Source: Anodontia alba (lineage: Eukaryota > Mollusca > Bivalvia > Lucinida > Lucinidae). From it: DNA of 64,000 nucleotides. Both the position numbers and the translations under genes were made by a program. The DNA lies in the NCBI GenBank assembly GCA_964016985.1, contig OZ024828.1:11560610-11624609 (forward strand), read 5' to 3'. The notes under the pieces were generated by a model that did no database searches, was not told the origin of the DNA, and was given only the letters and a program-made list of their open reading frames with translations. Shown piece by piece: positions 1-64,000 of the stretch (position 1 is the stretch's first letter; every line of letters begins with the position of its first letter).

Positions 1-1815
1 TTTTGAATAATACCCTGAATCCTGAACCATACGCTGAATAATACCCTGGCCTCTTTTCAATAATACCCTGAATGATGATCCAGACACTGCAGCTCGTATT
101 TTGAATAATACGCTGAATCCTGAACCAGACGCTGCACGTCGTGTTTTGAATAATAATGAACCAGACCCTGCAGCTCGTATTTTGAATATTACGCTGAATC
201 CTGAACCAGACGCTGCAGGTCGTGTTTTGAATAATACCCTGAATCCTGAACCATACGCTGAATAATACCCTGGCCTCTTTTGAATAATACCCTGAATGAT
301 GAACCAGATGCTGCAGCTTGTGTTTTGAATAATACGCTGAATCCTGAACCAGACGCTGCACGTCGTGTTTTGAATAATACGCTGAATCCTGAACCATAAG
401 CTGAATAATACCCTGGTCTCTTTTGAATAATACCCTGAATGATGAACAAGACGCTGCAGCTCGTAGTTTGAATAATACGCTGAATCCTGAACCAGACGCT
501 GCAGGTCGTGTTTTGAATAATACGCTGAATCCTGAACCATAAGCTGAATAATACCCTGGCCTCTTTTGAATAATACCCTGAATGATGAAACAGACGCTGC
601 TCGTATTTTGAATAATACACTGAATCCTGAACCAGACGCTGCAGGTCTTACTTTCAATAATACCCTGAATACTGAACCAAACGCTGAATAATATCATGAC
701 CATTTTCGAGTAATACCCTGAATAATGAACAAGACGCTACAGCTCGTATTTTGAATAATACGCTGAATCCTGAACCAGACGCTGCAGGTCGTGTTTTGAA
801 TAATACCCTGAATCCTGAACCATACATTGAAAAATACCCTGGCCTCTTTTCAATAATACCTCAATGATGAACCAGACGCTGCTGTTCGTATTTTGAATAA
901 TACCCTGGATCCTGAACCAGACGCTGCATGTCGTATTTTCAATAATACCCTGAATACTGAACCATACGCTCAATAATATCCTGACCATTTTTGAATAATA
1001 CCCTGAATAATGAACCAGACGCTGCCGCTCGTATTTTTAATAATACGCTGAATCCTGAACAAGACGCTGCAGCTCGTGTTTTGAATAATATCCTGAATAC
1101 TGAACCATACGCTGATTAATATCCTGACCATTTCTGAATAATACCCTGAATAATGAACCAGACCCTGCAGCTCGTATTTTGAATAATATGCTGAATCCTG
1201 AACCAGACGCTGCAGGTCGTGTTTTGAATAATACCCTGAATCCTGAACCAGATGCTGCAGCTCATGTTTTGAATAATACGCTGAATCCTGAACCAGACGC
1301 TGCACGTCGTGTTTTGAGTAATACCCTGAATAATGAACCAGACGCTGCAGCTCGTTTTTTGAATAATACGCTGAATACTGAACCAGACGCTGCAGGTCGT
1401 GTTTTGAATAATACCCTGAATCGAGAACCATACGCTGAATAATACCCTGGTCTCTTTTGAATAATACCCTGAATGATGAACCAGACGCTGCAGTTCGTAT
1501 TTTGAATAATACTCTGAATCCTGAACCAGACGCTGCAGGTCGTATTTTCAATAATACCCTGAACCATACACTGAATAATATCCTGTCCATTTTTTAATAA
1601 TACCCTGAATAATGAACCAGACGCTGCAGCTCGTATTGTGAATAATACGCTGAATCCTGAACCAGACGCAGCAGGTCGTGGTTTGAATAATAACCTGAAT
1701 AATGAACCAGACGCTGCAGGTCGTATTTTGAATAATATCCTGAATACTGAACCATACGCTGAATCCTGAACCGTGAATAATGAACCATGAACCAGATGCT
1801 AACTTTACGATCATA
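1..1815. repeat. 45-bp minisatellite array
   Basis: A tandem array of a unit close to TTTTGAATAATACGCTGAAT followed by CCTGAACCAGACGCTGCAGG and TCGTG, 45 bp in its commonest form. Shorter variant units (containing ACCATACGCTGAATAATACC) are interspersed. Because 45 is divisible by three, any frame open in one unit stays open through many. This explains the long open frames on both strands, for example a 15-residue periodic LNNTLNPEPDAAGRV frame at 1179-1442 (+). I treat these as by-products of the repeat, not proteins. The array runs off the left edge of the window. Confidence 0.95.
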
Positions 1816-1831
1816 ACCCTAACCGAGTGCA

Positions 1832-2140
1832 GTGAACTTTATCGTGCCTATGTGTAAAGAATGCTCTTTCCACTACCCACTACCCAATCAACAAATAGTT
1901 TCTAAGATATCTTTTTTTATTTTATTGATTTATTTATTTGATTTTATTTTTTATTTTTTTTATTTATCTTATTTTTATTTTTTATTTATTTATTTTTATT
2001 TTTATTTTATTTTTTTTTTTTTTTTTGGTTATAATCTTCCTTTCTTATTTATTGATATCTTAAATTCTGAAGATCCCTGTTTTACATACTATTGTACGCG
2101 TCGGCAATTAATGTCCGCAAAAATTTATACTTTATAGCTT
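1832..2140. other. T-rich low-complexity stretch, no gene
   Basis: Extremely T-rich sequence (core 1910-2030, mostly T with scattered A). The open frame across it encodes only F/Y/L/I runs typical of poly-T translation. Nothing gene-like is seen. Confidence 0.8.
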
Positions 2141-2142
2141 TT

Positions 2143-2272
2143 TTCATGCTCAACTCCGCAGAGCATGAAATTTTTCATGCTAATAAATCTCAGATTAGTA
2201 ACAATTGGAAATTCTTTCTTGCTAAACCTAGCTGGCCAAGAAAATTTCATGCTCAGCTGAGTTTAGCATGAA
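2143..2272. repeat. Hairpin-forming inverted repeat
   Basis: Arms 2143-2175 and 2241-2272 are inverted copies beginning TTCATGCTCAACTC / TTCATGCTAAACTC and continuing through GAGCATGAAATTTT. The loop is about 65 bp. It looks like a short palindromic MITE-type element. Confidence 0.75.
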
Positions 2273-2925
2273 TAAAGTTTTATAACCTTGCGGCCTGATA
2301 ACACGATAAGTTGGTTACTTCAATAATAGCTGTTCTATTATATTCAAATTCTAGCATTACGGCTGAAAACGGGTCCTTTCGTTATTTTTTATTCTCCATT
2401 CGACTTGTCAGCTTATAATGGGCTGAATTATCGTCCCTGGAGTAAACCCGTAAGGATGGTACACTCGGGCACTCACCCTCGGGGGAGGGTGGGTGGAGGG
2501 GGTAACTTCCTATATATGACATAGTGCGGATGTGCGTGCCGTATGGCCCCCTTTTTCAGCGCTGCCAGGTATATGATTAGCCCCTTTCTTCAAAAAAAAA
2601 AAAAAGGATATAACTGACCCGATTTTTCTTGATTCATATGTGAAAGGTCCCACTTTTCTGATATCCCGATAAATGCGTTTGTTGTTTTCGCTCAGAGATT
2701 TGTAAAGGCTGCTTGTTCTCTTGGTGTTCAATGAATTGACTGCTATATTTGTCTAACTACGAGCAATAAATGGATATAAAAATCAAAGGGCAGTATATGA
2801 ATAAGTCAATATTTCGGATGATCAAGTATATGAATGGGTCCATTTTTTCAAAGGTCATGTATATGAATGGGGTAGTTTTCGAAATACTGGCTCGCATACA
2901 TATACCAAATTTACCCCCAATTTAC
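2273..2925. other. Gene-free spacer
   Basis: No recognisable gene. It contains a short G-rich run near 2480-2500 and a poly-A tract near 2590. Several short open frames lack any recognisable motif. Confidence 0.6.
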
Positions 2926-2976
2926 CCCCCCCCCCCACCCCCCCCCCCCACACACACACACAAACACACACACACG
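2926..2976. repeat. Poly-C and (CA)n microsatellite
   Basis: An interrupted C tract runs directly into CACACACA repeats. Confidence 0.9.
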
Positions 2977-3081
2977 AGCACTTACCAGAGGAAGAATGTT
3001 GGTGAGAGGGCCTTAACCGAAAAATAATTCGACAAAGGTCACTGGTGACTCTTTTGCATCACTTTGTTGCCCTCTGTCGAG

Positions 3082-3228
3082 ACGAGAAATACTTCGAGAT
3101 ATCCATACTTCGACATATCAGATCCGAAGAGCCGAGGAAAAAATAAATCGAACAACCACAGTTCACAAATGAATATGTAATTTGACTCCTGAAATTAGAA
3201 GTATTGAAAATATTGTGGAAAAGAGGAG
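3082..3228. mobile_element. Truncated pogo-like MITE fragment
   Basis: This segment (AAATACTTCGAGATATCCAT onward, through ACATATCAGAT, GAGGAAAAAATAA, CAACCACA and TATTGAAAATATTGTGGAA) parallels the inside of the complete pogo-like MITE at 38619-38926. The terminal repeat is missing, and the sequence ends where the ~60-bp satellite begins. Confidence 0.65.
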
Positions 3229-6200
3229 AAATTGCTCCCGCATATTTTACTATAGCATCATGACATTATTGCAGAGAGAAACTACTTCTTCTATTCAGTA
3301 TGTTTAAATATAAAATGAGCATGTCATTACTGCAGAGAGAAACTACGTCTTTAAATCATTTTTGTAGCATGAGCATGACATTACTGCAGAGAGAAACTAC
3401 TTGTAGTCCGTACATTTTACTGTAGCAAGAGCATGACATTACTGCAGAGAGAAACTACTTCTAGTATAGTCAGTATATTTTACTATAGCATGAGCAAGAC
3501 ATTACTGCAGAGAAAAGCTACTTCTTGTAGTGCGTTTATTTTTACTGCAGAGAGAGACTTCTTCTTGTAGTCAGTATATTTTACTATAGCATGAGCATGT
3601 CATTACTGCACAGAGAAAGTGCGTCTTAGAATCAGTATATTTTCTATAGCATGAGTAAGACATTACTTCAGATAGAAGCTACTTCTTGTAGTGCGTATAT
3701 TTTACTGTAGCATGAGCATGGCACAACTACAGAAAGAATCTACTCCTTGTAGTCATTATAGTTTACTCATAAGCATGATATTACTGCAAAGAGAAACTAC
3801 CTCTTGAAGTCAGTATATTTTATTTTAACGTAAGAATGCCATTACTGCAGAGAGAAACAACTTCTTTTTGTCGGTATATTTCACTATAGCAAGAGCATAT
3901 CATTACTGCAGTAAGAAACTACGTCTTGAAATCAGTATATATTCTGTAGCATGAGCAAGACATTACTGCAGAGAGACAGTACTTCTTGTAGTCCGTATGT
4001 TTGACTATAGCATGACCATGACACTACTACAGAGAGAATCTACTTCTTGTAGTGAGTATGTTTCACTATATCATAAGCATGATATTACTGCAGAGAGATA
4101 CTAATTATTGTAGTGAGTATATTTTACTTTAGCATGGGCATATGATACTACTGCATAGAGAAACCAATTCTTGTAGTCAGTATATTTTACTGTATTATAA
4201 TCATGATATTCTGCAGAGAGAGACAGAGAGAGACTACTTCTTGTAGTTCTTTACCATATCGTCAGTCATTACTGCAGAGAGAAACTACTTCTTGTTGTCC
4301 GTATATTTTACTATAGCATGAGCATGATATCACTGCAAAGAGAAACTACTTCTTGTAAACATATTTTACTATACATTGCTATGACATTACTGCAGAAAGA
4401 AACGGCTTCTTCTTGTCTGTGTACTTTACTATAGCATGGGCATTAAAATGCTGCAGAGAGAAACTTCTTCTTTGAGATAGTATTTTTTCTGTAGCTTGAG
4501 CATGACATTACTGCTGACATAAAGTACTTCTTGTCGTCCGTATATTTTCTATAGCATAAATTTTTCATTACTGCAGAGAGAAACTACTTCTTGTAGTCAG
4601 TTTATTTTACTATACCATGCGTATTATATAACTGCTGACAAAAACTGTTTCTTGTAATCGGTACGTTTTTCTATAACATGAGCATGATATTACTGCAGAG
4701 AGAAACGCCTTCTTGTAGTCAGTACAGTTTTCTATAGCATGAGCATAATATAACTGCAGGAAGGAACTTCTTTTTGTAGTCCGTATGTTTTACTATCGTA
4801 TGACCATGACATTGCTGCAGAGAGAAACTACATCTTGCGATCAGTATAGTTTCTGTAGCATGAACATGACATTACTGCTGAGAAAGTCTATTTCTTGGAC
4901 TCCATATATTTTACTATAGCATGAGCATGACATTAATGCGAACGAAGCTATTTCTTGTAGGCATTATGTTTTAGCATTGCATGACCATGACATTACTGCA
5001 TAGAGAAACTGCTTCTTGTAGTCAGTATATTTATCTATTGCATGAGCATGTCATTACTGCAGAGAGGAACTACGTCTTGTAGCCAGTTTATTTTTATTTT
5101 TATTTTTTTTTTCATGAGCATGATATTACTGCAGAAAGTAACTACTTCTCTACTTCCTTTAGGCAGTATTACTACAGTGAGAAGCTAAGTCTAGTAGTCA
5201 GGGTATTTGTCTATAGCACGGGCATGATAGTACTGCGGAGATAAACTAATTATTGTAGTTGGTATATTTAAATGCAGCATGAGCATTTCATTACAGCAGA
5301 GACAAACGTCTTCTTTTAGTCAGTTTTACTGCAGAGAGAAATTACCTTTTACTGTTGGTATATTTTTCTATACCATGTCGAGCATGAATCGGTCTATAGC
5401 ATAAGCATGACATCATTGCAAAAAGAATCTATTTTTGTGGTCAGTACATATTTCTGTAGCCCAAGCTGCAGAGAGAAATTACTTCTTATAGTCTATATTT
5501 TACTGTAGCATCTGCATGGTATTACAGCAGAGAAAAACTACTTCTTTCAGTCAGTTTTACTACGGAGAGGCAATACTTCTCGTATTCAGTTATTTTACTA
5601 TAGCATCAGCATGAAATTATAGCAGAACGAAACTACTTCTTTTAGTCAGTATTACTGCAGAGAGAAAAACTACTTTTTGCAATTAGTATATTTACTATAG
5701 CATTAGCACGCCATTCCATCAGATAGTAACTATTTCTTTTCGTCAGTATTAATGCAGAGAGAAACTACGATTTGCAATTAGTATATTTACTATAGCATTA
5801 GCACGCCATTACATCAGATAATAACTATTTGTTTTCGTCAGTATTAATACAGAGAGAAACTACGATTTGCAATTAGTATATTTACTGTAGCATTTGCACG
5901 CCATTACATCAGATAGTAACTATTTCTTTTCGTCAGTATTAATGCAGAGAGAAACTACGATTTGCAATTAGTATATTTACTATAGCATTAGCACGCCATT
6001 ACATCAGATAGTAACTATTTCTTTTCGTCAGTATTAATGCAAAGAGAGAAACTACGATTTGCAATTAGTATATTTACTATAGCATTAGCACGCCATTACA
6101 TCAGATAGTAACTATTTCTTTTCGTCAGTATTAATGCAGAGAGAGAAACTACGATTTGCAATTAGCATATTTACTATAATAGCATTAGCACGCCATTACA

Positions 6201-6392
6201 TCAGATAGTAACTATTTCTTTTCGTCAGTATTAATGCAGAGAGAAACTACGATTTGCAATTAGTATATTTTTCTTTAGCATCAACATGACATTACTGCTG
6301 ACAAAAACTACTGCTTGTAGCGCGTATATTATTCTGTAGCATGAACATGACACTACTGCAGAGAGAAACTATTTCATGCAGTCAGTATTATA
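3229..6392. repeat. ~60-bp satellite array
   Basis: Roughly fifty diverged copies of a ~55-62 bp unit. The consensus is close to GCATGAGCATGACATTACTG, CAGAGAGAAACTACTTCTTG, TAGTCAGTATATTTTACTAT. Copies differ by substitutions and small indels, indicating an old array. The same satellite continues at 6796-6975, on the far side of an insertion. Confidence 0.93.
5690..6262. repeat. Recently amplified ~95-bp higher-order unit
   Basis: Within the old satellite, about six nearly identical units of ~93-96 bp follow each other. Each contains AACTACGATTTGCAATTAGT, GCATTAGCACGCCATTACAT and TATTTCTTTTCGTCAGTATT. Their similarity contrasts with the diverged flanking units, so this block was amplified or homogenised later. 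Confidence 0.85.
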
Positions 6393-6795
6393 GGTTATTG
6401 CACACATATTGGTGAATAATGTCCCGAGTTGGGATATCGAAGGACGCGAGTTTGCGAGCGACATTCGATGTCCCAACGAGGGACAATATTCACCAATATC
6501 AGTGTAATAACCCTTTTATTATATAGCTATAAATATTTATTTCGTTTCCCGGGTTTCTAACGCTGTTTTAATAACTAAAATATGAATTCTACCAAAGCGC
6601 GTGACAAGGTTTGGCGCGACGTCACTGCATTACGACGTCATCAAAAGCAACGTATTGTAACGGTAATATGAGAAGGCATCCGCGTAAGTGTGCAATATCG
6701 AGTAAGTGTGCCGATATCGTGTGATATCGCCACGCTAACTTCTCGGCTTTTATCGCACATTTTAATCATTTAATATTTATAGCTATATAATAAAT
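6393..6795. mobile_element. Palindromic MITE-like insertion in satellite
   Basis: Two inverted-repeat modules sit side by side. The first has 48-bp arms at 6393-6440 and 6465-6512 (GGTTATT...GGTGAATA...). The second is an outer pair at 6515-6539 and 6771-6794 (TTTATTATATAGCTATAAAT), enclosing ~230 bp with GACGTC motifs. The satellite is present on both sides, so the block is an insertion. No coding capacity is seen. Confidence 0.8.
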
Positions 6796-6975
6796 TTTGT
6801 TATAGCATAAGTATGATATTACTGCGGACTGAAACTACTTCTTATGGTCAGTATATTTTATTATAGCATGAGCATGGCATTACTGCAGAGAGAAACTCTT
6901 TCTCATAGTCAGTATAGTTTACTATCGCAAGAGTATGAAAATACTGCAGAGGAACTACTTCTTGCACAGTCACTC
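6796..6975. repeat. Continuation of the ~60-bp satellite
   Basis: About three further satellite units resume after the insertion (GCATAAGTATGATATTACTG, GCATGAGCATGGCATTACTG), then the array ends. Confidence 0.85.
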
Positions 6976-7143
6976 TAAAAGTAAAGGATATACGTAATGC
7001 ACTTAATGCTAAGGCCAAATAAAAAAAAATATTTGTGTTTAGGGTAACCCTACTCTACCTAATTTTTCTGATGAAACCTAACAATTTTTTTCATGTTTGC
7101 TTGAATAAAACATTATTTTAGCTTTAAGGACAAGTAGGTCTGA

Positions 7144-7210
7144 GCAAACAGTGTAGACCAAGATCAAATGCCCTTATAGGAGCAGTTTGATCAGGGTCTA
7201 CACTGTTTGC
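7144..7210. repeat. AAACAGTGTAGACC hairpin, copy 1
   Basis: Inverted repeat starting GCAAACAGTGTAGACC and ending GGTCTACACTGTTTGC with a ~10-nt loop. The same hairpin recurs at 7506-7572, 15568-15634, 20521-20588, 23284-23350 and 43806-43873. Confidence 0.85.
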
Positions 7211-7505
7211 CATTTTGTCAATACCTTTAGGCACATATACGGATAGCCAAACAGACTTGGTAAAATTTTATGTTCATAAAAATCCCTACCTACCCTTCCC
7301 ATTTTTTTTTCTAATATGTTACCCTAAACAAACATAGTTTTTCAGAGTGAGTACGAAGGGTGCAGTCGAACCCCCTAAACATTTCTTTTTCATGGGAAAT
7401 TTTCGATAAATATGGTGTACCGTATTTACCTTAAACATTCACATCCCTTACTTATTACTGTCTCTTCAACTACCTATGAATATGTGTAAAGTTGCTGGGC
7501 GATTG
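7211..7505. other. Gene-free spacer
   Basis: Unique-looking AT-rich sequence between two hairpin copies. No gene recognised. Confidence 0.5.
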
Positions 7506-7572
7506 GCAAACAGTGTAGACCCTGATCAGACGCTGTGTTCTTTGGAGTCTGATCTGGGTCTACACTATTTGC
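7506..7572. repeat. AAACAGTGTAGACC hairpin, copy 2
   Basis: Arms GCAAACAGTGTAGACCCTGA and its inverse ending GGGTCTACACTATTTGC. Central sequence differs from copy 1, but the paired arms are preserved. Confidence 0.85.
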
Positions 7573-7655
7573 ACAGGCTTGGCTTTTCCCAATAGAGCGG
7601 GGAATTTCAAACTTAACTCCTCAGGAATCATCCTGGATCCGCTCCTAGAGCAACT

Positions 7656-7758
7656 CCCAGAAAACACACAACGTCACAACAACTTCGTTACAACGTCGCT
7701 GCAACGTCGTTGCAGCGACGTTGTAACGACGTTTTGGCGACGTTGTGTGTTTGCTGGG
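7656..7758. repeat. 103-bp palindrome
   Basis: A near-complete palindrome. It opens CCCAGAAAACACACAACGTC, has the centre CGCTGCAACGTCGTTGCAGC, and closes GACGTTGTGTGTTTGCTGGG. It contains repeated ACAACGTC/GACGTTGT sub-motifs. The small open frame across it is incidental. Confidence 0.85.
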
Positions 7759-8275
7759 CTGTTAACCTGAGAGTGAACACCGTGTGTAGGAAAGCAAATG
7801 GGTAAGTCATACTGCCTTATGGCAGTAAGCTCACAATATTTTTGTGAGAAAGTAATTTATATCAAATGACTGTAATCATTGTATCTAATTTGCAATTATC
7901 CTGATCACAATTGGGCTCTTTAAAGAATAATTGATCTACGGTTTACATGTATTCATTTTTTTTTATCAAACTTTTCTTAATGCACGGAGATAGAGTTTTA
8001 ACAATATGCAGATATAAAATATTCCCAAATTGACCTGTACGAGAGCGAAGATGAAGCATAAATATCATGTGTGTCTTTAGTTAGTTTTGCTATTGACATT
8101 TTAGTTTAGAACATGCCAAATTATTGCACAATGTACAAATATAATAATTATATGTACTAAACTAATATATATAAACGGTTATTATCAGCAGTAAAATAAA
8201 TGAAGTGTTAAATGTTTGACATAAATATGAATAAAAGTTATATTTTTAGATTGTTTCTTTTAGCAACAGTAATTC
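7759..8275. other. Gene-free AT-rich sequence
   Basis: Unique-looking AT-rich sequence without a recognisable gene, repeat or RNA. Confidence 0.5.
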
Positions 8276-8375
8276 GTTACAGACCGTTCCAAGGCAGTAC
8301 TTTCATTGTGGTACTTTTTGTTAACTGTTATTTAGTATTTCAGTTTCTGTTTTTCTTTTAACAATTATATATGTT
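8276..8375 (+). repeat. GACCGTTCCAAGGC family end fragment
   Basis: The motif ACAGACCGTTCCAAGGCAGT followed by ACTTTCATTGTGGTACTTTT is shared with 36270 and in shorter form with 11580, 39060, 44575 and 58860. It marks one conserved segment of a dispersed repeat associated with the Penelope-like copies here. Confidence 0.6.
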
Positions 8376-8674
8376 TAGATATATTCAGTTAAGTTTGGGT
8401 AACAACTGCCACCTTTTTTGGTGTCATCTGTATATTTTGTGGCTGCTTAATTGTATTTGGCTGTCTTTACCTTTGGTGTGAGGGAGTTAATGTGGATCTA
8501 ATCCCGTATCAGTTCCTGGGTTCACTTTTATACTTAAACTAAATGTACATAACATGAAGTAGAAACAATTTGTACATTTCTAATATTGAGACTAAGTAAC
8601 CATTTGTAGGTTTCATTTCACAATTCGAGTTCAGAATTTTGAAAGATTTTATGCTGCACCTTGTAAATGACAGT

Positions 8675-8709
<35 letters not shown>

Positions 8710-8998
8710 TTCAAAACTTTCAAAGTTATTGTAAAACTTTAACTGTTTACCGTCTATGTATTATTGCTAAATAGTTTACCCTTAACATCCAGACACCTTA
8801 ACTGCTTACCATACTTTTCCAGACACTTGGACAAATCAGTTTGGCAACATGTTGATTTGTCTGAAGTTTCCTTGATGAGTGACAAATAGCGTAGTACCTA
8901 CACATACACCTGGTTCTGCGATGTCTGATCTGATGTGTGCTGTTTACTTAGGCTTGTCTGTCTGAATGCGTAGGGTAAACTGCTTTATTCTCATATTA
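8376..8998. other. Gene-free sequence with poly-T
   Basis: Contains a ~31-nt T run at 8679-8709. No coding region is recognised. Confidence 0.5.
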
Positions 8999-9118
8999 CT
9001 AATTGATATGTTCAATAAATTGTTCAAGCCTGAAGATAATTACTTTCAAATCAAATATTAACACCTGTTAAAACACTTAATCTTCAATTAAGGGTTTCCA
9101 TTCCATTAATAGTAAATC
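8999..9118. repeat. Long direct repeat, left copy
   Basis: TTCAATAAATTGTTCAAGCC through TAATTACTTTCAAAT, CACCTGTTAAAACACTTAAT and CCATTAATAGTAAATCTG also occurs at 14925-15055. The pair brackets the entire LINE-containing block. Confidence 0.75.
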
Positions 9119-9218
9119 TGTTTCTTTTGAATTTGGAAATAATATGTACACACAAAATGCGCAGACTGGTGATTGCGAATATGTCCGGGAAAAATATGTA
9201 TGGAATGCCGAATCATAG

Positions 9219-10172
9219 GATGAATTTATAAATCGACTAGAACAAGAGTCTGTTATAGAAAAATTAAACTTATTAAATGTAAATATTTCAAATAGCACAA
9301 ACGAAAATGACCTTCAGTCATGCTTGGCTAATTTTGTTAATTTAATAGATGATGTTGCAGCTCCATTATTTAAGAAAACCGTAAAATATAAAGACGCCAC
9401 TAAATATGAGTCATGTTTTAGCAAAAACAAAAATCCATGGTTTAATGAAGTGCCGCGAGAAAAAAAAAATTTCTTTTCACATATGTTAGATAAATATAGG
9501 CAGTCAAAAACCGATGTAAATAGGATTAATATGGTGCGAGCTAGGTCCAGTTATAAAACGGTTTTAAGAAAAAGTAAATATGAATACGATAAAGAAAAAA
9601 CAAATAAATTTGTAAAAGCGAAAAATAAAAATGCAAAACAGTACTGGAATATTGTTAAAAGAATTAGCATATGTTAAGCCCGCAAACACTATCAATTTTT
9701 GAAGAATATTTCAGAGCGGTAAACAACCCGTCTGACCCCTTGTATACACCAGACGAAGATATTTTGTATTTAAATGAAAGATATGTGAACAACGACTTTG
9801 TTATTATGTTTGAAGAGCTGTATATTTTTTGTTCGCATTCCGATATCATGAAATCGAATAAGCTACTCAAAACAAATAAATCTGGAGGGCCGGATATGCT
9901 AATAAATGATTTTTTTATACATGGCAAGACTATCCTCGCGCCAACATTATGTAATTTTTAATAAACGTTTTGAAAGCGGTGTGTGACCCGAGGAATGGGC
10001 AGATGGTTGTATTATCCCGTTGCATAGAAAAGGAAATCTAAATGATGTTGAAAATTACAGGGGCATAACATTACTTAGCACTCTTGGGAAGTTATTTACT
10101 AGAGTTATTTATAATAGATTGTCAGAATGGTCGGAAAAGTATTTTGTTCTTATAGAAGCACAGGCAGGTTTT
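9219..10172 (+). pseudogene. LINE ORF2, 5' part (pre-RT and RT N-terminus)
   Basis: Decayed non-LTR retrotransposon ORF2. From 9219 the frame is open to 9663 (a lysine- and asparagine-rich segment including NPWFNEVPREKKNFFSHMLD). It then shifts frame; the next open segment (9671-9961) contains LLKTNKSGGPDMLINDFF, the conserved region just upstream of RT. After another shift, 9996-10172 reads WADGCIIPLHRKGNLNDV, NYRGITLLSTLGKLFTRVI and EAQAGF, the first conserved RT blocks. RT activity would copy element RNA into DNA in the nucleus. Coding stops at EAQAGF because a Penelope-like sequence is inserted; the same RT resumes at about 11850. The clade cannot be fixed by eye. Confidence 0.85.
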
Positions 10173-10279
10173 AATTGAATGGACATTTCATAGAGAAGAG
10201 TCCTTCTACCTTGCATGTAATGTAAGAAATGATTTTGTTGTTTTTGTTTCACTTCTGAAGTGCATAAAAATTACACATT

Positions 10280-11199
10280 ATGGACATGTCAGAAAGTGTG
10301 TGTGAAGCTCTCATCTTTCTACTTGACAATATTTATATAAGATTTGGTACTAAGTTATTTAGACAAATTGTGGGTATTCCGATGGGTACGAATTGCGCAC
10401 CCCTTGTGGCTGATTTGTTCTTGTTTTGTTATGAAAGGGACTTCATGATGTCTCTTTCCGTTGAAAACCAAACTGAAATCTTGAAGCTTTTAGCTGGAAT
10501 TCAAGATATTTGGATGATTTATTGAATATTGACAATACCTACTTCGATGGTTTAATCAGTCAAATTTACTCAAACTCACCCCCCCCCCCCCCCCCCCTCC
10601 AGAACTTCAGTTAAATAAAGCTAATTCTTCAGATACCGAAGCCGCGTTTTTGGATTTACATTAATTTTATCTATTGTAGATATGTTTGTTTCTTGCAAAC
10701 TTTATGATAAATGCGATGATTTTGATTTTGAGATTGTAAATTTTCCTTTCTTGGATGGTGAGGTTCCTCGTTCCTACGGTGTTTATATTTCACAATTAAT
10801 TCGATTTGCCAGAGTGTCTAGTCATGTAACTACTTCAACACTCGTAATAAATTGCTAACTGCTAAACTTCTTAATCAGGGTTATCGGTATCATAAACTAT
10901 GTAAAGCATTTTCTAAGTTTTATAGACAGCATTCCGATTTAGTTTCAAAATTCAATGTTGGACTAAAATCTCTTCTGCAACCAGGCCTATCGGAACCAGA
11001 ATTGTATGGTGACTTAGTGTATAAATTCAGAAAAATATATGCTTGCAATGACTTCAGTACCCAATTTCGTAAAATTATTCTTCGATATAAAAAGATTGGG
11101 TACAACATAAATGTTATACGACAGACTGCATGCATTGTTGTTAACCCAATCACGGTTACTAACTATGCTTCCCTCTTTAACTGCACGCCGGCGGGTTAA
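10280..11199 (+). pseudogene. Penelope-like reverse transcriptase, degraded
   Basis: 10280-10525 encodes IYIRFGTKLFRQIVGIPMGT, NCAPLVADLFLFCYERDFM, an RT palm segment of the type seen in Penelope-like elements (IPMG...CAPL.ADLF). The catalytic DD region downstream is broken (YLDD is not intact). A C-homopolymer (10579-10597) precedes ELQLNKANSSDTEA in another frame. 10852-11199 encodes the C-terminal conserved tail (LLNQGYRYHKLCKAFSKFY, RQTACIVVNPITVTNYASLF). Multiple stops separate these pieces. The 43480-42823 relic aligns to the same protein and covers the middle part better. No GIY-YIG endonuclease was identified. Assignment to Penelope-like is from remembered motifs. Confidence 0.7.
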
Positions 11200-11465
11200 G
11201 CCTCAGATTCTATGATGGTTCCAGTGTAAAGGCTTACTTGAAATTTAATTTTGGGTAACGTTGGTTGGTACGTGATGCTCTATCTTTGGTCGGGCCCACT
11301 GGAGTCTAACTGTTGGTTTTCTTTTGCTCCAGCATTTCAGTTGTTTCGTGCTGTCGAGTCCTCATCGTTGTTTCATCTCTGTAATTAGTTGATTGTTTGT
11401 GTTCTCGGAGATGTAGCACTGATGAGCTAGGAAGCCTTCATGCGGACTGAACAAATTATGTGTCT

Positions 11466-11846
11466 AAACCGCGGCAGAAGTAAGGGCGAGGATTGTGGCC
11501 ACGTAAAATCGATTCAAGCCCCCCACCCCCCCCCCCCGAGTGAAATACCCCCCCCCCCCCCCCCCCCGAGTGAAATACTTTTCACTGACCGTTCCAAGGC
11601 GGTTCTTCTGTCTTGGTTTATTTTTGTTATAGTTCGTCTTTGAATGTGTGTGTCGCTTACATCTTTTTTTGGTTTGGACAGCCATTTGACCACTTTGTGG
11701 GAAAGCAACTATCCGTTTGACTTTCTGCTAGTGAGGTTTTCATTAGGGTCTAGTTATTTCGTGTTTGTGTTTTTTTCCCTTTGATGTCTCTGATGGGAGG
11801 TTTGGGATAATTGTATCGACTCTTGATCATTGCCTTCCCTTCTATT
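11466..11846 (+). repeat. Shared 3' terminal repeat with C tracts
   Basis: ACCGCGGCAGAAGTAAGGGC, then two C-tract/GAGTGAAATAC units, then CACTGACCGTTCCAAGGCGG and ~250 bp to CCTTCCCTTCTATTTTAG. The same sequence, with the C tracts collapsed, lies at 58796-59128. The C tracts (11517-11566) give the minus strand strong G-quadruplex potential. Confidence 0.8.
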
Positions 11847-11849
11847 TTA

Positions 11850-13500
11850 GAGCTAACATGAGCATTGTTGATGATATTTTTGTATTACATGGCCTAATTT
11901 CACATATTGTGAATAATGGTAAAAGGCTTTATTGTGCGTTCGTTGGCTTTACTTTTGATTACGTTGTACGTGAAAATTTATGATATAAATTAATTAAAAT
12001 CGGTGTAAGGGGAAAATTTTGAACATAATTATATCAATGTATTCATGTGTTAAATCAAGAGTTAAATAATGTAATAAATTAGAAAAGGAGTTCGATTGCA
12101 TACTTGTTGTCAGGCAAGGGGAATGCCTATCTCCATTATTATTCTCCTTATTTTTAAATGATATAGAGGAGCAGTTTGTTATGTCAGGTATAGAAGGTAT
12201 AGACCTTAATATGATTAAGGTTTTTATGTTATTGTATGCCGATGATATTGTAGTTTTTGCAAATAGCGCTGAAGAGTTGCATCAGGGATTAGATCTTTTG
12301 TCGGATAATTGCAAACGATGGAAATTAAAAATTAATGTTTCAAAAACTAAAGTTATGGTATTTAGGAAAGGCGGTATGGTGTCTAGAAACTTGATGTTTT
12401 ATTACAACGGTGAAGCGTTAGAAATAGTTAATAAATTCAAATATCTCGGTATCGTGTATACTTCTGGGAGGGTCTTTTGCTGAAACTTAAAACACACTTG
12501 CTGGACAGGCACAAAAAACAATTTTTAAGATGAATAAATATTTGTATAAGTTTACTTTCTTGACACCAAGACATAAACTTGAGTTATTTGACAAACTAAT
12601 CACGCCGATATTGAATTATGGATCTAAAGTTTAGGGCTTTAAACAATCAAATGCTATCGAAAGAGTTCATTTACAGTTTTGCAAGCGTCTTTTAGGGGTG
12701 AAGAAAACAACTAAGAATGATTTTGTGTATGGGGAACTTGGGAGAACAAATTATCAAACTACACGTTATCTCTTAATAAAAAAATACTGGTTTAAAATTT
12801 TACTGTCAGGTGATAGGAAATATATTAAAATCATATATAAAGAAATGTTAAATGATTGTGATATGGTACCAAATACTGTGAATTGGGTTTCTCTTGTACG
12901 TCATCTTCTATTATCGTTGGGTTTTTATGAGGTCTGGATGCAGCAAGGTGTCGGAAACATTAAAAGTTTTATATCATTATTAAAACAGCGTTTAACGGAT
13001 ACTTTTATAAAAATTGGAGGGCAAGGTTAGAAGAGTCAGCACATGCTAATTTTTATAAAGTATTTGCAATTTTTCAGTTACAACCGTATTTAGATAAAGT
13101 AAGTGTTAGTAGATTTATTCAAGCTTTAAGCAGATTGCGGATGTCATCGTAGTGACTAGAAGTAGAATCAGGTAGATGGGTGAAACCAGTTCCTGTCCCA
13201 TTTAATGAAAGAAAATGTACTGTTTGTCATGTTCTTGAAGATGAATATCATTCTGTTTTAGAATGTTCGCTATATCAAGATTTAAGAAAGAAATACATTT
13301 CAAAATATTTTTGGAGCAGACCAAACATGTTTAAATTTTTAGAGTTATTGAATTCATCAAATACAAGTTGTATTCGTAAAATTATATTGCTTACATATTT
13401 CACTCCTTCAAATTACGGACAGAATTCCTATATAGAGGTCAACGCGACTATTCAATATGACGATTCAGTATTCTGGTTAAGAATTATAGAAAATTATTAG
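11850..13500 (+). pseudogene. LINE ORF2, 3' part (RT core, thumb, C-terminal zinc motif)
   Basis: Continuation of the RT interrupted at 10172. 11850-11983 reads SIVDDIFVLHGLISHIVNNG, KRLYCAFVGFTFDYVVRENL; the catalytic aspartate block (usually FVDF) is here FVGF, a loss of a key residue. After frameshifts, 12105-12483 contains RQGECLSPLLFSLFLNDIEE and the YADDIVVFANSAEEL catalytic box, then KFKYLGIVYTSG. 12698-13030 and 13180-13500 carry the C-terminal region, including CTVCHVLEDEYHSVLECSLY, a Cys/His zinc-binding motif common near LINE C-termini. At least three frameshifts or stops make it inactive. Confidence 0.88.
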
Positions 13501-13760
13501 ATAATATTTGATAATCAATAGGGCATGATAATTTATTATTTATAGTTATATACTGGTAGAACGTGATTATACAGTGTGTGCTGGGTTTAAAAAATAAAAT
13601 AAATAAATGAATAAATAAATACTACTACTACTACTAATAATAATAATAAATATAATAAAAATAATAATAATAATAATGACAATTTTTATTCTTATTTAAT
13701 ATAGCATGGAAATTTAACATAATATATTTAAAAGGGGTATTGATATACATACATGTCGTA
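13501..13760 (+). repeat. LINE 3' tail and AT-rich microsatellites
   Basis: After the ORF2 stop a short untranslated stretch ends in (AAAT)n, (ACT)n and (AAT)n runs at about 13590-13680. That is consistent with a LINE 3' tail ending in simple sequence. Confidence 0.65.
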
Positions 13761-13764
13761 TGTC

Positions 13765-13925
13765 GGGCAGTATTTTGATATATATGAACATATGTATATG
13801 TGCGCATGCATGTGTGTGTGCATGTATATGTATATACATATGTATATGTATGTATATGTGTATATGTTGTATACTATATGTGTATGCCTGTTGCATATAT
13901 GCATTTATTTTATATGGGTACACTT
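13765..13925. repeat. (TATG)/(CATA) microsatellite-like region
   Basis: Imperfect TATATG and CATGTATG repeats. The overlapping open frames (M, Y, V, C, I rich) reflect this low complexity. Confidence 0.8.
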
Positions 13926-14924
13926 AGATATATGTGGATATATGTTTTACTTGTTTCTTTTATATGCGTCTTGGACTCCACTCTTGTTTTTCGTTTCGGC
14001 AAGATGACGTCCTGGGATGTAGCTATTATCTGTATTACTGGACTGATGCCGGTGTGTGGACTTGTTTGGGAGGCAAGACACGCGCCTGTATTGGTGTTAG
14101 AAAGATTATTGAAGCACACTAACCATACACTTGGTAGATTAATTGTTGAAAATGAATATGTATATGCTCTTTTGAAGAGATCATTTAGTGCTGCCATAAT
14201 GCAGAAACTGAAATAAGGTTCTGATTTATACATGTATGTACCAGTTACATATGTCTCGTCAAAATGCTGATTTTGACATAGAGACGTATGACATTTCTAC
14301 ATTTCTAAGTAAGGTACAATATTTATCATTTACATATACATATGCATTTTCAGTCGTCAAAATGCTGTTTTTTTTTTTGTTTGTTTTTTTTTTTTTTTTT
14401 TTGTTTTTTTTTTTTTTTTTTTACATAGAGAATGTATATGGCATTTCTGTCCAAACAGATATTGGCCATTTTGGGTGTGCTTTATACTTTAGAGTAAAGA
14501 AACAGAGCTCTAGTTTTGATACACTTATGATGTGTACTTTACAGTGGCTTGTTACTGTGAAGAGCACTTGAAAGGTGAATAATTTATGATGATGCCCTGA
14601 TTGTTTGAATTTTACATTACTTATTTGCTTAGCATCAGTTTGGCACACCTTCTCCACGAGTGCGCAGTAGACATGTCATCTGTTATTATTTCTATTAGCT
14701 TATTATTGATATGTCATGTTATTCTAAATACTATGATATGAATTTAGTAAATACATGTAACACTGTCCTTATGTCATCAATATATGTATATGTTGTATCC
14801 TGGTGGGCTTTATAGCCTTATGGACTTTGCTGTGATAAAATAAACTGTGAACAAATAACTCTAAACTCTCTCTTGAAGACAGGATTTTATATATAGACCT
14901 GAAAAATAAAAATTGCAAATCTGT
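13926..14924. other. No recognised gene; poly-T and local duplication
   Basis: Contains the open frame 13800-14216, of which the part after about 13990 is non-repetitive (LVWEARHAPVLVLERLLKHT) but has no motif I recognise. Poly-T at 14369-14422. The last 60 bp (GATTTTATATATAGACCTGA) recur at 15058-15107. Confidence 0.45.
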
Positions 14925-15055
14925 TCAATAAATTGTTCATACCTTCAGAGAACAAGCCTGAAGGTAATTACTTTCAAATGAAATATTAAACACCTGTTAA
15001 AACACTTAATTTTAATTTAATAGTTTCCATTCTATTAATAGTAAATCTGCTTCTT
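14925..15055. repeat. Long direct repeat, right copy
   Basis: Matches 8999-9118 across about 120 bp with a ~15-bp indel near 14941-14955. Together the copies flank 9119-14924. Confidence 0.75.
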
Positions 15056-15440
15056 GAAGAAAGGATTTTATATATAGACCTGAAAAAATAATACGTATTT
15101 GCAAATCTGAGGGCTTATTTTTGTGGGGAAGCAAGACAGCACAATGATGTGTTCGCCTAGTTTTAATACAATAGCTGAAATGCGTCGCAGCAAACGCGGA
15201 CACGGGCGTATCAGCGTCTTGAAAAGGCTACTATCCTGTAAATTAGCAAATACAATATTCTTGCATGAGTTATGACTAATTGTTACCTCTAAAGCGAAGG
15301 TTAAGTGACAGTGAAATTGTCACTATAACAAATTTGTCGATGTATTGAGTGTCGGTATAAAGAGGGTTGTTTGTGGTTGTGTGTATGCGGATCATAATAC
15401 ACCTTCCCGTACTTCACCATAATGCAGATTTGTTTTTAAT
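15056..15440. other. Gene-free sequence
   Basis: Begins with a copy of the 14867-14925 segment. Beyond it I see nothing identifiable. Confidence 0.5.
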
Positions 15441-15880
15441 TTCCTTGAGATCAATAAGACCATTTTTGGTTACTTTGAAAATTGAATACCTTAACCCTTA
15501 AACTGCCAATCACAACAACTGTCGTCTGCTTTGTCATCTGCTTGTGATTTTAAAAGTCATTTCTGCAAACAGTGTGGACCCAGATCAGACAGCTCCTTTA
15601 GTGGCAGTCTGATCTGGGTCCACATTGTTTGCCTGTATGCAAAAATAGATTTGAAAAGTTTGAAAGAATATTCAGCAGACGACATAAACAGACGACATTT
15701 TCAGATGTAGGTTTTCTTGGTGTTTTAAGGGTACTGGGAGTCGTGGGGTGTGGGGTCGTACACAGCCGTTTAAGCTACATTGCTTTACATGAAGAGACTT
15801 AATAAAACCGAGTCCCCGATTTTTGGTCTTTGGTGTGATCTTTGTTTTCAAAGGCAATCTTTTAGATGTTTATTTAACTA
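15441..15880. repeat. Dispersed repeat with MITE insertion (paralogue of 22840-23060)
   Basis: GGTTACTTTGAAAATTGAAT before the MITE, and TACACAGCC, GATAAAACCG-like sequence after it, align with 22868-23040. The right-hand copy lacks the MITE, so it provides an approximate empty site. Confidence 0.65.
15495..15731. mobile_element. piggyBac-like MITE, copy 1
   Basis: Preceded by TTAA (15491-15494). Starts CCCTTAAACTGCCAATCACA and ends TTTTAAGGG; the right TTAA is lost (TACT). It carries the GCAAACAGTGTGGACCC hairpin at 15568-15634. Two intact relatives are at 20451 and 43735. Confidence 0.8.
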
Positions 15881-16019
15881 CATATTGAGAATATGAATTG
15901 AAGTTCGTGTCGTTGAATGCTTGAATTCTAGAATTATAAGACTTCTACAGAAAAGAATTATGGCATGCACTGATTGGCATGGGCACAGCGAATCTTATAA
16001 CGGCTACTGGCGAACAGAG

Positions 16020-16033
16020 AATACTCTGACCAG

Positions 16034-16074
<41 letters not shown>

Positions 16075-16075
16075 A
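16020..16075. repeat. Poly-T tract
   Basis: About 35 consecutive T residues (16038-16072), possibly the tail of a minus-strand retroposon. Confidence 0.8.
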
Positions 16076-16298
16076 TATAGGTCTAGTTGTTAACTAGCTA
16101 CAAATCTAGTACTTAATGAAAATTTTAAATGAACGGTTTCATTAAAAAAAAAAAAAAGTTATAGCTAAACAATTATAAACACACTGAAAGAAACATTTTG
16201 CTGGACTATATTTGAATTTTGCAGACTTAGGAATGAAAGCTGTTTTAGCACAATTACTAGATGCGATAATCCCCTTTCACAGGATGTGACAATTAACT

Positions 16299-16532
16299 AG
16301 GGCCTTGTTGTTCAAAGCATCGTTACCTTAATGAGCTCGTTAGTGGTCAAAATATTAACTGTTCTAGTAAGTACAATATCCAATTCATAGGTAGGTTTGC
16401 AAAAAAAAAAGAAAAAAAAAATGTGAGTGGCTTTTTCAAATTCAATTTTTTTATTCAGCAAAAATATTAGCATACATGCCATATCTAATGATTAACATTC
16501 TAACGACATCGTTAGTTTGAACAACTGGGCCC
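16299..16532. mobile_element. MITE with GGGCC..GTTGTTCAAA inverted ends
   Basis: Left end AGGGCCTTGTTGTTCAAAGC; right end TTTGAACAACTGGGCCC. The inverted ends are about 17 bp and flank ~200 bp containing poly-A. No coding capacity. The superfamily is not assigned because the target duplication is unclear. Confidence 0.65.
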
Positions 16533-17235
16533 AGTAATTAAGCAAGAATATATATATGATAATTCAAGGAATATATGTTTTGTATATCTGCTAGAATCTA
16601 ACAAATATCTTAGGCATATGTTCTGTCAGGAAATTAGAATGTAACAGGTCCTTTTTTACATGTTGCGTTTAAGGGTTATATATAACAGCATTTTTGTTTT
16701 GACGGTAACATCTTTCAGAACAAATGCTATCGTTGTAAGATCGGCTGTCATTGTGCAGACATTGGTTTGAAATGAACTCAAGCATACAAATTAGACAAAA
16801 TATCTACTTGCACAAAAATTAAAGTGAGATCGTATGAAGTAATCCAGTATCGGAATGAAGATCAAAAGCGCAAATCTCTAACTGGGCTTGAAACAACTCC
16901 ATAAGTACAGTGAACACTCGTTATAACGATAGCGTTAGTTCGCATGAATTTGCTGCTGTAAAGAATACTTATATATAATCATTTATAACTTTAGAGGAAC
17001 TTCATTTTGAAAACTTGTTGATTATTTGCATTTGTATGCATAAAATGTTTTATCAGTTGTTGAGGAATAAACATGTTTATAAAATTACTACATTTTAAAC
17101 CATGGTTAGATACGAATTGCTAAAAAAAAGTTGTAGGAAAAATCCTTGTTCATTTCAGTCTTTAAGTAGGAACAATCATTCAAAATCGGGACAAAGCAAT
17201 CACACAGTGAAAACAGCATTCAGCTCTGACATCGT
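16533..17235. other. Gene-free; contains a pogo-like end fragment
   Basis: ACAGTGAACACTCGTTATAA at 16909-16930 resembles a pogo-type terminal repeat. The rest has no recognisable feature. Confidence 0.45.
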
Positions 17236-17505
17236 TCCCATCACGAAAACACACCTATATAATTTTGACCCCCTTAAACCCCACTTTTATATAGTAAAAC
17301 TGGGGTTTACAGGGGTATGCATTATTTTTCTTATTTCTGCTCAAAAACATAGATTGTGGGTACTCGTTAGAACCGCCTCGTCGAGGCGGTTCTAAAGAGT
17401 ACCCACAATCTATGTTTGAGCAACAGTATGAAAAATATTAGAATTTTTGATCTGAAAATTTTCATTTTTTGGTCGTAAAATTTCATTATATTTGGATAGA
17501 ATGAA
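17236..17505 (-). mobile_element. Double-hairpin MITE, copy A
   Basis: Starts CATCACGAAAACACACC. It then has a hairpin AAACCCCACTTTTATATAGT / AAAACTGGGGTTT and a ~95-bp near-perfect palindrome (CTCAAAAACATAGATTGTGG, GTTAGAACCGCCTCG, and inverse). Related copies lie at 21214, 25193, 39566 and 58485. This copy is in the opposite orientation to 21214. The open frame across it is incidental. Confidence 0.85.
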
Positions 17506-17634
17506 TACAAACTACCCTCCTTATACCGACACTCGATACAACGAAAAATTTCGTTATAATTTCATCGACTGGTAGTAAAATTTGTTCAATATTTAGGAAT
17601 ATATAGCCTAAAGATCATTTAGCTAATCAAGAGC

Positions 17635-17775
17635 TTATTTGGTTGTTCTAATCAGTGTTCTAGGGCTTCCGCGTAATAAAAAGAGTGAGCGATAGCGAGC
17701 TAGTTTATTCACACGAAAGCCTTAAAACACATATGAATTATTTCTCAGTAATCGATCAGAACAACCAAATGAAGT
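17635..17775. repeat. Palindromic repeat with TTGGTTGTTCT ends
   Basis: Left TTTGGTTGTTCTAATCAGTG, right inverse AGAACAACCAAATG, and inner arms GGCTTCCGCGTAATAAA / TTTATTCACACGAAAGCC. The centre GAGTGAGCGATAGCGAGC recalls the centres of the palindromes at 6393 and 28585. Confidence 0.75.
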
Positions 17776-17797
17776 GTTCATGAAATTTATGCCGTTC

Positions 17798-18360
17798 CTC
17801 ATCCTGAAAAGAACCATGGAAGCGGATATAACTCTTACACCAGTCTAACTATATAATAACAAAGACAAAAACCCTATATATCTAACTATATAAGAACAAA
17901 GACAAAAATCCTGTGTGTGGTTTTAATGAATAGAAAGCGGTTCCACATATATTAAGGCATGAATAGATCGAGGGTTGAGCGCAAAACTATAGTAACTCAA
18001 ACATATTTTTGAAACCCTTGTTTAGGGGCAACTTGGATCCCTTTGTAAACAATGCAAATTTAGGTGCCATTGCTCATACGAGCAACGGCACCTAAATTTT
18101 CATTGTTTACAGAAAGAAATGCTGTAATCTTCATAACGCCTTCATGGTGAGGAGATTAGGTTTGGGGAAAAACAACCATCTGACTTACGCCAGTCTTGCG
18201 CTCAACCCTCGAGATGTTGACCACGGGGAACCGGCACTGCATCGACCCGTTCGCAGTTGCGGAGCTCTCTTTAGAGCAGCCCTGACGCAGCGCCCGCCAG
18301 CGATTCCCAATTGCTTTCTAAATCTATATGCTAACTAATGTAATGATGTCCACTCTATTT
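17798..18360. repeat. Duplicated segment, copy 1 (interrupted)
   Basis: CCTGAAAAGAACCATGGAAG, ATATTAAGGCATGAATAGAT, then after an interruption CTGCATCGACCCGTTCGCAG and CTAATGTAATGATGTCCACT. The same series appears in order at 19686-19880. Copy 1 contains ~250 bp of extra sequence, including the hairpin at 18044-18110. Confidence 0.7.
18044..18110. repeat. Hairpin TGTAAACAATG..
   Basis: Arms TGTAAACAATGCAAATTTAG-GTGCC and inverse GGCACCTAAATTTTCATTGT-TTACA with a short loop. Confidence 0.8.
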
Positions 18361-18464
18361 TAAGAAAATGTATTCAAGTGGGTCATACCGGCCCTCACTG
18401 GAACTCTAAGGTTACCTCACCGGCAATTATGAACGCATCGGCTATAAGACGTTACTTTCATACA

Positions 18465-18835
18465 GTCAAACTTCAATGGCTCGAATATCTTTGGGACCAT
18501 GTCAATTTGTTCGAGAGAAGGGTAGTTCGAGCCAATGAGATTTAATCATGGCGCCAGGTCAGGAAGCAAATGGTGATAATTGATGGAAATGTTTTCGCTC
18601 TTCAACAAAAAATGCTATGTTGCGTGTAGTCATTAGAATCGCCTCGATGAGGCGATTCTAATGAGTACACACAGTATACAATTTCTTACTAAAATAAGAA
18701 AATTTTCCTCAATATTTATTTTCTTGAGCTATTGGAAAAAATCCGTCGGGACTCAAAAATGAGTTCGAATAAGCCATGGTAAAAGAGCCATCCGGGTGTT
18801 CGAGCCATCGTTGTTCGAGCTGTAGTCAACGGCAA
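18465..18835. mobile_element. Pogo-like MITE with nested hairpin
   Basis: Left end ACAGTCAAACTTCAATGGCT CGAA and right end TTCGAGCCATCGTTGTTCGA-GCTGTAGTCAAC are approximate inverted repeats with the pogo/Tigger style CAGT end. A GTCATTAGAATCGCCTCGAT hairpin at 18627-18685 (the core of the double-hairpin MITE) sits inside. Confidence 0.5.
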
Positions 18836-18974
18836 TAGCCGTACCTCTGCACTACTAAATGTATGAGTTGATCGCCGGGATCTGGAACTCATGAATCTAA
18901 AATGCTATATACAGAGGCAAGATCATCTTCGCTTTCATGAAGGGCTGCATTTTTTTCATCATGGAGGGGACCCA

Positions 18975-19456
18975 TTAAAAGTGTGGGGAATCTTCGTGAC
19001 CAAATGACTAGATACACGGAGTTTGTTACTATTTTTAGCCCCGCATAATGCAGGATTTCTTTTTAGAGTACTTCTACTCATACCAAATGGACTTTGTTTA
19101 AATAAGGCGCAGAGTACGCGGAAAATCAAGCTCTTTCTGGTGGTGTAAGCGCTATTCTCGATCTGGTCTAATTCTCGAGAACCTTAGAAGAATGTTTATG
19201 CTGTCAATATGGGCTATCGGAACAATGTACATGAATTTTGACGAAAAACATTCTCCGAATGTTCTCGATAGTCAGACCAAATTGCAGAATAGCACTTAAA
19301 CCACCAGAAAGAGCTTAATTTTCCGCGTACTCTGTGCTTTATTTGAACAAGTTACATCAGGTTTAAATCGAGATATTGTGAAAAAATCATACCTGATGGG
19401 GACTTAAAATAGTAACGAACTTAGTCATTTGGTCACGTGGATTCCCCACACTGATT
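18975..19456. mobile_element. ~480-bp inverted-repeat (foldback-type) MITE
   Basis: Two ~200-bp arms. The left one starts GTGTGGGGAATCTTCGTGAC-CAAATGACTAG and runs inward through CAGAGTACGCGGAAAATCAA, CTCTTTCTGGTGGT and TGGTCTAATTCTCGAGAAC. The right arm is its inverse, ending GTCACGTGGATTCCCCACAC. Arm identity is roughly 80-85 % by eye. No open reading frame of note. Confidence 0.85.
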
Positions 19457-19685
19457 AACAGGTTTAGAGGAGAAGAAGGGGATTGCTGGAAACTGTTTGG
19501 TCGCAAAGAGTGAAATGCCATCTGTCAGTTCCGCTAAGATGAGGCGCACGGATTACACGATCTAATAAAAGACTATTCCAGCAGCTATTGATTAGGATCG
19601 CCGCATAGGGGTACCAAATGGGGTACTGCAGAGAGATTTAATGTCACTCACATAAAACGCGCTATGCATATAGCTGCCATTTATG
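19457..19685. other. Spacer
   Basis: No recognised feature. Confidence 0.4.
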
Positions 19686-19880
19686 CCTTTCCACACCCTG
19701 AAAAGAACCATGGAAGCGGAGATTGCACATATATTAAGACATGGATAGATGTAACAGGCGCTGCATCGGCCCGTTCGCAGTTTGTGGAACCCTCTTTAAA
19801 GCATCCCCGACTCAGCGCCCGCCAGCGGGTCCCATCTGCTATTTAAATGTATATGCTACCTAATGTAATGATGTCCACTA
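19686..19880. repeat. Duplicated segment, copy 2
   Basis: Contiguous version of the segment interrupted at 17798-18360 (CCTGAAAAGAACCATGGAAG, TATTAAGACATGGATAGATG, CATCGGCCCGTTCGCAG, CAGCGCCCGCCAGCG, ATGTAATGATGTCCACT). Confidence 0.75.
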
Positions 19881-20446
19881 TAATAAAAGTGGGTCATACA
19901 GGCCGCAAACAGTCGTCTTAGCTGCAGCCCTCCCTGGGCCCAAAAACAGCCGACTGTTTGTCCTATAAAAAGGAAGAAAGGAATAAAATAAAATAAAATG
20001 AAAAAAAAAAACCTTCCGGCGTCATTAGGACACAAACACATCAATATAAAGCATCAATGGACAGCAAAAAGAAAACCTTGGTCGGCAATACAGACCAATG
20101 CAAACAACTGACTATGTATCCACCTTAAAAGTAAAATAACGAAATAAAACACAGGAAAGTGCAGACCCAGGAAATACCTTCCTTAGCCGAGCCTGTACCA
20201 CAATAACAGCGTCGAGCCACATAGTCATTTGAACATATAGGTGTAATATGTAACACTAGACAGTCTCTGTAACTGAATGCGAGCCAACGACCCCATCGAC
20301 CATCTCTGCGTCCTACATCATGAAAATGATGAGTAGAGGTAGAGAAAACACCGTTATTCCCGGGAATCGTCAACGTAGATCCCGATGATTTGAACTTATA
20401 TCGCATCATGTACTGCCGTTTAAATCACTGTTTTACCTTTGAAATG
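19881..20446. other. Gene-free sequence
   Basis: Several short open frames but no motif or coding signal I recognise. Confidence 0.45.
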
Positions 20447-20450
20447 TTAA

Positions 20451-20687
20451 CCCTTAAAGCGCCAATCACAACTATTATCGTCTGCTTTGTCTTCTGCTGG
20501 TTACTTTAAAAGTCACTTCTGCAAATAGTGTGGACCCAGATCAGACTGCTCCTTTAGGAGCAGTCTAATCTGGGTCCACACTATTTGCCTGCATGCAAAA
20601 ATAGGTTTGAAAAGTTTGCAAGAAGATGCAGCAGACGACATAAGCAGACGACATTTTCGGATGTAGATTTTCTTGGCGCTTTAAGGG
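20451..20687. mobile_element. piggyBac-like MITE, copy 2 (complete)
   Basis: 237 bp flanked on both sides by TTAA (20447-20450 and 20688-20691). Ends are CCCTTAAAGCGCCAA / TTGGCGCTTTAAGGG, 15-bp perfect inverted repeats. TTAA duplication with CCC..GGG ends is the piggyBac signature. The hairpin at 20521-20588 lies at the same internal position as in the other copies. Confidence 0.9.
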
Positions 20688-20691
20688 TTAA

Positions 20692-20990
20692 AACGTTATA
20701 AGGCGGTTATGTTACAGCAAGCGCATGAATTTCAGAAGGAGTAGTTTCCATTGGTAAAACAGTCGCTATTTACATTTCACGTCGCAAAAAACAAAAAAAA
20801 AAACAACAAAAAAAAAATACTTAGAATATGATTATTCTTGCTTCAATGGATAAATTTTGCTCATTTAAGACCAAAACAGATACACAGCTAATTGTGTTAC
20901 TGAAAGCTAGAAACGCGCATGTTGCTACGGAGGACCAGAGGATACTTGTCCAATTTTACGTACATATAAACTTGATAACTCGGACTTAAC
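20692..20990. other. Gene-free sequence
   Basis: Poly-A rich near 20790-20818. Nothing else identified. Confidence 0.45.
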
Positions 20991-20991
20991 A

Positions 20992-21102
20992 TCCCAGTCA
21001 GCATTCTACGTAAATCTATATCGGGCCGTCATCGGCCCGTCAGGGTAGCTGACGGGCCGATGACGGCCCGATGTAGATTTACATAGAATGCTAGCTGGGA
21101 TA
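20992..21102. repeat. GC-rich 110-bp palindrome
   Basis: Arms of ~52 bp: TCCCAGTCAGCATTCTACGT.. and inverse ..ATAGAATGCTAGCTGGGA, with inner TCGGGCCGTCATCGGCCCGT-CAG. Three or four mismatches per arm. Strikingly GC-rich compared with its surroundings. Confidence 0.88.
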
Positions 21103-21213
21103 ATGTTAAAATGGAACAATATAATATTAATGTATTGTCCATTCAGTACACATTTTCATTGATGATTCACTGACAAGCGATTGCCGATTTTTCTTTCACA
21201 GAGAAAAGTAGGC

Positions 21214-21492
21214 ATTACGAAAACACGCATATTCAAATATATAGAAAAATTCACCTCCAAAAACTGAAAATTGTCAGATAAAAAACTCTGATATTTTTCA
21301 TATTTCTGCTCAAAACATAGATTGTGTATACTCGTTAGAACCGCCTCGGCGAGGCGGTTCTAACGAGTACCCACAATCTATGTTTTTGAGCAGAAATAAG
21401 AAAAATAATGTATACCCCTGTAAACCCCAGTTTTACTATATAAAAGTGGGGTTTAAGGAGGTCAAAATTATATAGGCATGTTTTCGTGATGT
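21214..21492 (+). mobile_element. Double-hairpin MITE, copy B (best preserved)
   Basis: Ends CATTACGAAAACACGCAT and inverse ATAGGCATGTTTTCGTGATG. Central perfect palindrome from ACATAGATTGTG through GTTAGAACCGCCTCGGCGAG-GCGGTTCTAAC, then the secondary hairpin around AAACCCCAGTTTTACTATAT / AAAAGTGGGGTTT. Confidence 0.88.
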
Positions 21493-22190
21493 AATTCATC
21501 GTTAGAAATATAATAAAAGTATTGTATTATATAGGGCGTTTGATTATTTAAAGTATCATTATTTTCATGTTTACTACAAGTTTCTATAAATAACTTTCTA
21601 GAAGAACACGTTTACAATAACAAGTTGTTTATGTTCTTGATTCCGGACTGAGTTATTTTTGGTATGTCAAAGAAAATTTAGAATGTTCTTGACTAAAACT
21701 GAAAAATGAGTGATGTCGCTGGCAAATTTTTTCTCTAGAATGTTCTTTGATATCAAACCAGGAGAAAAGATTTCCATATGGGCATCTTTGTATATTTTCA
21801 TCGGAAATTATTCTATAACGGATTACTTTAACTTTTTATTCAATCTGGAATTAAACTCTGAATACAGGGACTTTAAACTGTGGGATCAGAAACTTATTCA
21901 AAGGATTTGTTTTATAAATTCTTGTGGATTATTTCTGAGAGACTTTGTGACATTAACTTGAAAGGTACTGTGTACTTACATTCTTTTGTTTTGAATCTTG
22001 TATATTTTTTTTTTTTTTTTTTTTTTTTTTGTGAATAGATATTGTTAATAATTTAAAGTTTGTTTCTGTTTCACTTTCATTTCTTTCTCGTTACGCCTGG
22101 CTTGTAACAGCATACATTTTAAGTAAGTGTGTTTGCGTGATGTTTATTCAATAAAGTGGCCTTGGGTTCACTGACTGTTTCATCAAAACA
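21493..22190. other. No recognised gene; poly-T at ~21998-22030
   Basis: An 83-codon open frame at 21710-21961 (+) has no recognisable motif. AATAAA occurs at 22150-22155 in CAATAAAGTGGCC, downstream of the T tract, but without a convincing CDS I do not call a gene. Confidence 0.4.
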
Positions 22191-22195
22191 GCCTG

Positions 22196-22437
22196 CTTAT
22201 CACAAAAACATGCCTATATGATTTCGACCCCACTTAAACCACACTTTTATATAGTAGAACACGGGTAAACTTTTCAGATATAAAAAAAAAAACAACATCT
22301 GATATTTTTCTTATTTCTGCTCAAAAAATAGATTGTGGATACGCGTTAAAACCGCCTCGCCGAGTAAACCCCAGTTTCACTAGATAAAAGTGGAGTTTAA
22401 TGGTGTCAGAATTATATAGACATGTTTTTGTGATGCA
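22196..22437. mobile_element. Rearranged double-hairpin MITE (palindromic derivative)
   Basis: Contains the family end and the AAACCACACTTTTATATAGT module at both sides in inverted orientation. Only half of the central palindrome is present (TAGATTGTGGATACGCGTTA-AAACCGCCTCGCCGAG). It looks like a deletion or snap-back derivative. Confidence 0.65.
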
Positions 22438-22439
22438 GT

Positions 22440-22840
22440 GGAGATCCCTATTAGACTGTACGAATGTACAGGCTGATCTGAATCCTCGCTTGGCGCACAT
22501 GTCCGAATATTTTTTTTTTCTTTCAAAGGGAAAAATAGGTAAATCATCAACAAATAATCATTTGAACATAACGTAACATAATTTCATTCGACATTAAACA
22601 CTAATGGTAACTAAATAATCCCAGAAAAGACTGTTACATGTAAGGACATCTTTTATAGACGGGACATTTAGTGCAGTATCATAGAGCAAAAACCTCTCCC
22701 AGGTAATATTGAAGGCATCAGTAAACATGCAAAAATAGATTTATACAGTGTATAATTACACTTCATCAATTTTGAAAATATTTAATTAATGTGTTAGTTC
22801 CACGCATCCGCTCAAAGTACTATGAGTATTTTTATTTCTT
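22440..22840. other. Gene-free; ACTGTACGAATGTACAGGCTGATCTG half-hairpin at start
   Basis: The first ~50 bp (GTACAGGCTGATCTGAATCC) belong to the AGATCAG/CTGATCT hairpin family best seen at 34925-35310. The remainder is unrecognised. Confidence 0.45.
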
Positions 22841-23060
22841 TTGGATCATTTCTTTCGGATCATTCTGGCTACTTTGAAAATTGAATACCACTTTATCCGG
22901 TGTTTCGGCGGGGGTGGGGGATGAGGTTGAGGGGTGGGGGTGCGTGTACAGCCTTGCAAACTATACTGCTGTATATGAAAAGATTTGATAAAACCGCATT
23001 TCGTTCTTTTGTGTGCTCCTTGCTTTAAAAGTAAACTTTAAGATTTTTATTTATGCATAG
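22841..23060. repeat. Empty-site paralogue of 15441-15880
   Basis: Carries GGCTACTTTGAAAATTGAAT-ACC joined directly to a G-rich stretch and TACAGCC...ATAAAACCG. There is no MITE at the position where 15495-15731 is inserted. Confidence 0.65.
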
Positions 23061-23283
23061 AGAAAAGTAAAAAAGAGGTTAAGAAGCACCAGGAGGTTAT
23101 AGTAGCATGATATTGCCATTATTTATAAACAACAACAACATTTCACGTACTATACATGTGAATATAGCCTACTTCAATGAATTAATACAGAATCTCTCCC
23201 CAACCACAGAACTGTTTATAAGAGGATAAGATCAAATGAACCTTTAACCCATTTAAGCCTAGCGTCCCATAAAAGGGACGTTA
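23061..23283. other. Spacer
   Basis: No recognised feature. Confidence 0.4.
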
Positions 23284-23350
23284 GCAAATAGTGTAGATCC
23301 AGATCAGACGCCGTGTTCTGCGGCGTCTGATCAGGGTCTACACTGTTTGC
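23284..23350. repeat. AAATAGTGTAGATCC hairpin, copy
   Basis: Arms GCAAATAGTGTAGATCCAGA-TCAGACGCCG and inverse CGGCGTCTGATCAGGGTCTA-CACTGTTTGC. A stand-alone copy without the piggyBac-like MITE. Confidence 0.85.
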
Positions 23351-23402
23351 ATTAAATATAGTAATTATTATGAAACATTGTAATAATAAAAAGGAAAAGG
23401 CT

Positions 23403-23545
23403 ATTTACAGTCAACTGTAAATAGCCAAAAAACGTTAAACTGGCTATTTACAGTCAACTGTAGATAGCCAAACAACGTTAAATTGGCTATTTACAGTCAA
23501 CTGTCATTAGCCAAAAAACGTTAAAATGGCTATTTACAGTTATAC
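23403..23545 (+). repeat. Palindrome array GGCTATTTACAGTCAACTGT.., left
   Basis: About three and a half copies of the palindrome GGCTATTTACAG-TCAA-CTGTAAATAGCC, separated by a ~13-bp AAAACGTTAAA spacer (period ~42 bp). The inverse orientation (TTGA centre) occurs at 26040-26297. Confidence 0.9.
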
Positions 23546-24005
23546 TTTCTCGAAGATAAGGGACTAGAAATGATATAATTTCATCTTGCATCTCCAGCCA
23601 TACGATCGTATTGGATCTGTCCAGATAGTAGTGAGATCTGTAACATGTATTCCCTTTATTTAGATTTTTCGAATTCTCAGTCAAGCTCCTGAAGCATACA
23701 TATTTTATGGAGCTCGAGAGTTGAAACAGGCCACAAGTAGCAATCGAAACAGATATAATTTGGACTCTTTTTGTATGTTACATGCACAAGTATGAAACTT
23801 GTATTTGTTATTTCGGAAAGAAGCATCACTATTTATTCATATTTTGTTTTATTGCTGTTAAAAAATGAAAAATTCTTAAAAGGCAAAGCATGTATATATC
23901 CCACCTTTAGTCATTTTAATTCAGATCAAATCAGTCATATTCTTTATTCTCACGTGATATCCAATGGTTCTTTATTCTCATGTGGAATCCAATGAATTTG
24001 TTAGC
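23546..24005. other. Gene-free AT-rich sequence
   Basis: Short open frames on both strands without motifs. Confidence 0.45.
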
Positions 24006-24062
24006 TGGCAATGATGGTCCAGATCAGACTGCGCAGATGCACTGGCTGATCTTGGCTGTCGT
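24006..24062. repeat. AGATCAGACTGCGCA hairpin fragment
   Basis: CCAGATCAGACTGCGCAGAT with partial inverse CTGGCTGATCTTGGCTG, a degenerate member of the family at 34925-35310. Confidence 0.55.
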
Positions 24063-24430
24063 TGTCCGCATATACTCGAAGCATATACTCGAAGTCACGT
24101 TGTAACGCGAGGCCATTGTGAGGGTAACGAACTCAAAAATTGAAATTGTGTGTGCACGGTTGTGTATACATGTATATCTGAAGAAACACAACGCCGAATC
24201 AACAACGTCTACCCAACGCCATGTTCCCGCCGACGCGGCAATCGCCAAAATACATATGCGATCTGCGCCGCCGAGATCAGAGCCCAGGCCCATGGTCCAA
24301 TGGAAGTCCGATCAACTCGTAAAAATTGAGTACATACATTTGTTCAAAGCGTACATACAAACTACGTGAAAGAAGTATTAAGTAAATATTCATTTCGTTT
24401 CTAATGGCACTAACGCTTAGCAAGCTTAGT
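24063..24430. other. No recognised gene
   Basis: Overlapping open frames of ~85 codons on both strands at 24024-24369 show no identifiable motif. Confidence 0.4.
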
Positions 24431-24454
24431 AAAATTTTCATCAGACGGAGATTT

Positions 24455-24580
24455 GAAGTATTTTTTTTTTTTTTTTTTTTTTTCTTATTTTTCCCTGAAA
24501 ACAGGATTTTACATTTCATGCAAACTGTCTGTCTTGGAGACGATTTCCATGAAATGTCAAATCCTATTTTCTGTGTATAA
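24455..24580. repeat. Poly-T plus ACATTTCATG hairpin
   Basis: T run at 24460-24483, then TTATTTTTCCCTGAAAACAG-GATTTTACATTTCATG paired with CATGAAATGTCAAATCCTAT-TTTCTG. Similar hairpins are at 53080-53150 and 53205-53285. Confidence 0.7.
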
Positions 24581-25190
24581 TTAAGAACACTATCATCAAT
24601 CTCTCGTTTGCTGATTCTGTCAATTGCGGGTCGTAAATGTAAGAGGGATGGGTAAATGTACGGGGGGAGGGTAAATATCCGCTGGGTAATTGTCCGGTTG
24701 GGTAATTATCCGACACTCGATCAGGACTTTCTTGCTCGAGGGTATATTTGGCAGGATTCAGTGAATCTGTACTGGCAACGAAAATCCTGAGCAGACTGTA
24801 TAAATGTGCAGGCTGATCTGAGCCGTCGTTGCCGGCATAATTATAAAATGCCAAATCCTGTTGTTGTTTTTTTTTTTTGTTGTTTTTTGTTGTTGTTTTT
24901 TTTTCTTGGGAAAAACAAAAAAGAATATGGATTGTCGTCTGCTGAAATGGCCCCGAGAGTGGTATAGTTTAAAGGCGTTCTAACAAAGGTGTTGATTGGG
25001 GATCGAGTCAGTAGATGTCTTTAATGAGATTAAAACGCCTTGTGAAAGGAGATTATCACACCCAGCAAATGTGCCCAAACCAGATCATTTATTAAAACTA
25101 AAAGAATATGCATAAGGTTATGTGGTATTTTAATAAGTCAACATCAGGCCGAAGGTTCGGATCCAGGATAATATCTTTTATGTGGTTCCA
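24581..25190. other. Gene-free; partial AGATCAG hairpin at 24778-24840
   Basis: CAACGAAAATCCTGAGCAGA pairs loosely with GGCTGATCTGAGCCGTCGTT-GC. T-rich tract at 24862-24905. Otherwise nothing recognised. Confidence 0.5.
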
Positions 25191-25192
25191 TC

Positions 25193-25448
25193 ATGAAAAC
25201 GCGCCTATTCAAACATATTGAGTCTTTTCCACCAAAAAATGAAAACTTTCAGATGAAAAATTGTGGTAATTTTCATATTTCTGCTCAAACATAGGTTGTT
25301 AGAAACGCCTCGACGAGGCAGTTCTAACAAGTACCCACAATCTATATTTTTAGCAGAAGTAAGAAAATTAGTGTATACCCCTGTAAACCCCAGTTTTACT
25401 GTTTAAATGTGGGGTTTAAGGAGGTCAAAATTATTTAGTCATGTTTTC
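25193..25448 (+). mobile_element. Double-hairpin MITE, copy C
   Basis: Starts CATCATGAAAACGCGCCTAT and ends CATGTTTTCGTTATG. It has both internal hairpins in the same order as copy B; the central palindrome is partly shortened (CATAGGTTGTTAGAAACGCC). Confidence 0.82.
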
Positions 25449-26036
25449 GTTATGCGATTTGATCAAATTATCATAAAGCCAGGTCTTAGGAGAATGCGGT
25501 GTTTGATCAGCGTCTACATTGTTTTCCACTCATCCAGCAATTTTACACACATTCATAGATAGAAAAGTTGACTTACTGAAGAGAAGTGTGTGGTAAAAAG
25601 TATGGATGTGAATATTAAGTGTAAATATGGTGTCCCAAATTTATCAAATTTATCCAAAATGTCCCATGAACACGATATTTTGAGTCAAAGAGGGTTCGAC
25701 TGAACCACACGAACCCCTTCTGAATCCGCCGTCGAGACATATTATGCATACCCTTTTAGGCATTTGTTTTGTCCAGACTAGCCTGCGCATTGGCACAAAG
25801 TAACTGAAGCGTCATTCTGTTTTGACGACGTCTGTTTTTATAGCAAATATGTAACTGTAGCAACACGAACTTCTATATGCATATTTTCCGCATGTGTTAG
25901 AATGATATTTCCATGTACCACAAACCCCAGTCTGCATAATCAAATATTTACCAGATCGCATATAATGCCATAGCGCAAATTGCAGTTACATTATTTCTAG
26001 TATACATGTATACCCCTTCTTCGGGAAGAAATTTGA
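25449..26036. other. Gene-free; half of a TCTACATTG hairpin at 25490-25530
   Basis: GCGGTGTTTGATCAGCGTCT-ACATTGTTTTCC is one arm of the AAACAGTGTAGACC hairpin family. The rest is unrecognised. Confidence 0.5.
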
Positions 26037-26039
26037 AAT

Positions 26040-26297
26040 ACAAATATGACTGTAAATAGCCATTTTAACGTTTTTTCGGCTAATGACAGTTGACTGTAAA
26101 TAGCCAATTTAACGTTTATTGACTATTTACAGTTGACTGTAAATAGCCAATCTAACGTGTTTGGTTATTTACTGTCAACTGTAAATAGCCAATTTAACGG
26201 TTTTTCTGTTGTTGTTTTTTTGCTATTTACAGTTGACTGTAAATAGCCAATATAACGTCTTTTGGCTATTTACAGTTGACTATAAATAGCCACTCCG
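26040..26297 (-). repeat. Palindrome array GGCTATTTACAGTTGACTGT.., right
   Basis: About six copies of the palindrome in the opposite orientation to 23403-23545, with AACGTT-containing spacers. The two arrays flank ~2.5 kb. I found no terminal repeat or target duplication outside them. Confidence 0.9.
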
Positions 26298-27240
26298 AAT
26301 GATGATTTACACAATTGTACAATTATGTCGTTGTTGAAGGTAGTGATGTTTTGTTTTTATCGTTGTTGATGATGATGAAGATGGTGTTGTTAACAATAAT
26401 GCTGTTCTGTTGTTATGTTAATAGTCGATGTTTTGATATTAGTTTTGTTGCTGTTCTGTTGTTCCTAATGACAATGATAATGTTGTTGATGAGGCTGATA
26501 ATGATGGTGTTGTGTTTATAATGGTAGTGTTGTTGTGTTGTTTTTGGTGATGGTGGTGATGATGTTCTTATTGTATTGTTGATGGAAGTAATGATAATGC
26601 ATTAAGGTTGTTGATGTTGATAGTGCCTGTGTAGTTTATGATAGTGGTGCTGTTGTGTTGCTGATTCTAGTAATGATGATGATGGTGTTGTGTTATTGGT
26701 GGTAAAAATGATAATGATGTTGTTATGGTGGTGATGCTGTCATGTTGATGATAATACTTGCGGTGATGGTGGTGTTGTGCTGTTGGTGTAAGCAAAAAAA
26801 AAAATCATGAAGGGTGTTGTTGTATATTATGGTGGTGCTGTCATATTGTTGATGTTAATAGAATGTTAATGCTGCCATTGATGATGTTAATGGTGGTGAG
26901 CTTATTCATGTAGTGTTGTTGTCGATGATGGCAATATTGTTTTACTATTGTTAATGATAATGGTGATGGTGTAGTTGTTTATGATGGTATTCTTGCGCTG
27001 TTGATGATGTTAATGATGATGGTGTTATTTTGTGTTATTAAGATGTTGCTAATAATAGAGTATGATAGTGCTGTTGTGTTGTTGTTGCTTAATATGTAGT
27101 TGTTGTCTTTGTTTTGTTGGTAATTTGTTTTGTTTTGTTTTGTTTTTTTGTGTGTTTTTTTTTTTTTTTTTTTCATTGATGGTGTTGTTGCTGCTGAAAG
27201 TATTGTTGCAATGTTTATGATGATAGAGCTGTAGTGTTGT
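26298..27240. repeat. GTT/GAT-rich degenerate microsatellite
   Basis: Almost 1 kb of GTTGTTGATGATGATG-type trinucleotide-like sequence with a poly-T patch at 27146-27172. Open frames here are composition artefacts. Confidence 0.85.
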
Positions 27241-27720
27241 AGTTATGAATCAAAAGTTAAAAATCGTTTTGTTGTACTTGAAGTTAATAATGAAGATGAT
27301 ACCCTAGTTGTATTGATGTCATGACTTTTTACTCTTTTGGAAATGTTTGAGGTAGCCTTGCGTTGTCCACCTTGACGAAATGCAAAAAAAACAAGATGGG
27401 TTAAAAGCCCTTCGAACATATACGTATTCCGGTGGCTTATCTTGCAGCCTTTTTTCAAAGACAACCGTGAGCCACTTTATGCAGGATTTAAGTGAAAAAG
27501 ATTGGAGTTGTTATAAAGCAGATTGGGTCCTGCTGAATAGATTTCAGGCCTTGTTTGTTTTATGGGTGGCTCTATCTTACCTCGTCTATGGATTCAGAAG
27601 ATGTAAAGTATTTTGAGTATGTATGATTATTGGCACTACGAATGGGTATTTCTGCCAGATCTCTTTTCATTTACGACAAAGAGAAGCTGGAAGGGTGCTT
27701 CACTTATACGTGTTCTAATT
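27241..27720. other. No recognised gene
   Basis: Two overlapping short frames (27243-27464 minus; 27380-27616 plus) lack known motifs. AAAACAAGATGG and a few A runs only. Confidence 0.4.
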
Positions 27721-27723
27721 TCT

Positions 27724-28265
27724 TCAACATTCTGCTGACCTGCAATGTGTAAGTATATTTGATATTAAAGTCTGTTTCCTTTTTTGTGTGTGTGTGTGTG
27801 TGGCGTTATTATGTAGCCAGTATTTGTAAATAACATAGAAAATATTAGATAGTATTTTGTTAAAAGGTGTATATGGTGGCTGTATGGCTTTATAACCAAA
27901 AAGAAGGTTTCTGGAGGTTAGTTTTGTGTTTATTCCTATTTTCTGAAATGTTTTTCCAGCTTTTGATGAATGGGTAACAAATTTGGACATGTTATAAACA
28001 TGATTGTATGTTTCCGATGCGGTACATCCAAATCGGCAGAGGTTAGAGTCTGATATTTTCCATTTATGTAGATTTTCCTGACATGATGGGAGAATTCTGT
28101 GAATAATTTTAAAGTGAAAGTCTGCTAATTTTTTATCACTTTGTAATTTCACTCTTGTTGACCATATTTCAGACCATAATGGTTTATTTGGGAACATATT
28201 ATCCCAATACTTTTGTTTAAATGACATTTCTTTTAGTTTGTCTACTAGGATTGTGTAATAATCCT

Positions 28266-28296
<31 letters not shown>

Positions 28297-28575
28297 TTTT
28301 TTTTTTTGGTAGTTTAAATATGTATTTATTTCCAGTAAAGATTAAAAGGTTTCTGATCCTTCTTCACTTCTGTTGCCATGTTAGTATTTTTAAGTTTGTC
28401 TTTTCAAGAGTGTGGAATTGATTTAAGTATAGTATTATATTCAATTATCCAATTAGATCTACAAGATCCTTGCAATTGAAAGAATATTTCTTGTCCACTT
28501 TTAAGATTTCCTGTATTATCTAAAAGATCATCAATAAAATTTATATTACTCTTGTGCCAGTTCGGATAAATAGAG
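27724..28575 (-). pseudogene. L1/Tx1-like LINE ORF2, C-terminal part
   Basis: The 27724-28227 frame encodes FPNKPLWSEIWSTRVKLQSD, KKLADFHFKIIHRILPSCQE and NLCRFGCTASETYNHVY. This is the post-RT region with a Cys-rich segment typical of L1/Tx1-clade ORF2 C-termini. Upstream on the minus strand (to ~28565) the same ORF continues in another frame (SNINFIDDLLDNTGNLKSGQ). It is then cut by the palindromic MITE at 28585-29152. A (CA)n microsatellite lies near the 3' end of the frame, and a T-rich run (28260-28310) adds a frame break. Confidence 0.8.
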
Positions 28576-28584
28576 GATATTTAC

Positions 28585-28858
28585 TCTTTTTCTGTGAATA
28601 CCATAAATAGTGTCATCGAGTGTAATGAAAACATCAGTATTTTCACGAGTGCGAAGCACGAGTGAAAATTTGAATGTTTTCATTACACGAGATGAAAATT
28701 TTTTATAGTATTCACTGAAAAAGAGTCAATTTTCTTTTTATTTTATTGTTTACACGCCAATGCGCGTTTCTGACGTCATAACTAACGTCACAAAACAAAA
28801 CATGAACGCCATGGCGTCGACGCTCAGTGATTAACATGTGAAACGCTGGAGAGACAAA

Positions 28859-28893
<35 letters not shown>

Positions 28894-29152
28894 GGCAAAT
28901 CGAAATAATTTTGATACCAAAATGTTCCTTACATTCTAACTAAGAAAATGCCTACCAACACTTGATACTTTAGTTAAGAAACAAAGAAGTTAGAGGAGTT
29001 CAAAAATCTGAAGTGGAGGTAAGATCCACTTCTGAAACAATGAAGAAAACCGAAGTCGCCCAAAGCGAGGAGTGAAAATATAAATCGTATCAGTCACTAG
29101 TGAAATGATATGATATCAATTCACTAGTGATTGATACCACTTTTATTTTCAC
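28585..29152. mobile_element. Palindromic MITE inside the LINE
   Basis: One end is a ~150-bp palindrome (28585-28735) with TTTTTCTGTGAATACCATAA, GTGTAATGAAAACATCAGTA and centre GAGTGCGAAGCACGAGTG. The other end has a smaller palindrome (29085-29140; TCACTAGTGAA..TTCACTAGTGA). A GACGTCATAACTAACGTCAC segment and poly-A (28863-28890) lie between. LINE coding sequence on the two sides (ISVYL / SIYPNWHKSNI) is interrupted by this block. Confidence 0.78.
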
Positions 29153-32140
29153 CAGATATACACTGATTCCACCGCTAACAATAAAATAAAACAGTGTATT
29201 ATTTTTTGACTGTACAAATTTATTGCCCCAAATAATTTGCTGTCTGATTTCGGTTTCACTCTGCGGTGCTTTCAGCCCTCCACCGCATGAGTGCCAACTG
29301 AAAATCACCTCTTGGTAGAATTTTGGCAATTTAATAGTTATACTCTTTTCTTTATCGATATTCGTTGACATTAGTAGACTTATATTGCTCTGTTCCATGT
29401 GCTTTTTAGGAATAATTGTCCATATTTCATCTTTGCTGTTATATAGTCTTTGAGCCCAAACAGCTTTAGCTGCCAGAAAGAAAGATCTTAACTCCAGCAT
29501 TTCATTCCCCCATTTTGAGGCGTGTTTATTAATACTTTTCTGCTAATTTCATCCCTCTTATACTTCCATACAAAGCTATAAAACTCTTTATTAATTTCAT
29601 TGATGAGCCATTCTGGCACACACAGTGAAAATATTAGATACACTATTTGTGATAAAGCTAGTGTTTTTATGATTAATATTCTTCCTTGCATGGTAAGATC
29701 TCTGTATTTCCATCGGTTTAAGATTTGTTTAATAGTATTGATTTTGTTCCGCTAGTTCTTTTCTTCATTTTCTTGTTTATTGTATCTAAAGTATACACCT
29801 AATGCTTTAATTGAGTCTTTATCCCAGTTTATTCCCTAAAAATGGTCCCCTCTGTTTCTGCCTCTTCCTAGCCATAAACTCTCAGTTTTCTCTAGATTAA
29901 GTTTTAAACCTGAAACATTACCAAACTCAGTTATTATATTTAAGCAGTTTTGATAGCTTGCTCATTTCTTAGAAAGACTGTCGTATCATCAGCTAACTGT
30001 GTTACTTGTACGTATTTGTTGCAATTTTGTATATTTACTTCGAGGCCGTCTTGTGTGTTCTTTCGGATTCGGTCATCTAAAATTTCAACTACTGACAAAA
30101 GAGAAGAGCACTTAAGGGGCATCCTTGTCTTTTACCTCTTTGAATTTCAAAGGGTTTTGAAGTCCAGCCATTGTTAGAAAGACAGGATTCAGCTTTGTTA
30201 TAAATTGTTTTTACCCACTTTATAAAAGAATTTCCAAAGTTAAATTTATCTAAAATTGTAAGTAGTTGTGGTCATGGTACCTAAGCCATAATCCAAACTC
30301 ATAAATCCGTAAACGAATGACACATCAGAATGTTCAAACTTGTAAATAAGAAATCATGATTTACTGTATCGATTTTTTTTTGAAAATCCAGGAAAAGAAT
30401 AGCTCCTTCAATATTATCATTTTCAAAAAAATCGATCACATCTTGAATCAATCTGATATTATACGCAATATTTCTACTTTTTATATATCCATTTTGATCT
30501 GTATGAATCAATTTTCCTATAACCGCTTTAGTCGGTTTGCCAATACATGTGGTAATATTTTATAGTCTGTCTATAAGTAGACTCATAGGTCTCGTTTTTC
30601 AATACATGTTTGTCATTTTTCTTAAATAATAAGGATAGAATGCTTCTTTTTTGAGATGGGGAAAATTCCCCTACTTCATAAAAGCCGTTCAAAGAGTCTA
30701 ACAGCACTGGGTTTAACTACTGCCAGAAGGTTTTTATAAAACTCTACTGGTAGCCCGTCAGAGCCAGGTGATTTGTTACTTTTCATGTTTTTCAAAGCGA
30801 GTTCGCATTTATTTTCTTGTGATTTTACCCTAAAAGCTCTCAGCTTCTTTTTTATTTAATAACCTTAAACTATTAATATGGTTTAGGTAGTCTTTTATTG
30901 CATCTTTAGAAACCAGTTCCTCTTTATACAAGTTTTTATAGAAAAGATAACCTTCTTCAATTACTTCTGTATCTGATTTTGTGTAAGACCCATCTTCTTT
31001 TAGAAGCGTTTTAATAGAAGTTTAAGCAATATTCTGTTTTTCTAGGTTAAAAAAGTATTTTGTACTTTTCTCACCTTCTTCGATCCATTAAGCTCGACTC
31101 CTAACCTGAGCACCCAAACATCTATCGTGTACTACTTTATGAAGCTCGGTCGCTAGTGCATCTCTTTCAGTGGCAGCTGTAGGAGAGTAATTTGTATTGA
31201 CCAACTCTGTTCCTTTACTTTGAATTTTACACACTTATTCTTTCATGATGTGTCTTCTTATTTTTTGCTTATATTTGCAGTATGATATTGTGAACTCTTT
31301 GATCTTGATTTTACAAATTTCCCACAGAAGTTGTTTTGAAATATCTCTATAACTATCATGAGTTTTCTTTAGCAATTCTACAATTTTTGCTTTATATGCG
31401 TTGTCTTTTAAGACACTTATGTTCATTTTCCATCTGCCAGGGCCTCTATCTTGGTGACTCTCCAGTTCTATTGTTATACATTTATGATCAGATTTTATAC
31501 CAGGTATTAAAATATCAGATTTTTGTGCATTATCTTATAGTTCAGTCGAAACAAGAAACTTATCTAAACGGCTTATATCTTTATATGCGAATTGCTTTTT
31601 GTGTGGATGTATGTGTCTCCATACATCAAGCAGATTCTTTGAAGTGATAACGTTTTTGAATGATGTGGCACCTGCATCTTTAATTTCATTTCTGTTGCTC
31701 TGTCCAGCCTGTTTTCTTCTTTAAAATTGAAGTCCCCACCTATTAAAAGAGCCTGTTCATTCTGTGCGAATTTGTCAACCGACTTCTGAATCTTAAGGAA
31801 AAAATGTTTTCTTTCGTTTGGGATGTTTGGTGCATACATATTTAGTACAGTAAAGATTTGATCATCAATTTTTATATTGGCTAATATTATTCTACTATCT
31901 TCAGATTTATGAACATCTATTATATTATATTTGCCTTTAAACAGTATTGCTATGCCTTTACTATGTTGGGAGCCGAAATTTGATATTATATCTCCTTTCC
32001 ATTATTTTTGTAATTTTGCAGACATTTCATTTGTCCAGTAAGATTCTTGTAATAATATTATATTAAAATGTTTCTGTTCAAGCCAGTAAAAAAGATCATA
32101 TCTTTTTTGATATCTCTCAATCCTCTGACATTCAGAGAGA
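29153..32140 (-). pseudogene. L1/Tx1-like LINE ORF2: endonuclease and reverse transcriptase
   Basis: Read 5' to 3' on the minus strand. An APE endonuclease starts with ISLNVRGLRD near 32130, then LLQESYWTNEMS (catalytic E), SKGIAILFKGKYNII, NMYAPNIPNERKHFFLKIQK and LLIGGDFNFKEENRLDR (catalytic D/N). The RT region has NKSPGSDGLPVEFYKNLL near 30770, QNGYIKSRNIAYNIRLIQDV and ILFLDFQKKIDTVNHDFL (30299-30511). The YADD box, here LADDTTVFL, is at 29940-30122 with the tyrosine replaced. 29488-29691 and 29090-29500 continue the thumb and C-terminal parts. Many frameshifts and stops mean it is dead. The protein would nick target DNA and reverse transcribe its own RNA. Confidence 0.88.
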
Positions 32141-32186
32141 TGAGATTTAGTTTGTTAGGACTTTTGGCTATTTAAATATCAAATTA

Positions 32187-32227
<41 letters not shown>

Positions 32228-32228
32228 T
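32187..32228. repeat. Poly-T (poly-A on the LINE strand)
   Basis: About 40 T residues between ORF1 and ORF2 of the minus-strand LINE. They add an artificial poly-lysine end to the ORF1 frame. Confidence 0.9.
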
Positions 32229-32870
32229 TCTTCCTGGATTTTTGTCCTGTTTAGGACCTTCAGGAGTTCTATCACCCATCTTTCTCCTGACAGCAAGGCT
32301 TCCAGACCTGCTTGCAGGCTGATCAGCTTGAACACTGCTGGAAACAAAACCTGTGATAATGCTTTGTTTTTCAAGTTTAGATGCTTTAGATGAGGCATCT
32401 GTAGGATTGCTGCCTGTTTCTCTACAGACTTGGTCATTAGGGCGCCTTGCAGCATCTGACTCACGTTTCTCTCTCCACTCTTACTTTTAGCATCATCCTC
32501 ACTCTCGCTACTCGCACTACATTCTGTATCTCTATTTTCGTAATCACCTGCAAATGGATTTTTACCTTCTTCACCCTTAACAGAGGGACATTCTGGATCT
32601 CCCTTTTTGTGTCCTGGGGTTTTGCATATGTAGCAAACTGTCTCATTTGGACAATCTTTTCGCACATGCCCTTTTAGCATACAGTTACCACATTCGATTT
32701 CCCCTTGCAGTTTTGCTCTTTGTGGTACAAAGAAGCTGTATATATTCCAGTGGGAAGTTGTTTCGGCAGGGGTTCATCTGGGACGACTATGTCAACGAAT
32801 CTATCACCTGTTTTGAAATTGGTTTTACCATCCGGATCTCTAGCCCTAGAATACTTTAAGGAGTTAACTT
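32229..32870 (-). pseudogene. LINE ORF1 (zinc-knuckle RNA-binding protein)
   Basis: Minus-strand frame with two CCHC knuckles: CGNCMLKGHVRKDC followed by CYICKTPGHKKGDPEC (about 32590-32695). An acidic, serine-rich stretch (ECSASSESEDDAKSKSGERN) follows. ORF1 proteins of this type coat LINE RNA. Upstream, to ~32870, a frame-shifted continuation reads DPDGKTNFKTGDRFVDIVVP. It lies 5' of the endonuclease ORF2 in the same orientation, so both belong to one element. The true start is not visible. Confidence 0.8.
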
Positions 32871-32879
32871 TTCGACCTT

Positions 32880-34030
32880 TAAGTAATTTAATGCATTGTC
32901 AATTTTTTAAGTTTTCAAAAGTGTGCATAGTTTTTTTAACTGTTTATGGTACTGCTTTCATATGTGGCCTACACCTACCTTATGGTAAGACCTTTCAATA
33001 GCATACACCCCAATCCCAAAGTTAGACACTTTATGTAGGTCAAGGTCAGTTCTTACTTTGTCGTTTACACCCATGTTTAAGTTTCGCGTTAAAGTTTTGA
33101 AAAGTGTACATAACCTCTGAAGTATTCAAGATAGAGCTCTGATATTTGGCCCACACCAAGGTTAGAGTAGGACCATTCAATAGCATACACCCTTTTCTCA
33201 GTCTGAGTTTTTACCTAGGTCAAGGTCAGGTCATACTTTGTCATTTAAACCCATGTTTGAGTTCTGCATTTTGAAAAGTGTTTTTAGCTGCTGAAGTGTT
33301 CAAGATGCCGCTTTAATATTTGGCCCACACCTACCTTAGAGTAAGACCTTTCAACAGTACACACCCCTTTCTCAGTTTGACCTTCTGCCTAGGTCAAGGT
33401 CAGGTCATACTTTGTCATTCACAGCTGTGTTTAAGTTTTAGAAAGTATTTGTAACTGCTGAAGTATTCAAGATACCACTTTAATATTTGGCCCACACCAA
33501 CGTTAGGGTTAGACCGTTCAACAGCACACACCCTTTCCTCAGTTTGACCTTTTGATTAGGTCAAGGTCAGGTCATACTTTGTCATTTAAACCAATGTTTG
33601 AGTTCTGTGTTTAAGTTTTGAAAAGTGTTCATAACTGCTGAAGTATTCAAGGTGCCGCTTTAATATTTGGCCCACACCTAACTTAGGGTAAGACCTTTCA
33701 ATAGTACACACTCCTTCCACAGTTTGACCTTCTGCCTAGATCAAGCTCAGGTCATACGTTGTCATTTACAACTGTGTTTAAGTTTTGAAAAGTGTGCATG
33801 CCTGATGAAGTATGTAAGATATAGCTTTCATAGTTCGTCCACACCAACCTAAGGGATTCAGCTTGTAAAATAGCTTTCATATTTTGTCCATACTAACCTA
33901 AGGAAAGATGTTTCAGTGGCATATACCCTTCTCTCTGTTTGACATTTGTCTGACATCAAAGTCAGGTCATACTCTGTCACTCACAGCTATGTTTATGTTC
34001 TGCATTTGCTAGTATAGAACTGAATTGCTT
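32880..34030. repeat. ~175-bp tandem repeat with AGGTCAAGGTCA motif
   Basis: About six diverged units with a spacing of ~170-215 bp. Each contains AGGTCAAGGTCAGGTCATAC, TTTGTCATTTAAACCCATGT, TTTTGAAAAGTG, GCTGAAGTATTCAAGAT, TATTTGGCCCACACCTACCT and AAGACCTTTCAATAG. Exact AGGTCAAGGTCA occurs near 33035, 33216, 33390 and 33556; weaker versions are near 33737 and 33955. The array starts where the LINE ORF1 similarity ends. Confidence 0.88.
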
Positions 34031-34370
34031 CCATTTTGAACACCTCTGACTCATAAGAACCTCTATTACTTATATGAGAAAAAAAAAAAAAAAAAAAACG
34101 AACTCGCAAGAAGAAAAGAGGATGATCATGTATTATGTAACGGTACATTCCTTAAGCCAGCTCATAGTACATAAAAGTGTGACAATTTGTATATTATTTT
34201 TTTTTGGCAAAGTGTCGTATCAGGTAAATTTTTAGACAATTTCTCGTAGTCGACGAAGAGTCTATTAGACAAAATGTCCCATAGACGAAATGGTCTTTCG
34301 ACGAACCTTTATTTCTCCACAAAAGCACATGTTGTGGTACTTATTAGATGCTTTTTGCAGAAGCGCTTCA
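34031..34370. other. Gene-free; poly-A at 34079-34098
   Basis: Includes a repeated TAGACAAAATGTCCCATAGACG / GACGAAATGGTCTTTCGACG stretch. No gene. Confidence 0.45.
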
Positions 34371-34394
34371 AATGAATACCTTCATATATGAACA

Positions 34395-34915
34395 AAAAAA
34401 TAGGTAAGAGAAAAGTCCAGGGGGTGCCACAATCACAAACCGCAGCCCTTCCCAGACCCCAAGAGGAAGAGGAAACCGACAAATCCAAACAAGTACAAAC
34501 CGAACAAACGTACGAAAAGCACTAAGATTAGCTCTCTCTTCCCCAAACGAGGTAATCGCAATACTAAAAGGACTGAAAAACACAAGAACAAAATGACACA
34601 CGGAAAGACATACAACAAATCGCCTCGTAGAATAAACCACAAAGCAACAAAGAGTAAGACTAACACCGGGACCACCGCCTTAGAACCGTCGGTAGAGCAA
34701 ACCACCGGGGGGTTTAAAGCACTTTTACAGCTAGCTAACCACCCTGGGTCCCGATGCTACTCTTAATACAGAAAAACAAAAAAAATTTGGTTCGCATAAA
34801 GGCTTCCAACTCAATCAATGCATCAATGCGAAAACATAAAAATCAAATTAATCACTATAATAAACAAAGACGAGTACTTATGGCTAATTCTACTGTATGC
34901 CAGAGCTTGCGCACG
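34395..34915 (-). repeat. Dispersed Penelope-associated repeat, copy (inverted)
   Basis: GGTAAGAGAAAAGTCCAGGG, CACAATCACAAACCGCAGCC and TCGCCTCGTAGAATAAACCA lead to CCACCGCCTTAGAACCGTCG, the inverse of CTGACCGTTCCAAGGCGGT. The sequence continues through AGCACTTTTACAG and TACTCTTAATACAG to AATTCTACTGTATGCCAGAG. The same order is found at 41876-42800, where a Penelope-like RT follows. Short open frames here are shadows. Confidence 0.75.
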
Positions 34916-35325
34916 ACAAAACCTATGTCTTGCGACCAGCGAAGACTCAGATCAGCCTGCGCATCCGCGCAATCTGCTCAGAGTTTTTGCTGCTCGCATT
35001 TGCCTTCTAAGCCTCCGGGCTATCCAAAGAGGAATAAGCAAGAACCCTTGCCATACTGGGTGGTTGTACAGGCTGATCTGAGTCTTTGCTTGTCACACAT
35101 GTATTATTGTAGGGTTTGCCGTGAGCTGGCATGACAATACCAACAAAATGGCATGTGCGCCCAGCAAAGACGCAGATCAGACTGGGCATCCCAGTCTGAT
35201 CAATCTTCGCTGTGCGCTTAATGGATAGCTAAGGTCCCAAGGTTTCTTTATGCGGACAGCAAACTTGGCGGATGCCAAGGCTGATCTGAGTCTTTGCTGG
35301 CCACACAGGTCTTATTGTTGGTTTT
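34916..35325. repeat. AGATCAGCCTGCGCA / CTGATCTGAGTC hairpin cluster
   Basis: Alternating inverted motifs: GCGAAGACTCAGATCAGCCT, ACAGGCTGATCTGAGTCTTT, AGCAAAGACGCAGATCAGAC, AGTCTGATCAATCTTCGCTG and GGCTGATCTGAGTCTTTGCT. This is a cluster of at least two complete hairpins. Single members occur at 22455, 24010, 24780, 51555 and 52385-52560. Confidence 0.8.
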
Positions 35326-36255
35326 GTCGTGCGCTGGCTCATATCAATACGTTTGGTATTATCGGTCGATCTAAAGCTATGGCTAAGACATAGTGACAAA
35401 TGTGTTCACGTAATCTGTGTCAAATTAGTGTGAATTCTAATCAAATACTTAGGATGATTTTTGGTCTTTTTGGTGTTTGATTAGGATGACAAAGTATATT
35501 ATCACTTATACTCCAGATTTGACAACTGTAAGGACATCAAAATATGAATAATGAGACGAAAAGTTGATTAATAATATCACTAATGGCAGACGGGTGTTAA
35601 TTAAAGTGCACGGCTTGGTAATCTAACACATAATAATTTGAATAATTACACCACGTCTTTTTCTAATTATTATTATTCAACTAAGAGGATTGGGTATGTT
35701 CAGCATATTTTCCGCGCCTTCTTATCATTGTAATATATATATTGCCTCCTGCTGTCAATACATTCGTATATTTTAAAACACTAGATAACAGAATGACGAA
35801 GATATTGCTAAAATAAATTCGGCTAAGACACTGGATCAAGAGTTCATACAAAAACGTATTTGTCCAGGTAATTTATTTGTTCGAGTTTTGTTTTATCACC
35901 ATTTGATACATGGTTGTAAATACTTAGTTTAAACACTTGAATTTTCTGGTGACAATTGATGTTTGTTTACTTGTTCAGAGAAAAAATGTTTGACATTTGA
36001 TGCTGCCGTCTCCTGAAGCTCAAAATGAGAAAATTTGCATGCATGTTAAAAGCGTATTTTTAAAACCAAAATAGACAAAATTTTACAAAATATCAAAATT
36101 CCGAAAATGATACCCATCCTGCTAAGCGTAAAACAAAATGTTGCTTATCACAGTTGGATCTTGCATAGTCTTACATGGACTGAACAAATATATGCTTTTA
36201 CCTGCATGGAAGCTGGGGTGAAGGTTTGAATTGTATAAAGCTAGCTGAAGCCCAC
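35326..36255. other. Gene-free unique-looking sequence
   Basis: No coding frame over 60 codons, no recognised repeat. Confidence 0.5.
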
Positions 36256-36261
36256 GGTAAT

Positions 36262-36680
36262 TTATTACTGACCGTTCCAAGGCGGTACTTTCATTGAGGT
36301 ACTTTTTGTTATTTGTTATGTACTCTTTCTAATGTTTAACTCTTAACAATTATGTAAAAAAGGTAAGAGAAACGTCGAGGGAGTGCTACAATCACAAGCC
36401 ACAGCCCTCTCCAGACACCAGAAACGTCGAGGGAGTGCTACAATCACAAGCCGCAGCCCTTCCCAGACACCAAGAGAAAGAGGAAACAGACAAAACCAAA
36501 CAAGCACAAATATAACAAACGTACGAAAAAGCATTAAGAATCGTTTTATCTTCCAGCAATGCTAAAAGGACTGAAAAGGCAAGAAAAAATAACACAAGGC
36601 AAGACTTAAAACAAATCGCCTCGTAAAATAAACCACAAAGCAACAAAGAGTAAGATTAACACCGGGAACACCACCATTCT
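36262..36680. repeat. Dispersed Penelope-associated repeat, short copy
   Basis: Starts TTACTGACCGTTCCAAGGCG-GTACTTTCATTG, then TTAACTCTTAACAATTATGT, then the inverted body (GTAAGAGAAACGTCGAGGGA...). A ~55-bp piece, AAACGTCGAGGGAGTGCTAC onward, is tandemly duplicated at 36370-36480. It ends AACACCGGGAACACCACC without the closing terminal motif. Confidence 0.7.
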
Positions 36681-38610
36681 GCATTTTTGTACGGATTCCT
36701 CATTCTGTCAGTAATTTTCAAAACCTGTTACCTTCTGTTTCGATAAAACCCTTAAATCTACAGTCAGCCCATTTTGGTAATCTTCGAGGCTTATGAAATT
36801 TAACCATCTTTCGCAATAACTTTAAAGTAAGATAATCACAAATGGACTTAACTTATTCTTCGCAAGTACTCTAATCTGTTCAGAAGGCCTGTGTATCATA
36901 GAATTTCCAAGTGCAATGCCAAGAGGTGCGTCTTTTGTAAGACTCTATGGGCTGATTCTACCGTAACATCATTCGCTAAGAGTAGAAAATTTTCAGCTAT
37001 CAATTAATCTGATGTGGACTGAAAATCATTGGTCTTGATACATGACTTAACTTTAAATACTAAAATTTGTAGTATGAAGAATGTTAAAAAAAAAATGGTC
37101 GAGCTCTCAGAAAACGGTTTGGTGATCATTATCGAAGAATTAATAAGCCTAAAATGATTGATAGTGTTTCTTTATCAATATTTTAAACGCATAGGCCATT
37201 CTCCTGTTAATGTTTCAGTACAACCAGTGAGGAAAATTATCTATGATGAAAAGTCTTCTTCGAGATTCTAAGATATTAAAAGACATCAAACTGAGTTGGA
37301 ATGAATTATATTATGACGACACCATTTCCACTGGGATTTAATTATAAAATTTACCAATGTTATATTTCTAAAATGACTGATTTTAACGTATTTTCTCTTT
37401 CGAATGTTCGGAAAAGTAAGCATAGAAGTTGTGGCTTAAGGAAAATGGAAATTAAAAAAAAGCAGTAAACAAATCCACTGTTTCACTTAAGGTTTATCAG
37501 AAATATTAAAGAAACATGATCCGCATTCTGAGGATATTGTTTTAGTTCCCTTTCTGTTTCCGTCAGACGAATACAGGTGACTGAATTTACCATATGTTGT
37601 CTCAAAATAAACTAGAATCACTATCTTTATATTTTAGTCGGATTTGTTTTTCTGCAATTCTTAGACCTCGTCATATTAAAGTTTGATCGTCATTGATGGA
37701 GGGGGTGGGGGATGGGGTGGGGTTGGGGGGGGGGGTGATGGGCATAGCATTTCATCTCACATTGTTATTGTTTTTGTGTAAGCTTCGGAAGCTGGAAAAT
37801 CGTGTAAATCAATTAGATCATCCTGTGTATTCTAATTTACGAAATAAGGCGAATTCTCATTTTATAGAATGCTACTTATTCGGTTGTTTTTATTGATTCT
37901 TTTTCTTTTCTTAACCGCCAATTTTCCCCTAAATGTACCCCATTAGTTTAGGCACGGCAAACACAAACTTGTTAACAAGTGCATAAAAATGGCTGACATC
38001 GAGATGGATTTCAACGCAACCCCAGTTGACTTTCAAAGGCCATCAGCAGTTCAGGTTGTGTCGAACCAGAATGCTTTTGCTTGTTGCGCTCTTGTTTAAT
38101 TCTGCACCAGGTTTAATTTGAAACCATATCCATATTTGGTCACCTGTATCAGTCCTTTACCAACACTAAAACTACTAACATTCAGTTACAACACTGTGCA
38201 ATAGAATTAAATTTATATACAATCCGTGTCACAGTTTCATCTTTAATGACCTATCACCGATTGTTAGAATTTGTATATCGCTATAATCATATCATTGCGT
38301 TTTTGCGGGTCGTGTTCTTAAATTAAGTTAATTGTCAATCCTTAAAACGTCAAGCGAAAATTGGTTCCAGAGGACTGTCGAAAGCACAGAAACAGGGCAT
38401 TTACCAACGCAGAATGCGGCGTCTGATAAGGGCCTCCACTGTTTGAAATAGTTTCGCCATGTTTCTCTAAGAATCTCTAAATCACTTAGCCTGACATACC
38501 TTAAACTGAAATTGGACTCTTCCAATGTATAGTGTAGGGGAGATTTTTCAGTCTAAAATGGGTTAAAACATTTGGAGACACGGATCTTTAAGCAATACGT
38601 AAATGTAAGA
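36681..38610. other. Gene-free; poly-G at ~37700-37735
   Basis: Long unique-looking AT-rich sequence. One hairpin half (GCGGCGTCTGATAAGGGCCT) at 38408-38440. No gene recognised. Confidence 0.5.
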
Positions 38611-38618
38611 TTTTAATA

Positions 38619-38926
38619 CAGTCGACTCTCGGTATCTCGAATTCCAATGGACTCTCTGAAATACTTCGAGATATCCGTACCTCGACATATCAGATTTGTA
38701 GAATTGAGGAAAAAATAATTTGAACAACCACATTTAACAAATATATGTGTAATTGAACTCTTGAACAGACATATTGAAAATATTGTGGAATATTTTTTTT
38801 TTTAAATTTCCCACAATATTTTTTTTATCTGTTGTTAGATTTTCATGTTTAGGCAGGGACCAGATTTTCACTTCGAGATAAGCGGTTATTCGAGATTAGC
38901 GAGGTCGAGATAGCGGGAGTCAACTG
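38619..38926. mobile_element. Pogo/Tigger-like MITE (complete)
   Basis: 308 bp flanked by TA on both sides (38617-38618, 38927-38928). Terminal repeats CAGTCGACTCTCGGTATCTC / CAGTTGACTCCCGCTATCTC (inverse of the right end). CAGT ends with TA duplication are typical of pogo-type Tc1/mariner elements. No transposase. The internal part matches the fragment at 3082-3228. Confidence 0.88.
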
Positions 38927-39565
38927 TATTTACAATGTTAAAAAAATCTATCATCAAGATCATTAAACGAAATTTGCTACATAATTTGGAGCTGCAGCAG
39001 AATTAAGAGGGGAAGTTTCGCGCGAGTAAATTTGGTTAAAGCTCCCAGTAGTTTTCCTACTGACCTTTCCAAGGCGTTTCCTCTGTTGCAAGTTTTCTTC
39101 GCGCGTTAATGGTTTTATATGTGGTGTTTGTTTTGTTATTATTTGTTAATCATCCCTCCTTCCTTTTTCTGCCTCGGGAAGGCTGTGCTTTATGATTGTG
39201 GCATTTCCAAAGTATCTTTACTTATATATTTGTACTTCACAAGATAGATTCTGAAATTAACGAACCTTGGAGCATTGAACACACAAAACTTTAAAAAAGA
39301 ATTAAAAAAAAAAAAAAAAGCCTGAAGTGTCAAGTTTTCTAGGTGAGATTAGCTCGTTTCACCCAATCAGGCCTCATCATTGAAGATAAAAATATTCTAA
39401 AACGAATAACAAATATCTTACGACAATTCAGGTGTCATCTAAAGCTATCCAGACATAAACGAGATATATCGTATTCGACCTAATAACTGCGCTATGTGCT
39501 TAGGTTTTACAAAAAACCCGGGAAAACTGGTTGTAAGATATGTTACTACCTACAAAGTTTACCAT
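38927..39565. other. Gene-free; Penelope-associated motif at ~39050-39200
   Basis: CCTACTGACCTTTCCAAGGC at 39057 and GGGAAGGCTGTGCTTTATGA-TTGTGGCATTTCC at 39178 are diverged members of the dispersed family. Poly-A at 39304-39319. Confidence 0.55.
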
Positions 39566-39834
39566 TAGGAAAACACGCCCTATATAAAGCTGACCCCCTC
39601 AAACCCCACTTTTATATCGTGAAACGGGGGTTTACAGGAGCTAACATTTTTTTCTTATTTCTGCTCAAAAACATAGATTGTGGGTACGTTAGAACCGCAT
39701 CGCCGAGGCGGTTCTAACGAGGAGCCACAATCAATATTTTGAGCAGAGATATGAAAAATATCAGAATTTTTATTACCGGTTTTATTTTTATTTTTATTTT
39801 TAGTATATTTGAATAGGCTTGTTTTCGTAATGAC
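39566..39834 (-). mobile_element. Double-hairpin MITE, copy D
   Basis: CATTAGGAAAACACGCCCTA at left, GGCTTGTTTTCGTAATG at right. AAACCCCACTTTTATATCGT module first, then the central palindrome around GTTAGAACCGCATCGCCGAG-GCGGTTCTAAC. Confidence 0.85.
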
Positions 39835-40266
39835 TTAAAAAAAAGAAAAGAAAAAAAGAAGGACTTATCAAATTATGCTTATGCGATATTTTTTGTAGGT
39901 GTTCTCTCTATGAAAGCATATTTGGTGGGTACTCATTTCAGTTGCATTGACAAGTCGATACAATTACAATGGGTACCAACATGCCTTTTTAAAGAAGTAG
40001 ACAAAAAGTACACTGACTGTAATCTGAAGACAACGGAATTGCTTCATTGTGCGCTTGTAGAGGTATATGCGGTAATCAGATAGAAAACTAGATCTTTTAA
40101 AGCAATACAGAAAATGGTTACATTTTCAGGAAGGTATTTCTGTCTTAACTGACTTTTTAACCGTCTGTAAAGGGGTCTTCTCTAAAAGGAAAGGCTTACT
40201 TTTAGTGTGTTTTAGAATAGACCTCTTTTCAGATAGGTATTAGACCTATTTTCAGACGGGTATTGA
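39835..40266. other. Spacer left of the Tc1 element
   Basis: No gene. Ends in a short pair of AGACCT..TTTTCAGA repeats. Confidence 0.45.
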
Positions 40267-40268
40267 TA

Positions 40269-41845
40269 TACTGAAAGGAAAAAGAAACGCAGGGTAGAGT
40301 TTTTTCCTTCTTATTTTAACCATTTTTTACGGTGTTTACTATAGCCATACACTTTTACAGATTGTCCTGTGAATGTGAACCGCGGGTATACGAGTCTTTG
40401 GTCGATGTGCTATCTACCCAGTGTGTGAAATCATTCAACCGTGCACTACACAGTGCATTGCACGGACAATACGGAAAGCCAAAATTTTCGTGCAAAACAA
40501 GCATGTTTAAACCTTCAGCACAAGATTTCCTCACACCATTTGGTACACTTCAACGATACACAACGCTCTTCGATTCTTTTACCGATTTTTCTTTTCATTT
40601 TTACGCTACTTTGAACTTTTTTTCAATCATGGTACGATTGACTGATGTTCAGAGGGGTAGGGCAATTGCGTTGCTGATGCAGAGTCAGAGGCAACAGCAA
40701 GTTGCCAATCATTTTGGGGTTAACGTCTCAACAATTGAACGTCTTGTTAGACGTTTAAGGGAGACAGGGCATTTAACAGACCGACCGCGGTCTGGGCGTC
40801 CACGCGTGACGTCGCAACGTCAAGACAGGACAATCCGTCTGGCACATTTGCGGAATCGTCATCTCACTGCTACCGAAACTGCCCTTAATACAGTAGGTTT
40901 GCATAATCGACAAATTTCTCCGAAGACTATTGGAAGTCGATTGCGTGAGATTGGTCTTCGAGCTCGTCGTCCATACGTTGGTCTGCCTCTGACCCAGGCA
41001 CGTAGGTTGCGTCGTATGGCGTGGTTGACGGCGCATGCGCCCAGGCTATGTCCGATGAGGCAGTGGAGACGAGTTCTTTTTACGGACGAGTCTAGGTTCA
41101 CTCTCTATCGCGCAGATGGTCGACGTCGCGGAGAACGCTTTGCCGACGCCTGTGTTGTCGAACGGGATCGGTTTGGGGGTGGCTCCGTTATGGTCTGGGG
41201 AGGCATTGCTCACGGGATAAAATCACAGTTGATTATTGTTGCGGGCAATATGACCGCAGTAAGGTGTAGGGATGAGATCTTGCGTCCTGTTGCAGTCCCG
41301 CTTGTGCAACAACGTAATCTGATTCTGCAGCAGGACAATGCCCGACCACATGTTGCCCGAGTTTGTCAGGATTTCCTGGCAAACAATAACATCGCACCAC
41401 TAGCATGGCCACCGTACAGTCCAGATTTGACCCCAATAGAGCACATGTGGGATGAGCTGGACAGAAGGGTTAGGAAGCGCCGAAATCCCCCCGCAACTCT
41501 CGCACAACTAAGGAATGCGTTGATCGATGAATGGAATAACATCCCGATGCGAACTGTCAATGCTTTGGTTAACTCTATCCAAAGGAGAATTAGGGCAGCA
41601 ACGGCAGCAAGAGGGGGGCACACCCGATATTGATTTTTAGTTTGATTTTGATTTCAAGATTTGGGAGGTAGCTACCAATGAACTTCAATAACTCGAGACT
41701 TGTTGATCACAAACCAATGAAATTTGGAACTTTTGTTCCATACATGTACCGTTTTGTAATCATAGTAAAATATTTAACAAACTTTTTCAAACTTGAATGA
41801 AATTTAGGAATAAAATTTACCCTGCGTTTCATTTTCCTTTCAGTA
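40269..41845 (+). mobile_element. Complete Tc1/mariner transposon
   Basis: 1577 bp. Left terminal repeat 40269-40296 and right 41818-41845, each 28 bp, beginning TACTGAAAGG and ending AAACGCAGGGTA, differing at one position. TA dinucleotides flank both sides (40267-40268 and 41846-41847), the known Tc1/mariner target duplication. It contains one uninterrupted transposase gene. AATAAA at 41809-41814 just before the right repeat could serve as a polyadenylation signal. Near-identical ends and an intact gene indicate a young insertion. It sits next to a Penelope-associated repeat, which begins within ~30 bp of its right edge. Confidence 0.96.
40629..41633 (+). CDS. Tc1-family DD34E transposase
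   Basis: 334 codons from ATG 40629 to TGA 41631-41633, about the usual length of Tc1 transposases (~340). The frame is open further upstream, but this is the first ATG whose product begins like the family (MVRLTDVQRGRAIALLMQ). Domains: first helix-turn-helix ~5-46 (QQQVANHFGVNVSTIERLVR); basic GRPR-type linker ~52-60; second helix-turn-helix ~65-115; catalytic DDE domain ~145-300. Catalytic residues are D153 (VLFTDESRF), D236 (LQQDNARPH) and E271 (SPDLTPIEHMWDEL), with 34 residues between the last two (DD34E). GGGSVMVWGGI matches the glycine-rich box. It would bind the terminal repeats in the nucleus and cut and paste the element into TA sites. No stop, frameshift or missing catalytic residue is seen. 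Confidence 0.96.
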   Translation: MVRLTDVQRGRAIALLMQSQRQQQVANHFGVNVSTIERLVRRLRETGHLTDRPRSGRPRVTSQRQDRTIRLAHLRNRHLTATETALNTVGLHNRQISPKTIGSRLREIGLRARRPYVGLPLTQARRLRRMAWLTAHAPRLCPMRQWRRVLFTDESRFTLYRADGRRRGERFADACVVERDRFGGGSVMVWGGIAHGIKSQLIIVAGNMTAVRCRDEILRPVAVPLVQQRNLILQQDNARPHVARVCQDFLANNNIAPLAWPPYSPDLTPIEHMWDELDRRVRKRRNPPATLAQLRNALIDEWNNIPMRTVNALVNSIQRRIRAATAARGGHTRY

Positions 41846-41869
41846 TATATAGAAAGGCAAACAGGAAGT

Positions 41870-42342
41870 CACAAAAAAGTAAGAGAAAAGTCCAGAGAGT
41901 GCCACAAACACAAGCGGCAGCCATTATCAGACACCAAGAGGAGGAGGAAACAGACAAAACCAAACAAGCGCAAATAGAACAGACGTACGAAAAGCACTAA
42001 GATTAGGCATAAAAATAAATCGCCGTGTTTCCGCTTACCCGACCGACCCTGTTTCGAACACCCGACTCTGCGTTTTTTTATCAGTGAAAGTGCAAAAATA
42101 AAAAAAAAGTAAAGCACCGAGCCTCAACAAAATACCTGTGTTTTCATAAACTTACAGGCCCGATCCTGTTCTTTTCTGGAGAAAAAAAAAATAAAAGAAA
42201 AAAGTTTCTCCTACCTACCGACTAAATTTTTTTCCAGCATGTAAGCGTTTATTTTTATTTTTTTATCTTTTATTATTATTTTTTTTCTGTCGCCTTAGCA
42301 CTCTCTTCCCTAAGCAACGTAATCGCAATGCTCACAGGACTG

Positions 42343-42386
<44 letters not shown>

Positions 42387-42810
42387 AAGAACAAAATAAC
42401 ACCAGGCAAACTTTAAGACAAATCGCCTCGTAGAATAAACCATAGAGCAACAAAGAGTAAAATAAAAGTAAAAAAAAGAACTACCTTTGGAAACAAAGAA
42501 CACATGATAATCGCAAAAATCGGAGACTCGGTTTGATCACCGCCTTAGAACAGTCAGTAGACTAATAAATAAACCACCGTGGAGGAGGGGGGGAGGGGAG
42601 GGGGAGGTTAAAGCACTTTTACAGCCGGCCAACTTCATCCTGGGTCCCGATACTACTCTTAATACAGAAATACATAAAAATTTGGTTCGCTTGAAGGCTC
42701 CTAACTCAGTCAACGCATCAAAGCGAGAACATAAAAATCAAATTAATCACTATGATAAACAAAGACGAGTTGTCCTGACTAATTCTACTGTGTGCCAGAG
42801 TAAATGAAAA
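41870..42810 (-). repeat. Dispersed Penelope-associated repeat, 3' body
   Basis: Second long copy of the sequence at 34395-34915 (GTAAGAGAAAAGTCCAGAGA, TCGCCTCGTAGAATAAACCA, CCGCCTTAGAACAGTCAGTA, GGGTCCCGATACTACTCTTA, AATTCTACTGTGTGCCAGAG). It contains extra material at 42005-42300 and a ~45-nt A tract at 42341-42385, plus a G-rich run at 42583-42608. It lies directly downstream of the minus-strand RT relic, suggesting it is that element's 3' part. Confidence 0.7.
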
Positions 42811-42822
42811 CCAATAGTTGAA

Positions 42823-43480
42823 CTACATCGGACCACGTCGGCGGACATCGCCATTGAGAAAAGGGAAATTGACTATATCAAAATCAAAATTGTCCCGTTT
42901 ATCATAAATTTTGATGGAAACTGTACCATTAGATATACATAGATTCAAATATAAAAGCAGCGCCTCAGTATCGGAAGAGTTTGCTCTATTTAATTGGAGT
43001 TCAGTAGAGTATATGGCGTCAATCATTTGGTCAAAGTAAATATTGTCAATATATAAAAAAATCATCAAGGTATTTTAAAGAGGAATTGAAAGCCTTAATA
43101 ATGCCAGCTTGATTTTGCCGTGAGAGAGACTTCATGAAATCGCTCTCATAACAAACAATTATTAAATTAAGAAACAAATCTGCAACAAGAGAAACACCAT
43201 CACTTCCCATCGGAATACCAATAGTTTGCCTATAAAGTAAAGTTCCAAATCTTAAAAGGAATGTTATCCGAAAGATAAACAAAGGCATCACAGACATTTT
43301 GATAAGACCATAAATTGCAATTCTTGTATGCATCAGGTGAAAAAAAGCCATATACTGGGTATTCTCCCGTATAAACGTTCGGTAAATTAAATCAAAACGT
43401 TTATTTTTTATAAGATGATGAGCTAACGTAGTACACAGTGAAGAAAAATCATCTGTAGACACTTAAGAAGCTTAAAAAGT
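42823..43480 (-). pseudogene. Penelope-like reverse transcriptase relic
   Basis: Minus strand. 43462-43046 encodes RFGTLLYRQTIGIPMGSDGV, SLVADLFLNLIIVCYESDFM and SSLKYLDDFFIY, containing the YLDD catalytic motif. 43068-42823 continues in another frame with YIDNIYFDQMIDAIYSTELQ, LNRANSSDTEALLLYLNLCI and KIYDKRDNFDFDIVNFPFLN. These align in order with the fragments at 10280-11199. The N-terminus and the C-terminal tail are missing. The expected NCAPL motif is altered to DGVSL. It is a dead copy. Confidence 0.75.
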
Positions 43481-43730
43481 TTTAGATTTAAATTTATTGA
43501 GAACTTCATCTCTTTTGTATAAGTGTCTGATAAGCTACCCAATGTATCAAGACCCCTTTATATTTCGACTTCGGGGTTAAAGTACGAGTAATAGCTCCTC
43601 CTATACCTTAGTACAGCCGAGCTTCAAAGATACACGAGATACAGATCGGGGCATTTTCACGCCACTGCTTTCTTTCTCTGCAATTCCAACAACACAATGC
43701 ACTGGGATACGCTAATGGGAGGCCATGAAG
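43481..43730. other. Spacer
   Basis: No recognised feature. Confidence 0.4.
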
Positions 43731-43734
43731 TTAA

Positions 43735-43972
43735 CCCTTAAAGCGCCAATCACAACTATTGTCGTCTGTTTTGTCATCTGCTTGTGATTTTAAAAGTCAT
43801 TTCTGCAAACAGTGTGGACCCAGATCAGACTGCTCCTTTAGGAGCAGTCTGATCTGGGTCCACAATGTTTGCCGGTATGCAAAAAATAGCTTTGAGAAGT
43901 TTGCAAGAATATTCAGCAGACGACATAAACAGACGACATCTTCAGATACAGTTTTTCTTGGCGCTCTAAGGG
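43735..43972. mobile_element. piggyBac-like MITE, copy 3 (complete)
   Basis: 238 bp between TTAA (43731-43734) and TTAA (43973-43976). Ends CCCTTAAAGCGCCAA / TTGGCGCTCTAAGGG. The hairpin GCAAACAGTGTGGACCCAGA is at 43806-43873. Very close to copy 2. Confidence 0.9.
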
Positions 43973-44014
43973 TTAAGTATTACAAGTCTAAGAATTTAAA
44001 ACGCATGTAGGTTA

Positions 44015-44320
44015 TACAAAAAAAGGTAAGAGAAAAGTCCAGGGAGTGCCACAATCACAAACCGCAGGCCTTTCCAGACCTTACATATTACAAACATAAA
44101 GATGTCCAGGAAGAACCATAATCATAGACTATAGTCTATCTAAATTAACAACAGGAAGAGAAAACAATCAATGACAGAATGCTCACAAGAAGAAAAATGA
44201 AACAAAAGCAAACCAACCAGCTTTCTCTTCCCTACCGAGGTACTCTTCCCTACCGAGGTAAGCACAATGTCAGACATGATCCATATAAGACATCAGTAAA
44301 ACAAAGAACAGAATAAAACA
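44015..44320 (-). repeat. Dispersed Penelope-associated repeat, fragment
   Basis: AAAAGGTAAGAGAAAAGTCC-AGGGAGTGCCACAATCACAA, then diverged sequence. CTCTTCCCTACCGAGGTA is tandemly duplicated at ~44222-44260. Confidence 0.65.
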
Positions 44321-44425
44321 TTATTATTTTTATTTTTTTTATGTTTATTTTTTTTTTTTTTTTTTTTTATTATTTTTTTTTTTTTTTTTTTTTTTTTTTT
44401 GTTAGTTTTTATTTTTTTGTTATTT
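44321..44425. repeat. Long T-rich tract
   Basis: Over 90 bases that are almost only T with a few A. Confidence 0.9.
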
Positions 44426-44559
44426 TTTTTTATGTGGTGGCGTCTTGAAGATGTGTTATTGGTTGATTAAGGGAGCATCTATACGAGCCAAACAGCTATT
44501 TTGTATTATTGCAGCATTTGCCTCTACAGTGAAGATTTGATGAAGTAAAATTGAACTAG

Positions 44560-45120
44560 CCTCGCCCCGAAGTTTTTACTTCTGACCTTTTTAAGGCAGT
44601 ATTCTCTGTGTCGTCTGTTCTTTGCATTGCCTGTGGCTTCTCGCTGCCGGATGGGATTGAAAGTTGCGTAGCCGTGCATTAACAGCGCGTGAATTGCCTT
44701 GTTAATAAATGGCTTTTCGCCGGTTAATGCACGGCTGTTAATAACTTGCAACACTGCTTTTTATGCAATAATGACTTATTGTAATGCTGAGTGAATCATG
44801 TCTAGCATTGTGAACAGCTTGATGGAGACGAGAGAGAGCAGATTACTTTGCTATTCTTTGGTTTGTGACTAGAGGTTTGTGCACTGTCTGTTTTATTTGT
44901 TCTTCCCCTTGATGTAATTAGTATGTGATTGTGGCTATTCCTAGACACCTTCTATACTGTTTTAAGGCGCTATTTTTTATGTATACGTCATAGTTTATAT
45001 TCCATTTCATATAGGTCATTGACACACTTTGTTCTACCATTGTGGTCTTTCTATGGATCGTCGGTACCATTTGTTTGTTCATTGCCAGCACTTATTGCTG
45101 ACCTGTCAGTTTTTTAGTTG
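44560..45120 (+). repeat. Diverged GACC..AAGGC family copy with hairpin
   Basis: TTCTGACCTTTTTAAGGCAG at 44580 and GTGATTGTGGCTATTCCTAG-ACACC at 44928 place it in the dispersed family. A palindrome at 44658-44754 has arms AGCCGTGCATTAAC / GTTAATGCACGGCT. The open frame 44524-44754 overlaps that palindrome and is not supported as a gene. Confidence 0.6.
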
Positions 45121-45147
45121 TTTTTTTTTTTTTTTTTTTTTTTTTTT
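45121..45147. repeat. Poly-T tract
   Basis: About 27 T residues. Confidence 0.9.
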
Positions 45148-45217
45148 ATGCTTCATAGGATGCGATGTCTGACTATGTTTGATTTCCGTGATTATTTGTA
45201 GCCGAGCGTAAATACCT

Positions 45218-45226
45218 TCTATAATG
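45218..45226. repeat. 9-bp target-site duplication, left
   Basis: TCTATAATG directly left of the 20-bp terminal repeat. The identical 9 bp lie at 57734-57742. Confidence 0.9.
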
Positions 45227-45246
45227 AGCTGCGTGAAGTTGGCTAA

Positions 45247-47038
45247 CATTCGACATTGGACATTGGACATTTGAATGTCTGGCCTTTAGACATTTGACAG
45301 TCAACATTCGAATGTCTAGCCATTAGACATTCGACATTCGACGCTCGAATGTCAAGCCATTAGACATTCGACATTCGAATGTCTAGCCATTAGAAATTTG
45401 ACATTCGACATTTGAATGTCTAACCATTAGGCATTCGACATTCGAATGTCGATCCATCAGACATTCGACATTGGACATTTGAATGTCTAGCCATTAGATA
45501 TTCGACATTCGACATTCGAAGCCATTAGATATTCGACATTCGACATTCGAATGTCTTGCCATTAGACATTCGACATTAGACATTCGACATTCGAATGTCT
45601 AGCATTAATACATTCGACATTCGAATGTCCAGCCATTAGACATTGGCCATTTGAATGTTGAGCCATTAGACCTTCGACTTTCGACATTCGAATGTCTAGC
45701 CATTAGACATTTGACATTAGATATTCGAATGTCTAGCCATTAGACATTCTAATAACCAAGCATTACACATTCGACATTCGACATTCGAATGTCTAGCAAT
45801 TAGACTTTGGCATTCGACATTCCAATGTCTAGCCATTAGACATTCGACGTTCGAATATCCAGCCATTAGACATTCGATAATCCAATGTCGAGCCATTAAT
45901 CATTCGACATTCGACATTCGAATGTCTAGCTATTTGACATTCGACATTTGAATGTCTAGACATAAGACATTCGACATTTGAATATCCAGCTATTCGACGT
46001 TGGACATTCGAATGTTGAGCCATTGGACATTCGACATTCAACATTCGTATCTCTAGCCATTAGACGTTGGACATTCGACATTTGAATGTCGAGCCATTAG
46101 ACATTCGACATTCGACGTTAAAATGTCTAGCCATTAGACATTCGACATTCGATATTCGAACGTCTTGCCATTAGACATTCGACATTTGACATCCGGATGT
46201 CTTATCATTAGATATTGGTCATTGGACATTCGAATGATTAGCCATTAAGCATTCGACATTCGACAGTCGAATGTCTAGCCATTAGACATTTGACATTCGA
46301 ATGTCTAGCCTTTAGACATTTGACATTTGACATTCGAATGTCGAGCCATTAGACATTCGACATTCGAATGTCTAGCCATTAGACATTCGACATTCGGCAT
46401 TCGAGTATCGAGCCATTAGGCATTCGACATTCAAATGTCTAGCCCTAGACATTCGTAATTCAAATGTCGCGCCATTAGACATTCATATGTCTAGGTACTA
46501 GACATTGGACATTTGACATTAGAGTGTCGAGCTATTGGACATTCGATATTCATTTGTCTAGGCCATAGACATTGGACATTCGACATTCGAATGTTTAGCC
46601 AGTAGACATTTAACAATCGACATTCGTATATCCAGCCATTAGACATCCGACATTCGACATTCAAATGTCTAACCATAAGACATTCGACATTCGAATGTCT
46701 AGCAATTAGATATTGGACATTCGACATTCGAATGTCTAGCCATTAGACATTGGACATTTGAATGTAGAGCCATTAGACCTTCGACATTCGAATGTCTAGC
46801 CTGTAGACTTTCGACAGTCGACATTCGAATGTCGAGCCATCAGACATTCAACGTTCGAATGTCTTGTCACTAGACATTGGACATTCGATATTCGAATGTC
46901 TAGCCATTAGACATTCGATATTCGACATTCGAATGTCGAGCCATTAGACATTCGACATTCGAATGTATTGCAATTAGATACTCGACATTCGACATTCGAA
47001 TGTCTAGCCATTAGACATTCGACATTCGAATGTCTAGC
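45247..47038 (+). repeat. GACATTCGAATGTC palindrome array, left arm
   Basis: Roughly 1.8 kb of ~25-45 bp units, close to CATTCGACATTCGAATGTC-TAGCCATTAGA. Each unit has the self-complementary core ACATTCGAATGT. Small frames such as NVECLMARHSNVECRM are products of the repeat. Confidence 0.95.
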
Positions 47039-47040
47039 AA

Positions 47041-47425
47041 GATAGAGATATCTGTATTTGAAAACTATATCTATATTTCGTTATTAAAAAGAGATGTCTG
47101 AATTTCAATTATAGATATCTGCATTTGAATCACAGATATCTGCACTTAAAAAAAACAGATTTGTGTATTTGAAATAAAGATATCCGTATTTTTTTTTTTT
47201 TTTTTGAAACTTAGATATCTATATTTGAAATACAGATATCTGTATATCAAATACAGATATCTGCATTTCAAATACAGATATATGTATTTAATGTACAAAT
47301 GCAGATATCTGTATTCCAGATACACATATATGCATTTCATTTAGAGATAGCTGTATTCAAAATGCAGATATCTGCACTGAAGTTTAATTACAGAAATCCC
47401 TAATTTAAATACAGATATCTAATGC
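47041..47425. repeat. CAGATATCTG palindrome array, left
   Basis: Diverged units of TACAGATATCTGTATTTGAA / CAGATATCTGCATTT at ~25-35 bp spacing, beginning directly where the ATTCGAAT array stops. A second array of the same unit is at 51665-52110. Confidence 0.9.
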
Positions 47426-47890
47426 GGATATCTCTATTTATGAGCCTGTTTATTTTCAACTTTTATTTTCAACAAATAATCAATACTCTCTTGCTCACAA
47501 CGGACTTTCTTAATGGATTCCGATGTGTTGACTAGAATCCTAAGGACTGTTCCTCAGATTTCTGTCGACCTTGAATGCCACATATCTCAGTACTTACGGT
47601 TAGAACTTAGTAACGCAATTAACAACGTAAAACGATTGCTGGCCAACACCAATTTATCCCAAATTCTTTCCTGTTTAAAGTTAAAGTAGATCTTCTTCAG
47701 AGGGATCTAGTGTTCAGGAAAGCAAACATGAAGTCACAAAAGTTGTATTGTAATAAATTGAAGAAGACACACAGAGATCTCTTACTTTATGGTAACGATA
47801 ACAGAGAAATGAATAAAGTTGGGGCCGTTTAATTTATACATATAATTTAAGTTTGGCCCATTTATTCACCTGATGAGAAAATATGCTATG
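47426..47890. other. Gene-free sequence
   Basis: No recognised gene or repeat. Confidence 0.45.
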
Positions 47891-48016
47891 TTAGTCTTTA
47901 AAGCGCCAGTCGCAACAGCAGAGGACGCTAGTTTACTTATTTATTTTCCTAAATGAAATAAGCTGACAGACGACGTGAATTGCTTGGTCCTGGCGTGCTT
48001 GGCATTTTAAGAGTTA
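47891..48016. mobile_element. Degraded piggyBac-like MITE
   Basis: Begins TTAGTCTTTAAAGCGCCAGT-CGCAAC and ends GGCATTTTAAGAGTTA, matching the ends of the 237-bp MITE. It is about half the length and lacks the hairpin. ACAGACGACGTGA corresponds to the family's ACAGACGACAT. Confidence 0.65.
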
Positions 48017-48102
48017 CCTTATCTGTTTCAATTTTATTTTATTTTTTTTTATATCAGATTTTTAATTGAACGCGACACATAGTTATAACGCCGGTTCAAC
48101 AT

Positions 48103-48240
48103 GATGTTGCTGTGCGGATTTTTAACGCTACCAGGAACCCGAGGCACGTAGAGGCAGCGGCGGTTCAACATATCTATCTATCTATCTATCTATTCATATT
48201 TTTAACGCTACCAGGCAACTGTCATATAGAAGCAGCGCAA
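48103..48240 (-). repeat. Truncated SINE 3' fragments and (TATC)n
   Basis: ATTTTTAACGCTACCAGGAA-CCCGAGGCACG at 48118-48152 and ATTTTTAACGCTACCAGGCA at 48198-48217 match the left part of the SINE at 49549. The first piece is flanked by CGGTTCAACAT (48092-48102 and 48161-48171). (TATC)n lies at 48171-48192. Confidence 0.7.
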
Positions 48241-48479
48241 GATAAATCTGGATTAGTTTTACTGGACTACTGGGTTGGCTTAAAACGGTGCCTAGTTATA
48301 ATTCATAACTAGGTCACCTCGCCCAAACACGGAGTGCATGCACGTCCAGATACCGTGCGTGTGTGTCCAGACCTCGTGCGAGAGTAGAAGTCAAGCCTGT
48401 AAGTTGCAGAATTTTGACGGTCGGCCGAAAAGTTTGAGCTTTTAATCTCGTACCTAATGCGTGTCAATTCCGACTGCGT

Positions 48480-48690
48480 AATGCATTAGGTACTCAGCTC
48501 GAGTCGTGCGAAAGTTTCAGACACTAGCCGAGGAAGGGAGTCGCCGGAGGGGTGTCCTCACCCAGGATGCCGAGAGGGGGACCTCACCCAGAGCACTGAT
48601 AGGGTGTCCTCACCCAAGTTAATGAAAAAAGAAGGGTGTCTTCACCCATGAACCAGAAGGGTGTCCTCACCCCAGTCTCTAGCGTGATGC
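48480..48690. repeat. GGGTGTCCTCACCC short repeats and a small hairpin
   Basis: GGGTG.CCTCACCC occurs five times between 48563 and 48675 at irregular spacing. An 11-bp hairpin GTACCTAATGC / GCATTAGGTAC precedes it. Confidence 0.7.
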
Positions 48691-48704
48691 GACTCTGTAG
48701 AACG

Positions 48705-49472
48705 GATATTTTCCCGATGGGTCACCGCAGGAACGCTCCAGGAAACCGAACCAGGATATGATGTTGGTCTGTCGCTTTCCTGATTCGGCTAGCTCTTCCA
48801 TCTTGTTGTAGTATTCCTCGTGGTAGTACTTGGACGTTGGTCCCTTGATGAGTAGCCAGTCTTTTTTCTAAGGTCGGTGTAAGAAGTATGCTGGAAGATC
48901 GATGTTGAGCTCATCTTCTTCTCTAGGGATTCTTTGCGCCTTGATGATTGAAACGTCCTTTCCATGAAGCTTGTTGCTGAGAGCGTCCTGGAGGTCATAT
49001 TTCTCGTGAATCGGGAACTCTTCTTCAAAGTGGTCGTAGCAGTATTGTATCGGGCGTTCTTTAACTGCTTCTGGAGACTGTCGTCTGGCCTTCTTCGGTG
49101 GTGGAAACTCAGGAGACGCTGGTGCTGGTGCTGAACTGATGATGATTGGTGATGCAGTAATGGTTGCTGTATTCTTGTAGTGTGCTCTGATTATCTGTTG
49201 TGGTGTCTGTTGGAGAGTCTGTGTCGGCGGTGGTAGCGTGGTGGTCGTCTAACAGCTGTTGGCTGGCGAAGCCACTCGCCAGCAGAGGGTGCAGGCTGCC
49301 CCCTGCTTTCAGCTCTCTTCTTGTATACTGGTAGCGTTGGTAGCGTCTTGTGGAAGGTCAGTTCAACGCGAACATCATCCTTCCCGTCATCCATCCTCCG
49401 GAGAGGATGACCAACAAACTTGTACTCACTCAGGGCCCTGAGTAGTACTGCAGGAATAACAAACTCAGACAT
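48705..49472 (-). pseudogene. Uncharacterised ORF remnant, proline-rich middle
   Basis: Starts at ATG 49470-49472 with MSEFVIPAVLLRALSEYKFV, GHPLRRMDDGKDDVRVELTF, HKTLPTLPVYKKR. Coding continues with a frame change near 49230 into LPPPTQTLQQTPQQIIRAHY, APASPEFPPPKKARRQSPEA, IQYCYDHFEEEFPIHEKYDL and DELNIDLPAYFLHRP. A stop precedes KKDWLLIKGPTSKYYHEEYY. The change could be a frameshift or a missing intron. The amino-acid composition and long open frames look protein-like. I do not recognise the family. It lies inside the foldback-like element and may be an element-borne ORF. Confidence 0.5.
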
Positions 49473-49548
49473 AGTTATTCTTTAGTTATCTCTAGACGAT
49501 GTTGACACTTCGGAGGTCCCGAAAGGAAAGAGGGGGAGGTTCAACATG

Positions 49549-49841
49549 TTGTTGTGCTGATTTTTAACGCTACCAGGCACCCGAGGCACACAGAGGCAGC
49601 GGCGATTGCTATGATGTAGATGTATTTGTACAGCCTTGCTTTCATGGATCACCCATGCACACTTGGTGCCGCTGTCTGTCACCAAGCGCCGCCCTGTCCA
49701 CTCTATACTCAACCCAGGGCACGCCGAGTATGAGCTAGGCGTAATAATGGTCTGAAAATTGTCTCGACCCGAGCGGGATTCAAAACCACGATATCCCGCT
49801 TGAAAGTCGAGTGCGCTAACCAGTAGGCCACCAAGCCCACA
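49549..49841 (-). mobile_element. tRNA-derived SINE
   Basis: Right part (49767-49840, minus strand) is a tRNA-like head: GCTTGGTGGCCTACTGGTTA-GCGC holds an A box, GTGGTTTTGAATCCCGC holds a B box. The body runs leftward to TTTTTAACGCTACC. TTCAACATG occurs on both sides (49540-49548 and 49842-49850), consistent with a target duplication. The overlapping 76-codon minus frame is a shadow. Confidence 0.75.
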
Positions 49842-49850
49842 TTCAACATG

Positions 49851-50594
49851 TAAATAATCAGTAGGTTATTGAATTAGATTTCAATTTTTATCGAGTTGTA
49901 GATCTACCTCCTATCAAGTGCTTAAAGACACATTTTTTTCCTTCTTTGGCTAGACCCCCCCTTCATGATCACCCCCAATATACAGTCCTGATAACAGAGC
50001 GTACATCAAAGGCTTATCTTATCTAAGTGATTATGGAGTCATTATAAGGCTGTGAAGTCTCCTTAGGAGGGGCCCTATAAGGGTTAATTCATAAAATTGA
50101 GCAGTATTCAATATGTTACTTTAGAATCAAATAAATTCATTTGCAAAATTTGCATTTAATTTGTTGATTTTATTTGTTGATTTGTATTGTATCACTTTAT
50201 TTTTTATTAATTTATTTTTGATAGTTTTTTTTTCCTGAATACAAAAGTGCTGTTTTTTCTTGCATTGTGAAAAAAGTACAAATGAACTGAAACAGAAATA
50301 TATAATTGAAAATATTTATTTATTTATTTATTTATTTTCTAAAGTAAATAAGAACACTGCACAATTATTCCATTTCCATTTCAGTAAAACAATACATTAT
50401 GGAATATGTCCAAAAGTTCTTTGACAAATTAGAATGTGTATTTTATGCCAAAAAGCCTTCTCTTTTTCAATAAATACATAAATAACTAAATAAAATACTA
50501 TTTATCTTCCTAATTTTCTGTATCTGATCCAAAGAAACAGATAAAGGGTGCATTTGGTGATAAATTAGCATATAGGCTAAATATCTGTACTTTT
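49851..50594. other. Gene-free AT-rich sequence
   Basis: (TATT)n at 50313-50335. No gene recognised. Confidence 0.5.
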
Positions 50595-50680
50595 CCATAA
50601 AATATGTTGTGGGTTTCATTAGAACTGCCTGGGAGAGGCAGTTCTAATGAATAAAAACCAGGCATATTTTATTAAATAAA
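50595..50680. repeat. Core hairpin of the double-hairpin MITE
   Basis: TTGTGGGTTTCATTAGAACT-GCCTGG / AGGCAGTTCTAATGAATAAA, the central palindrome alone, diverged. Confidence 0.6.
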
Positions 50681-51664
50681 CAGAAAAAAAAATCATCAAA
50701 TTATCACCAAATTACCCATTTTATTTGTTTCTCTGTCTTCATCATAAACTTTGCTGATATAAAATCCAATTTCCCCTTATCAGGCCCCTACCTGTAAGGA
50801 TGGCCAAAGTCACCAAGAATTTCTTATCTTAATCTCCTTAGAGTCATTAGGGTGTTATGCAATCCAAAATGTGTCTTTAATGAAAACAGCTAGTTACATT
50901 GTATAATTTATTTAAACGTGTGCCTTTTTATGTAATTTCTTAAATAGTTATTATAATTTTCTCTTTCTGATGTCCAGAATCTAGTACTAAACTTGGAATT
51001 AATTCGCATAACAGAGTTGAGCGTTTGTAATATTATTCTAGTTGTTCCACTTGAAAAGTGTTTGCTTTTATAAAAACAGAAAACGTGCGCCTAGAAAACG
51101 ATATCCAACAAACAATATCGCCGATTTTGTTTATCTCATACAGTGTACTCGCCTTATTAGTTTGACTCTCAGATAGAATGAATGTATATTAAACACGTCG
51201 GTCGTTGTGATTGTGATGTGTGGTGCAGCTAAACTAGTTCGAGCTTTCTTTTTTTCTGTCTTTCTTCCCTGAACGTTTACAATAAATACAGATATGAAAT
51301 GAGCCGGAACACAGCATTTCTTACAAGACTGCATGTACATCCACTTACTCTGATCCGAGTCTTTACATAGTCCTTTTAAAACGACGTCGAGGTGATTATA
51401 TTGTTGCCTGGCACCTCATAATATGACCAACTGATATATAATAAAAAGAATCGAATGCCCTATATAAACAAGAATATAAATCAGGACTTTTACATTCTGC
51501 ATTGTAGAACTGGACTTCGTAGGGTACTCTGTAGGTGGCCAGTGACCCAAAGCGTCTTCAGCTGCACAGCGAAGACTGGTCAGCCTGCGCTTATCCTTTT
51601 ATTCACAAGTAATTATGTAATCCTAGTCGGCCAGCGAGTCATCAGATTTTCATACATGCAGGAA
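50681..51664. other. Gene-free sequence
   Basis: A single AGCGAAGACTGGTCAGCCTG half-hairpin at 51567. Short frames without motifs. Confidence 0.45.
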
Positions 51665-52110
51665 ATAGATATATCTGTATTTCAACATTAAATACAGATA
51701 TCTGTTAATGTAATGCAGATACTTGTATTGAAATGCAGATATCTGTATTTTTAATAATTCAGATATCTGTATTTTTAATAATTCAGATATCTGCATTACA
51801 ATTACAGATATCTGTGTTTAATGTGTAATACAGATATCTGAATTTCACATTTAATTGAGATATCTGTAATTGAAATACAGATATCTGTATTTGAAAAACA
51901 AATATCTCTAATTAGATGTAGATATCTATATTTTAAGCAAAATTAGAGATATATGATTTCAATTACAGATATCTGCAATTTGAGATATAAACATTTCAAA
52001 TACAGATATGTGCATTTCAATTACAGATATCTCTAATTACATAAAAATACAGATATCTGTATTTATCAGTAGATATATCTGTATTTGAATCGCAGATATC
52101 TGCATTAAAT
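51665..52110. repeat. CAGATATCTG palindrome array, right
   Basis: ATACAGATATCTGTATTT and ATTCAGATATCTGCATTAC-type units, diverged, ~25-35 bp spacing. Same unit as 47041-47425. Confidence 0.9.
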
Positions 52111-52380
52111 AGGGTTAAGCCCAAACGGGACGCAATAGGCAGCCATTTTGCGGTGTTTAACTTTCTTTCCTTGCGAAACCAAGGCCGACTGGTACAGTCC
52201 CTATTGTAAACAAATATAAGTCCAGCAGGTACATGACATTTATACAACGTCGGTAAGACGGCATGACTTTTACAACGTCGCATTATTATTGATGCAATGT
52301 CATGACGTTAATTAATGTGACATTTGTATTAACGTCATGTGCCCGCTAGGAAACTAGGCATAGGTATTCATGAAAGATGA
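52111..52380. other. Short GTCGTAACGTC-type inverted motifs, no gene
   Basis: ACATGACATTTATACAACGT and ACAACGTCGCATTATTATTG recur around 52228-52340. Otherwise unrecognised. Confidence 0.4.
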
Positions 52381-52579
52381 CACATGTACGTGGCAAGGAC
52401 TAAGATCAGCTTACACATTCAGTCTTCAGTCTAAGCTTATTCAGTCTTCGCTGTCTGTAAGAAGAAACTTTCGGTCCTTAACTAAGGATAGACTGCAATG
52501 CGGAAACTGTGATCAGACTGCGTGGATGTGCAGACTAGGCTGAGTATTTGCTCGATAAATACCGTTTCTAGCCGGATTT

Positions 52580-52915
52580 GAAACCGGAACTGTTAGAATC
52601 CATCCTTAGTGTCTATGCGGGATAAAGAAATCTCATCCGAGGGGTTAGCATTTCAACTGGGAACCAGAGACGAGGTTTACCGAGACCCTGTTTGAAATAC
52701 CTACCCCGTGGGTGAGATTTCACTATCCTGCATGGACTGGCTCATGATAGATTCTTTTTCTCCAACATTTAAGTGGATTGTTCCTAGGACCAGTGGGCCT
52801 ATGTGAGCTAGAAGATTCTCACATGGGCAAAAAGCCTATCTCATTTAGGCAAAGGTGGGAGAAATTGTGATCTGAAGTCGGGAGCACTAACCACTCTGCC
52901 ACACGGGCGCTTCGC
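52580..52915 (-). mobile_element. tRNA-derived SINE, second family
   Basis: The minus-strand head at ~52915-52855 reads GCGCCCGTGTGGCAGAGTGG-TTAGTGCTCCCGACTTC, a tRNA-like A-box region. The ~260-bp body includes AGGTATTTCAAACAGGGTCT. The B box is weak, so the tRNA origin is probable rather than certain. Confidence 0.55.
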
Positions 52916-53079
52916 GATATCTAATACTTGTTGCAGTCTAATTAGGTTATGTACAGCCAATGATTATCACATACATGAATGGAACTGTCTAGCAAAGAAA
53001 AGCAAATTAAAATTCAGAGACTTGTGTGCAAGCTCTGTAATCTTTGGCTACCTTCTTGGGGGTGGGGGTGGAAATAGTC

Positions 53080-53285
53080 TTGACATTTCATGTGAACATT
53101 TTGCGTGAGAGATATTTCATATGAAATGTCGACTTACATTCTCTGAAAAAAAAAAACTAAAACAAATGTAGCAGATAACAATTTGATGTTTATTTTACTT
53201 TTTGAAAAATGTCATGACATTTCATGTCAATTGTCTGCAATAGGCATGAAATGTCAAGACCTATTTTATCTGAAAAATAAATATA
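53080..53285. repeat. Two GACATTTCATG hairpins
   Basis: TTGACATTTCATGTGAACAT / ATATGAAATGTCGAC at 53080-53132, and ATGACATTTCATGTCAATTG / CATGAAATGTCAAGACC at 53215-53262. Related to 24495-24570. Confidence 0.7.
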
Positions 53286-53289
53286 AAAA

Positions 53290-53370
53290 AGTCAACTACT
53301 AGATTCGAACTCGGTATTATTTGGATGAAAGGCGAGCACACTAACCACTGCACCACAGAGTAACCGTGCG
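53290..53370 (-). repeat. tRNA-like sequence (SINE head or tRNA pseudogene)
   Basis: Minus strand: TCTGTGGTGCAGTGGTTAGT (A box) and GAGTTCGAATCTAG (B box), about 70 bp apart end to end. The acceptor stem does not pair well, and A-rich DNA follows. I do not call a functional tRNA. Confidence 0.6.
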
Positions 53371-53780
53371 CCTTAAAAATATCTATGTGTATCTTTCGAA
53401 TGTGTTGACTTTTAAGTAATTTTCAAAATGTTACGTACCCAATTCAAACTTAAACTCAGGTTTTACACATACTGGAAGGTACAGAAACGTAAACAAATCA
53501 AATGATCGTTCGAATGAATGTTTCGTTTTGTTTCGTTCTGACCCTTATGTGGGTGAAGTGTAACCGATACGACTTTGACAAAAAAAGAACGTTCTGGACA
53601 CAGTTTCAACGTGCAAAATTGATTGTTCTTTCAAGGCATGAAAACAATTTTCATGTTCAATTAAGTGATAGTTATAAGAATTTAGAAATATCGGGTGTAA
53701 AATTACTTTTGGATTTAAGTATAGATAAATAGACATGCCTCAAGGTATCACTGACTGTACTTGACAAAACTGATATACCG
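53371..53780. other. No recognised gene
   Basis: Frames 53502-53732 (+) and 53545-53736 (-) overlap; neither has a motif I know. Confidence 0.4.
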
Positions 53781-55576
53781 TATTCGCCCCTATAATAGCC
53801 CTTGCTCCATGGTCCTTTTTATGCCCCCAATCTCGAAGAAGTTGAAGGGGCATATTGGTTTAATCCTATCCGTCTGTCCGTTACGCTTTCTTGAGGACGC
53901 AATATCTTAAGAATCATTTGAGATATGAAGTTGATATTTGGTATACAGTATCCTGACCATATGAAGATGTGCTGATTAACTTTTTGGCGGAATGCACAAA
54001 TATTGCCAGAGTTATTTCCTTTTTTATGAAAATTTAGTGCCTACTGTATCTTGGAAACCAATTTGTGTAGGACCTTGAAACTTAATATATACGTTCTATA
54101 TAAAAATAAGCAGACCTGTATTTTTTTTTCTGATTGATCCATTAATAACGAAATTAGTTCCCTTTACAACTTCCGTCTGTCCGCTACGCTTTCTTGCGGA
54201 CGCGATATTTTAAGAACCGTTTGAGATATGAAGTTGATATTTGGTATTTAGTATCATGACTATATGAAGATGTGTTGATTAACGTTTGGGCGGAGCGCAC
54301 CAAATATTGCTAGAGTTATTTCCCTTGTTATGAAAAAAATTAAGTGCCTACTGTGTCGTGGAAACCAATTTGTGTTAGACCTTGAAACTTAACATATACT
54401 TTCTATATGAAAAATAAGCAGACCCGGTTTTTTTTTTTTTTTTTTTTTTGGTTTTGTTTTGTTTTTTTTTGTTTTTTTTATTGATCTATTAATAACGAAA
54501 TTATTACCCTTTACAACTTCCGTCTGTCCGTTACTCTTTCTTGTGGACGCGATATCTTAAAAACCATTTGAGATATGAAGTTGATATTTGGTATACAGTA
54601 TCCTTATCATATGAAGATGTGTTGATTAAATTTTGGGCGGAGTACACCAAATATTGCCAGAGTCATTTCCCTTTTTAAGAAAATTAAGTGCCTATTGTAT
54701 CTTGGAAACCAATTTGTGTAAGACCCTAAAACTTAATATATACTTTATATATGAAAAATAAGCAGACCCGTATTTTTTTTTTTTTTTTTTTTTTTTGATC
54801 CATTAATAACGAAATTATTTCCCTTTACATCTTTCGTCTGTCCGTTACGCTTTCTTGCGGACGCGATATCTTAAGAACCATTTAAGATATGAAGTTGATA
54901 TTTAGCTTACAGTATTCTGACCATATGAAGATGTGCTTATTAAGTTTTGGGCCGAGCGCACCAAATATTGCCAGAGTTATTTCTCTTTTTATGAAAATTC
55001 CATTACGCTTTCTTGCGGATATCATAAAAACCGTTTGAGATATGAAACAGATATTTGGTATACAGTATCCTGATCATATGAATATGTGTTGGTTAACTTT
55101 TGGGCGGAATGCACCAAATATTGCCAGAGTTATTTCCCTCTTTTCGTGAAAATTAAGTGCCTACTCTGTCATGGAAACCAATTTGTGTAGGACCTTGAAA
55201 CTTATTATATACTTTATATATGAAAAATAAGCAGACCCGTTTCTTTTTTTTTTTTTTTTTTTTTTTGATCCATTAATAACGAAATTATTTCCCTTTACAA
55301 CTTCCGTCTGTCCGTCTATCTGTCTGTCCGTTACTCTTTCTTGTGGACGCGATATCTTAAGAACCATTTCAGATATGAAGTTGATATTTGGTATACAGTA
55401 TCATGACCATATGAAGATGTGCTGATTAACTTTTGGGCGGAGTGCACCAAATATTGCCAGATTTATTTCCTTTTTTATGAAAATTAAGTGCCTACAGTAT
55501 CTTGGAAACCAATTTGTGTAGGACCCTGAAACTTAATGTATACTTTCTATAGGAAAAATAAGCAGGCCCGTTTTTT

Positions 55577-55617
<41 letters not shown>

Positions 55618-55930
55618 GTTTTTTTTTTTGTTTTTTTTTTGATTGGTCATTTAATAACAAAATTATTTTCTTTTACAACTTGTATAAAATGTTGTGGACA
55701 CAATATCTTAGGAGCTATTTAACGTATAAATTTGATATTTGGTATGCAATACTCTGACCATACGTAGAAGTGCTAATTAACATTTGGGCTGACAGCATCA
55801 TATATTACCAGAGTTATGCTCCTTTTTGTGGCAATTTGACTAAGAATAAGGCCTCGTATATTTTGGACATGGACTTGTTTAGGACCCCGAAACTTTATAT
55901 GCACTTTCTATATGAAAAATAAGCAGACTC

Positions 55931-55964
<34 letters not shown>

Positions 55965-57128
55965 GATTAATCAATTAATAACGAAATTATTTCCCTTTAC
56001 AACTCGTATATAGGGTCTATGATAAAATGTTGCGGACACAATATCTTAGGAGCTATTTAACGTATGAAGTTGATGTTTGGTATGCAGTTACACCCTGACC
56101 ATATGTAGAAGTGCTGATTAATTTATAGGTTGACGGCATCATATATTACCAGAGTTATGCCCTTTTTGTGGCGATTTGACTGTCAACGAGGCCTCGTATA
56201 TCTTGGACTTGGATTTGTTTAGGACCCTGAAACTTTATATGCACTTTCTATATGAAAAATAAGCAGACCTGTATTTTTTTGTTTTTCGATTGATCCACTA
56301 ATATCGAAATTATTTCCCTTTACAGCTTGTATATAGGGGTCAGTGTTGTGGACACAATATCTTAGGAGCTATATAACCTATGAAGTTGATATTTAGTATG
56401 CAGTACCCTGATCATATGTAGAAGTGCTAATTAACTTTTGGACTGACTGCATTGTATATTACCAGAGTTATGGTCCTTGACTCAGTCAAGGAGGCCTCGT
56501 ATATCTTTGACATGGATTTGTTAAGGAAACTGAAACTTTATATGCACTTTCTATATGAAAAATAAGAAGACCCGTACTTTTTTGTTTTTCACTTGATTCA
56601 TTTATAATGAAATTATTTCCTTTTACAACTTGTATATAGGGATCTATGATAAAATGTTATGGGCGCAATATCTTAGGAGCTATTTAACATATGAAATTGA
56701 TATTTGGTATGCAGTACCCTGACCATATGTAGAAGTGCTGATTAACTTTTGGGCTGACTGCATCATATATTATCAGTTATGCCCCTTTTTGTGACAGATG
56801 GACTTAGTCAACAAGGTTTCCTGTATCTTGGACTTGTTTAGAACCCTGAAACTTTATATGCTTTTTCTACCTAAAAAATAAGCAAGTCCATTTTTTGTCA
56901 TTTTACGATTGATCCATTAATAAATTATCCCCTTTACAACTTGCATATAGACCTGGCTATGATAAAATGTTGCGGATGCATTATCGTAAGAACCATTCAA
57001 CATATGAATTTGATATTTGATCCTGACCATATGGAGATATGCCGATTTAGTTTTAGGCAGAGTGCACCAAATGTTGCCAAAATTATGCCCCTTTTTGTGA
57101 AAATTAAATGCCTCCAGTACATTTGAAA
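53781..57128. repeat. ~320-bp satellite with internal poly-T
   Basis: About ten units at ~300-350 bp spacing. Each has CGTCTGTCCGTTACGCTTTC, GCGATATCTTAAGAACCATT, GAGATATGAAGTTGATATTT, GGTATACAGTATC, ACCATATGAAGATGTGCTGA, CCAAATATTGCCAGAGTTAT, CTTGGAAACCAATTTGTGTA, AAAATAAGCAGACCCGT and then a T run of 15-65 bases. Units after 55670 are more diverged. Confidence 0.92.
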
Positions 57129-57134
57129 CTAATG

Positions 57135-57713
57135 GCTAGACTCGACATTCGAATGTCCAATGTCCAATGTCTAGTGCCTAGACATATGAATGTCGAATGT
57201 CGAATGTCGAATGTCTAATGCCTGGACATTTGAATGGGTAATGGCTAGACATTCGAATGTCGAATGTCCACTGTCTAATGGCTAGTCATTCGAATTTTGA
57301 ATGTCGAATGTCTAATGGCTAGACATTTTAATGTCGAATGTCCAATGTCTAATGCCTAGACATTCGAATGTCGAATATCGAATGTCTGATGGCTAGACAT
57401 TCGAATGTCGAATGTCTAATGGCTAGACATTCGAGTGTCGAATGTCTAATGGCTAGATATTTGAATGTCGAATGTCTAATAGCTCGACATTCAACTGTCG
57501 AATGGCTCGACATTCGAATGTCGAATGGCTCGACATTCGAATGTCGAATGTCAAATGTCTAATGGCTTGACATTGGAATGTCGAATGTCGAATGTCTAAT
57601 AGCTAGACATTGGAGTGTCGAATGTCCAATGTCTAATGGCTAGACATTCGAATGTCCAATGTCCAATGTCTAATGACTAGACATTCGAATGTCGAACGTT
57701 CAATGTCCAGTGT
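57135..57713 (-). repeat. GACATTCGAATGTC palindrome array, right arm
   Basis: TAATGGCTAGACATTCGAAT-GTCGAATGTC units, the reverse complement of the left-arm unit. Shorter (~0.58 kb) than the left arm. Confidence 0.95.
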
Positions 57714-57733
57714 TTAGCCAACTTCACGCAGCT

Positions 57734-57742
57734 TCTATAATG
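57734..57742. repeat. 9-bp target-site duplication, right
   Basis: TCTATAATG, identical to 45218-45226, immediately after the terminal repeat. Confidence 0.9.
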
Positions 57743-58149
57743 TAACTACTTGGGTCACCATGAAGGGCGTCACTAGTTCAAATATGATATTTATTGGAAG
57801 CAGCGCTTCATTAGAATAAATTTAATGTACAATGAATCTTAACGAATCTTTAAGTTTGTTCCTGAAGATGATGTCATTAAAAATTATATTACTTGATGCG
57901 GAACTGATTGCATCAGTTCCAGAGTTCTCATATTTGCTTTACTGATGTAATTATTCCTTACTGAGCTTAATGAACTGTACTAAAGGCCCTGTTTGTTTGT
58001 TTGTTTGTTTGTTTTTTTTTTTTTTTTTTTAATTTTTTTATTGTTTTTTTTTTTTTTTTTTTTTTTTTGTTTATTTATTTGTTTGTTTTTTATGTGAAGC
58101 GATTCTCAGAAATGAATATCCAATACATATGCTTCAAGTAAATACAACG
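57743..58149. other. Gene-free; T-rich tract 58005-58075
   Basis: (GTTT)n then T runs. No gene. Confidence 0.55.
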
Positions 58150-58159
58150 TTGTTGTAAA

Positions 58160-58360
58160 ACTAGTTAAAGCTCCACCCCACCCCATCCCAAAATGTTTCC
58201 CACTAAACGTTTCTGGGTGGTTCGTCTGTTGCAGTCCACCCCACCCCATCCCAAAATGTTTCCCACTGAACGTTTTTAGGTGGTTTGTCTGTTGTAGTCC
58301 ACCCCACGCCATCCTAAAACGTTTCCCACTGGACGTCTCTAGATGGTTCATCTGTTGCAA
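58160..58360. repeat. Three ~72-bp tandem units
   Basis: CCACCCCACCCCATCCCAAA-ATGTTTCCCACT-ACGTTT..GGTGGTTCGTCTGTTGCAGT repeated three times. The minus-strand frame with periodic QQTNHLETFSGKHFGMGWGG derives from it. Confidence 0.88.
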
Positions 58361-58380
58361 TTCTTTCTGGCCAATACTAC

Positions 58381-58381
<1 letters not shown>

Positions 58382-58416
<35 letters not shown>
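58382..58416. repeat. (TTA)n microsatellite
   Basis: Perfect TTA/ATT repeats, about 11 units. Confidence 0.95.
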
Positions 58417-58417
<1 letters not shown>

Positions 58418-58484
58418 CTTATCTTTCCTTTTAAGCTCACTGGAGCCGAAGACTCACAAGGTGATCTTATAGTATAGCCATTAC

Positions 58485-58728
58485 GAAAACATGCCTATTC
58501 AAACATATTGAAAATTTCCCCACCAAAAACTGAACGTTTTCAGATAAAAAGTCTGATATTTTTATGATATTTCGGCTCAAAACATCGGCGAGGCGATTCT
58601 AATGAGTACCCACACTCTATGTTTTTGAATAGAAATAAGTAAAATAATCTATCATTTGTAAACTCCAGTTTTACTATATAAAAGTGGGTGTTAAGGGGGT
58701 CAAAATTATAGAAGCATGTTTTCGTAAT
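58485..58728 (+). mobile_element. Double-hairpin MITE, copy E
   Basis: Ends CATTACGAAAACATGCCTAT and GCATGTTTTCGTAATG. The left half of the central palindrome is partly deleted (AAAACATCGGCGAGGCGATT). The second hairpin is present (AACTCCAGTTTTACTATATA-AAAGTGGG). Confidence 0.82.
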
Positions 58729-58795
58729 GAAGTTGGCATCCGTCTACCGTCGTCCGTTGTCCACAGTTTTTAATAAACATATCTCCAAGGCCAAC

Positions 58796-59128
58796 CGCGG
58801 CAGAAGTAAGGGCGAGGATTGTGGCCACGTAAAATCGATTTAAGCCCCCAGTGAAATACTTTTCACTGACCGTTCCAAGGCGGTTCTTCCGTCTTGGTTT
58901 ATTTTTGTTATAGTTCGTCTTTGAATGTGTGTGTCGCTTACATCTTTTTGTTTTGGATAGCCATTTGGCCCCTTTGTGGGAAAGTAACTGTCCGTTTGGC
59001 TTTCTGCTAGTGAGGTTTCCATTCGGGTCTAGTTATTTCGTGTTTGTGTTTCTTTCCCTTTGATGTCTCTGATGGGAGGTTTGGGATAATTGTATCGATT
59101 CCTGATCATTGCCTTCCCTTCTGTTTTA
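58796..59128 (+). repeat. Shared Penelope 3' terminal repeat, second copy
   Basis: ACCGCGGCAGAAGTAAGGGC to CCTTCCCTTCTGTTTTAG, closely matching 11466-11846. It lacks the long C tracts. Confidence 0.82.
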
Positions 59129-59129
59129 G

Positions 59130-59626
59130 TCAAACTTTATCAGAAGCATCTTTAGAGTAGGTGGTGGGAAAGCTGCATTAGGTTTTGGGGCAGATCAGAT
59201 CAAAACTCCGGTTTCCTTGGCAACAGAATAAACCCATTGTCTTATAATGGAGAAAACGATGCATCCACCTTTTCTCGTGTTTTTTTTGTTTTTTTATCGG
59301 ATTCTTTTTACATTTAGAGATAACGAGGACATATATAAAATCTCGGACGAGTTCAAATTTCGGCCAGATCGGATCACTGACTACAGAAGTTAGCTGCCCC
59401 AGAGTGTCTAAAAATTTCACATAGATTTATGATGTGAAAATGGTCTCCATTCTATGTCATTATTTTTTGATTGACTCATCATTCAAGTTGTTGTAACCAG
59501 GACAGGCATAAAAGCTCGAATGAATTTGATTTCTGGAGGCTGCCAGACTATTAACTTTGAAGCTACTTGCCCCTGAATGACGAATGTTTTACACTTTTGA
59601 ATTTGAATATAGCTTGGGCCAACTGG

Positions 59627-59669
<43 letters not shown>

Positions 59670-60470
59670 CAAGTTATATGTGTAACAACGCACGGGGCGG
59701 GGAAAGATTGCATAATGGTTTGAGGCAGACTGGATCAAAACACTGGTGTCTAAGGCAACAGAAAGCCCCTATTGACTTATAATGGGAAAATAGTGACTCA
59801 ACCCCATCTCGGTTGCTTTAAATCAGATTTGTTTATACTTGCAGGTAACATGGTCATGCATAAAATTTCGGGCTAGTACGAATTTTGGCCAGATCGAACG
59901 TATGACTACGGAGTGAGCTGCACTTTAGCGTGTAAACATTTTTCCATAGATTTATGATAGGAATAAAGGTATCTCACTGTTAGCTCGTTCACTTTTAATC
60001 ATTATCAAAGTTGCTGGTAATAACGACAGGCATCAAAACTCAGTCGTTTGATTTTTGGCTGAATCGGACCACTCATTTTGAAGTTTTTTGCCCTTGAAGG
60101 ACGACAATTTCACAAATTTAAACTAACATATCCCTGACGCCAATTGGCCAATCTTTTTCAAATTTTATGTGCAGTATCACTGGGATTTAGGAAAGGCTTC
60201 TTCCGGTATTGGGACAGACTGGATAAAAACGCTGGTTTTCATGGCAACAGAAAGCCCCAATAGACTTATAATGGGAAAATGATGTCCATCTTTTCTTGGT
60301 TTTCTGATCTGATTCTATTTATACTTACAAGTAACAAGGAGATGTATAAAATATCGGACGAGTTCGCATTTCGGCGAGATTGCTGGTGATCAGGAGAGGC
60401 ATAAATCTCGGGCGAGTTTGATTCCGGGCCTCTGGTTTTTATGGTCTATTTATATTTTATTGTTTTTCCT
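59130..60470. repeat. ~530-bp tandem repeat
   Basis: Two and a half units. Shared landmarks are TTTTGGGGCAGATCAGATCA / GGTTTGAGGCAGACTGGATC / GGTATTGGGACAGACTGGAT, then GGCAACAGAAAGCCCC and TTATAATGGGAAAA, ATAAAATCTCGGACGAGTTC, and CATAGATTTATGAT. A ~40-nt T tract at 59630-59669. Confidence 0.85.
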
Positions 60471-60723
60471 GTGATAACGGGAGGGCACCGCTCCAGGAAA
60501 ACCGGGCTTAATGACAAATTTTTCGATATCTAGTTGTTTTGTAAAATCTTATTCCCCTTTCAATTCTCAGTCGATAATTGAAAACCGTTTTGCGATATCC
60601 CTCTTACTATTAATTCTACAGCCGTTTGAATGATAGAAGTAATTCACACAACTTTAATGCTTTGACGTCATGATCACATCAGAATTTAATCAAATAAGCT
60701 AAACGTCACATAACACACCCCGT

Positions 60724-61322
60724 AATCTCGTAAGGGGTAGCCGCTGGTTATGCACTCAAAATCTTTACACGAACTTCCGGCTATGACTTATGAGACATCC
60801 AAAGGTCAGTTAACGGGTAAGTTCTCCTGATTTAAGGGTTAATGCCCCCGTAAATGGTAGTCGGCCTTGTAAGTCATATTCGGCACAAATATTTCAGTCC
60901 CTGGAACAAATGCTTGGGAAAATTATCTTATGTATTTCAAAGTGAACGTGGGTTGCAGTATGTCTTCTTTGATATGTTAAATAATTATTTTACAGCCCAG
61001 ATAGCTGAAAATACCTTCATTTTGTACTGGTAAAAAAGTCAAAACAGGAATATTGGACTGCCCTTCTCCGGGTGAAATTGAAATAAAAAATACCCCTTGT
61101 TTTTTCAAGCCCACACCTACCTTTTCCGACGCAGAAATGAAAGTTGTGGGAATAGCATTGTCCGATTTTTCAAAATATGTCTATGAAATTTACTAAAAAC
61201 CTATAAATCAGGAGAATTTATCCGGTTGTTGACATGTGGATGTCTCGTAAGTCATGGCCGGAAGTTCGAGTAAGGATTTTGAGTTTATAACCAGCGGCTA
61301 CCCTTTTCGAGATTACCAGGTG
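60724..61322. repeat. Inverted repeat with ~110-bp arms
   Basis: Left arm 60727-60835 (CTCGTAAGGGGTAGCCGCTG, ACGAACTTCCGGCTATGACT, TCTCCTGATTT). The right arm 61208-61312 is its inverse at ~85 % identity. Read on the plus strand, the right arm encodes SSSKDFEFITSGYPFRDY. The left arm read inversely gives SSCKDFECITSGYPLRDY, so an open frame is kept in both. Confidence 0.8.
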
Positions 61323-61402
61323 TGCATAACTAAGGAAATATTTTGCTATTCAGCAAAAAGCAAAAGCTACAAAGTGTTTTATACTCAAGGGGTGCGGTGT
61401 GT

Positions 61403-61437
61403 GTGTGTGTGTGTGTGGGGGGGGGGGGGGGAGGGGG
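61403..61437. repeat. (GT)n and poly-G
   Basis: GTGTGTGTGTGTG followed by about 17 G with one A interruption. It sits inside the 106-codon frame 61254-61574, which I therefore do not accept as one gene. Confidence 0.9.
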
Positions 61438-61567
61438 GACCTACGTCATATAAAAATGTGGAAATGACCAGAGATTGTTGCGAAAAGGGCCCGTACAAAT
61501 TAGTAATTGGGCTGTTTTTTTCCATTACTCATGGCAAGAAACAAGGTGTTTATGTTGGCAAACTTGA

Positions 61568-61985
61568 TGCATAACTGTATTGTCGGCATCGTTAGGGGTA
61601 GTTGGGTGAGGCAAAGGTGTCGTGTACCTTACGTCACCAGGCGTCCAACTGATATTGGCTTACAGCTGGGCAAGGCCTGCTGTCCTTGCAGCAGATAAGG
61701 TAGAGGGGGGCTGTTTTTTATTTCTTCTGTTTCTTCACTATCATTCATTTTCATTTCTCCCTTGTCCCATCTCTTTCATCTCCTCTGTTTTCTATCTCTC
61801 TTCTCCCTTTGTCTTTCTCCCTTTCTCTGGGAGACGACACAAAAAATACAAAATGACCCACAAATGTTGACGTGTCGTTAAACCCCAACACAATCAATCA
61901 AAATCGGCATCATTGAGAACACTCGCGTACAATTACTTATAAGGTTATCAAAATATTGTACCTGAGTGTTCTCAACGATGGCAGT
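61568..61985. repeat. Palindrome interrupted by the SINE
   Basis: CGGCATCATTGAGAACACTC-GCGTACAAT and inverse ATTGTACCTGAGTGTTCTCA-ACGATGG. Left sequence ACTGTATTGTCGGCATCGTT before the SINE completes the left arm. Confidence 0.7.
61594..61903 (+). mobile_element. SINE-like retroposon with CGTTAAACCCCAA tail
   Basis: Flanked by TCGGCATCGTT (61583-61593) and TCGGCATCATT (61904-61914), an 11-bp duplication with one difference. The 3' end is TGTCGTTAAACCCCAACACA-ATCAATCAA, a tail seen in mollusc and other invertebrate SINEs. The head GTTGGGTGAGGCAAAGGTGT has no clear tRNA boxes. Inserted into a palindrome whose arms continue at 61911-61975. Confidence 0.72.
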
Positions 61986-62220
61986 ACGATAGCACATTAA
62001 ATGTACATTTTCTGAGCTAATTCTCGTATTTACATTACAATGACGGACATAATAGTAAAAACGACTAACCGATTTGAACGGGCCATTTTGGCGAAAATCT
62101 AGTCTTTTTCACTCTGATTTATGAAGTAGGTTTCCTCCCCTTCCCCTTTCCCTCTCACCCATCCCCGCAACCTTTATACTAGAACCGGAGAGAGTGAGGG
62201 TGCCATTGAAAAATCAAAAA
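61986..62220. other. Spacer
   Basis: No recognised feature. Confidence 0.4.
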
Positions 62221-62227
62221 CGGAATT

Positions 62228-62292
62228 GCAAAGTAGACTCTGATGAGTCGGCTAGTTACGAGCCGTCTCATCTGGAGCTTCACTGTTTGCAT
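62228..62292. repeat. Diverged AAACAGTGTAGACC hairpin
   Basis: GCAAAGTAGACTCTGATGAG-TCGGCT / AGCCGTCTCATCTGGAGCTT-CACTGTTTGC. The arms still pair although the sequence has drifted. Confidence 0.65.
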
Positions 62293-62825
62293 CTAGGTAA
62301 CTGTTGTGTATACAGAGTTAAAATAGTGAAACGGAAGGAAAACATTTGTTATTACACTGGCTAAAATAGTTTGGGTAAAGGATTTGACACATTTCTTATA
62401 ATAAACTGAAATGCTAAACGTATGTATTTTTATTAGGAGACAATTTGCATTAAGTGTCGAAGCCTATTTCCTGGGAAAAATAAGAGAAGTGCCATCTGCT
62501 AAATTAGCCCAGAGAGTGGTAAAGCTTAAGTCGAATTATAACCAGTTAATGTATTACCAATTTATTGATATATTGTGCTATACTTTGAATATTGTTGGGT
62601 ACACCATAAAAAGAATATGATCAGTTTGACACAATAAGATCATACAAACACACATATATAGAGGGGAAAATGAATTGTATAAATACAATACACATTCAAA
62701 TGAATGTTAATTAATATTATGAAAACAGGTATCATTCAACAATGTGTTCAAAATTGAATAAAAGATAATAATAACATTTTGCAAAATAGATAAATAGATA
62801 AATAAACCAGAAAAAAAAATAATGC
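62293..62825. other. No recognised gene
   Basis: The frame 62411-62620 (+) has no motif. CCTATTTCCTGGGAAAAATA-AGAG resembles half of the 24490 hairpin. Confidence 0.4.
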
Positions 62826-62827
62826 TT

Positions 62828-62898
62828 TACCCGGGGTTGAACTCGGGTCGGGAGATTCATGAAGCGGAACCGTAACCACTCCGCCATCAGACTTGTTG
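62828..62898 (-). repeat. tRNA-like sequence (SINE head or tRNA pseudogene)
   Basis: Minus strand GTCTGATGGCGGAGTGGTTA (A box) ... CCGAGTTCAACCCCGGG (B box), then A-rich sequence. Acceptor stem pairing is not convincing. Confidence 0.6.
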
Positions 62899-63366
62899 CT
62901 TTAAGTAACGCTGATTTTAAATGTATTTATATGCATTCGTACGGCTACCACTGCATTTTTCTTTTCAAAAACAAAATTTATCTATGTGAAGTCAAGATAA
63001 ATAGAAATTTGTAAACCAACTAAAACTTAAATATATGATTTTATAAAATAAAAGTATGAAAACAAATATAATGTATGCAAATTTAAAGTGCAAACAGTAG
63101 CGGATGCGGAGCAGTAGAATATATGTATTGCCATGAAATATGCAACACAAATCCAGTGAGACCAATATTTATGTGTCAATTACAGGATCAAAACATGGTT
63201 AGGAAATAAATATCAAACACCAGGGTAAATCTGGTTTCTGACAGATTCAAAATCGTATCCATAATTTAGCTAAATACAATTCACTTCCGTGTTTACAAAT
63301 CGTGGCAAACGTCAGACGAATTATATGACGTCATTAAATTGCTGTTTTTCTAACGTCATCAAGAGT
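62899..63366. other. Gene-free AT-rich sequence
   Basis: Two GACGTCAT/AACGTCAT motifs near 63330-63360; nothing else. Confidence 0.45.
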
Positions 63367-63405
63367 GTCATTAAGCCCGGTTTTCCTGGAGCGGTGCTCA
63401 TATAT

Positions 63406-63797
63406 ATATTATTCGAGACTGCAAGCAACCATTAGTAGTTTTGCCATATGTTTTATCCTATGGATATATAGTTATCAAAAACCTGTTTTTTGTTTGAAGT
63501 TTTTTTGTTTGTTTTTTTTTTAAATGCCCCTTTTTCTATTCACACTTCCTGGTTGAGTAACCTATTCGAAATTGTTGAAACAAAAGGTATTAATCAAGTC
63601 TGATTAACTGCACATAATTCATCAAGACCTTTTGTTTCAACAATTTCGAATAGGTTACTCAACCAGGAAGTGTGAATAGAAAAAGGGGCATTTAAAAAAA
63701 AAAAAAAAAAAAAAAGACATGTTTTTGATAACTATATATCCATAGGGTAAAACACATGGCAAAACTACTAATGGTTGCTTGCAGTCTCGAATAATAT
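63406..63797. repeat. Large near-perfect palindrome
   Basis: Left arm 63406-63588, right arm 63627-63797, 38-nt loop. Outer end ATATTATTCGAGACTGCAAG, inner end GTTGAAACAAAAGGT. The arms differ by a few substitutions (CATATGTTTTATCC vs CATGTGTTTTACCC) and in the length of an internal poly-T/poly-A run. The minus-strand frame 63655-63990 crosses this arm and is not supported as a gene. Confidence 0.92.
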
Positions 63798-64000
63798 TTA
63801 TACTTTCAGCTAATTGTTTCTCAGGTGAGCGATTGTTTCCCTCTTGGCCGACGTTTTGGAGGGTTGGAGTGGAGGGGGTTCGTGCCTCGGGAAGAAGGGA
63901 ACAAACGAAATGGTTCCTTTTATAGTAGTCCACTTTCAGAAAAAATTGTGGGAGAAAATGGTTTTCTTTAGCAAAGTCCCATTTCCACATGGAAGAATAT
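63798..64000. other. Spacer to window end
   Basis: No recognised feature. The 111-codon minus frame entering from 63990 has no motif. Confidence 0.4.

Follow-up and report, generated by a model that had tools for sequence, protein, structure and literature searches.

The 64,000-bp stretch of Anodontia alba DNA analyzed here (the window) carries a 12.5-kb element that we read as one copy of a non-autonomous foldback-type family of cut-and-paste DNA transposons moved in trans, with a Mutator-like (MULE) transposase as the most likely mobilizer; our confidence in this reading is roughly 85%. Its observed part comprises a conserved 20-bp end, inverted arms built from a polar satellite, and 9-bp target-site duplications specific to each copy. 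Elements of the foldback kind are already known, and this family looks new: A literature search by description named no mollusc foldback family of such kind.

Boundaries and satellite arms of the 12.5-kb element

The element starts with the 20-bp terminal inverted repeat AGCTGCGTGAAGTTGGCTAA at 45227-45246 (forward strand) and ends with an exact inverted copy at 57714-57733 (reverse strand). Directly outside these ends, the 9-bp target-site duplication TCTATAATG stands exactly at 45218-45226 and again at 57734-57742, so that both the exact repeat and the exact duplication claimed in a preliminary description of this DNA are confirmed. At up to 3 mismatches, the window has no match to AGCTGCGTGAAGTTGGCTAA other than the two ends (mean of 0.00 in 100 shuffles), and the chance of a 9-bp match given the local base composition is about 1e-5. 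When the window was scanned for an exact 12-bp (or 20-bp) inverted repeat with an exact outer 9-bp duplication, this was the one place found. Laxer scans gave 49 matches at 10 + 7 bp (inverted repeat + duplication), 1 at 12 + 7, 19 at 12 + 8, and 5 at 10 + 9, and among the printed matches all except the 12.5-kb element fall inside palindromic arrays; only the first three of these settings were run on 20 Markov shuffles, where the means were 0.2, 0, and 0.

Ends and arms together make up 2.4 kb of the element, and an interior of around 10 kb makes up the rest. The left arm (45247..47038, forward strand) is a satellite array of the palindrome GACATTCGAATGTC and the polar spacer TAGCCATTA in forward orientation, and the right arm (57129..57713, reverse strand) holds the same satellite in opposite polarity (TAATGGCTA). 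The arm unit can be written as [TAGCCATTA][GACATTC]n[GAATGTC], with lengths of mostly 37 and 30 bp, some of 23 bp, and one of 44 bp. The mirror orientation that had been proposed for the arms holds without exception for 44/44 scored spacers, the 32 in the left arm being forward and the 12 in the right arm reverse, and the outermost 300 bp of both arms can be aligned with each other from base 1. The arm unit had also been described as a palindrome able to fold; the palindrome is indeed present, but the unit contains the polar spacer and is not a plain 14-mer. Local folding similarly holds energetically but comes without the compensatory-change signal of a selected hairpin, which is therefore unsupported: Covariation over 504 palindromes gave 12 compensated changes versus 15.3 expected.

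A dispersed family with copy-specific target-site duplications

In the 1.86-Gb source assembly, the 20-bp end occurs 38 times exactly (control 0) and 262 times at up to 3 mismatches (22 for the reversed-pattern control). Among 28 paired copies, the flanking duplication matched at 9/9 positions in 10, at 8/9 in 5, at 7/9 in 3, and at 6/9 or fewer in 10; the corresponding numbers for 756 pairings in a crossed control were 0, 1, 4, and 751. A duplication of at least 7/9 was thus found for 18/28 pairs versus 5/756 control pairings. The duplications differ from site to site and are 9 bp long where they are perfect. Many genome copies, each with a duplication of its own, are what the preliminary description had looked for in support of a foldback-type element, and this support is indeed found, together with inverted tandem-repeat arms and variable arm lengths. 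The 28 pairs exclude L037 (1/9), with an end situated within an array, and L020 (2/9), with a candidate partner carrying 5 errors; L027 and L028 represent one duplicated site, and in L015 the left end plus flank is duplicated in tandem.

The 10/28 pairs below 7/9 were counted against our reading. They include C6, which at 13.5 kb is the only other long pair besides the window copy and was rejected as a second large copy with its duplication of 2/9. We similarly counted the 12 of 38 exact ends, including L037 and L020, for which the stretch read shows no clear partner, a pattern that fits truncation. Ends without a partner had been named beforehand as evidence that, if general, would speak against a mobile element of this type. 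The empty site (CCTTCTATAATG joined to TAACTACTTGGG) had no match at up to 3 mismatches in this one assembly, and the 20-mer end had none in viral contigs.

Near-pure palindromic-satellite copies span 199 bp to 5 kb, many of them with a target duplication. All 20 other complete copies are 84% to 99% satellite, versus 26% for the window copy. Spacers could be scored in 17 of these (zero in L014, L017, and L023), and in 16 a forward-then-reverse order fits best, with between 19/23 (L028) and 58/58 (L019) spacers in agreement; L031 is best fitted as all reverse (4/5). Arm length varies between the two ends and between copies: Across 16 copies (5 of the 21 had too few spacers and were omitted), left arms measure 198-3183 bp and right arms 154-2414 bp. 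An arm was most similar to its own partner arm in only 5/16 copies, a ranking confounded by arm length that we also counted against our reading. In the window copy, L013, and L022+L043, the non-satellite middle sits at the polarity switch; it consists of two gaps within 1832-2137 in L013 and of 2.5 kb in L022+L043. A 62-bp gap in L015 lies away from its polarity switch, likewise counted against, and gaps also occur in the incomplete copies L025, L029, L035, and L036. Seven ORFs of the middle of L030 gave no Pfam match.

The interior of the 12.5-kb copy

The interior is repeat-rich, unrelated DNA placed exactly at the switch in arm polarity. An array of a second palindrome (AGATATCT) abuts the left arm at 47042..47439, and a second array of it lies at 51663..52111. 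Between them, the stretch 47440..51662 contains a frame-broken remnant of a repeated protein family (48789..49481, reverse strand), a tRNA-like stretch that is the single Rfam match in the window, and a nested MITE-like element (49926..50876) with the terminal inverted repeat AGACACATTTT and TTAA on both sides (49922-49925 and 50877-50880). The remaining interior (52112..57128) includes, from around 53800, about 10 copies (counted by eye) of a tandem repeat of 311-347 bp.

Ten interior ORFs gave no Pfam match above the cut-off. The repeated ORF family had no PDB match by sequence at E 0.1, and a fold search with a predicted model (pLDDT 62) gave none at E 0.001. Compared with 32 family stretches, the interior yielded only two matches that reach 80 bp (75% and 79%) and is therefore not a conserved part of the family, which is another point counted against our reading. 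The very large size attributed to the element stands insofar as its ends span 12.5 kb, but it is peculiar to the window copy, and the other copies that were read lack this interior.

Origin of the large copy

The 10-kb block may have been taken up as a middle domain or may have been acquired by nested insertion after landing, and we consider uptake slightly more likely. In the latter scenario, to which we give somewhat less than even odds, an ordinary 2.4-kb all-satellite member landed first and the interior came as successive nested insertions, without the full 12.5 kb ever having transposed together. This would suit both the 20 other complete copies with almost no middle and an interior composed mostly of repeats, one of them TTAA-flanked on both sides. 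However, an array of 2.4 kb offers only a narrow target at its polarity switch, and the interior sits precisely there, as do the middles of two other copies. Moreover, neither of the two inner junctions has a duplication separable from the satellite (the only words shared there are part of the palindromic unit), and no clear duplication was found around the AGATATCT arrays. Macro-transposition as described for Drosophila FB elements is a more remote candidate: Two members around 10 kb apart at another locus would each have contributed one outer end and carried along the intervening DNA. It would account for the perfect duplication outside the ends and for an interior that does not resemble the middles seen in the family, but each arm of the window copy is a half-element, with no second 20-bp end in the window at up to 3 mismatches, and both inner halves would have been lost. 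We regard it as improbable. Least credible is an accident in which two unrelated satellite arrays acquired a fortuitous inverted repeat and a 9-bp match. Palindromic repeats are common in the window, and weaker repeat-plus-duplication pairs do occur inside them, but only one pair reaches 12 + 9 bp, and the duplications that differ from copy to copy in the family refute such an origin, which the preliminary description had rightly called very unlikely.

Related elements and candidate mobilizers

Like this family, Drosophila FB and sea urchin TU elements have tandem-repeat arms in inverted orientation and duplications of 8-10 bp. The likeness is one of structure, and we know of no palindromic unit or all-satellite body in either of them. 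Both are named as foldback groups in an account of Tetris, a foldback element of Drosophila virilis, which as described there resembles our family in its end domain, tandem repeats, variable non-coding middle, and 8-10 bp duplications, with no autonomous copy reported and Mutator suggested (PMC4079207). Tetris differs in having a unit of around 220 bp that is not a short palindrome and three structurally complete copies (PMC4079207). The Mutator/foldback element Tm1 of root-knot nematodes, in the passages describing it, shares 9-bp duplications, mostly non-autonomous copies, and inverted repeats of composite build in which a short unit recurs in varying number, unequal at the two ends; this unit is 14 bp long (CGATTCAGTATCGC), with an inverted symmetry that is our reading (PMC3169594). 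According to the same source, an arm of Tm1 holds 1-9 units and its end motifs are asymmetric, whereas here the 20-bp end is exact and symmetric and arms reach around 3 kb; one Tm1 member also carries a Phantom-type MULE transposase, of which we found none in our family (PMC3169594). Among mollusc mobile elements, pearl/CvA/DTC84 and Cg_HINE of bivalves are described as carrying short satellite arrays, some palindromic (PMC5139131, PMC7492417, PMC8268682); unlike them, our family has inverted arms flanked by 9-bp duplications. Helitron-type elements are stated to make no target duplication (PMC7492417), and a Helitron/Helentron satellite carrier was rejected on the 9-bp duplications of the family.

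Mobilization of the family would depend on another element whose transposase, most likely Mutator-like, acts in trans: It would bind the 20-bp end, possibly with the palindromic units serving as additional dyad sites, and insert with a 9-bp stagger. Arms may grow and shrink through slippage or unequal exchange, and the copies of the family would have a pool of satellite units in common. The family has the 9-bp duplication expected of the MULE superfamily, for which this is given as the common size (PMC3169594). The transposase search of the assembly was one for MULE matches (324 candidates, 150 scored) and found at least 150. A comparison of 100 listed of the 262 ends with 149 of the 150 MULE places (one on contig C176 was dropped) gave 1 pair within 10 kb versus 0.16 expected, and the MULE of this pair adjoins a different palindromic array. 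No MULE tied to the 20-bp end was found in this comparison, which we counted against our reading.

Transposases of the hAT and Merlin types also produce duplications of 8-9 bp, and a mobilizer of this duplication size other than a MULE (P/Galileo, hAT, or Merlin type) seems rather unlikely to us. The lack of a MULE linked to the end would be in keeping with it, as would the foldback-like Galileo, which is assigned to the P superfamily (PMC4079207, PMC3169594). Against it, the perfect duplications are 9 bp, and a MULE fragment adjoins another palindromic array in this genome. This transposase fragment lies elsewhere in the assembly, around 340 bp from an array of a different palindrome that also forms inverted arms in the window (23399-23540 and 26049-26291, i.e., 23.4-26.3 kb).

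Implications

Because this second inverted palindromic arm pair exists in the window and its unit lies near a MULE fragment in one case, and because a third palindrome has two arrays inside the 12.5-kb element, palindromic-satellite foldbacks could represent a general MULE design that recurs in this genome. In that case, unrelated MULE lineages would each have grown inverted arms of short dyad repeats serving as multiple transposase sites and seeded dispersed satellites, with the 12.5-kb copy illustrating a cargo capacity of 10 kb; we put this forward as a doubtful, speculative extension. The foldback-type family itself is a clean case of satellite DNA that is at the same time a DNA transposon. 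With it, two questions can be put to the test: Do foldback arms consist of arrayed transposase sites, and do elements of this type give rise to dispersed satellites in genomes where unclassified repeats abound?

Ends, arms, and target duplication of the window element

The element at 45218–57742 of the window is a true foldback transposon. As the preliminary description had claimed, its 20-bp end AGCTGCGTGAAGTTGGCTAA (45227–45246) is inverted exactly at 57714–57733, no other copy turns up across the window when 3 mismatches are allowed, and a 9-bp duplication, TCTATAATG, immediately flanks both ends. The judgment that chance is a very unlikely origin was sound, too: a scan of the whole window found a single exact inverted repeat of 12 bp with an exact 9-bp duplication outside it, which is this element, and a 9-bp match by chance is expected at about 1e-5 from the local base composition. 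Looser settings of the same scan gave 49 (10 + 7 bp), 1 (12 + 7), 19 (12 + 8), and 5 (10 + 9) hits, and those listed all lay within palindromic arrays except the window element; for the three settings at which Markov-shuffled windows (n = 20) were scanned, the mean was 0.2 at 10 + 7, with no hits at 12 + 7 or 12 + 8.

From the outer end inward, both arms (45247–47038 and 57129–57713) are built of the unit [TAGCCATTA][GACATTC]n[GAATGTC], with spacers mostly 37 or 30 bp apart (some 23, and once 44), and their outer 300 bp align with each other from base 1. Read from the spacer motif, the polarity is forward for 32 spacers in the left arm and reverse for 12 in the right one without exception, in agreement with the mirror orientation first described. 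Together, the defined ends, inverted polar arms, and 9-bp duplications show that insertion took place with a 9-bp stagger.

The arm unit can indeed fold locally in energetic terms: as DNA, a single unit is predicted to form a 9-bp hairpin at −8.3 kcal/mol versus a shuffle mean of −0.8. Among 504 palindromes from 21 copies, no excess of compensatory change was found (12 compensated versus 15.3 expected); the two sides vary independently, and there is therefore no sign that the palindrome is maintained for hairpin formation. The data are equally compatible with a dyad site for protein binding or with simple descent. At the center of the palindrome, the CpG is decaying (TG in 53/504, CA in 45/504).

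Inverted palindromic arms occur in the window a second time, at 23399–23540 and 26049–26291. They are made of a 43-bp unit with GGCTATTTACAGTCAACTGTAAATAGCC, in which the polar spacer AAAAAACGTTAAA occurs 3 times on the left and 4 times reversed on the right; no target duplication was found for this pair at 23.4–26.3 kb. Separately, an open frame of 437 aa lies at 40320–41633 (+), which we take to resemble a Tc1/mariner transposase.

A family of copies in the assembly

The window lies at C8:11560610-11624609 of an assembly of 1,862,613,979 bases in 317 contigs, which holds 38 exact copies of the 20-bp end versus 0 for a reversed-pattern control, and 262 versus 22 at up to 3 mismatches. Reading the surroundings of all 38 resolved them into 33 loci, 21 of them with both ends (window included); at the other 12, the stretch read showed no clear partner. 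Apparently solitary ends, which had been named as potential counterevidence, thus occur alongside the two-ended copies. Weak candidate partners at two of the 12 (L037 and L020; duplications of 1/9 and 2/9) were excluded from the pairs.

Together with 7 pairs from the one-mismatch list, the two-ended loci gave 28 pairs, whose duplications matched at 9/9 in 10, 8/9 in 5, 7/9 in 3, 6/9 in 4, and at most 4/9 in 6, one of these last (on contig C2) having the same 8 bases offset by one. When each left flank was crossed with the right flanks of all other copies (756 comparisons), the counts were 0 at 9/9, 1 at 8/9, 4 at 7/9, 12 at 6/9, and 739 at 5/9 or below. The perfect duplications vary in sequence from site to site, and duplications of 8/9 or 9/9 flank copies that differ widely in length (199 bp, 277 bp, 1 kb, 2.8 kb, and 5 kb). 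The expectation of many copies, each with its own duplication, is supported by the 18/28 pairs at 7/9 or better but not by the 10/28 below that level.

Besides the window element, 17 copies could be scored for polarity. A forward-then-reverse order gave the best fit in 16 of them, with agreement ranging between 19/23 spacers (L028) and 58/58 (L019); in L031, the best fit was an all-reverse order (4/5), and three copies with a variant spacer (L014, L017, and L023) gave no polarity score. With defined ends, inverted polar arms, and copy-specific 9-bp duplications across the family, the foldback reading stands.

Arms also seem to change in length. One copy (L015, C1:131.73 Mb) has its left end and flank duplicated in tandem, at 1176 and 1574, and so shows directly that tandem duplication has extended into an arm. 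Two copies 19.5 kb apart with common flanks (L027 and L028, C7:78.33 and 78.35 Mb) look like one insertion site duplicated; their bodies measure 951 versus 2547 bp, and arm length seems to have changed following the segmental duplication.

The interior: cargo or later insertion

The description of a very large foldback element applies to the outer plan of the window copy, at 12.5 kb, but only 26% of this copy is satellite, whereas the 20 other complete copies are 84–99% satellite. In its interior (47040–57128), a third palindrome, AGATATCT, forms two arrays, the first adjoining the left arm (47042–47439) and the second at 51663–52111; the unit itself reads palindromic and thus offers no polarity to score. 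It further includes a tRNA-like stretch, a MITE-like element (49922–50880; TIR AGACACATTTT, TTAA on both sides), a 311–347 bp tandem repeat of about 10 copies (by eye), and, on the minus strand at 48789–49481, what is left, in broken form, of a repeated ~270-aa protein (MPGVLLRALSEY...). At an E-value cutoff of 0.01, the family of this protein has 156 members, with no Pfam domain in 30/30 members scanned and no PDB match.

Compared with 32 family stretches, the interior gave 525 rows, most of them short, and only two of these matches (75% and 79%) reached 80 bp; the middle of L013 has 38 bp in common with it. Two other copies, L022+L043 (C5) and L030 (C10), share one middle that is unlike the window's, in six colinear blocks of 83.5–90.9%, part of it being a dispersed repeat; no right end was recognizable for L022+L043, and seven ORFs of the L030 middle had no Pfam match.

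Whether the interior was carried by the element as cargo or inserted after the element had landed is close to an even call. Carriage is favored by its location at the polarity switch, where the arm spacers turn from forward to reverse, and by the perfect outer duplication. Non-satellite DNA sits at the switch in L013 and L022+L043 as well, and L015 has a 62-bp gap away from it, in a comparison that leaves aside the gaps of four incomplete copies. Later nesting is favored by the absence of the window interior from every other copy read and by its makeup, since repeats account for much of it and one of them is bordered by TTAA. All words that the inner junctions share belong to the satellite unit, and a duplication there is therefore neither visible nor excludable.

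Mobilization and relation to known foldback elements

According to PMC3169594 and PMC4079207, respectively, 9-bp duplications are common among Mutator-like enzymes and most foldbacks are thought to fall in the Mutator-like superfamily. The assembly has at least 150 matches to Mutator-like elements (MULEs), and many of them are 488-aa frames with identical scores (PF10551), which suggests a recently amplified autonomous MULE family. For 100 ends listed of the 262 and 149 MULE places, one end–MULE pair lay within 10 kb versus 0.16 expected. Its MULE fragment, at C1:136179200-136180200 (L061; PF10551, 6.6e-10; ZSWIM1-3 RNaseH-like, 5.3e-15), lies ~340 bp from a GGCTATTTGCAGTCGACTGCAGATAGCC-AAAAAACGTTAAAAT array, which is 80–85% identical to the second inverted arm pair of the window (23395–23542 and 26039–26205) and whose unit was found only there in 331 kb scanned. 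Since the lone close MULE adjoins another palindromic array, the MULE link consists of a single case that concerns that other palindrome. We infer that the AGCTGCGTGAAGTTGGCTAA family would be moved by a transposase acting in trans, and by analogy MULEs may mobilize it.

A literature search found no earlier description of this family. Its structural plan is shared with Tm1, the Mutator/foldback family of root-knot nematodes, and with Tetris of Drosophila virilis, but compared with both, long arrays of short palindromes and almost all-satellite bodies are peculiar to the AGCTGCGTGAAGTTGGCTAA family.
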